Shown: positions 1 to 33,747 of the stretch, one piece after another
Position numbering within the stretch: the first letter of the stretch is position 1
How the letters are laid out: each line of letters starts with the position of its first letter
Origin: Nocardioides sp.
Lineage (GTDB): Bacteria > Actinomycetota > Actinomycetes > Propionibacteriales > Nocardioidaceae
DNA: 33,747 bases
Reading direction: 5' to 3'
NCBI GenBank assembly: GCA_025965125.1
Contig: JAOPXM010000237.1
Span: 1 to 33,747, forward strand
Position numbers and translations under genes: made by a program
The notes under the pieces: model-generated
Told to the model about the DNA's origin: nothing
The model's database searches: none
Seen by the model: the letters and a program-made list of their open reading frames with translations, nothing else

Positions 1-291
1 GGGGGTGTCAAAGGGGCCGGGTTTCTCGAGCGTAGTTGAAGTCACACCGATTTGACCGAACTTGTGTCAAGATTCGCTTGACAACATTTCGACAGGGGTG
101 CATCGGGGTACTCTTGCGGTTGCGTCAGGAACGGCTTGACGCACCAGCTCGCCCTCCCGAAAGGCATTTCTCATGCGACGGATCAAGTACGTTCTGGCTC
201 GCACGATCCAGCTGGCCCAACGACGAAGCACCTCCGCCGGATACATCTGGGCGTAGGTATCTGCCCCGGTCACGAAGGTCCCGCACGGGAC
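1..291. other. Region upstream of the P450 gene, no convincing gene
   Basis: The P450 reading frame stays open back to position 136, but the translation before the GTG at 292 has no family character (rich in His, Pro and Gly) and I see no ribosome binding site at 136. I see no protein I would call on either strand. The only structure noted is a short inverted repeat at 65-83. The stretch may hold the P450 promoter or the truncated end of a gene outside the window. Confidence 0.4.
65..83. promoter_or_regulatory. Inverted repeat, possible operator
   Basis: TGTCAAG (65-71) and CTTGACA (77-83) form a perfect 7-bp inverted repeat with a 5-nt spacer. The right arm contains TTGACA, a match to a -35 element, but I see no good -10 at 16-18 nt. 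It could be a repressor site for the P450 transcript. No regulator gene is next to it. Confidence 0.25.
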
Positions 292-1698
292 GTGCCGCGA
301 GGTAGAGGTCCGACCCCGCGGCCACCCGGGCCTCCCGGTCGATTTCTCGTAGGGAATCTGCAGGACTACGAGGAAGACCGCCTGGGGTTCCTGATGGCCG
401 CGCAGGCGCGCTACGGCGGGCTGGTGTCGTTCGACAAGCGCACCACGATCGTCAACGACATCAGCCTTGCCCGCGAGATCCTCAAGTCTCGCGACGGCAT
501 CTTCCAGATCCGGGAGAACTTCCTCCAGGCGCGGCTCACGGACGCCGACATAGAAGAGACGCTGCGGGCCCGGATGCTCCTCAACCCGGGTCTGCGCCGC
601 ACCGCTGTCGAGGCGACGGCGCCGCAGGTCGCGAGGACGACCCGCGAGGTCCTGCGGGACTGGGACAACGCGGGAGGCGTGGACCCGGTCCCGTTGATCG
701 AGGAGATCACCTCACGAGCCGTCGCCGACTACTACTTCGGAGGCGATGGGCAGGCACTTCCGAAGCCCGTCGGGGCTCTTCTCGACGCCCTGTCCGTGGT
801 GATCGGGAACCCCCTCGCGCTGCCGCCCGGCCTGCACTCGAAGGCTCGCCGACGGATCCGGCGCCGCCACCGTGAGCTCAAGGAAATCGTTGTTCCACTG
901 CTCTGCCTGCGCGAGTCCGGGTCTGAGGCGCGCGACGACTTCGCTGCTCAGGTGGTGCGGTCGCGGGACCCAGAGGCGGGACAGTCGCTCGAACGCATCG
1001 CCGACCTGCTGATCGGGGCGATGCTGGCCGCGCATCGGGTTCCAGCCGCGGCCGGCGCCTGGCTTCTGATGCTGGTTGCGGACCATCCGCACGTGCTGGA
1101 CCGACTGGTCGAGGAGGCGCACCGGTTCGCGGCGCCGCGCCGACTCGCATCGTGTCCTTGCCCGACACTTCTCGGCGTCGGCGACGAGACCTGCAGCGGA
1201 GGGTCCGACTCGCCGCGCTACCCCTTCGCCACGGCCTGCGTCTACGAGACGCTCCGCCTCTACCCCGCGACCTGGTTGCTGGCCAGGGTCGCGGCCCGCG
1301 AGGTGGTGCTGGGCGACTATGCCTTCGGTGCCGGGCACCACTTCCTGATCAGCCCCTACGTGCTGCACCGGGACGAGGCCAGCTTCGAGGCGGCGGACTC
1401 GTTTCGGCCGGACAGGTGGCGAGGCCGTGCCCCGTCGTCGACCGGCGGCTTCATGGCGTTCGGACACGGCCAGCACGCCTGCCCCGGAGCCAGCTTCGCG
1501 GTCACGGTGCTCGTGACGATGCTGCTGACCGTGGTCGACGGTTGGCAGGTCAACCGGCTACCGACAACCGTGCGGCCCAACCCGCGGACCACGCTTCTGC
1601 CGGACGGACTCCGGCTGGCCTTCATCTCCCGGGCGAGCGCCGGACCGGAGGTCCTCCCGGGCGTTGCCCAGCGGCAAGGTCAGGCAGTCGCGATCTGA
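292..1698 (+). CDS. Cytochrome P450 with atypical I-helix
   Basis: This is a soluble bacterial-type P450 of about 468 aa, a heme-thiolate oxidase. The proline-rich start (PPGPPG) leads into the fold. The K-helix ExxR is in YETLRL (E319, R322), and the heme loop FGHGQHACPG places the thiolate ligand at Cys397. The I-helix reads MLAAHRVPAAAGAW near residues 244-257, where most P450s have A-G-x-(D/E)-T. Arg stands at the acid position and Val-Pro follow, so the usual proton-delivery pair is absent. I chose GTG 292 because it gives a normal length and starts just before the proline-rich hinge; the frame is open to 136, so the start is uncertain. No ferredoxin or reductase gene is adjacent. Its 3' end overlaps the convergent zinc-finger gene by 19 nt. 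The substrate is unknown. Confidence 0.85.
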   Translation: MPRGRGPTPRPPGPPGRFLVGNLQDYEEDRLGFLMAAQARYGGLVSFDKRTTIVNDISLAREILKSRDGIFQIRENFLQARLTDADIEETLRARMLLNPGLRRTAVEATAPQVARTTREVLRDWDNAGGVDPVPLIEEITSRAVADYYFGGDGQALPKPVGALLDALSVVIGNPLALPPGLHSKARRRIRRRHRELKEIVVPLLCLRESGSEARDDFAAQVVRSRDPEAGQSLERIADLLIGAMLAAHRVPAAAGAWLLMLVADHPHVLDRLVEEAHRFAAPRRLASCPCPTLLGVGDETCSGGSDSPRYPFATACVYETLRLYPATWLLARVAAREVVLGDYAFGAGHHFLISPYVLHRDEASFEAADSFRPDRWRGRAPSSTGGFMAFGHGQHACPGASFAVTVLVTMLLTVVDGWQVNRLPTTVRPNPRTTLLPDGLRLAFISRASAGPEVLPGVAQRQGQAVAI

Positions 1699-2063
1699 TC
1701 GTCCGCGCGCACCTCGGCGAAGCGCTCCCAGGCTGCCTGGCGCGACGTTCCGAGGGCCTTTCCGATCTCGGCCCAGGACAGATTTCGAGACCGAGCCAGT
1801 CGAACCCAATCGACCAGGAACTCGTTGACCTGGTCGGCGGTCTGGGCGATCAAGGGGAGCTTGCTCAGCAGCTCGGTGTCGCTCATGGACTCCCAGGGTG
1901 GCCTGGAGATGGCGGCGGTGCGCTTCTTGGAGGAGAGGACGCCGTGGTAGTACTCCAGGCAGTCGGCGCACATCATTGCGCCGAGACCGCCGGCGAACTT
2001 GGTCTTGCGGGTGCCGTGGATCCCGCAAAAGGAACACATCTTGCTGGCGGGGCTGAAGTCCAT
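1680..2063 (-). CDS. ClpX-type zinc-finger protein with C-terminal HTH
   Basis: This is a small protein of 127 aa. Residues 10-35 hold C10-x2-C13 and C32-x2-C35, the four-cysteine zinc finger found at the N-terminus of the unfoldase ClpX, where it binds adaptors and substrates. There is no AAA+ domain. The C-terminal part (about 75-120, with LSWAEIGKALGTSRQAAWERF) looks like a helix-turn-helix. The combination suggests a DNA-binding protein that may dimerise through, or contact Clp partners by, the zinc finger. ATG 2063 has AGAGGA about 9 nt upstream; a TTG at 2084 is in frame but poorer. It is convergent with, and overlaps, the P450 gene. The function is inferred from domains only. Confidence 0.75.
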   Translation of the reverse strand: MDFSPASKMCSFCGIHGTRKTKFAGGLGAMMCADCLEYYHGVLSSKKRTAAISRPPWESMSDTELLSKLPLIAQTADQVNEFLVDWVRLARSRNLSWAEIGKALGTSRQAAWERFAEVRADDQIATA

Positions 2064-2202
2064 CCCAAGATCCTCTCGTGCCAACGACCTGAAGGGGTCG
2101 ATACGTCAATGATGCCTTGTCTCACGCGATCTTGTGGCCAGCACCGAAGATGACCAGCCGTCCGTCGGCCAGAACCGCGACGGATCTGACGCTGCGAGGT
2201 GA

Positions 2203-2208
2203 TAGGAC
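2203..2208 (+). promoter_or_regulatory. Putative -10 of a leaderless transcript (lipoprotein gene)
   Basis: TAGGAC lies exactly 6 nt before the GTG at 2215, the same layout as several other genes in this window. The last base is C rather than T, so the match is weaker. Confidence 0.35.
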
Positions 2209-2214
2209 GGACGT

Positions 2215-3657
2215 GTGAACCAGCGGGGCACCGGTGCGCTGGCGGGGGTACTCACCGCCGTCGTGCTCGCGCTCGCCGCTTGTGGTTCCCAGCTGAGCCC
2301 GGACACGGTGTCCGCCGTCAACAAGGGCGTCGCGGAAGGCCTGCTCGTGACTCCCGCGCCGGCCGCCGACCAGTCGCCCACCCGGGCGCCCGCGGCCGAC
2401 GTCGCGGGTGGCACCCAGACACCGAACGACGTCCAGGCCGGACACGGCTCCGGACCCGCAGAAGGAGATGCACAGCTTCCCGGCCAGCCGTCGGCGCCGG
2501 GCGCCGGGACCAGCCGCGGGTCCTGCGACGGGTTCCGCAACCAGGCCGGCGTCACGGACGACCGGATCGTGATCGCCAACGCATCCGACATCAGCGGACC
2601 CGTGCCGGGTCTGTTCGAGGCAACCCAGGACGCGGTCCGCGCCTTTGCGGCGTACTTCAACGCCGCCCACGACATCTGCGGACGCAAGCTCGAGGTGCTC
2701 ACGCTGGACACCCGGACCGAGCCCGGCGCGGACCAGCAGGCCTACGCCGCGGCCTGCTCCCGGGCCTTCGCGGCGGTCGGGTCGATGGCGGCGTTCGACT
2801 CCGGGGGTGCCCAGACCGCGGAGGACTGCGGGCTGCCGGACCTGCGGGCCACCATCGTCACCCACGCGCGCGACCAGTGCGACACGTGTTTCGCAACCCA
2901 GGCCGGCAGCCCCGACGAGTTCCCGAACTCGGTGCCCGACTATCTGGTCGGGAGCTTCCCGGAGGCGGCGCGACACGCGGCCTACCTGTGGATGGACGCG
3001 GGTCCCGCTCGCGAGAACGCGGCGACAACCATCGCGGCGATGGAGAAACGGGGGGTGCAGTTCGCCTACACGGCCGGCATCGACGTCGCCGAGTTCAACT
3101 ACGCGCCGTACGTCCAGCAGCTGAAGGCCCACCATGTGCAGTGGGTCCAGTTCCTCGGCGCCTACCAGGAGGCCGTGCGATTTGCCCACGCGATGCGCCA
3201 GCAGAGCTTCGATCCTGACCTGTTCCTGCTCGATGCCACCGCCTATGACCCGAACTTCGTCGAGGCCGGGGGAGACGACGTCGACGGCGTGCGTCTCTTC
3301 GTGAACTTCACACCGTTCGAGGAGGCCGACGCCACGCGGGAGCTGCGGCTCTACGTCGACTGGCTCCAGCAGGTGAAGCCTGGTGCGGTGGCGACGTACG
3401 ACGGACTGTTCGCGTGGTCTGCCGCGCGGCTCTTCACCGAGCAGGCGCTGGCGCTCGGGGGCGACCTCTCCCGCGCCCACCTGATCGACCGGTTGCGTCG
3501 CGTCGACAACTGGACCGACCACGGCGTTCACGCACCTCAGCACGTCGGCAACAACACCAGCGGCGGCTGCTGGAGGTTCCTGCGTCTCGACGGGGACCAC
3601 TGGGTGCCGGAAGGCGGGAGCAGCTACCGGTGCGGAGGCCTGACGACGGTGAGCTGA
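2215..3657 (+). CDS. ABC-type substrate-binding lipoprotein (type-1 periplasmic fold), orphan
   Basis: A protein of 480 aa. Residues 1-23 form a lipoprotein signal ending in the lipobox LAAC, with Cys23 as the lipidation site, so the mature protein should be anchored outside the membrane. Residues 24-105 are a Pro/Ala/Gly-rich linker. From about 113 on it resembles the Leu/Ile/Val-type binding proteins (type-1 periplasmic fold): the start TDDRIVIANASDISGP, a duplicated alpha/beta architecture, and YDGLFAWSAARLFTEQAL near the end. Several cysteines suggest disulfides. Such proteins normally deliver ligand to an ABC importer, but no permease or ATPase gene is beside it, so it may serve a distant transporter or act as a sensor. 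The start is GTG 2215. Confidence 0.8.
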   Translation: MNQRGTGALAGVLTAVVLALAACGSQLSPDTVSAVNKGVAEGLLVTPAPAADQSPTRAPAADVAGGTQTPNDVQAGHGSGPAEGDAQLPGQPSAPGAGTSRGSCDGFRNQAGVTDDRIVIANASDISGPVPGLFEATQDAVRAFAAYFNAAHDICGRKLEVLTLDTRTEPGADQQAYAAACSRAFAAVGSMAAFDSGGAQTAEDCGLPDLRATIVTHARDQCDTCFATQAGSPDEFPNSVPDYLVGSFPEAARHAAYLWMDAGPARENAATTIAAMEKRGVQFAYTAGIDVAEFNYAPYVQQLKAHHVQWVQFLGAYQEAVRFAHAMRQQSFDPDLFLLDATAYDPNFVEAGGDDVDGVRLFVNFTPFEEADATRELRLYVDWLQQVKPGAVATYDGLFAWSAARLFTEQALALGGDLSRAHLIDRLRRVDNWTDHGVHAPQHVGNNTSGGCWRFLRLDGDHWVPEGGSSYRCGGLTTVS

Positions 3658-3674
3658 TCCGTCGACCGACCCGG

Positions 3675-4673
3675 TCAGACGTTGACAGCGATCTTTCCCC
3701 GTACCTTTCCGGCGTCGAGGTCGCGCATGGCGTCCGGCACCTGCTCAAGGGAGGCGACTCGATCGATGCTTGGCGTCACCTTGCCCGTCACGATGAGCTC
3801 GGTCAGGCGCTCGAGGTCGGCTGCGGTCTGCTTGCAGACGAACATGGTCAGCCGCTGGCGAAGGAACGGTGACAGGGCCAGGGCTCGCAGCTGGCGGCTC
3901 ATGCCCGTCAGCTGACCACCGTTCTCGCCGCCCACGATGACGGCCGTGCCGCGGGGCGTGAGAGCGCGACGGAGGCGGGACAAGGACGGGTTGCCGCCGA
4001 TATCGAGGATCAGGTCGTAGCGTCGCGTGCCGGCGGCGAAGTCTTCTTGGGTGTAGTCGATGACGTGGTCGGCGCCGAGTGATCGCACCAGGTCGAGCTT
4101 GGCCCTGCTGCACACGCCGGTGACCTCGGCCCCGAAAGCCTTGGCCAGCTGTACGGCGTAGGAGCCGACGCCGCCCGAGGCCCCGATGACCAGCACCTGG
4201 TGCCCCGCCTCGACGTGGCCGACATCGGTCAGTGCCTGGACCGCGGTGAGGGCTGAGACGGGCACGACGGCGGCCTGCTCCCAGGTGAGCTCGGCCGGCT
4301 TGCGGGCGAGCTTGTCCTCGCGCGCGGCGGCATACTCGGCGAAGGAACCCCGGGCGATTCCGAAGACTTCGTCGCCGGGGGAGAACCTCCTTACTGCCGA
4401 GCCCAACGCCACCACCGTGCCCGCGACGTCGATCCCGATCACCGGTTGCCTCGGCCCCCGCATTCCCATGAAGAGGCGCATCACGTATGGCCGCCCGGTC
4501 ATGAGGTGCCAGGTGCCGCGGTCCAGGCCGGCGGCGTGCACCCGCACCAGCACTTCGTCGTCGGCGATCTCGGGTCGGGCGATCCGTCCGAGGCGCAGCT
4601 GGTCGGCCGACCCGTACGTGTCCTGGACGATGGCCCGCATCGTGGTGGTGGATGTCGGGGCAGTGGTGGACAT
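3675..4673 (-). CDS. Zinc-independent MDR oxidoreductase (quinone reductase-like, NAD(P)-dependent)
   Basis: A protein of 332 aa of the medium-chain dehydrogenase/reductase superfamily. The N-terminal GroES-like catalytic domain includes GIDVAGTVVALGSAVRRFSP. The Rossmann domain has the nucleotide loop VIGASGGVGSYAVQLAK and then GADHVIDYTQEDF. I do not see the catalytic Cys/His zinc ligands or the four-cysteine structural zinc lobe, which places it with quinone oxidoreductase-like members. The ATG at 4673 has AAGAGG about 6 nt upstream. It is divergent from a TetR gene, and the 87-nt gap contains two matching palindromes, so it is very likely the target of that repressor. The physiological substrate is unknown, probably a small electrophile or quinone. 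Confidence 0.88.
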   Translation of the reverse strand: MSTTAPTSTTTMRAIVQDTYGSADQLRLGRIARPEIADDEVLVRVHAAGLDRGTWHLMTGRPYVMRLFMGMRGPRQPVIGIDVAGTVVALGSAVRRFSPGDEVFGIARGSFAEYAAAREDKLARKPAELTWEQAAVVPVSALTAVQALTDVGHVEAGHQVLVIGASGGVGSYAVQLAKAFGAEVTGVCSRAKLDLVRSLGADHVIDYTQEDFAAGTRRYDLILDIGGNPSLSRLRRALTPRGTAVIVGGENGGQLTGMSRQLRALALSPFLRQRLTMFVCKQTAADLERLTELIVTGKVTPSIDRVASLEQVPDAMRDLDAGKVRGKIAVNV

Positions 4674-4701
4674 GGGGGCCTCTTTTGGATGAAGGAGTTG
4701 T

Positions 4702-4714
4702 CGTACTTTGTACG
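4702..4714. promoter_or_regulatory. TetR operator copy 1
   Basis: CGTAC-TTT-GTACG is a perfect 5-bp inverted repeat with a 3-nt centre. It lies between the divergent oxidoreductase and TetR genes. A second copy of the same half-sites is centred 23 bp away, which is about two helical turns, as expected for two dimers bound on the same face of the DNA. Confidence 0.75.
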
Positions 4715-4724
4715 GAGACGTTAT

Positions 4725-4737
4725 CGTACATAGTACG
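4725..4737. promoter_or_regulatory. TetR operator copy 2
   Basis: CGTAC-ATA-GTACG has half-sites identical to copy 1 with a different centre. The symmetry extends one more base on each side (T4724/A4738). It ends 23 nt before the TetR start codon, so bound repressor would block that gene's promoter and allow autoregulation. Confidence 0.75.
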
Positions 4738-4760
4738 AAACAGCGACAGCCGGGAGAGAC

Positions 4761-5411
4761 ATGTCTGAACCAGTAAGCGGCAGGCGCCCGCGGCTGAGTC
4801 GCGAGCGCGTGCTGCGGGCGGCCGTCGACGTCGCCGACGCGGGTGGCCTAGCAGCGCTGACGATCCGCTCGCTCGCCGACGCGCTGGGCGTCAAGCCGAT
4901 GTCTGTCTATTACTACGTCGCGAACAAGGACGAGATCCTCTATGGGATCGTCGACATCGTCTTCAGCGAGATCGAGCTGCCCACGATCGGGGGGGACTGG
5001 CGCTCGGAGATGCGCCGTCGCGCCACGTCAGCGCGTGCCGTACTGCGCCGTCACCCCTGGGCGATCGGTCTTCTGGAATCGCGCACCAGTCCGGGACCAG
5101 CAACGCTTCGGCACCATGACACGGTCCTCGGCACCCTGCGGGCAGGTGGCTTCTCCCTGGAGAAGACGGCCCATGCCTACGCCCTGATCGACACGTTCGT
5201 CTACGGGTTCGCACTCCAGGAGGCCGGCCTGCCCTTCGACGGCCCCAACACGGTCGCCGACGTTGCCGAACCGATCATGGAGCGGTTCATGACTGGCGAG
5301 TACCCACACATGGTCGAGATGGCCACGCAGTTCTACTTCCGGCCGGGCTACGACTTCGGCTCCGAGTTCGAGTTCGGCCTCGAACTGATCCTCGACGGAC
5401 TGGCAAGCTGA
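4761..5411 (+). CDS. TetR/AcrR family repressor
   Basis: A protein of 216 aa. The N-terminal HTH (about residues 12-60) has the family pattern: RERVLRAAVDVADAGG, then LTIRSLADALGVKPMSVYYYVANKDEIL. The C-terminal part is an all-helical ligand and dimer domain of the TetR_C type (YALIDTFVYGFALQE). The ATG at 4761 has GGGAGAG a few nt upstream. It is divergent from the MDR oxidoreductase, with two identical operator half-site pairs between them, so it likely represses both genes and is released by a substrate of the oxidoreductase. The ligand cannot be read from the sequence. Confidence 0.9.
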   Translation: MSEPVSGRRPRLSRERVLRAAVDVADAGGLAALTIRSLADALGVKPMSVYYYVANKDEILYGIVDIVFSEIELPTIGGDWRSEMRRRATSARAVLRRHPWAIGLLESRTSPGPATLRHHDTVLGTLRAGGFSLEKTAHAYALIDTFVYGFALQEAGLPFDGPNTVADVAEPIMERFMTGEYPHMVEMATQFYFRPGYDFGSEFEFGLELILDGLAS

Positions 5412-5467
5412 TCGGCTGGCCGACGACGCCGCTCATCGACATCGTCCGCGGTTGGGTCTGAGAACCC

Positions 5468-6136
5468 TCAGGCGGGGCGGGCGACGGCCGCCAGAGTCAT
5501 CTGGCCGAGCCAGCGCGGCACGTCGCGGGCACCCGGGCCGGACACCGCGACGAGCTCGTTCTTCAGGGCCCGCGACCAGTCGCGATCTCCGCGCCAGATC
5601 TCGGTGAGGGTCCGCAGGGTGGTGTTGAGTGTGGCTGACACCTCGAAGCCGGGGTCGTTGTCGCACACGTCGGGCTCGTCACCGGTCACGCAGAGCCACC
5701 AACGCGCCACCCGCGGCGGAACGTCGTCGAACTCGAAGGCGACGACGGTGCGATCGCGTGGCCACTGGTCGAGCGGGACGGTCCGGCGGATGTCCCACAT
5801 CAGCAGGTGCGGATCCAGGTCCTCCTCTCCGAGCTGCCCGACCCAGCGCACTCCCCAGGCCCCGAGCGCTCCCACGATCTCGCGCAGCTCCTCACCGCAG
5901 GGAGTGAGTGTGTAGTTGCTGCGCCCTTCATGGACCTCGCGGCGGACGAGGCCGGCGCGCTCCAGGGTGCGCAGCCGCTTGGACAACAGCGCCGGCGACA
6001 TCTTCGGGTTGCCCCGGCGCAGATCGTTGAAGTGGGTGCTGCCGGCGAGCAGCTCGCGGACGACGAGCATCGTCCAGCGCTCGTCGAGCAGCTCCATCGC
6101 CTTCGCGACGGGGCAGAACTGACCGTAGGACGTCAT
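5468..6136 (-). CDS. HxlR-type winged-helix regulator with C-terminal extension
   Basis: A protein of 222 aa. Residues 1-100 are a typical HxlR winged helix: FCPVAKAMELLDERWTMLVVREL, then FNDLRRGNPKMSPALLSKRLRTLERAGLVRRE, with a cysteine at position 8 near the N-terminus as in redox- or aldehyde-sensing HxlR members. Most HxlR proteins are about 110-130 aa; this one carries about 120 further residues, perhaps a sterol-carrier-like ligand domain. I chose ATG 6136 because AGGAGG lies about 6 nt upstream; the open frame continues to 6265, but that part is not protein-like. It is divergent from a methyltransferase, and an imperfect inverted repeat lies between the two. It is convergent with the TetR gene. 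Confidence 0.88.
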   Translation of the reverse strand: MTSYGQFCPVAKAMELLDERWTMLVVRELLAGSTHFNDLRRGNPKMSPALLSKRLRTLERAGLVRREVHEGRSNYTLTPCGEELREIVGALGAWGVRWVGQLGEEDLDPHLLMWDIRRTVPLDQWPRDRTVVAFEFDDVPPRVARWWLCVTGDEPDVCDNDPGFEVSATLNTTLRTLTEIWRGDRDWSRALKNELVAVSGPGARDVPRWLGQMTLAAVARPA

Positions 6137-6177
6137 GTGAGCCTCCTGCGGACAGTAGACGCCGACGGCCCGGCCGG

Positions 6178-6225
6178 CGCCAGTACAGATCGTGAACTGC
6201 TGCCGATTCAGATCTGGCACTGGCG
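6178..6225. promoter_or_regulatory. Interrupted inverted repeat between HxlR and methyltransferase genes
   Basis: CGCCAGT (6178-6184) pairs with ACTGGCG (6219-6225), and inside them CAGATC (6186-6191) pairs with GATCTG (6211-6216). A one- or two-base bulge separates the two stem parts, and the central gap is 19 nt. The half-sites are about three helical turns apart. It lies in the only intergenic space shared by the divergent genes, so it is a good candidate operator for the HxlR protein. Confidence 0.5.
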
Positions 6226-6276
6226 GATGCGGCCGTCCGGATCGAACCTTGACGAACCCGACCAAGGAGAACCGAG

Positions 6277-7098
6277 ATGACCGAGCAGACCGCCCCCACC
6301 CCCGACATCAAGACCAAGCACCGCGCGATGTGGGCTCTGGGCGACTACGCGTCCGTGGCAGCGGACGTGATCCCGGCACTCGGCCCGATCCTGGTCGAGG
6401 CCTGCGGGATCGGCCCGGGTGACCGGGTCCTCGACGTGGCTGCAGGCTCCGGAAACGCCGCCATTCCCGCTGCCGGTGCCGGGGCGGAGGTCGTCGCGTC
6501 CGACCTGACCCCGGAGCTGCTCGAAGCCGGGCAGAGGGACGCCGAGGCTCTCGGCCTGGCGCTCACCTGGCGCGAGGCCGACGCGGAGGCGCTGCCCTTC
6601 GCGGACGACGAGTTCGACAAGGTCATCTCCTGTGTCGGAGTGATGTTCGCGCCGTTCCACCAGGCCAGCGCCGACGAGCTGGTTCGGGTCTGTCGGGCCG
6701 GCGGCACCATCGGCCTGATCAACTGGACACCCGGTGGTTTCATCGGTCAGATGTTCGCGACCATGAAGCCGTATGCCCCGCCGCCGCCCGCTGGCGCGCA
6801 GCCGCCGCCACTGTGGGGGAGCGAGGAGCACGTGCGCTCGCTCCTGGGCGATCGCGTGACAGACGTCGTGGCTCGCACCGAGATGCTCACCGTGGACTGC
6901 TTCGACTCACCCGAGAGCTTCCGAGACTTCTTCAAGGCCTGCTACGGCCCGACGATCGCGGTCTACCGGGCGATCGCAGACGACCCGAGCAAGATCGAGT
7001 CTCTCGACGCCGAGCTCGCCGATCTGGCCCGTCGCCACGACACGGGCGACGGGGCCATGCAGTGGGAGTACCTGCTGTTCACCGCCGACAAGGCCTGA
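6277..7098 (+). CDS. Class I SAM-dependent methyltransferase
   Basis: A protein of 273 aa. The SAM-binding motif I is VLDVAAGSGNAAIPAA, about residues 51-66. It is followed by an acidic end of beta-2 (VVASDLTPELL) and the post-I/II region ADAEALPFADDEFDKVISCVGVMF, typical of the UbiE/Methyltransf_11/25 type. The acceptor is probably a small molecule, but the sequence does not show which. A proline-rich loop (PYAPPPPAGAQPPP) sits mid-protein. The ATG at 6277 has AAGGAG about 8 nt upstream. It is divergent from the HxlR regulator, which likely controls it. Confidence 0.85.
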   Translation: MTEQTAPTPDIKTKHRAMWALGDYASVAADVIPALGPILVEACGIGPGDRVLDVAAGSGNAAIPAAGAGAEVVASDLTPELLEAGQRDAEALGLALTWREADAEALPFADDEFDKVISCVGVMFAPFHQASADELVRVCRAGGTIGLINWTPGGFIGQMFATMKPYAPPPPAGAQPPPLWGSEEHVRSLLGDRVTDVVARTEMLTVDCFDSPESFRDFFKACYGPTIAVYRAIADDPSKIESLDAELADLARRHDTGDGAMQWEYLLFTADKA

Positions 7099-7166
7099 TG
7101 CCCTGACCGAGGGGCCGTCGGCCCACCCGCCGCCGACGTTCAGGTCATCGGCAGGTGAGCCGCCCC

Positions 7167-7172
7167 TATGCT
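7167..7172 (+). promoter_or_regulatory. Putative -10 of a leaderless transcript (glycosyltransferase gene)
   Basis: TATGCT followed by 6 nt and then ATG 7179. Transcription would start at the A of the start codon. No Shine-Dalgarno sequence is visible before this ATG. Confidence 0.5.
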
Positions 7173-7178
7173 GGCCTC

Positions 7179-8729
7179 ATGACCGGCGTCGGGACGGAGT
7201 CCTACGTTCGGTCCGGTGCCGAACCGCCTGGCGGTCGCGTTCGTGCGGGCGGCACCGGCACCGTCCGCGGCCGCCGGCTGGGCGTTCTCGCCCTTGCCGC
7301 AGGCGCCGCCCTCTCCTGGCTTCCCTTCGTTGGCAAGCAGCTCAGTCCCGACGAGGGCGGGTTCCTGCTGGTCGCTTCCCAGTGGTCGCCGGGCACGTCG
7401 TTGTACGGCGACTACTGGGTCGACCGTCCGCCACTCCTGATTGCCCTGTTCGGGGTCGCCGACCGGCTCGGCGGCGCCGTTGGCCTGCGTCTGATCGGAA
7501 TCGCCTTCGTGGTGGTGGCCGTCTTCCTCGCCGCGGCGCTCGGCGCCCTCACGTCCGGTCCGGCGGCCCGCGACAGGGTGCTCATTCCGGCAGCCGTGGC
7601 GGCGATCTTCCTCAGCACGCCGCTGTTCGGCACGACCGCCGTCGACGGTGAGCTGCTCGCGATCCCGTTCGTCCTCGGTGGTGTGGTCGCACTGATCCGG
7701 TCGTGCCTGACCGAGGAGCTCCGGTCGGCCATCCTGTGGGCGGCGTTGGCAGGGGTCCTCGCCGCGGGAGCCGCGCTCGTCAAGCAGAACGTGGTCGACG
7801 TGTTCGTGTTCGCCGCCGTCCTGATCGGGCAGCTGGCCTGGACCCGGGGCCGCGGAGCCGCCGTACGTCGGCTGGGCGCGTTCAGCGTGGGCGCGGTGGC
7901 AGCGACGGCGCTGGCCGTGGTCGGGGCCGCGACGCGCGGGACCAGCCCGGGCGGCCTGTGGGACGCGGTGATCAGGTTCAGGTTCGATGCCACGACGGTG
8001 ATCCAGGCCTCGGCTGTCGAGACGATCCCCGAGCGGTTCCACGGCCTGGTCATCGCCTTCCTGTGGAGCGGGGCGCCCCTGGTGCTGGTCGCGGCGCTGC
8101 TCCGGTTCCGGGCAGCCGCCGTGCAGCCCGCCGACCGGCGGGCCGGACCCCGAGTGCCCGACCTGCGCTGGCCCGCGGCGGCGATGATCACCTGGGAGCT
8201 CGCCGCCGTCGTCCTGGGTGGGAGCTACTGGTTGCACTACCTGATCGGCGTGGTCCCGGGGATGGTCCTGCTCGTGGTGGCGGCCGGCCAGCGCCCGCGG
8301 TCTCGTGCCGCCATCGCCCTGCTGGTGGCGCTGATGTACGCCGTCGGGTCCGGCATCGTCAGCGTTGCCTGGACGGCCACCCACATGCCCAACAACGCGT
8401 CCGATGCGCTCGTCGTCGACTATCTGCGCTCTCACTCGCAGCAAGGCGACACCGTTGTCGTCGGGTTCGGACACCCGAACATCGTGTGGGACTCGGGGAT
8501 GTCGAGCCCCTACCCCGAGCTCTGGAGCCTGCCGGTCCGCGTGCGTGACAGCGGCCTGGCCGAGCTCACGACGGTGTTCGAGGGGGACTCGCGTCCCACC
8601 TGGGTCGTGGTCAGCGGCCTGGGCCTCGCGACCTGGGGCGTCGATCCCGCCACCGCCCAGGCGCAGCTCGACTCGCGCTATCGCCAGGTCGTGGCCATCG
8701 ACGGCTACCTGATCTACCACGTGGACTAG
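7179..8729 (+). CDS. Polytopic GT39/ArnT-like membrane glycosyltransferase
   Basis: A protein of 516 aa with about 9-11 hydrophobic helices. The first extracytoplasmic loop contains SPDEGGFLL (D58, E59), the acidic pair typical of GT-C enzymes such as PMT and ArnT, followed by YGDYWVDRPPLLIALF, which resembles the loop of the ArnT/PMT_2 family. The soluble C-terminal part (about 400-516) is predicted to face outside. Such enzymes use polyprenyl-phosphate sugars to modify proteins, lipids or cell-wall polymers. Start: ATG 7179 is preferred because a -10-like hexamer ends 6 nt before it; an in-frame GTG at 7155 is possible. It stands alone, followed by dedA after about 50 nt. Confidence 0.75.
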   Translation: MTGVGTESYVRSGAEPPGGRVRAGGTGTVRGRRLGVLALAAGAALSWLPFVGKQLSPDEGGFLLVASQWSPGTSLYGDYWVDRPPLLIALFGVADRLGGAVGLRLIGIAFVVVAVFLAAALGALTSGPAARDRVLIPAAVAAIFLSTPLFGTTAVDGELLAIPFVLGGVVALIRSCLTEELRSAILWAALAGVLAAGAALVKQNVVDVFVFAAVLIGQLAWTRGRGAAVRRLGAFSVGAVAATALAVVGAATRGTSPGGLWDAVIRFRFDATTVIQASAVETIPERFHGLVIAFLWSGAPLVLVAALLRFRAAAVQPADRRAGPRVPDLRWPAAAMITWELAAVVLGGSYWLHYLIGVVPGMVLLVVAAGQRPRSRAAIALLVALMYAVGSGIVSVAWTATHMPNNASDALVVDYLRSHSQQGDTVVVGFGHPNIVWDSGMSSPYPELWSLPVRVRDSGLAELTTVFEGDSRPTWVVVSGLGLATWGVDPATAQAQLDSRYRQVVAIDGYLIYHVD

Positions 8730-8766
8730 TGCGACTGCGTTCAGGTGACTTGCAGGGGGCCCGGCC

Positions 8767-8772
8767 TAGTTT
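8767..8772 (+). promoter_or_regulatory. Putative -10 of a leaderless transcript (dedA)
   Basis: TAGTTT, 6 nt, then ATG 8779. No ribosome binding site is visible. The arrangement is the same as at 7167. Confidence 0.5.
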
Positions 8773-8778
8773 CACCGC

Positions 8779-9432
8779 ATGATCCTCGCCCTCAACCCGT
8801 TGCTGGCCGCGCTCGGACCTGCGGCGCTCCTGGTCCTGATGGCGATCGTCTTTGCCGAGAGCGGTCTGCTGGTCGGTTTCTTCCTGCCCGGCGACTCGCT
8901 GCTGTTCACCGCGGGGATCCTGGTCGCCTCGGGAGTCATCCCCCTACCCCTGTGGGTGGTGGCCGCGGGCGTCGTCGTCGCAGCAGTGGCCGGCGATCAG
9001 GTCGGCTACTCGATCGGGCGACGCTTCGGACCTCGCGTGTTCAGTCGACCCGACTCGCGGCTGTTCTCGACGAGGCACGTCGGGCGGGCGGAGGCCTTCT
9101 TCGAGCGCCATGGGCCCAAGGCCGTCATCCTGGCCCGCTTCGTGCCGGTGATCCGCACGTTCACCCCCGTGGTCGCCGGTCTCGGCTCGATGTCGCGCCG
9201 TCGGTTCACGGCGTACAACGCGGTCGGCGGCGTCGGCTGGGGCGTGGGTGTCCTGCTCGCGGGATTCTTCCTCGGCGGGATTCCTTTCGTGGCCGCCCAT
9301 GTCGAGCTCATCCTCGTGGGCCTGGTCGCGGTCTCGTTGGTGCCAGCGACGGCAGGGGTGGTCAGCTCCCGCCTGCGCTCGCGGACGCAGCCCGCTCCTG
9401 AACCGGCCCCGAAGATCGGCGCCGGACTCTGA
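8779..9432 (+). CDS. DedA family membrane protein
   Basis: A protein of 217 aa with four or five hydrophobic segments. The DedA signature is clear: FAESGLLVGFFLPGDSLLFTAG near the N-terminus, and the second conserved block FFERHGPKAVILARFVPVIRTFTPVVAG, which carries the conserved arginines. DedA proteins act in membrane homeostasis, and some recycle undecaprenyl phosphate or other phospholipids across the membrane. It follows the glycosyltransferase, which would also use a polyprenyl carrier, so a link is possible but unproven. A strong hairpin lies 24 nt after the stop codon. Confidence 0.9.
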   Translation: MILALNPLLAALGPAALLVLMAIVFAESGLLVGFFLPGDSLLFTAGILVASGVIPLPLWVVAAGVVVAAVAGDQVGYSIGRRFGPRVFSRPDSRLFSTRHVGRAEAFFERHGPKAVILARFVPVIRTFTPVVAGLGSMSRRRFTAYNAVGGVGWGVGVLLAGFFLGGIPFVAAHVELILVGLVAVSLVPATAGVVSSRLRSRTQPAPEPAPKIGAGL

Positions 9433-9456
9433 GGGCCGCCCACCCCGGACGTGCAG

Positions 9457-9489
9457 ATGGCCGGCCCCCACGTGGTGGGGACCGGCCAT
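9457..9489. terminator. Bidirectional hairpin terminator between convergent genes
   Basis: ATGGCCGG pairs with CCGGCCAT. After one C/A mismatch, CCCCAC pairs with GTGGGG around a GTG loop. The stem has 14 base pairs. It lies between the dedA stop at 9432 and the end of the opposing secreted-protein gene at 9502. No long T-tract follows on either strand, as is common for actinobacterial terminators. Confidence 0.7.
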
Positions 9490-9501
9490 GAGCGTTGCGG
9501 G

Positions 9502-9897
9502 CTACTCGCCCGAGGTCGGGTCGGAGGCGTCCTGGTGCCCCGGCTCGTTCGGGTTGGCGTCGGGACCGGTGTCGGTCGCGGCGTCGTTGGTCTCACCGTC
9601 GGCGGCGTCGTCGGCGGTCTCGCTGCCGGCCGGCTCCTTGGCCTCGTTGCCGCTCTCGGCCGGATCGTTCGCCTCGTTGGCGTCCTGGTGGCCGGGCTCG
9701 GTTGCGTTGGCATCCGGTCCCACGTTGGCGCCGTCGTCCTTGGTCTCGCCGTCCGACTGCTGCTGCGCCGTCGAGCTGGTGGGCGCCTTGGTCGGTGAGT
9801 TGGTGGTGCTCGCCTGTGCCGACATCACCCCGCCGATGCCCACAGCACTGATGACTCCGGCTGCTGCGATGACGGCTGCGTTGCGCTTGATGTTCAT
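9502..9897 (-). CDS. Small secreted acidic protein with internal repeat
   Basis: A protein of 131 aa. Residues 1-30 are a signal peptide (NIKR, a hydrophobic core, then SAQA). The mature part is almost free of hydrophobic residues and rich in Asp, Glu, Asn, Pro and Thr, so it is probably disordered. A unit starting DGET and ending in GHQDA occurs twice, 51 residues apart; the best-conserved part is GPDANATEPGHQDA (60-73) and GPDANPNEPGHQDA (111-124). The ATG at 9897 has GGAGGA 5 nt upstream. It is divergent from a two-component system with a tandem repeat between them, so it may be a target of that response regulator or a signal partner of the kinase. I do not recognise a named family. Confidence 0.7.
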   Translation of the reverse strand: MNIKRNAAVIAAAGVISAVGIGGVMSAQASTTNSPTKAPTSSTAQQQSDGETKDDGANVGPDANATEPGHQDANEANDPAESGNEAKEPAGSETADDAADGETNDAATDTGPDANPNEPGHQDASDPTSGE

Positions 9898-9957
9898 GTT
9901 TCCTCCGTTGGTTTCTTGCGGTGTGACACCAATCTGCCGAGCCCGCCCTGTGGAGAC

Positions 9958-9977
9958 GCTGAGAGCGGCTGAGAGCG
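9958..9977. promoter_or_regulatory. 10-bp tandem repeat, candidate response-regulator site
   Basis: GCTGAGAGCG occurs twice head to tail without a gap (9958-9967 and 9968-9977), followed by CTCAG in inverse orientation at 9980-9984. OmpR-family regulators bind direct repeats spaced about one helical turn apart. The site lies between the small secreted protein and the response-regulator gene. Confidence 0.5.
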
Positions 9978-10034
9978 CCCTCAGGTGACTCCCGCATGCT
10001 GATGGCAGCAGCTTTGGATGGCCGAGGAGCCCTG

Positions 10035-10712
10035 GTGCGTGTACTTCTGGTGGAGGACGAACAGCCGCTCGCGCGCGCTGTCCAGCGCGGCCTCGAGGCC
10101 GAGGGCCTGCTGACCGACATCGAGCACGACGGGCGGGCAGGGGTGAACGCCGGGCTCACCCGCATGTACGACGCCATCGTGCTCGACATCATGCTTCCGG
10201 GACTCAACGGCTACGACGTGTGCAAGCAGCTCCGCGCCGCCAACGTCTGGACTCCGGTGCTGATGCTGAGTGCCAAGGACGGTGACTACGACCAGGTGGA
10301 CGCTTTCGACCTGGGCGCCGACGACTACCTGGTCAAGCCGTTCTCGTTCCCGGTCCTCGTCGCCCGGCTGCGGTCCCTGATCCGCCGCGGGGGCATCGAA
10401 CGCCCGCCCGTGCTCGTCGCGGGAGATCTCCACCTCGATCCGGCCACCCGTGCCGTCGGACGAGGGACCGAGGTCCTCGATCTCACACCGCGCGAGTACG
10501 GCCTGCTCCACTACCTGATGCGGAACAAGGGCATGGTCGTCTCCAAGCTCGACATCCTCCAGAACGTGTGGGACAGCCACCACGAGGGCGCAGAGAACGT
10601 CGTCGAGGTGTACGTCGGATACCTGCGCCGCAAGGTCGACGTACCGTTCGGCCGCCACGCAATCCAGACCGTGAGAGGCGCCGGTTACCGGGTCGCTGGT
10701 GACGGCGGGTGA
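10035..10712 (+). CDS. OmpR/PhoB-family response regulator
   Basis: A protein of 225 aa. The receiver domain has the acidic pocket E7-D8, phospho-acceptor Asp51 in VLDIMLPG, and Lys101 in DDYLVKPF. The C-terminal winged helix (about 128-222) shows LDLTPREYGLLHYLMRNKGMVVSK and ENVVEVYVGYLRRKVD, ending IQTVRGAGYRV. I chose GTG 10035 because GAGGAG lies 4 nt upstream and the protein then starts right at the first beta strand; an in-frame ATG at 9996 would add 13 residues without family support. The stop overlaps the kinase start as GTGA, so the two genes should be translationally coupled. Confidence 0.93.
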   Translation: MRVLLVEDEQPLARAVQRGLEAEGLLTDIEHDGRAGVNAGLTRMYDAIVLDIMLPGLNGYDVCKQLRAANVWTPVLMLSAKDGDYDQVDAFDLGADDYLVKPFSFPVLVARLRSLIRRGGIERPPVLVAGDLHLDPATRAVGRGTEVLDLTPREYGLLHYLMRNKGMVVSKLDILQNVWDSHHEGAENVVEVYVGYLRRKVDVPFGRHAIQTVRGAGYRVAGDGG

Positions 10713-12091
10713 AGCCCAGCGTGCACCGGCTGGGTCGCTCGGTCCGCCTCCGGACGGCGTTGGCCGCGGCGGCCGCACTGGTGCCGGTGCTGGCCGGCGC
10801 CTCGATCGCCGGCGTGCTGGTCCAGCGAAGCGACCTCACCGACTCCACGGCGTTGGTGGCGGAGGGGCAGGCGCGCAGCCTCGCCACCGATCTTTCCCGG
10901 ACTTCGGATCCGACGGGCCCCCAGAGCGGATCGGGACCGGCGTTGGGGGGCGAGCAGGCGCTGGTCCAGGTGGTCAGCCTGGACGGGATCGTCATCGACT
11001 CGAGTCCCGAGCTCCGAGGGCAGCCGCCGCTCGTGGGTGCACCCTCGGGCACGAAGCCCGCACGACGTACGGTCGACGGGACCGCCGAGGGCGAGGCGGA
11101 GCGCTTCGTGACGGTCGCTCTCAGCGTCAGCGGCCGCAATGAGTACGTCGTCGCGGCCCGGAGCCTGGAGGCGGTCAACGCGGCCTACGCGTCGACCACC
11201 AAGCTGCTCCTTGCCGGGTCGATCCTGGTGATCCTGGTGGTGTCGGGCATCACCTGGGTCCTGACGGGCAGGGCCCTGCGTCCGGTCGAGGCCATGCGGG
11301 CCCGTGCCTCCCAGATCACGGCGGCCGACCTGTCGGCGCGACTCCCCGAGCCGGGCACCGGCGACGAGATCGAACGGCTCGCGCACACCATGAACGACAT
11401 GCTGGAGCGGATCGAGAAGTCGTCCACGGCGCAGCGCCAGTTCGTGGCCGATGCTTCGCACGAGCTCCGTAGCCCGATCTCGACGATCCGCACGCTGCAC
11501 GAGACTGCGCACCTGGTGCCGCACCCCGACGGCACCGTCGGCCAGTCCCGCGAGGTGCTGGCGGAAACTGCCCGACTCGAGGCACTGGTGGCCGACCTGT
11601 TGCTCCTGGCCCGCAGCGACGCCACGCTTCCCCGTCTGCGGCGTCCGGTCGACCTCACCGAGCTGGTGTCCGCGGAGGCGGGGCGGGTCCGGAGGCTGCC
11701 GGTGCGGCTGGACATCTCGGCGGGCGTCGTGGTCGACGCGGATCCACCGGCGCTCACCCGGGCGCTACGCAACCTGCTGGACAACGCCGAGAGGCACGCC
11801 GAGACCACGATCGGGGTGTCCCTGACAGGTGCCGACGGCCGGGCGACGGTCGTGGTCAGCAATGACGGCCCCCCGGTGCCGCCAGAGGATCGGGAGCGGA
11901 TCTTCGACCGGTTCGTGCGGCTCGACGACGCCCGGACCCGCGATGACGGCGGCACCGGACTCGGCCTCGCGATCGCCCGCCAGATAGCTGTCGACCACGG
12001 AGGCACTCTCGATGTGGCGCCGCTCTGGCCCCGCGATCGAGGGGTTGCCTTCATCCTCACGTTGCCCGTTGCTCCGGACCGGGTCGGTTGA
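10709..12091 (+). CDS. Sensor histidine kinase (HAMP, HisKA, HATPase)
   Basis: A protein of 460 aa, partner of the response regulator just upstream. Membrane segments at about 16-38 and 165-190 enclose an extracytoplasmic sensor of roughly 125 residues. A HAMP segment follows (RALRPVEAMRARASQI). The H-box is FVADASHELRSPIST with phospho-acceptor His251. The ATPase part has the N-box NLLDNAERH, a DRERIFDRFVR F-box region and GGTGLGLAIAR. The start GTG shares bases with the regulator stop (GTGA). The signal is unknown; the divergent secreted protein at 9502 is a candidate partner. Confidence 0.92.
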   Translation: MKPSVHRLGRSVRLRTALAAAAALVPVLAGASIAGVLVQRSDLTDSTALVAEGQARSLATDLSRTSDPTGPQSGSGPALGGEQALVQVVSLDGIVIDSSPELRGQPPLVGAPSGTKPARRTVDGTAEGEAERFVTVALSVSGRNEYVVAARSLEAVNAAYASTTKLLLAGSILVILVVSGITWVLTGRALRPVEAMRARASQITAADLSARLPEPGTGDEIERLAHTMNDMLERIEKSSTAQRQFVADASHELRSPISTIRTLHETAHLVPHPDGTVGQSREVLAETARLEALVADLLLLARSDATLPRLRRPVDLTELVSAEAGRVRRLPVRLDISAGVVVDADPPALTRALRNLLDNAERHAETTIGVSLTGADGRATVVVSNDGPPVPPEDRERIFDRFVRLDDARTRDDGGTGLGLAIARQIAVDHGGTLDVAPLWPRDRGVAFILTLPVAPDRVG

Positions 12092-12112
12092 CGAAGGCGC
12101 CTCGGACTCCTA

Positions 12113-12131
12113 TAGTTTGCAGTGCAAACTA
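12113..12131. promoter_or_regulatory. Perfect 19-bp palindrome, operator of the membrane protein/regulator operon
   Basis: TAGTTTGCAGTGCAAACTA has 9-bp arms around a single G. It overlaps a -10-like TATAGT (12111-12116) and ends 14 nt before ATG 12146, so a bound dimer would occlude RNA polymerase. The winged-helix regulator encoded second in the operon is the likely ligand. Confidence 0.75.
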
Positions 12132-12145
12132 CTTTGGGAGATTCC

Positions 12146-12721
12146 ATGGAGCGACATGACCTCGAGTCCGCCGCGGTCCGATCGACGTACCTCCGAGGGC
12201 TGCTCGCGGTCCCGGCCGGCCTGGTCTTCATCGTCGTCGGGCTCGGCAACCTCGGCTGGGGCCCGCTCAGCAGCGCACTGGTGTTCCTCGGCTGCCTGGC
12301 CCTCATGGCCGGCGCCTGGTTGGTCATCAACCGCTACTACGCCGAGCACTACGGACGCGTCCGGCTTGCCGACGGCCAGCAGGTGCGGCTCACGATCGCG
12401 AGCTTCCTGTGTCTGGGAGTGCCGATGATCGGCGGAACGATCCTCGACCTCCGACTGGATCTGCCGGTGAGCCTGTTCGCCATCTTGTTCGGTGTCGGCA
12501 TGCTCGCGTGGTACCGGCTGTGCGTCGGGCTGCGCACCGATCACGTGCTCGTCTTTGGAGCCCTCATCGTGGTCGGTCTGCTGCCCCTCTGGGGTGGGCT
12601 CGAGGACCGGGCCTCGGCCGGCTGGCTGCCGATCGGCGTGGCCACGATCATCGTGGGGATCCTCGACCACCGGGCGCTTGCTCGTGCCTTCGGAGGGGCG
12701 TCGGACCGTGTCGGGGTCTGA
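12146..12721 (+). CDS. Polytopic membrane protein, unknown function, co-transcribed with a winged-helix regulator
   Basis: A protein of 191 aa. After a short polar N-terminus (MERHDLESAAVRSTYLRG) there are about six hydrophobic segments: LLAVPAGLVFIVVGLGN, SALVFLGCLALMAGAWLVI, IASFLCLGVPMIGGTIL, LPVSLFAILFGVGMLAW, VLVFGALIVVGLLPLW and LPIGVATIIVGIL. I see no catalytic motif. The ATG at 12146 has GGGAGA about 5 nt upstream; an in-frame ATG at 12122 would fall inside the palindromic operator and lacks a binding site. The gene overlaps the regulator by 14 nt. Such membrane protein/winged-helix pairs are common in actinobacteria, but the role is not known to me. Confidence 0.75.
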   Translation: MERHDLESAAVRSTYLRGLLAVPAGLVFIVVGLGNLGWGPLSSALVFLGCLALMAGAWLVINRYYAEHYGRVRLADGQQVRLTIASFLCLGVPMIGGTILDLRLDLPVSLFAILFGVGMLAWYRLCVGLRTDHVLVFGALIVVGLLPLWGGLEDRASAGWLPIGVATIIVGILDHRALARAFGGASDRVGV

Positions 12722-13030
12722 GGAGGCGGCGTTCGCGCTCGACCGGCTGATCCACGAGCCGAACCGGCTGGCGATCCTCACCGTCCTGGCTTCGGTCAAG
12801 GACGCCGACTTCGTCTTCCTGCAGCGCGCCCTGGGCCTGACGAACGGCAACCTCTCCAGCCACCTCACCAAGCTCGAGGATGCTGGGCTGGTCGTCATCG
12901 AGAAGACCTTCGTCGGCAAGAAGCCGCGGACCAGCGCCGCGCTGACCAGCGAAGGACGCACCGGCATCGCGGCCCACTGGGAACAGCTGGAGCGGCTGCG
13001 AGCCATCGCCGTTCAGCCTGGGTCGTTCGG

Positions 13031-13034
<4 letters not shown>
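12708..13034 (+). CDS. Winged-helix (MarR/ArsR-like, HTH_34 type) transcriptional regulator
   Basis: A protein of 108 aa. The fold is visible in ALDRLIHEPNRLAILTVLASVKDADFVFLQRALGLTNGNLSSHLTKLEDAGLVVIEKTFVGKKPRT, followed by a short dimer helix. This is the PF13601-like winged-helix family. It starts at GTG 12708 inside the end of the preceding membrane-protein gene (GGAGG upstream), so the two are coupled. It most likely binds the 19-bp palindrome at 12113 and controls its own operon. Its stop overlaps the convergent ABC-F stop by 4 nt. Confidence 0.85.
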
Positions 13035-14668
<1,634 letters not shown>

Positions 14669-14690
14669 CGGTCGATCCTAGGGCGGGACA
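14669..14690. promoter_or_regulatory. Shared divergent leaderless promoter with symmetric CCTAGG core
   Basis: The whole gap between two divergent start codons is 22 nt. On the minus strand TAGGAT (complement of 14675-14680) stands 6 nt before the ABC-F ATG at 14668. On the plus strand TAGGGC (14679-14684) stands 6 nt before the MFS ATG at 14691. Both hexamers overlap at the palindrome CCTAGG (14677-14682), so the two polymerases would melt the same bases. An in-frame ATG at 14700 is an alternative MFS start. Confidence 0.6.
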
Positions 14691-15944
14691 ATGGGTGCGA
14701 TGGACGCGCCCGCCAGCCAGTCACCGACCACGAAAGTCCCCTGGACGCCGTGGCGGACCGTCGTCGCGTTCGGGATCGTGAGCCTCGCGGCCGACATGGT
14801 CTACGAGGGCATGCGCTCCGCGGCCGGACCCTTCCTCGGATCCCTCGGAGCGTCCGCATTGACCGTCGGGGTCGTGACGGGCGCGGGCGAGGCCATCGCG
14901 TTGGCGCTGCGGCTCGTCACGGGGCCGCTTGCCGACCGCAGCGGCCGCTACTGGAGCCTGACGTTCGTGGGCTACGCGCTCACCGCGCTCTGCGTGCCGT
15001 TGCTCGCCGTGGCACCGTTCCTGGGCGCAGCAGGTCTGGTCACAGCCAGCACCCTCATCCTGCTCGAACGCACCGGCAAGGCCATCAGGAGCCCCTCGAA
15101 GTCGGCGCTGCTCGCCGAGATGGCACGTTCCGTCGGACGCGGCCGCGGCTTCGCCGTGCACAAGGCCCTGGACCAGGTCGGCGCCTTCGCGGGTCCGCTG
15201 GTGGTGGCCGGCGTGGCGATCCTGTCCGGGCGACTCTGGCTCGGGTTCGCGGTTCTCGCCATCCCGGGCGCGCTCTCGCTGCTGCTCCTTGCCCAGCTGC
15301 GCGGGCGCATCACGTCGGCCGCGGTCCCGGACGCCCCCGGTGCTCCGATACTGCCGGCTGCGGAGTCGAAGCGGCTGCCTCGTTCGTTCTACGCGTTCGC
15401 ATGGTCCTGTGCGGCGGGGACGGCGGGGCTGATGACGTTCGGTGTCATCTCGTTCCACCTCGTCGACGCCGGCCTGCTCGGCGCCGGGGTCGTCCCCGTG
15501 GTCTATGCCGCCGCGATGGCCGTGGAGGCCGTGGCCGCATTGACCACAGGATTTGCCTACGACCGCTGGAATGCCCGGGTCCTCTACTGCCTGCCGGTGA
15601 TGATCGCCGCGCTGCCCGCGCTCACGTTCTCCGGAGATCTCGGGGTGGTCCTCGTCGGGATCGCGATCTGGGGTCTGGCCACCGGCATCCAGGACTCCAC
15701 CGTGAAGGCGCTGGTCGCCGACCTGGTTCCCCAGAGCAGGCTCGCCACGGCGTACGGCGTCTTCGCGGCGTTCCAGGGCGTGGCAGCACTCGCGGGTGGC
15801 TCGCTGGCGGGTGCGCTCTACACCCACCACCTGGCTGTCCTGATCGGGGTGGTGGCGACCGTGCAGGCGCTGTCGTTGGTCCTGCTCGTCACGACCCTGC
15901 GACTGCGGTCGGGGCATCGCCCGACCGCCGCTCCTCGAGCGTGA
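14691..15944 (+). CDS. MFS transporter
   Basis: A protein of 417 aa with about 12 transmembrane helices. The cytoplasmic loop after helix 2 carries a form of MFS motif A (GPLADRSGRYW), repeated in the second half as GFAYDRWNARV. Internal motifs such as ERTGKAIRSPSKSALLAEM and KALDQVGAFAGPL resemble the branch of putative drug or metabolite exporters. The substrate is not evident. It is paired divergently with the ABC-F gene, suggesting joint export and ribosome protection, which is inference. Its last 56 nt overlap the end of the convergent membrane-protein gene. Confidence 0.85.
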   Translation: MGAMDAPASQSPTTKVPWTPWRTVVAFGIVSLAADMVYEGMRSAAGPFLGSLGASALTVGVVTGAGEAIALALRLVTGPLADRSGRYWSLTFVGYALTALCVPLLAVAPFLGAAGLVTASTLILLERTGKAIRSPSKSALLAEMARSVGRGRGFAVHKALDQVGAFAGPLVVAGVAILSGRLWLGFAVLAIPGALSLLLLAQLRGRITSAAVPDAPGAPILPAAESKRLPRSFYAFAWSCAAGTAGLMTFGVISFHLVDAGLLGAGVVPVVYAAAMAVEAVAALTTGFAYDRWNARVLYCLPVMIAALPALTFSGDLGVVLVGIAIWGLATGIQDSTVKALVADLVPQSRLATAYGVFAAFQGVAALAGGSLAGALYTHHLAVLIGVVATVQALSLVLLVTTLRLRSGHRPTAAPRA

Positions 15945-16707
15945 ACCACACGACTGCCCCCACGACCACCACGAGGAACCCGGCGCTCGTGAGGTATCTG
16001 CCCAGTCCGAGGCCGCCGTTGCCCGACGGGGCGGTCAGGACGTCGCCGATCGAGGCTCCGAACGGGCGGGTGAGGATGTAGGCGGTCCAGAACGACAGGA
16101 CAGCGTCCAGGCCGCCCAGCCAGTGGGCCACCGCGATCAGGGCGATGAGGATGCCGAAGATGCCTGCGGACGTGAGGTGACCCGGGGTCAGCTTCTCCGC
16201 GACCATGTCGCTGGCAGACGTGCCGAGCGCAAACGCGAACAGGATGGACAGCCAGTAGAACGACTCCCTCCGCCTGGTGACGATGGTGTGGATCGACAGC
16301 GTCCGCTCGGAGCGGAACCAGGCCGAGAACGTGAGCGCGAGCGCGGTCGAGAAAGCGATCGTGGTCGTCCACAGGCTCACTCCGGCATTCTCGACGAGGT
16401 TGTCGGTGATGAGGGTGCCCACGATGCTGACGAGGATGACGGCGAGCCAGTAGGCAGCCGGGACGTAGCGCCGAAGCCTGAGCTGCACGACCAGGACGCA
16501 GGTGAGCAGCGCCGCCATGATCAGCGAGGTGTTCGTGAGGCCCAGGCCCGCGTTGACGTCCAGAAAGTCGGCCGCCGTCTCGCCGATGGTGGTCGACATG
16601 ATCTTGACGACCCAGAAGAGGAGCACGACCTCGGGGACCTTGTTGAGCACGGGCCGGTTGGCCGCGCCGGGTGCGCGGCTCTCGGTCCGGCTGTGCGCAC
16701 GGAACAT
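15889..16707 (-). CDS. Four-repeat integral membrane protein (COG4705-like)
   Basis: A protein of 272 aa with about eight hydrophobic segments and a polar N-terminus of 25 residues. The first block, VVLLFWVVKIMSTTIGETAADFL, is what I associate with the uncharacterised COG4705 membrane-anchored proteins. The pattern W-x9-G-x4-D occurs four times: W32/G42/D47, W87/G97/D102, W152/G162/D167 and W207/G217/D222. The units are 55, 65 and 55 residues apart, so the protein is made of four related two-helix units, each with an aspartate near a membrane helix. This geometry fits a transporter, possibly for metal ions, but no function is established to my knowledge. ATG 16707 has GGAG about 11 nt upstream. 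Confidence 0.75.
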   Translation of the reverse strand: MFRAHSRTESRAPGAANRPVLNKVPEVVLLFWVVKIMSTTIGETAADFLDVNAGLGLTNTSLIMAALLTCVLVVQLRLRRYVPAAYWLAVILVSIVGTLITDNLVENAGVSLWTTTIAFSTALALTFSAWFRSERTLSIHTIVTRRRESFYWLSILFAFALGTSASDMVAEKLTPGHLTSAGIFGILIALIAVAHWLGGLDAVLSFWTAYILTRPFGASIGDVLTAPSGNGGLGLGRYLTSAGFLVVVVGAVVWFTLEERRSGDAPTAVAGS

Positions 16708-16768
16708 GACTGCAGGTTCTCCCCGATCGCCTGCCAGTGTCCTGACCGGAGGACCCTGCCATCCAGCC

Positions 16769-18079
16769 TCAGGCGACGGGCAGCCGTAGCACGAATCGGG
16801 TGGGCGGGCCGGGGTTCTCCAGGGTCAGCTCCCCGCCGGCGGTCCGCGCCACGCGGCGCGCAATCGCCAACCCCAGGCCGGTCCCGGACCCGGAGGTCAC
16901 GCCCGGTTCGAAGATCCGGTCGGCGAGCGCGATGTCAACGCCGGGACCGTCGTCCACCACGGCGATGTCGGCGGTCCGCCCGCGGCCGACTGTGGCGGAG
17001 ACCAGCACCGACGCGGTCGCCAGCCGGGCGGCATTCTCGAGCAGCGGTGCCAGGGCCCGCACAGCCAGGTCGTGGGGGACGGCCAGTCGAATGTCCAGGT
17101 CGGCGACGGTGACCGTGACCTGGTCGGTGTTGATCGTCTCGACGATCTCCCCGACCACCTGGGCCAGCGAGCACTGCGCCGCCTCGACGAGTGTCGCTTC
17201 GTTGCGCGCCAGCTCCAACAGGGTCGTGATCGTCGCGGACATCCGCTTGGCTGCCGCCGAGATCTCGGTGAGATCGGTCCGCACCTCTGGTGTCAGCTCG
17301 TCCCGCAGCAGTGCCAGGTCGGCGGTGCCCTGGACGGTGGTCAGGGGTGTGCGCAGCTCGTGTGCGAGCTCGGAGGTCAAGCGCTGCTCCGACCGGATCG
17401 CGGCAGCGACCCGGTCCAGGAGTGTGTCGAGGGTGCCCGCGAGGGCGCTGAGCTCGTTGGTCGGTGGGCCCGGGTCGAACCTACGGCCGAGGTCGTGTTC
17501 GCTCCAGTCGGTGGCGGTCCTGGCCATGGCGGCAACGGGAGCGAGGGCCCGCCGGCTGATCCAGGCCGCGATGAGGCCGGCAGCCGCCGTGGTGATGAGG
17601 CCGGTCACGAGGCTGACCAGCAGGGCGTAGTGCTCGGCTTCCTCGTAGGGCGCCAGTCGTTCGGTGACGATGACCACCCCGTCCAGCCCGCCGCTGGTGC
17701 GGAACGGCTGGACACGGACGCGGTTGGCCTCGCCGGCACCGGTCGAGGATGCCACGGTGTGAGTGCTCAGCTTCTCGTACTCCTCGCGGAGACTCTCCGG
17801 GGCGCTGCCGCCCACGAGGGTGCCGGATGCGTCGTACACCGCGACGCCGGCGTCCAGCTGCTGTCCCGGTATGACGAGCTGGGTGTCCGTCGAGGCGGTC
17901 TCAACCGAGCTCACGACCGCGTCCGCGCGGTCCTCCAGGACCCGCTCCACGTCCCGGCTGCTCAGGTCGGTCAGGAGCAGCTGCAGGACGAGGGTGAGGA
18001 GCAGCATGGCGAACGCCGTGACCGTTGTGGTCAGGATGACGATCTGCTGCCGAAAGGAGCCGGGCCGCGGGACCCTCAC
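16769..18079 (-). CDS. Sensor histidine kinase
   Basis: A protein of 436 aa. TM segments at about 13-36 and 150-173 flank a sensor domain of about 110 residues with no recognised fold. A HAMP-like linker (RRALAPVAAMARTAT) leads to the H-box LTSELAHELRTPLTT with phospho-acceptor His240. The N-box is LAPLLENAARLA, with VVDDGPGV and GSGTGLGLAIARRVA for ATP binding. The start GTG overlaps the stop of the response regulator upstream (GTGA), so it is expressed with it. The order regulator-kinase is the same as in the other two-component system of this window. Confidence 0.92.
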   Translation of the reverse strand: MRVPRPGSFRQQIVILTTTVTAFAMLLLTLVLQLLLTDLSSRDVERVLEDRADAVVSSVETASTDTQLVIPGQQLDAGVAVYDASGTLVGGSAPESLREEYEKLSTHTVASSTGAGEANRVRVQPFRTSGGLDGVVIVTERLAPYEEAEHYALLVSLVTGLITTAAAGLIAAWISRRALAPVAAMARTATDWSEHDLGRRFDPGPPTNELSALAGTLDTLLDRVAAAIRSEQRLTSELAHELRTPLTTVQGTADLALLRDELTPEVRTDLTEISAAAKRMSATITTLLELARNEATLVEAAQCSLAQVVGEIVETINTDQVTVTVADLDIRLAVPHDLAVRALAPLLENAARLATASVLVSATVGRGRTADIAVVDDGPGVDIALADRIFEPGVTSGSGTGLGLAIARRVARTAGGELTLENPGPPTRFVLRLPVA

Positions 18080-18735
18080 CGGATCCGGAACCCGACACCG
18101 CGGACGGTCTCGATCGAGACGGGTGAGTCGATCGACTCCAGCTTGGCGCGGACGCGACGCATGAACGAGTCGATCGTGTTCTCGCTCACGATGGCCCCGT
18201 CGGGCCAGGCGGCAGCCACCACGGTGCGCCGCCGTACAACCTCGCCGGGACGCGACGTGATGGCGGCGAGCATCCGGAACTCCGTGGGGGTCAGGAGCAC
18301 CTCGCCGGACGCCGTGCGCACCGCGTGGCCGGCGGGGTCGAGCTCCAGCCCCTCCGGTGTGGTCAGGGTGCCGCGGCCGCGCCGACCCAGGGCCTCGACG
18401 CGGGCGATCAGCTCCTTGACGTCGAACGGCTTGGCGACGTAGTCGTCGCCGCCGGCGCTGAAACCTGCCAGGCGTTCATGGACCGCCCCGAGGGCAGTCA
18501 GGAACAGCACCGGTGCCGGCTGGCCGGCCGACCGGAGGGCCTGGCAGACGTCGCGGCCGTCGGAGTCGGGGAGGCCGATGTCCATGACGAGCACCTCGAC
18601 GGAGCTGTCGGCTCCGAACAGACGCAAGGCCTCGGCGCCGTCGTGAGCAGTGATGACCTCGTGACCCGCGAACCTGAGCGCCTGGCCCAGAAGATGGCGG
18701 ATCGAGGAGTCGTCCTCGCAGATCCCGACGAGCAT
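18076..18735 (-). CDS. OmpR-family response regulator
   Basis: A protein of 219 aa. The receiver has the acidic pair E7-D8, phospho-acceptor Asp52 in VMDIGLPDSDG, Thr80 and Lys102 in DDYVAKPF. The winged-helix output domain has LTPTEFRMLAAITSRPGEVV and ENTIDSFMRRVRAKL, ending IETVRGVGFRIR. ATG 18735 has AGGAGG 8 nt upstream. It is followed by its kinase with a 4-nt overlap and preceded, 47 nt away on the same strand, by a DUF2231 membrane-protein gene that may share its transcript. Confidence 0.93.
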   Translation of the reverse strand: MLVGICEDDSSIRHLLGQALRFAGHEVITAHDGAEALRLFGADSSVEVLVMDIGLPDSDGRDVCQALRSAGQPAPVLFLTALGAVHERLAGFSAGGDDYVAKPFDVKELIARVEALGRRGRGTLTTPEGLELDPAGHAVRTASGEVLLTPTEFRMLAAITSRPGEVVRRRTVVAAAWPDGAIVSENTIDSFMRRVRAKLESIDSPVSIETVRGVGFRIR

Positions 18736-18782
18736 GCCGACAACCTCCTCTCAGTCCGAGCCGGTGATCGGCGTCGGCGACG

Positions 18783-19250
18783 TCATTGTCCCGAGCTGAC
18801 AGTGCCACCCCAGGCGGCGCGCGCACCAGAGTCGCCCACGCGGTACACCTGCACGCTGCACGCGAGAGCGGCGACCACCGCGAGCACGGCCCAGGCCGTG
18901 AACAGCTTCGGCGGCTGCGGCGTCGGTGCCCGCTCACGGCGGAGCTCCGTGGCCACGAACACGGCCGAGGTGATGAGCAGCGCCAGCGCGAACCAGAGCA
19001 GCTGATCCCCGAGCTGTGCGTGCTGCCCAGGATCGCCGACCTGCTTCTCGAGGTTCTCGCCGCTGGACGTGGCGACGGGGATCAGCACCGTCGAGACGAG
19101 TGCTGCGGCCACGACGAGCGGCCCGTAGCGGACCCGCCAGCCGGGACGCACAGCGATGAGCAACGTGCCCAGGGTGGCCAGGGGGAGCAGGACCACGATC
19201 GCGTGCACCACCAGCGGATGCAAGGGCAGGCCGTTGAACGTGCTGAACAT
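18783..19250 (-). CDS. DUF2231 membrane protein (paralogue 1)
   Basis: A protein of 155 aa with four hydrophobic helices. It begins FNGLPLHPLVVHAIVVLLPLA, the hallmark of DUF2231 proteins, with two conserved histidines near the membrane, and ends with GDSGARAAWGG. ATG 19250 has GAGGA about 7 nt upstream; the frame is open further but without family character. The function of the family is not established; the paired histidines would suit heme or metal binding, which is inference. It lies upstream of a two-component system on the same strand. A second copy of the family is at 27345. Confidence 0.8.
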   Translation of the reverse strand: MFSTFNGLPLHPLVVHAIVVLLPLATLGTLLIAVRPGWRVRYGPLVVAAALVSTVLIPVATSSGENLEKQVGDPGQHAQLGDQLLWFALALLITSAVFVATELRRERAPTPQPPKLFTAWAVLAVVAALACSVQVYRVGDSGARAAWGGTVSSGQ

Positions 19251-19440
19251 GCAGGATCCTCGCTGTCGGCGATCGGGCAGCCACCAGCGTCGCGGGGTGC
19301 ACCTGCCAACAACCTGACCGTTCACCGGGTCCGGAGCTCGAATCGTGTGCCGAGTCGGCCCCGGCGGTGCTGTCCTCGCGCTCAACGTAGACGCGGACGC
19401 GTCGCTCGCGCCGGGTGCCGTCTCCTGACAGGTTGGGGCC

Positions 19441-20865
19441 ATGGACCTCGCTGTCGACCTGAGCACTCGGGGCGACCGGTCCACCGCGATCTACCGGGCG
19501 CTGCTCGCGGCGATCCGCTCCGGCCGCCTCGGTGCCGGTGACCGCCTGCCCCCGACCCGCGATCTCGCACGCGACCTGGGAGTCTCGCGCAACACGGTGG
19601 CCACGGCCTACGAGCGACTCGCCGCCGAGGGCTACCTGGAGGCGCGAGTGGGTGCTGGGACCTACGTGACCGACGCGGCGGCGACCGCGCGGCCGCGTCG
19701 CCGACCGGCCGCGCTCCGGCCGCGTCGGGGATGGCACTTCACGCCGTTGGCGGTCAGCGGACAGGCTCCCAAGCCCGCCCACGACTTCCGCGTCGGCATC
19801 CCGGACGCGTCCTTGTTCCCGTTCGACACGTGGCGGCGCCTGGTTGCTGCCGAGCTCCGTGCAGGCGCGCACAGCCCCGGAACGTACGCCGACCCCGCGG
19901 GGCACCCACCGCTGCGCGAGGCGATCGTTCGCTACCTTGCCCTGTCGCGGGGCTTGTCCGCCGACGCCGACGACGTCCTCGTGACCCACGGGACGCAACA
20001 GGCGCTCGACCTGATCGCCCGCGTGCTCGTGGAGCCCGGTGACACGGTCGCCGTGGAGGATCCGGGCTACCCGTTCGCGCGCGAGGTCTTCGCGTCGTAC
20101 GGCGCCCACGTGGTGCCGGTGCCCGTGGACGGGGACGGTCTCGTCGTGGACCGGATCCCGGACCGGGCCAGGATCGTGTTCACGACGCCGTCGCACCAGT
20201 TCCCGTTGGGCCCACCGCTCTCGCTCGAGCGGCGACTGGCGCTCCTGGAGTTCGCGGACCGGCACCGCGTCGCGGTGATCGAGGACGACTACGACAGCGA
20301 GTTCCGCTTCACCGAACGGCCGCTGGAGACGCTGCACGCCCTGGACGAAACGGGCCGGGTGATCTACGTCGGCACGTTCTCCAAGTCGCTGGTCCCGGCC
20401 CTCCGTGCCGGCTACCTCGTCGCGCCGCCGACGCTGCGCGCGGCCCTGTGTGGCGCCCGCCAGCTCGCGGACGGCTACGGATCGCTCCCGGACCAGGCTG
20501 CGCTCGCACACTTCCTGGCGGACGGCATGCTGGGGCGCCACCTGCGCCGGGCCCGAACGGTGTACGGCGAGCGCCGGGCGCTGACCATCGAGGGCATCGA
20601 GACGCTGCTCGCCGAGCACCTGGAGCTGGTGCCGTCCGCCGCCGGGCTGCACGTTGCCGCGCTCCTTCGCGATCCCGCCGTCCCCGACGTCGAGGTGGTC
20701 GGTCTCGCTGCTGCCGAGGGTGTGGTCGTCGAGGCGCTGTCGAGCTACGGGGGCAGGCGGCCTGGCCTCGTGTTCGGCTACGGCGCGGCCGAGACCGCGT
20801 CGATCACGCCGGGTCTGGCACTGCTGAGGACGATCCTCGGTCAGGGAAGACCCAGGTCCAGATGA
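19441..20865 (+). CDS. MocR-type (GntR HTH + PLP aminotransferase fold) regulator
   Basis: A protein of 474 aa. Residues about 10-78 are a GntR winged helix (STAIYRALLAAIRSGRLGAGDRLPPTRDLARDLGVSRNTVATAYERL). From about 110 to the end it has a fold-I aminotransferase domain: the PLP-lysine motif GTFSKSLVPALRAGY with Lys315, and EDDYDSEFRF. MocR proteins use bound PLP to sense amino acids or vitamin B6 and usually control a neighbouring gene. The neighbour here is an amino-acid permease transcribed towards it, with a 62-nt tail overlap. A long inverted repeat at that permease's promoter is a good candidate binding site. ATG 19441 is preceded at 6 nt by CAGGTT, a weak -10. Confidence 0.9.
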   Translation: MDLAVDLSTRGDRSTAIYRALLAAIRSGRLGAGDRLPPTRDLARDLGVSRNTVATAYERLAAEGYLEARVGAGTYVTDAAATARPRRRPAALRPRRGWHFTPLAVSGQAPKPAHDFRVGIPDASLFPFDTWRRLVAAELRAGAHSPGTYADPAGHPPLREAIVRYLALSRGLSADADDVLVTHGTQQALDLIARVLVEPGDTVAVEDPGYPFAREVFASYGAHVVPVPVDGDGLVVDRIPDRARIVFTTPSHQFPLGPPLSLERRLALLEFADRHRVAVIEDDYDSEFRFTERPLETLHALDETGRVIYVGTFSKSLVPALRAGYLVAPPTLRAALCGARQLADGYGSLPDQAALAHFLADGMLGRHLRRARTVYGERRALTIEGIETLLAEHLELVPSAAGLHVAALLRDPAVPDVEVVGLAAAEGVVVEALSSYGGRRPGLVFGYGAAETASITPGLALLRTILGQGRPRSR

Positions 20866-22138
20866 GGGCGCCGACGCAGATCGCCAGGGCGGCGACCAGA
20901 TGGGTGCCCGTCACGGCCAGCAGGCCGAGGGTGGCGACGAACGAGACGACGGCTCCACGCCAGACCCAGGTGGATCGGGGAAGCAGCTTGATCGCCGCAG
21001 CGGTACCGACCACGTAGACCAGCGTGAAGGCTCCTGTGACGAGCAGCAGCGTGGACTCGAGCGGCAGGCCGAAGATCGCGACGACCGCGAGGGTCGCAAG
21101 TGAGTACCCGGTCACCACCGCCATCGAGCGACGCGGCACCTCGCCCGCGGAAGATCCGTGCGCGAACCAGGCAGGCAGCGCGCCGTCACGCCCAAGTGCC
21201 GCACCCAGCCGCGCCCCACCTGCGAAGTAGGCGTTCATCGCCCCGATCGACAACAGCACCGCCACGCCCGCCGTGACCGGCCGCGCCCACTCGCCGAAGC
21301 CGAGGACGAGCAGGTCGGACAACGGTGCCTTGCTCGCCCCGTCCCCGAGGACCGCCACGGTCGCGAACGAGATGCCGAGGTACAGAACCGCGACGACCGT
21401 GACGGCCACCGCCGTGGCGCGGGTGATGTCGCGACCAGGGTTGCGGTAGTCCGACGACAGCGACGTCACGGCCTCCCACCCGGCGAATGCCCAGACCAGC
21501 AACGCGGCGGCCGTGCCGACCGCTGCCCAACCGTGGGGCGCGAACGGTGTGAGGTTGTCCATCGTGGCGTGCGGCAGCGAGACCACCGTGGCGGCGACCA
21601 GCAGCACGGCGAGGACGGCGGCGATGCCCAGCTGCACCCGACCTGAGACGCGGATGCCGTACCAGTTCATGATGGCGACCACGCAGATCAGGACCGCGGT
21701 GGTGACCAGCTGGGTGTGCCGACCGCCGCCGAGCACGTCGGCGACGTAGGCACCCGCAAAGCCGGCGGCGGGCGGTGCGCCGATCGGGATCGCGAAGTAG
21801 AAGCACCAGCCGATGAGCGTGGCCGCTCGTCCGCCGAATGCCCGCCGTGCGTAGGTCGACACCCCGCCGCCATCGGGGTACCGCGCACCGAGCGCTGCGA
21901 AGGTGGCTGCCAGCGGGATCGAGAGCAGGATCAGCGCCACCCACGCGACCAGCGAGGCGGGTCCCGCGGCCCTGGCGGCCAGGGCGGGCAGCGAGATCAC
22001 ACCAGTCCCCAGCACGGCGCCGACGGTCAGCGCCGCGCCCTGCGCAAGGCTGAGTCCGGAGGCGGGGACGGCACCGGCCAGCGGCACGGTGAGCCCGGTG
22101 CGGTTGGCGGGGAACGTGGTCTCGCAGGTGGTCGGCAC
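20804..22138 (-). CDS. APC-superfamily amino-acid permease/exporter (YjeH-like)
   Basis: A protein of 444 aa with about 12 TM helices. The first helix has LTVGAVLGTGVISLPALAARAAGPASLVAW, the unwound-helix glycine motif of APC carriers, and the pattern is closest, from memory, to YjeH-type exporters of methionine and branched-chain amino acids. Helix 6 has WAFAGWEAVTSLSSDYRNPGRDI. The start is GTG 22138 with TAGGTT exactly 6 nt upstream and no ribosome binding site, so it looks leaderless. A perfect 16-bp inverted repeat brackets the likely -35. The convergent MocR gene is the probable regulator. The direction of transport is inferred. Confidence 0.85.
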   Translation of the reverse strand: MPTTCETTFPANRTGLTVPLAGAVPASGLSLAQGAALTVGAVLGTGVISLPALAARAAGPASLVAWVALILLSIPLAATFAALGARYPDGGGVSTYARRAFGGRAATLIGWCFYFAIPIGAPPAAGFAGAYVADVLGGGRHTQLVTTAVLICVVAIMNWYGIRVSGRVQLGIAAVLAVLLVAATVVSLPHATMDNLTPFAPHGWAAVGTAAALLVWAFAGWEAVTSLSSDYRNPGRDITRATAVAVTVVAVLYLGISFATVAVLGDGASKAPLSDLLVLGFGEWARPVTAGVAVLLSIGAMNAYFAGGARLGAALGRDGALPAWFAHGSSAGEVPRRSMAVVTGYSLATLAVVAIFGLPLESTLLLVTGAFTLVYVVGTAAAIKLLPRSTWVWRGAVVSFVATLGLLAVTGTHLVAALAICVGALIWTWVFPDRGSSSAVPDPA

Positions 22139-22144
22139 GAGAAA

Positions 22145-22150
22145 AACCTA
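22145..22150 (-). promoter_or_regulatory. Putative -10 of a leaderless transcript (permease)
   Basis: On the minus strand TAGGTT is followed by 6 nt and then the GTG at 22138. A TTCACT lies 17 nt upstream as a plausible -35, in the loop of the adjacent inverted repeat. Confidence 0.55.
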
Positions 22151-22189
22151 GGCGCCCTATTGGCTCCAGTGAAGAGCCAATAGGGCGCC
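22151..22189. promoter_or_regulatory. Perfect 16-bp inverted repeat at the permease promoter
   Basis: GGCGCCCTATTGGCTC (22151-22166) and its exact complement (22174-22189) enclose a 7-nt loop. One arm lies between the predicted -35 and -10 of the permease gene and the other lies just upstream of the -35. This fits an operator for a dimeric regulator such as the adjacent MocR. As RNA on the minus strand it would be a strong hairpin followed by a T-rich stretch, so it could also terminate transcripts of the metalloprotease gene. Confidence 0.7.
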
Positions 22190-22260
22190 CATGAGTTAGG
22201 CCAATCCTGCGTGGCGCAGATGCGGGAGCCGCGGGGCACAAGCTCCTCCAGCTGCGAAGG

Positions 22261-23811
22261 TCACGGCTTGAAGACGGTCGCCTTGAAGCCGAAGCCCTTG
22301 GCCTCGTCCAGCGGCTTTCCCTGGCAGGAGTAGACAGCGTTCTGCCTCCAGCACCGGTACCGCGTCGAGGCGTTGACCAGCGTGATCGTCGCGCTCTTCA
22401 CCGACGCCCTGGAGAACGAGAACGTCACCTTCCCGTAGCCCTTGTCGGACAGCGGGATGCCCTTCCGGATCGAACCGCCCTGCGACTTCTTGATGATGAG
22501 GTACGCCGCCGGGGTGCTGCCCGCGCTGGGTGCGTTGACGGTGACGCTGGCCTGCCACCTCGAGCCCTGGAGCGAGTTGTCGGGCTTGATGACGAAGTTC
22601 CGCGAGGCCAGGTGGTCGATGTGGGTGCTCCGCTTCGCCACCCTGGCGGACTTGCCCAGGCTCCAGGTCTTGCTGATCGCCGCACTCGGCCAGTGCGATC
22701 CCTCCGCATAGGCGCCGGACGGGTTCGTGTTGGCTGCGGCGTACGACCGGAAGACGTTGGCGAAACCGGCCTTCTGGTCCAGGACCTGCTTCACCGCCTG
22801 GATCGAGTAGGCGTCCGGAGCGCCCTTGCCTGCATAGGCCTTGTTCCAGATGGACTTGACGACGCCGTTCCCGTACTTCTCGCTGAGGTACTCGAAGAAC
22901 GGCCAGTTCCCGTACTGGTTGAAGCCGTTCTGGTTGAAGATGTCGAGCGATGATCCTGGGTCCTTGACCTGGCCGTACGGCAGGTACTGGCGGTTGTCGT
23001 TGACCTCGTCCGCGAACCGCTCCTCCATCCAGGTTGCGGTGGCCTCCATGAACCAGTGGTCCTCCGTGTCGTCATAGGCGAACTGGATCGCGTGGAAGAA
23101 CTCGTGGGCGGCTGTCACCCGCAGGCTCTTGATGGGCGCCCGTCCGAATTGGGACCTGGCGAAGTCGTCGTCGAGCACGCAGTAGCCGGACGCGATGTAC
23201 TTCTCGCCCTTCACTGTGTACTCCGGAGCGCAGTAGCCGTAGAGCCCTTGGCCACCGAGCTCCTTGAGATAGACGTCGAACTTGCTGTTGCCGCCGTGGC
23301 TGCCGTCCTTGATGGGCGCGCGGTAGCCGAGCTTCTGGACCTCGGCCCGCCACACCTTGTTCATGATGCCCAGGCTCTTGTTGACCCATTTCTGGTTGGG
23401 CGGGGCATCGGCGGTGGAGCTCACCCAGTGGATGCAGAACTTCGTCGAGCACTTCTTCCTCGCGGGCACGAGGTAGCCGTCACCGTACTGGTCGGCGGGC
23501 CCGTCGGTGGGCCGTGCGAGGAGTCCTTGGGCCTTGGCCCGGTCGGCGCCGCTCAGGTCTGGCAGTGCACGGAAGAGGTCGAGCATGGCCAGCGAGGCGT
23601 CCGGCCGGGAACCCGTCGGAGCCGCGGTCGCCGTGCCGGCGAGGAGGTTCGTCACCCGGTCCAGGGCCCGAGCTGCGCGCTGCTCGACAACGCGTCCGGT
23701 CGGCCGGGCGGCAGGCGAGCCGGTGCCGTTCGTTGCGGACGAAGTCGTGGCGGGCAGAACGGTGAGTGCCGTGCTGAGTGCCACCAGAACGGTGGCGACG
23801 CTGCGGCGCAT
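22261..23811 (-). CDS. Secreted zinc metalloprotease, HExxH type (MXAN_6640-like)
   Basis: A protein of 516 aa. A signal peptide (about 1-26, MRRSVATVLVALSTALTVLP) is followed by a propeptide-like region. The catalytic motif is AAHEFFHAIQFAYDD with His236, Glu237 and His240, and EATATWMEE about 16 residues on offers Glu256 as the third zinc ligand, the gluzincin pattern. Cysteines in the mature part (C121, C126, C194, C211 and two near the C-terminus) suggest disulfides. The last ~120 residues look like a beta-rich C-terminal domain. ATG 23811 has GAGGA about 6 nt upstream; upstream in-frame starts lack one and would spoil the signal peptide. The family name is from memory and the substrate is unknown. 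Confidence 0.82.
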   Translation of the reverse strand: MRRSVATVLVALSTALTVLPATTSSATNGTGSPAARPTGRVVEQRAARALDRVTNLLAGTATAAPTGSRPDASLAMLDLFRALPDLSGADRAKAQGLLARPTDGPADQYGDGYLVPARKKCSTKFCIHWVSSTADAPPNQKWVNKSLGIMNKVWRAEVQKLGYRAPIKDGSHGGNSKFDVYLKELGGQGLYGYCAPEYTVKGEKYIASGYCVLDDDFARSQFGRAPIKSLRVTAAHEFFHAIQFAYDDTEDHWFMEATATWMEERFADEVNDNRQYLPYGQVKDPGSSLDIFNQNGFNQYGNWPFFEYLSEKYGNGVVKSIWNKAYAGKGAPDAYSIQAVKQVLDQKAGFANVFRSYAAANTNPSGAYAEGSHWPSAAISKTWSLGKSARVAKRSTHIDHLASRNFVIKPDNSLQGSRWQASVTVNAPSAGSTPAAYLIIKKSQGGSIRKGIPLSDKGYGKVTFSFSRASVKSATITLVNASTRYRCWRQNAVYSCQGKPLDEAKGFGFKATVFKP

Positions 23812-23960
23812 GTGAATCCTCATCTCGATCGTGGGGGCGCCGATGCGGCGCCGGGTGTGGACCAAGCCTGCCCCAGTGCTCGGGCCCCCCAAACCCGGCG
23901 ACCCCGGGTCGGACCTGGCCACGATTCTGGCACGCTGCCGCGTGGGGAAGGATGGGGGCA

Positions 23961-25226
23961 ATGGCCACGAGCGCGCCGATGATCACGACGGACCCAGCTG
24001 CCGATGCGGTCCGTCGTCGTGGGCTGCGGCGGATGCGCACCCTTGCGGTGTCATTGCTGTTGTTCGCCGCGCTGGTGTACGTCGTGACGATCGACCAGGA
24101 CGGGTTCCTCGGGTTCGTCAATGCGGGGGCCGAGGCGTCGATGGTGGGCGCGATCGCCGACTGGTTTGCCGTCACCGCGCTCTTCAAGCACCCCCTTGGC
24201 CTGCCCATCCCGCACACGGCACTGATCCCCAAACGCAAGGACGAGCTGGGCAAGGGACTGGAGGAGTTCGTCGGCGAGAACTTCCTGCAGGAGGACATCA
24301 TTCGTGACCGCATCTCGGCCGCGACGATCTCGCTGAGGGTCGGGCGTTGGCTGTCCGACCCGGTCAGCGCCCGGCGCGTCGTCGACGAGATCGCGGACGT
24401 GGCCGTGATCGGGCTCGGAAAGATCCGCGACGAGCATGTCGAGACCCTGGTTCTCGAGGGCCTGGTGCCGCGCTTTCGCGAGGAGCCGATCTCGCCCTTG
24501 CTGGGCGGCCTGCTGTCCGAAGCGCTCAGCGACAACCTGCATCACGGGCTGGTCGACCTCGCTCTCGACGAGCTGCATGGCTGGCTCCAGGCCAACCCCG
24601 AGACGGTGACAGAGGTCCTGGGCGAGCGCGCCCCGTGGTGGGCCCCGCCGCGGCTCAACGACCGTATTGCGGCTCGGATCCACGTCGAGCTGGTCCGGTG
24701 GGTGGGCGACATCCGCAGCGACCCCCGACATCACGCGCGGTTCGCGCTCGACTCGATGCTCGAGCAGCTCGCCCGCGACCTCCTGCACAACCCCGAGACC
24801 CAGGCCCGCACCGAGCGCCTCAAGGAGCGCCTGCTCGACCACGCCCAGGTCCTGTCGTCGAGCGTCTCGCTGTGGAACGCCCTTCGCCGCGCCCTCACCG
24901 GATCCCTGGAGGACCCGGACGGCGCGGTCCGCAAGCGGCTGCTGGCCGAGGTCTGCGCGTTCGCGGAGCGGTTGGAGGAGGACGAGGCGCTCCGGAGCCG
25001 CCTCGACACGACCGCCAGCGACGCTGCCGTGTTCGCGGTGTCGAGGTACGGCGACGAGGTCATCGCGGTCATCACGCACACGATCGAGCGGTGGGACGGC
25101 AAGGAGGCCGCGAGGCGCATCGAGCTCCACGTCGGCCGCGACCTGCAGTTCATCCGGATCAACGGCACCATCGTCGGCGGCCTGGTGGGCGTGCTGATCC
25201 ACACGACCGCGGTCATGATCCACTGA
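23961..25226 (+). CDS. DUF445 family membrane protein
   Basis: A protein of 421 aa. An N-terminal helix (TLAVSLLLFAALVYVV) and a C-terminal one (IVGGLVGVLIHTTAVMI) bracket a long, mostly alpha-helical domain. The conserved DUF445 opening is AEASMVGAIADWFAVTALFKHPLGLPIPHTALIPKRKDELGKGLEEFVGENFL, which I quote only as motif AIADWFAVTALFKHPLGLPI at about residues 58-77. The function of the family is not settled. ATG 23961 has AAGGA about 8 nt upstream; ATG 23952 is too close to that site. It is followed after 4 nt by the S4-domain gene, so the two form an operon. Confidence 0.82.
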   Translation: MATSAPMITTDPAADAVRRRGLRRMRTLAVSLLLFAALVYVVTIDQDGFLGFVNAGAEASMVGAIADWFAVTALFKHPLGLPIPHTALIPKRKDELGKGLEEFVGENFLQEDIIRDRISAATISLRVGRWLSDPVSARRVVDEIADVAVIGLGKIRDEHVETLVLEGLVPRFREEPISPLLGGLLSEALSDNLHHGLVDLALDELHGWLQANPETVTEVLGERAPWWAPPRLNDRIAARIHVELVRWVGDIRSDPRHHARFALDSMLEQLARDLLHNPETQARTERLKERLLDHAQVLSSSVSLWNALRRALTGSLEDPDGAVRKRLLAEVCAFAERLEEDEALRSRLDTTASDAAVFAVSRYGDEVIAVITHTIERWDGKEAARRIELHVGRDLQFIRINGTIVGGLVGVLIHTTAVMIH

Positions 25227-25230
25227 GACC

Positions 25231-25476
25231 ATGCCTGACCCCGTGGACGTGACCATCCGGGACGAGTCGATCCGGCTCGGCCAGTTCCTGAAGCTCGCCA
25301 ACTTGATCGAGAGCGGCTCCGAGGCAAAGCCGGTGCTCGCGCAGGGCGCGGTGACGGTCAACGGCGAGGTCGAGACCCGCCGGGGTCGCCAGCTGGTGCT
25401 GGGTGACGTTGTCATCCTCGGCGGCGTGGCCGCCCGTGTCGCTGACCAGTCCGCGGGCGACAACTTGCCGTGGTGA
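25231..25476 (+). CDS. Small S4-domain RNA-binding protein (YbcJ-like)
   Basis: An 81-aa protein that is a single S4 fold: IRDESIRLGQFLKLANLIESG, then KPVLAQGAVTVNGEVETRRGRQL with the characteristic VNGEVE/RRGRQL pattern of RNA-binding S4 domains, ending VILGGVAARV. YbcJ-like proteins bind RNA, probably in ribosome biogenesis or translation. It starts 4 nt after the DUF445 stop and is almost certainly co-expressed. It converges on the FKBP gene with a 21-nt gap. Confidence 0.85.
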   Translation: MPDPVDVTIRDESIRLGQFLKLANLIESGSEAKPVLAQGAVTVNGEVETRRGRQLVLGDVVILGGVAARVADQSAGDNLPW

Positions 25477-25497
25477 CCGCGCCCGGGTCCGGGCTGT

Positions 25498-25866
25498 TCA
25501 GCTGACGTCGATCAGGTCCACGACGAAGATCAGCGTCTCACCCGGCTTGATCGCCCCGCCGGCGCCGCGGTCGCCGTACCCCAGGTCCGGCGGGATGACG
25601 AGCTGGCGACGGCCGCCCACCTTCATGCCCTGCACACCCTGGTCCCAACCCGAGATGACCTGACCGATGCCGAGCCGGAACCGCAGCGGCTCGCCCCTGT
25701 TGTACGACGCGTCGAACTCCTCGCCGGTCGAGTGCGCGACGCCGACGTAGTGCACCTCGACGGTGGTGCCGGCGGTGGCCTCGGCCCCGTCACCCTCCGT
25801 GATGTCCGTGACGACCAGCTCGGTCGGCGGCTCCGGGTCGAAGAAGTCGATCTCGGGCTTGTCCAT
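25498..25866 (-). CDS. FKBP-type peptidyl-prolyl cis-trans isomerase
   Basis: A 122-aa protein, a complete single FKBP domain without a signal peptide, so cytoplasmic. The family motifs are VEVHYVGVAHSTGEEFDASY, then VISGWDQGVQGMKVGGRRQLVIPPDLGYGDRG (motif core VISGWDQGVQGMKVGGRR), and the last strand ETLIFVVDLIDV. It catalyses proline isomerisation and assists folding. ATG 25866 has AAGAGGA about 5 nt upstream. The CBS-pair gene lies 39 nt upstream on the same strand. Confidence 0.93.
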   Translation of the reverse strand: MDKPEIDFFDPEPPTELVVTDITEGDGAEATAGTTVEVHYVGVAHSTGEEFDASYNRGEPLRFRLGIGQVISGWDQGVQGMKVGGRRQLVIPPDLGYGDRGAGGAIKPGETLIFVVDLIDVS

Positions 25867-25905
25867 GGTGTCCTCTTTCGTCCGCGCACGCGGACCCGTC
25901 GCTGA

Positions 25906-26337
25906 TCAGGTCTGGTGGACGTAGCTGTCGAGCTGGTCGCGCTCGAACTCCAGCTGACCGATCTTGTGCTTGACCACGTCGCCGATGCTGATGATCCCGG
26001 CCAGCTTGCCGTCATGGACGACGGGCACGTGGCGGATGCGTCGCTCGGTCATGGTCTTCATGAGCTCGTCGAGAGGGGTGTCCATGTCTGCGGTCTCGAC
26101 GACGGCGGTCATGATCGCGGACACCACGTTGTTGATGACGGTGCCGTCGCTGTGCAGGTGCCGGACGACGTCGCGCTCGCTGACGATGCCGTCGACGCTG
26201 GAGCCGTCGGACGAGACGATCAGGGCACCCACGTTGTGCTCGGCGAGCAGGGCGATCAGCTCGCTCACCCCCGCCTCCGGGGCAATGGTGATGACCTCGT
26301 GACTGGGCTTGGCGTCCAGGATGTCTCTGATCCGCAT
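25906..26337 (-). CDS. CBS-pair domain protein
   Basis: A 143-aa protein made of two CBS motifs, about 1-62 and 68-130: MRIRDILDAKPSHEVITIAPE with LLAEHNVGALIV and GIVSERDVVRHL, then IMTAVVETADMDTPLDELM with RRIRHVPVVHDGKLAGIISIGDVV. Such stand-alone pairs bind adenine nucleotides and act as energy or redox sensors. A tail (KIGQLEFERDQLDSYVHQT) follows. ATG 26337 has GGAGGT about 5 nt upstream; the in-frame ATG at 26379 has none. It is 81 nt downstream of hisN on the same strand. Confidence 0.9.
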   Translation of the reverse strand: MRIRDILDAKPSHEVITIAPEAGVSELIALLAEHNVGALIVSSDGSSVDGIVSERDVVRHLHSDGTVINNVVSAIMTAVVETADMDTPLDELMKTMTERRIRHVPVVHDGKLAGIISIGDVVKHKIGQLEFERDQLDSYVHQT

Positions 26338-26418
26338 GTGCACCTCCGCTTCCTCGTCAGACAGTTCGACGGTACTCATCGCCGGGGCTCGTGAACAGGC
26401 CCGTCCACGGAGCGGCGT

Positions 26419-27303
26419 TCAGTCCTCGTCGGGGACGCGCGGGCGCCGGGAGCGAAGGTCCGACACCGAACCGGGCCCGGTCGGCCTCCAGTCGGCGTCG
26501 CCGTCGTCGTCGGGCAGTGAGCCCAGGAAGCTCAACGCCGCATCGTGGAGGTGACCGTTGGTGGCCAGCGCGTTGCCGCCGAACGGGCCGTCGCTTCCGT
26601 CGAGGGAGGTGAACCGGCCACCGGCCTCGCGCACGATCACATCCAGCGCGGCCATGTCGTAGACCTCGAGCTCCGGCTCGACGGCGATGTCGACGGCACC
26701 CTCAGCGAGCAACATGTACGACCAGAAGTCGCCGTAGGCCCGAGTGCGCCAGCAGCGCCGCATCAGCGTCAGGAAGTCGTCGAGGCGACCGCGCTCCTCC
26801 CAGCCGTGCAGCGACGCGTAGGCCAGCGACGCGTCCTCCAGCCGGCGTACGTCGGAGACCTGGCAGGCGACGGCCTTCAGCAGTGAGCGACCGGTCCACG
26901 CGCCGTTGCCGTTGGACGCCCACCAGCGCCGCTGGAGCTGGGGTGCGGACACCACGCCGAGCACCACTTCCTCGTCGACCACGAGCGAGATCAGCGTGGC
27001 CCACACCGGGACGCCGCGCACGAAGTTCTTGGTGCCGTCGATGGGGTCGACGATCCACCGCCGCTGGCTGTGCCCCGTCGACCCCTGCTCCTCGCCGGTC
27101 ACGGCATCGCGCGAGCGGACCCGTGAGAGCGTGCGGCGGATGCCCTCCTCGACGGCATGGTCGGCGTCGGTGACCGGAGACAGGTCCGGCTTGCTCATCA
27201 CATGGAGGTCGAGGGCCTTGAAGCGGGCCATGGTCGTCGAGTCGGCGTCGTCGGCCAACACGTGCGCCAGGCGCAGGTCGTCGGTGTAATCGGTCCTGGG
27301 CAC
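26419..27303 (-). CDS. hisN: Histidinol-phosphatase of the inositol monophosphatase family
   Basis: A protein of 294 aa. The metal-binding motifs are GEEQG (after AVT), WIVDPIDGTKNF with the Asp-Pro-Ile-Asp-Gly-Thr core, and EVYDMAALDVIVREAGGRFT near the C-terminus. Actinobacterial HisN belongs to this family and removes phosphate from histidinol phosphate; other members act on inositol phosphate or PAP, so the substrate is inferred from family and from the proximity to rsgA and aroA, which recurs in actinobacteria. The start GTG 27303 follows TAGTGT by 6 nt without a ribosome binding site. The C-terminal 30 residues are low-complexity and acidic. Confidence 0.82.
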   Translation of the reverse strand: MPRTDYTDDLRLAHVLADDADSTTMARFKALDLHVMSKPDLSPVTDADHAVEEGIRRTLSRVRSRDAVTGEEQGSTGHSQRRWIVDPIDGTKNFVRGVPVWATLISLVVDEEVVLGVVSAPQLQRRWWASNGNGAWTGRSLLKAVACQVSDVRRLEDASLAYASLHGWEERGRLDDFLTLMRRCWRTRAYGDFWSYMLLAEGAVDIAVEPELEVYDMAALDVIVREAGGRFTSLDGSDGPFGGNALATNGHLHDAALSFLGSLPDDDGDADWRPTGPGSVSDLRSRRPRVPDED

Positions 27304-27309
27304 GGCCTC

Positions 27310-27315
27310 ACACTA
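27310..27315 (-). promoter_or_regulatory. Putative -10 of a leaderless transcript (hisN)
   Basis: TAGTGT on the minus strand, 6 nt, then GTG 27303. It lies 17 nt from the opposing -10 of the DUF2231 gene, so the two promoters are packed into a 41-nt gap. Confidence 0.5.
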
Positions 27316-27332
27316 TTCTCATCAATCTGGTT

Positions 27333-27338
27333 TAACGT
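27333..27338 (+). promoter_or_regulatory. Putative -10 of a leaderless transcript (DUF2231 paralogue 2)
   Basis: TAACGT on the plus strand, 6 nt, then ATG 27345. No Shine-Dalgarno sequence is present. Confidence 0.5.
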
Positions 27339-27344
27339 TCACGC

Positions 27345-27794
27345 ATGGAGATCGTGGGACTTCCACTCCACCCGTTGGTGGTGCACGCGGCCGTCGTGTT
27401 CGGCCCGATCGCGGCGTTGACCGCGATCCTCTATGTGGTGCTCCCCAGCTGGCGCGACCGCCTCCGGTGGCCGATGCTCGCGCTCGCGGTGCTTGCGACC
27501 GTGACCATCTGGGTCGCCTTCCTGTCCGGCCAGAACTTCCGGAACCAGGCCCGGTTCGACGAGGCAACGGGCGCCTGGCTGGACCGGCTCGACAAGCACC
27601 AGTCGCTGGCCCAGAAGCTGCGCTGGGTGACGTCCGGCTTCTTCGTCGTGGCCGTCCTGTCCGCCTGGCTGCACGAACGCACCGGGGCGGTGCGGGTCGT
27701 GCTGGGCGTGCTCCTCGCGGCCAGTGCGATCGCAACCCTCGTCTTTGTCGTGCTCACCGGCGATGCCGGTGCCCGGGCGGTCTGGACCCAGTAG
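27345..27794 (+). CDS. DUF2231 membrane protein (paralogue 2)
   Basis: A 149-aa protein with four hydrophobic helices. It starts MEIVGLPLHPLVVHAAVVFGPIAAL and ends GDAGARAVWTQ, matching the other DUF2231 protein of this window at both ends; the middle part is more divergent but keeps a Gln/His-rich loop (LDRLDKHQSLAQKL). The conserved His residues at the membrane edge suggest a cofactor or metal site, which is inference. It is divergent from hisN with a 41-nt gap and ends 6 nt before the convergent rsgA stop. Confidence 0.82.
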   Translation: MEIVGLPLHPLVVHAAVVFGPIAALTAILYVVLPSWRDRLRWPMLALAVLATVTIWVAFLSGQNFRNQARFDEATGAWLDRLDKHQSLAQKLRWVTSGFFVVAVLSAWLHERTGAVRVVLGVLLAASAIATLVFVVLTGDAGARAVWTQ

Positions 27795-27800
27795 GGCGCT

Positions 27801-28802
27801 TCAGTACGCCGACTCGCTGCGCGCCGCGAGCAGTCGGCGGAACGACTCGACGCGCTCGGGGTCGGCCAGGCCTGCAGCGACGGCGACGTCCAGGCCACAC
27901 TCGGGTTCGTCCTCGCCGTGGGTGCAGCCTCGCGGGCAGTCGTCGGTCATCGCGTCGAGGTCCGGGAACGCCTCGATCTGGTCCTCCGGGCGCACGTGTG
28001 CGAGCCCGAACGACCGGATTCCGGGGGTGTCGATGATCCAGCCCTCGCCCCCGGGGAGAGCAAGCATGTAGGCCGAGGTCGACGTGTGTCGCCCGCGTCC
28101 GGTCACCGCGTTGACGACGCCGACATCGCGCTTGGCGTCTGGCACGAGCGCGTTCACGAGCGTCGACTTGCCGACGCCGCTGGATCCGACCATCACGCTG
28201 GTCTTCGCGCTGAGCCGTTCGCGGAGGGCCGCCAGGTCGCCGCCGCGCTGGGTGACGACCCAGGGCACACCGAGGGAGCGGTAGGTCGAGAGCAGCGTCT
28301 CCGGATCCGCGAGGTCGGACTTGGTCAGGCACAGGAGGGGTTGCATGCCCGCGTCGAAGGCCGCGACGAGCGCCCGGTCGATCAGCCGCGGCTGGGGCTC
28401 TGGATCGGCGAGCGCCGTCACGATCACGAGCTGCTCGGCGTTGGCGACGATGATCCGTTCGACCGGGTCGTCGTCGTCGGCGGTACGGCGCAGGGTGGTG
28501 AGCCGCTCGTGCACCTCGACGATGCGGGCCAGGGAGCCGTCCTCGCCGGAGGTGTCGCCCACGACTCGCACCCGGTCACCAACCACGACGCCCTTGCGAC
28601 CGAGTGGTCTGGCCTTCATCGCCATCACGGTCACGGCCTCGCCGGGAGGTCCGACGAGCAGGGTGAACCGCCCCCGGTCGACGGTCACGACGACCCCGTC
28701 GACGGCGTCGTCGTACGTCGGCCGGTCCTTGGTGCGGGGGCGCGTCCGGCGGCGGGGACGGTCGTAGTGCTCGATGTCCTGGTCGGAGTAGCGCCCGGTC
28801 AC
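27801..28802 (-). CDS. rsgA: Ribosome small-subunit GTPase RsgA
   Basis: A protein of 333 aa. The N-terminal OB-fold (about 30-100) is followed by a circularly permuted GTPase: G4 (TKSD) comes before G1 (GSSGVGKST) and G3 (DTPG), the mark of RsgA/YjeQ. The C-terminal zinc-binding segment has [17 protein letters not shown], with the Cys/His ligands. It acts late in 30S subunit maturation. The start GTG 28802 overlaps the aroA stop (GTGA), so it is translationally coupled to aroA; the reading frame continues upstream inside aroA without meaning. Confidence 0.93.
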
Positions 28803-30070
28803 AGCAGACCCGACCAGAACTCTGCGAAGTCGGGGAACGTCTTGGCGGTCGTCGCGATGTCCTCGACCAGGATCCCGTCGACGGCTGCTCCGACGATGAC
28901 ACCGGCATGCGCCATCCGGTGGTCGGCGTAGGTGTGGAAGACGCCGGCGGTCAGCTGTGCCGGGCGCAGGCTCAGCCCGTCGGGGTGCTCGGTGACGTCG
29001 GCGCCGAGACCGCCGAGCTCGGTCGCGAGCGCCGCCAGCCGATCGGTCTCGTGGCCGCGGATGTGCGCGATCCCGCGCAGGTGCGAGGGCGAGGACGCCA
29101 GGGCGCACAGGGCGGCGACCGCGGGCGCGAGCTCGCCCGCGTCATGCAGGTCGACGTCGATCCCCTCGAGGACGTCCGGTCCGACCACCCTCAGGCCATC
29201 GTCCACGAACTCCACGGAGCAGCCCATCCGGGTGAGGATCTCGCGCAGCGCATCGCCCGCCTGGGTGGTGGCCCGCGGCCAGTCCCGCACCGTCACCGAT
29301 CCGCCCGACAGGGCGGCAAGCGCGAGGAACGGCGCGGCGTTGGAGAGGTCCGGCTCGATGAGGTGATCGACCGGCTTCACCGGCCCGGGTGCGACGGCCC
29401 AGCGGTTCGCCTCCGCGTCGTCGACCTCGATCCCGTGCTCGCGCAGCATGGCCACCGTCATGTCGATGTGGGGGAGTGATGGCACGGGCTTGCCGTCGTG
29501 GCGCACGTCCACGCCGAGCTCGTAACGAGCCCCGGCGAGCAGCAGCGCGGAGATGAACTGGGAGGACGCGGACGCGTCGACGACCACGGTGCCGCCGGTG
29601 ACCCGGCCCGCGCCCCGCACCGAGAAGGGCAGCGCCGCGCGGCCCCCGTCGTCGATCGTCACCCCGAGCGACCGCAGCGCATCGAGCACCCCACCGATCG
29701 GCCTGTTGCGCATGTGCGGGTCCCCGTCGAACTCGACCGTCCCGGTCGAGAGCCCTGCGACCGGCGGGACGAAGCGCATCACGGTCCCGGCCAGGCCACA
29801 GTCGATGGCGGCATCGGCACGGAACTCGCCGGGCGTCACGACCCAGTCGTCACTCGTGGTGTCGACCTGCGACCCGAGCGAGGTCAGGGCCGTCGCCATC
29901 AGGGAGGTGTCGCGCGAGCGCAGGGCACGGCGTACGACGGAAGGGCCGTCGGCGATCGCGGCCAGCACCAGTGCGCGGTTGGTCAGCGACTTGCTGCCCG
30001 GCAGTGACACGACCGCATCGACGGGATGCTCCGCGCGCGGCGCGGGCCACGGATCGGCAGGTGAAGTCAC
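28799..30070 (-). CDS. aroA: 3-phosphoshikimate 1-carboxyvinyltransferase (EPSP synthase)
   Basis: A protein of 423 aa, complete. The N-terminal motif [16 protein letters not shown] holds the substrate lysine. [18 protein letters not shown] contains the conserved Arg-Pro pair; [13 protein letters not shown] and the late [12 protein letters not shown] are the other family motifs. It transfers enolpyruvyl from PEP to shikimate 3-phosphate in aromatic amino-acid synthesis. The start GTG 30070 stands 6 nt after TAGTCT and appears leaderless. It is followed by rsgA with a 4-nt overlap. The DoxX gene ends 20 nt upstream on the same strand. Confidence 0.95.
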
Positions 30071-30076
30071 GCGCGC

Positions 30077-30082
30077 AGACTA
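30077..30082 (-). promoter_or_regulatory. Putative -10 of a leaderless transcript (aroA)
   Basis: TAGTCT on the minus strand, 6 nt, then GTG 30070. It lies between the DoxX stop and aroA, so aroA-rsgA can have its own promoter in addition to read-through. Confidence 0.5.
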
Positions 30083-30090
30083 TCGGCGGC

Positions 30091-30621
30091 CTAGGTTACC
30101 TTGGCCTTCGCCAACCTGGCCTCGCGGCGAGCGGTGCCGGCGAAGTGCTTGGCCTCCCGGCGTGCATCCCTGGCGGCTCTTCGGGCTCGCCACGCGACGC
30201 CGGGCTTCCCGTCCGTGTCGCCGGCCGCGATGATCAGCCCACCGACCAGCGAGATGTTCTTGAAGAAGTGCAGCCGCTGCTGGGTCTTGGCGGGCTCCTC
30301 CTCGATCTCCCAGAAGCGGTGGCCGGCCGCGGTCGTCGGGACGAGCGTGAGCGCCAGCACCGCGGCGGACAGTCGCGGCGCGCGGCCGGTTGCGAGGGCC
30401 AGGGCGGCGGCGATCTGCGTGCCGGCGTTGATCCGCACCAGGGTGGCGGTGTCCTGCGGAATCGGCACGCCGGGGAGGGCCTTCCTCGCCAAGGGCACGA
30501 TCCGGTCGGTCACCGGAGCGGCCTTGGCCGCTGCCCCAGGGGCATTCCGCAGGGCGTTCACGCTTCCGACCACGAAGATCGAGGCGAGCATCGGTCGGGC
30601 GATCAGTCTGCTGACGGTCAT
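30091..30621 (-). CDS. DoxX family membrane protein
   Basis: A protein of 176 aa with four hydrophobic helices. The N-terminus MTVSRLIARPMLASIFVVGSVNALRNAP is typical of actinobacterial DoxX proteins, and HFFKNISLVGGLIIAAGD is the conserved last helix. The C-terminal 35 residues are very basic and lie in the cytoplasm. DoxX-like proteins have been linked to thiol and oxidative stress in mycobacteria; for this member no role is shown. ATG 30621 is preceded at 6 nt by TATGAA, a weak -10. It precedes aroA by 20 nt. Confidence 0.82.
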   Translation of the reverse strand: MTVSRLIARPMLASIFVVGSVNALRNAPGAAAKAAPVTDRIVPLARKALPGVPIPQDTATLVRINAGTQIAAALALATGRAPRLSAAVLALTLVPTTAAGHRFWEIEEEPAKTQQRLHFFKNISLVGGLIIAAGDTDGKPGVAWRARRAARDARREAKHFAGTARREARLAKAKVT

Positions 30622-30688
30622 GCAACGTTCATACCCGACGGGGGCGAAATCCAACCGTGTCGCTGCCGGACAGAGCCCGGGCCCGGGC

Positions 30689-32329
30689 TCAGGAGTGCAG
30701 GTCGACGGTCGTGCTGTTGTTGCTCGGGTCGGGATCGGTGACGTCACCGACGTACGACACCGTGAAGGTCAGGGTCGCCGTCTGGCCGGGCACGGGGACG
30801 GCCAGGAACTGCAGCGTCGCCGGTGCCTGGACCTGGCACCGCGCGGTGTCGAGCTGGAGCCCGAGGCATCGGGGATCGAGGGTCAGCGTGATCGTCGGAG
30901 AGCTCGACGTGACCGTCACGACGGCATCCTCACCGGCCGGCAACCCCTGGACGTCGACGTCGACGCTCCACGCCAGGCCCGCGACCGGCGTCGCGCGAGC
31001 GACCACCGCCAGGTCGTGCTCGGGATCGCCCGTAGGCGAGGGATCCGTGGACGGCTCGTCGGTCGGGATGTCGGTCGGTTCCTCGGTCGCGACGTCCGTC
31101 GGCAGATCGGTCGGAGTCTCGCTGGGCACGTCCGTCGGCTCGTCGCTCGGGGTGTCGGTGGTGACCCCGAGCGGCACGGTGACGAACGGCGTACCCCCGC
31201 CGGACCTGGGCACCGAGTCTGCCGTCGGCCTCCCCGCGGTTCCTCCGTGATGGCCGTGTCCGTTGCGCCGACCCGGGCCAGCGCCGCCGCCCGCCCCAGG
31301 GCCCGCCGTGTTGCCTCCCGCGACCGGCGCGGACGCCACAGCCGCGGGTCGGTCGGCGTTCGGCTTGTTGTCCGCCGGGGTGGCCACGATGACGACGCCG
31401 GTCGCCACGGCGGCCGTGGCCGCAACCCCCGCGACAGCCGAGACGGGGGCGTTGGCCAGCGCCAGGTCCCGGGCGCGTCCCGCGAGGAAGAGCGCTCCAG
31501 CCTTGATGGCCGCGAGGGCCCCCAGCCCACCCCCGGAGCCGAGGTACGCGGCGGCGGAGCCTCCGAGGATGAGCGGCGCAAGGATGCCACGCAGGTTCGA
31601 GTTGACCTCGGTGAGCTCGAGGTAGACCCCCATGCAGCGACGGCACTCGCCGAGGTGGCCCTGGACCCTCGCGCCCTCGCGACGGGACATGCCGCCACGG
31701 ATGTACGCCCCGAGATTCTGCTGGGTGCCGATGCAGGCGTCGTCCTCCGCGTCCTGGGCGTGCATGGACACGAACGCCTGGCGCAGCCCCTCGCGGGCGC
31801 GGTAGGCGAGCGCGGCCACAGAGTTCGCGGTCATGCCGAGCAGCACCCCGACATCTGCGGGCTTCTGACCCTCGACCTCGGTGTGCCACAGGACCATCTG
31901 CCATCGCTCGGGCAGGGACGCGAACGCGCGGGCGGCCGCGCCGCTCTCGAAGCCCTCGACGGCGGTGTCGCGGAATGGCACCCCGGGGTCGTACGGCGTG
32001 AGGTCGTCGGTCGTCCTCAGCCGGGAGCCGGCCCGGAGCTTGTCCACATGGAGTCGACGCACCGACGTGAGCAGGTAGGCGCGAAAGGCCAGGTCGGGTC
32101 CGCCGCCCCTCTGCAGGACAGCGAGCACCTTGGCAAAGGCATCCGAGACGAGGTCGTCGGCGTCGCCCGCGGAGACGAGCTGGCGGGCCAGACGACGTGC
32201 CGATCCCACATGGCGTTCGAACAGCTCGCCGTAGGCCTCCAGGTCGCCGGCGCGGACGGCCGAGATCAGCTCGGCGTCACCGGGACCCTCGGTCCTCGGC
32301 TCCCCGGTACCGTGCGCGAGCTGGCTCAC
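30689..32329 (-). CDS. Membrane-anchored ECF sigma factor fused to zinc-finger anti-sigma motif and extracytoplasmic domain
   Basis: A protein of 546 aa. Residues about 18-100 are sigma region 2 (AYGELFERHVGSARRLARQL, DADDLVSDAFAKVL) and about 132-188 are region 4 (SLPERWQMVLWHTEVEGQKPADVGVLLGMTANSV). Residues 195-240 look like a zinc-finger anti-sigma segment: C199 and H225-x3-C229-x2-C232. One clear TM helix lies near 295-317. Beyond it come a Gly/Pro-rich part, a Thr/Pro/Asp/Glu repeat stretch (391-432) and a beta-rich DUF11/CARDB-like domain (439-546) ending DPDPSNNSTTVDL, with C488 and C498 able to form a disulfide. ECF sigma factors with fused C-terminal extensions are known in actinobacteria. 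Sensing outside could release or expose the sigma part. The start is GTG 32329, without a clear ribosome binding site. Confidence 0.85.
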   Translation of the reverse strand: MSQLAHGTGEPRTEGPGDAELISAVRAGDLEAYGELFERHVGSARRLARQLVSAGDADDLVSDAFAKVLAVLQRGGGPDLAFRAYLLTSVRRLHVDKLRAGSRLRTTDDLTPYDPGVPFRDTAVEGFESGAAARAFASLPERWQMVLWHTEVEGQKPADVGVLLGMTANSVAALAYRAREGLRQAFVSMHAQDAEDDACIGTQQNLGAYIRGGMSRREGARVQGHLGECRRCMGVYLELTEVNSNLRGILAPLILGGSAAAYLGSGGGLGALAAIKAGALFLAGRARDLALANAPVSAVAGVAATAAVATGVVIVATPADNKPNADRPAAVASAPVAGGNTAGPGAGGGAGPGRRNGHGHHGGTAGRPTADSVPRSGGGTPFVTVPLGVTTDTPSDEPTDVPSETPTDLPTDVATEEPTDIPTDEPSTDPSPTGDPEHDLAVVARATPVAGLAWSVDVDVQGLPAGEDAVVTVTSSSPTITLTLDPRCLGLQLDTARCQVQAPATLQFLAVPVPGQTATLTFTVSYVGDVTDPDPSNNSTTVDLHS

Positions 32330-32355
32330 AGAGGTTCAACGACCGACCGGGCAAA

Positions 32356-32404
32356 ACATGACGGGGTGCCTGTCGCAGAAAAGTTTGTGGAACCCGCGTC
32401 ATGT
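32356..32404. promoter_or_regulatory. 8-bp inverted repeat upstream of the sigma gene
   Basis: ACATGACG (32356-32363) and CGTCATGT (32397-32404) are perfect complements 33 nt apart, in the gap between the sigma gene and the GGDEF-like gene. Both arms contain CGTC, a sequence often seen in ECF -10 elements. A GGAACC at 32389-32394 is -35-like on the plus strand. The evidence is weak. Confidence 0.25.
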
Positions 32405-32553
32405 GTTGCCGGGTCGCCCGTTTCAGTGTCGTAAGGCGGTCGTGGGGAGCGCCGTACGGGCAGGAACCGAAAAGTTGTATGGCGACAAGGTGTGGGGGCG
32501 ACGTGGGGATCTTCGCAACGCGTGCGAAGCGCTCCGCAGCCGCACCCGAGGCG

Positions 32554-33225
32554 ATGGATGACCTGACCGAGGAGCTGCGCGCGGCCTTGCCGCCGTACTT
32601 CGAGGCCGTGGGGGAGGCCATTGCCTCGGGGGCGGCACCGCTCGCAGCCTGTGGGGAGGCAGGCCGCGAGCTGGCCCGGGCTGGCGTGGCGTTGGGGGAC
32701 GCGCTCGACAGCCTGAGGACAACAGTCTGGATGGTCCGGGGGAGGGAGCCGGACCATCCAGAAGTCCGTTCGCTGTCGGTCGGGTGGAGCGAGGCGACGC
32801 TGGGCTACCTGCACCGGCTCTCCTGCGTGGATCCGCTCACCGGCCTGTCGACCCAGGCGCACGTGCGCGGCCGACTGACGGAGATCTTCCGCGACCCGAC
32901 CCTGTCCACCGGCGGGGCCCGACATCATCACGCGCTGGTGGTCATCGAGGCGCTGGACGACGGTGGCACGCTGGACCACGCGGCACGGATGGCCAGGCTC
33001 GGCGAGATCGGCCGCGCCGTGTTTGCCGGCGCGGAGACGATCGGACGCGTCGGGCCACGCCGCATTGTCGTGATCGCGACGCGCGACGATCGTCTGGCCC
33101 GCCGGGTAGCCGTGCTGCGGCGGATGCTCGACCAGGCGCATCCCGAGGCCCGGCTGTGGATCGAGGGGCTGCCGGACTCCGACTCGGCGGCAGGTGCGCT
33201 GCTCGAGGAGCTCGCGCGGCTCTGA
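32554..33225 (+). CDS. Degenerate GGDEF-domain protein
   Basis: A protein of 223 aa from ATG 32554. An N-terminal helical part (1-90) leads to DPLTGLSTQAHVRGRL (93-108), the unmistakable start of a GGDEF domain. At the place of the active site, however, the sequence is RVGPRRIVVIA (165-175): GPRRI instead of GGDEF, and the metal and base-binding residues of diguanylate cyclases are not visible. It should not make cyclic di-GMP; it may be a scaffold or nucleotide receptor. The frame is open to 32401 and ATG 32479 is an alternative start, but the added residues do not look coding. It is divergent from the fused sigma factor. Confidence 0.72.
   Translation: MDDLTEELRAALPPYFEAVGEAIASGAAPLAACGEAGRELARAGVALGDALDSLRTTVWMVRGREPDHPEVRSLSVGWSEATLGYLHRLSCVDPLTGLSTQAHVRGRLTEIFRDPTLSTGGARHHHALVVIEALDDGGTLDHAARMARLGEIGRAVFAGAETIGRVGPRRIVVIATRDDRLARRVAVLRRMLDQAHPEARLWIEGLPDSDSAAGALLEELARL
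32726..32762. repeat. Perfect 14-bp inverted repeat inside the GGDEF-like coding region
   Basis: TCTGGATGGTCCGG (32726-32739) and its exact complement (32749-32762) flank a 9-nt purine-only loop. It lies in codons for residues around 58-70, between the helical part and the GGDEF-like part. As RNA this is a very stable hairpin. It has no T-tract. Confidence 0.7.
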
Positions 33226-33254
33226 TCCGGGGGGCGCCGCGACTGGACACGCCC

Positions 33255-33260
33255 TAGGCT
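33255..33260 (+). promoter_or_regulatory. Putative -10 of a leaderless transcript (SRAP gene)
   Basis: TAGGCT, 6 nt, then ATG 33267. No ribosome binding site is present. Confidence 0.5.
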
Positions 33261-33266
33261 GCCTCC

Positions 33267-33747
33267 ATGTGCGGCCGTTACGCCTCCAGCCGACGCCCGG
33301 AGGACCTCATCGAGGAGTTCGAGATCGTCCACGACCGCACCGAGCAGGTGCTGGAGCCCGACTTCAACGTGGCGCCAACCAAGGAGGTCTACGCCGTGGT
33401 CGAGCGGCCTCCCTCCCGGGGGAGCGAGGAGCCGCCGGCCCGCCAGCTGCGCGTGCTGCGCTGGGGCCTGGTGCCGTCGTGGGCGAAGGACCCCTCGATC
33501 GGCAACCGGATGATCAACGCCCGGATGGAGACCGTCGCCGAGAAGCCCGCCTACAAACGGGCCTTCGCGAAGCGTCGCTGCCTGCTGCCCGCCGACGGCT
33601 ACTACGAGTGGCAGAAGGACGGCGACCGCAAGCAGCCCTGGTACCTCACCTCCCGCGACCGCTCCCCGCTCGCCATGGCCGGGCTGTACGAGGTGTGGAA
33701 GGCGCCCGACGGCGCGAAGCTGTGGACCTGCACCGTGATCACCACGG
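33267..33747 (+). CDS. SRAP/HMCES-type abasic-site protein, partial at window end
   Basis: The first 160 residues are visible; the gene runs off the window. It begins MCGRYASSRRPEDL, where Cys2 becomes the N-terminal nucleophile that crosslinks to abasic sites in single-stranded DNA. Other family motifs are FNVAPTKEVYAVVE, LRWGLVPSWAKDPSIGNRMINARMET (core WGLVPSWAKD), KRRCLLPADGYYEWQ and PLAMAGLYEVW. The catalytic His motif would lie beyond the end. SRAP proteins shield abasic sites during replication. An SRAP gene near aroA is, from memory, also seen in M. tuberculosis. Confidence 0.92.
   Translation, partial: MCGRYASSRRPEDLIEEFEIVHDRTEQVLEPDFNVAPTKEVYAVVERPPSRGSEEPPARQLRVLRWGLVPSWAKDPSIGNRMINARMETVAEKPAYKRAFAKRRCLLPADGYYEWQKDGDRKQPWYLTSRDRSPLAMAGLYEVWKAPDGAKLWTCTVITT

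Follow-up and report, generated by a model that had tools for sequence, protein, structure and literature searches.

The window, meaning the whole analysed stretch of 33,747 nucleotides from a Nocardioides sp., carries on its minus strand a gene that fuses an ECF sigma factor, a zinc anti-sigma domain, a transmembrane helix and an outside domain into one chain. It is flanked by aroA and by a divergently oriented gene, with a predicted promoter for each member of the divergent pair:

28799..30070, minus strand: aroA (EPSP synthase), the conserved downstream neighbour (Pfam; synteny)
30689..32329, minus strand: fused ECF sigma/anti-sigma/transmembrane/ectodomain gene (546 aa, from a GTG at 32329 to the stop at 30689)
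32021..32224, minus strand: sigma-70 region 2, residues 36-103 (Pfam Sigma70_r2, 34 bits, cutoff 24)
31790..31933, minus strand: sigma-70 region 4, residues 133-180 (Pfam Sigma70_r4_2, 24.6 bits, just below its cutoff of 25.7)
31634..31735, minus strand: zinc anti-sigma finger, C199-x25-H225-x3-C229-x2-C232 (zf-HC2; ligands invariant)
31535..31630, minus strand: hydrophobic helix following the finger, conserved, residues 234-265 (alignments, AlphaFold2)
31382..31441, minus strand: transmembrane helix, residues 297-316 (hydropathy; dN/dS 0.085)
31034..31159, minus strand: Pro/Thr/Asp/Glu spacer, residues 391-432 (PT repeat, sequence)
30692..31018, minus strand: ectodomain, residues 438-546, a predicted beta sandwich with Cys488/Cys498 (AlphaFold2, Foldseek)
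32335..32363, minus strand: ECF-type promoter predicted for the fused gene, CGTCAT-N16-CGTT, directly ahead of the GTG (motif counts)
32397..32425, plus strand: ECF-type promoter predicted for the divergent gene, CGTCAT-N16-CGTT (motif counts)
32554..33225, plus strand: divergent partner gene, a degenerate GGDEF-fold protein (synteny, model; start codon uncertain)

G+C content is 72-73% and a 777-aa frame runs opposite the fused gene, so that an open frame alone carries little weight here. A preliminary description of this DNA had read the sigma through transmembrane parts as one continuous frame, and this is borne out by a single unbroken ORF with which both homology and codon-level selection agree. 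Measured against the nearest relative (L034, a Nocardioides metagenome contig, 79% identical), dN/dS is 0.26 overall and below 1 in every segment tested: 0.08-0.14 across sigma, finger and transmembrane helix (0.08 in the region 4 part, 0.085 in the helix itself), 0.34 for residues 248-296, 0.47 for residues 317-390, 0.52 in the spacer and 0.32 in the ectodomain. The whole fused protein is under purifying selection. The antisense frame was considered as a gene and set aside: its apparent dN/dS of 0.33 is that expected from shared third codon positions, and homology favours the sense frame.

Regions 2 and 4 fall within the sigma-70 family, and the protein is identified as an ECF sigma factor (sigma-70 group 4) by the NCBIfam model TIGR02937 (sigma70-ECF; 48.3 bits, above its cutoff of 42.9), by Pfam region 2 and by its best PDB matches, which are ECF sigmas with SigE of M. 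tuberculosis first by sequence. Models for both regions and for zf-HC2 match all 71 proteins scanned (E<=0.01), and a core match at E<=1e-20 is found in 105 of 296 genomes drawn from the taxonomic class, some of these being separate sigmas. The earlier proposal of a zinc-finger anti-sigma segment, made from its C/H-x3-C-x2-C pattern, gains from a zf-HC2 match at residues 202-232 (28.8 bits, cutoff 22.2) and from the invariance of C199, H225, C229 and C232 in both the 27-row and the 71-row alignments; C199 is presumably the fourth zinc ligand. Hx3Cx2C, formed here by H225, C229 and C232, is the motif of the class I zinc anti-sigma domain in the available part of PMC7406223, which also describes, at the matching place, a helix 4 that covers sigma region 2. 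By this analogy residues 234-265, in which P252, L255, G256 and Y262 are invariant, are probably anti-sigma helix 4 and would likely act as part of the brake.

The strongest hydrophobic window lies at about residues 297-316 (KD 2.2), and the Arg-bearing GRARD ahead of it (residues 284-288; GRxRD-like in most Nocardioides rows of the 27-row alignment) would fit an orientation with the N side cytoplasmic and the C side outside. Between finger and membrane helix is a weaker hydrophobic stretch (about residues 246-285, KD 1.3-1.4) that the preliminary description had passed over. Pfam, hydropathy and selection together uphold its picture of an ECF sigma and zinc anti-sigma domain tethered to the membrane and carrying a stalked outside part; the spacer and the Cys488/Cys498 pair are likewise present as reported, with a PT repeat model reaching 16.9 bits at residues 397-431, under its cutoff of 26.2 (Pfam).

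Structure prediction of the C-terminal part, which had been proposed as a check, gives an eight-stranded sandwich for residues 438-546 (AlphaFold2, pLDDT about 92). Foldseek matches it to CARDB structure 3idu (E 1.2e-3 and 2.0e-3, target-normalised TM-scores 0.54 and 0.56) and to the adhesin CLIPPER domain 9ifr (E 4.0e-5, TM-score 0.50), and the ectodomain is predicted to be a CARDB/DUF11-like beta sandwich in the sense of fold resemblance only. Because the stalk and transmembrane segment are modelled at pLDDT below 50, with an overall pTM of 0.39, no arrangement of the domains is claimed. The ectodomain of the window protein has no Pfam match; among 71 orthologues (E<=0.01), DUF11 is matched in four, CARDB in one, cadherin/Big_9 models in seven and ricin-B lectin in two. 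A pair of cysteines 4-18 residues apart lies within the last 115 residues of 59 of the 71. Seven others (L041, L046, L063, L072, L073, L078 and L080; 451-487 aa) end 137-181 residues past the transmembrane helix with no ectodomain and no Cys after the helix, and an eighth, L091, has 255 residues after the helix and no Cys. Orthologues L040 and L092, at 1702 and 1769 aa, are far longer than the rest.

The core of sigma factor, anti-sigma domain and membrane helix is thus constant and the outside tip variable. The disulfide-capable beta domain of the preliminary description stands, whereas its role as one specific sensor domain is weakened: a fixed ligand sensor is disfavoured because seven of 71 orthologues have no tip, and it is weakened further by those that carry unrelated cadherin-like or ricin-B domains.

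That fused ECFs form a known class had been recognised, and the sections available of PMC8999054 and PMC10766802 describe ECF48, ECF52 and ECF53 as fusions with a zinc finger, transmembrane segment and outside domain. The definition in the former, by which region 4 is followed within a single chain by a zinc anti-sigma domain and one or two transmembrane helices, describes the architecture of the window protein, which belongs to this class. Its likeness to ECF48 and ECF53, compared by description, is that they too are predicted to be fused to a zinc anti-sigma domain bound to the membrane (PMC8999054, in part). SCO4117 of Streptomyces coelicolor, the first characterised member of ECF52 and the sole characterised fused membrane ECF in the literature we found, likewise combines sigma factor, zf-HC2, transmembrane helix, a Pro-rich extension and an outside domain in a single polypeptide; its outside domain, however, is carbohydrate-binding (smart00776), and its gene neighbour and proposed promoter motif differ from those of the window locus (PMC5826349, as far as available). 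The window protein does not carry the C-terminal carbohydrate-binding NPCBM domain of ECF52: NPCBM was found neither there nor among the 20 families in 71 members (E<=0.01), and was found in three of eight other proteins scanned. In a quick tree with long branches, from which SCO4117 itself was left out, six NPCBM-type proteins (three Pfam-confirmed, three assigned by eye) form a clade (SH-aLRT 100), and the window protein falls in a separate clade (SH-aLRT 97) that also holds L163, labelled 'other', and Kribbella-like rows. SCO4117 would be expected in the NPCBM clade, apart from the Nocardioidaceae, aroA-linked clade of the window protein. A further comparison is IutY of Pseudomonas putida (ECF243), also a sigma fused to a membrane anti-sigma domain, which Prc and RseP release (PMC8999054, in part); IutY serves iron-siderophore cell-surface signalling, and no such partner is seen at the window locus.

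The names of the nearest relatives put the window in Nocardioides or close to it, and gene order around the fused gene is conserved. Among the best 80 named relatives, several misses being contig ends, aroA is present at 65 loci, rsgA at 61 and doxX at 53, so the adjacency to aroA pointed out earlier is real. In mycobacteria a separate sigH/rshA pair is found beside aroA. A homologue of the divergent gene, which like the shared promoter element had escaped the preliminary description, lies beside the sigma gene at 77 of the 80 loci, divergent in 75 and co-oriented in two. In the window its mechanically called ORF starts at 32401, within the promoter element. The protein has a helical N-terminal part and a degenerate GGDEF fold: its model (pLDDT 95.1) matches GGDEF structures with a best E of 3.4e-4 (FimX at a TM-score of 0.55 by target), and a profile of 55 orthologues finds the FimX GGDEF domain weakly (E 0.012). 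No Pfam or NCBIfam curated family matches the window copy, and Pfam GGDEF is matched in five of the 55 orthologues at E<=1. Because the catalytic GGDEF motif, as read from the sequence, is replaced by GP-R-[RV], the protein is probably not a cyclase. Elsewhere in the window, 22261-23961 on the minus strand encodes a putative metalloprotease of the MXAN_6640 family (NF045524; 369.7 bits, cutoff 140).

The region upstream of the sigma gene contains a prominent 10-base word, CATGACGCGG. As the single-motif operator of a wider regulon it was rejected, with 14 copies in the genome against 22 for the backward control, and a bipartite element replaced it. Across 80 promoter regions (the window and 79 of the best 80 named loci) the 8-mer CATGACGC occurs in 67, against at most 10 in shuffles; aligning 67 regions by GCGTCATG alone reveals an unselected CGT 15 bases on, with C, G and T in 65, 66 and 63 of them. 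Written as CGTCA-N17-CGT[CT], the element is found on the divergent strand in 71 of the 80 regions and on the sigma strand in 26, at one and the same spacing in a spacer scan, with a shuffle mean of 0.35 and maximum of 2. The exact sigma-side form is absent from 54 of the 80 loci, which counts against the circuit considered below. A leaderless sigma-gene mRNA is probable, since the CGT begins 12 or 13 nt ahead of the start codon in 19 of the 26 sigma-side cases. The strict form CGTCAT-N16-CGTYNNA has four sites in the window's genome, two of them at the sigma locus (backward control, one). We found no description of this promoter or its regulon in the open-licence literature; the ECF classification papers Huang 2015, Pinto and Mascher 2016 and Casas-Pastor 2021 may contain predicted motifs for the groups concerned.

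A count of the strict element over 40 Nocardioides genomes gives 98 sites (backward control, 10), much of which is background, because spacers slid to 13 and 19 give 69 and 67; that the excess is so modest also counts against the circuit. Behind the 60 sites examined for downstream genes, a secreted lytic transglycosylase (SLT_2) recurs in five genomes. Association with the fused sigma was counted in 118 genomes, inspecting up to 600 nt upstream of each transglycosylase match and calling the transglycosylase at E<=1e-90 (109 genomes) and the sigma at E<=1e-70 (64 genomes); genomes called 'without' may carry more distant fused paralogues. The element stands before the transglycosylase, on the same strand, in 29 of 58 sigma-bearing Nocardioides genomes and in none of the 51 that lack the sigma (Fisher 1.3e-10); leaving out the five discovery genomes gives 24 of 53 against 0 of 51 (Fisher 3.4e-9). 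Same-strand control spacings of 11-23 yield 0-1 genomes with and 0-3 without the sigma. The window's own genome carries the element at its transglycosylase, CGTCATGACCAGCCGCAATTCCCGTCACC, and the neighbour-gene and transglycosylase elements agree beyond the search pattern, as tcnGCGTCATG...CGTCTCA. It counts against the circuit that the other half of the sigma-bearing genomes (29 of 58) have no element there, and that opposite-strand matches before the transglycosylase appear in 11 genomes with and 9 without the sigma at gap 15, and in 7 and 1 at gap 18.

In a tree of 69 transglycosylases, of which 27 go with both element and sigma, 10 with the sigma alone and 32 with no sigma, presence of the sigma requires a minimum of 13 changes and that of the element a minimum of 10. 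Eight well-supported independent pairs differ in the sigma; the element is concordant in about four, discordant in none and uninformative in four (p 0.125). This phylogeny-controlled test agrees in direction with the co-occurrence, is underpowered and is not significant; with only about four concordant independent pairs, the Fisher values above are to be read as not corrected for phylogeny.

Taking the computed anatomy, selection, synteny, promoter element and co-occurrence together, we think it probable, with appreciable doubt, that the locus encodes a one-protein envelope-signalling sigma factor with its own brake, membrane helix and stalk, that acts on its own gene, on the divergent gene and on the transglycosylase. 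Together with the helix that follows it, the zinc anti-sigma domain would hold sigma regions 2 and 4 inactive at the membrane, whilst the single transmembrane helix would bear a disordered Pro/Thr stalk, usually with a beta-sandwich tip, on the outside. An envelope signal would set off stepwise proteolysis, beginning outside and ending at the transmembrane helix, and the freed sigma part would transcribe from promoters of the predicted type GCGTCATg-N15-CGTYTCA, which we infer it reads. The conserved start signals suggest that the sigma turns on itself, its neighbour and a wall-cutting enzyme: its own gene and the degenerate-GGDEF gene would be the core targets, joined by the transglycosylase in half of the examined Nocardioides genomes having both genes. 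This circuit agrees with sigmaE of S. coelicolor, which governs an envelope regulon and whose listed promoters have CGTC-like -10 elements (PMC6767563, in the part available), and is opposed by the different motif proposed for SCO4117.

Release by proteolysis is the most likely route by analogy with relatives, having been proposed for the fused class and for SCO4117 and shown for IutY (accessible parts of PMC8999054 and PMC5826349). The tethered sigma might instead act uncleaved, a conformational change or loss of zinc in the finger letting it join RNA polymerase in place. The fully conserved zinc ligands would suit such a switch, as would ECF41 and ECF238, which switch by conformation; as PMC8999054 describes them in the available text, however, these do so through a soluble C-terminal extension, and a sigma-only mutant of SCO4117 showed a milder phenotype than the deletion and had its own expression activated (PMC5826349, in part), leaving in-place action rather improbable.

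The identity of the reader can also be questioned, since the window's genome encodes other ECF sigmas (L002-L004), one lying about 10 kb from the transglycosylase (contig C108), and a separate sigma of, for example, the sigmaE type could read the element and control the transglycosylase as well as the fused sigma and the gene beside it. Autoregulation is usual among ECF sigmas, which argues against this, as does the finding of the transglycosylase element solely in genomes that have the fused sigma (29 of 58, and none of the 51 lacking it). SigmaE of S. coelicolor is not a fusion. In the available portion of PMC6767563 it shares the CGTC-like -10, a point in favour of such a reader, and envelope targets that include a transglycosylase/LysM protein; its listed -35 parts contain AAC, not GCGTCATG. 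We regard a separate reader as unlikely. Less likely again is that the element is no promoter at all: facing TGACGC and GCGTCA half-sites in the intergenic region could form the operator of a repressor or activator, yet the element is asymmetric and bipartite, keeps one fixed spacing and runs in the direction of each gene, and its second half lies 12-13 nt before the start codon in 19 of the 26 cases on the sigma side.

Returning to the self-encoded, envelope-signalling sigma, what is new here is the ECF-type promoter element and the predicted small circuit, the fused class itself being already known. Promoter and signal are unsettled for SCO4117, and the present locus offers a precise predicted promoter, a short list of predicted targets and a contrast between sigma-bearing and sigma-free genomes. 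This makes it directly testable how a sigma is activated when its own polypeptide anchors it in the membrane. A variable or absent outside domain over a constant core also raises the question of whether the stalk itself senses. At this one fixed locus, orthologues exchange the tip or do without it; it is conceivable, if speculative and on balance doubtful, that the fused sigma is a self-contained wall gauge, in which stalk and membrane helix, rather than a ligand-binding tip, would report the state of the wall, the loop being closed through the wall-cutting enzyme, more sigma and a degenerate-GGDEF modulator. Should the predicted circuit itself be right, one protein would couple the wall to a wall hydrolase with no separate anti-sigma factor.

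Some smaller observations concern the same genome and element. On contig C155, L003 (1480-2855, plus strand) holds another ECF sigma; the next protein, encoded separately, has a hydrophobic segment and a spacer rich in Ser, Asp and Pro, so that the two may be an unfused pair built along similar lines. Of the strict sites elsewhere in the window's genome, that on C181 lies partly over the end of a predicted permease gene and has the look of a chance match. On C40 the element precedes a HicB-like gene and then a beta-repeat gene (DUF4097-like, by eye; L146 / L245); this operon was not confirmed as a target, a homologue of its first gene being present in none of the other 59 fetched regions. A STAS-domain (anti-anti-sigma-like) protein lies behind the element in two Nocardioides genomes (L199, 1155-1460, plus strand; L228, 804-1109, minus strand) and is a possible further target. 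An ABC ATPase also lies behind element sites, two confirmed by like sequences and a third by like sites, and a GDSL-like gene lies downstream of another. In one genome, an RbpA-like RNA-polymerase-binding protein (by eye; L226, 1102-1488, plus strand) lies 46 nt after the start of the -10 part of an element.
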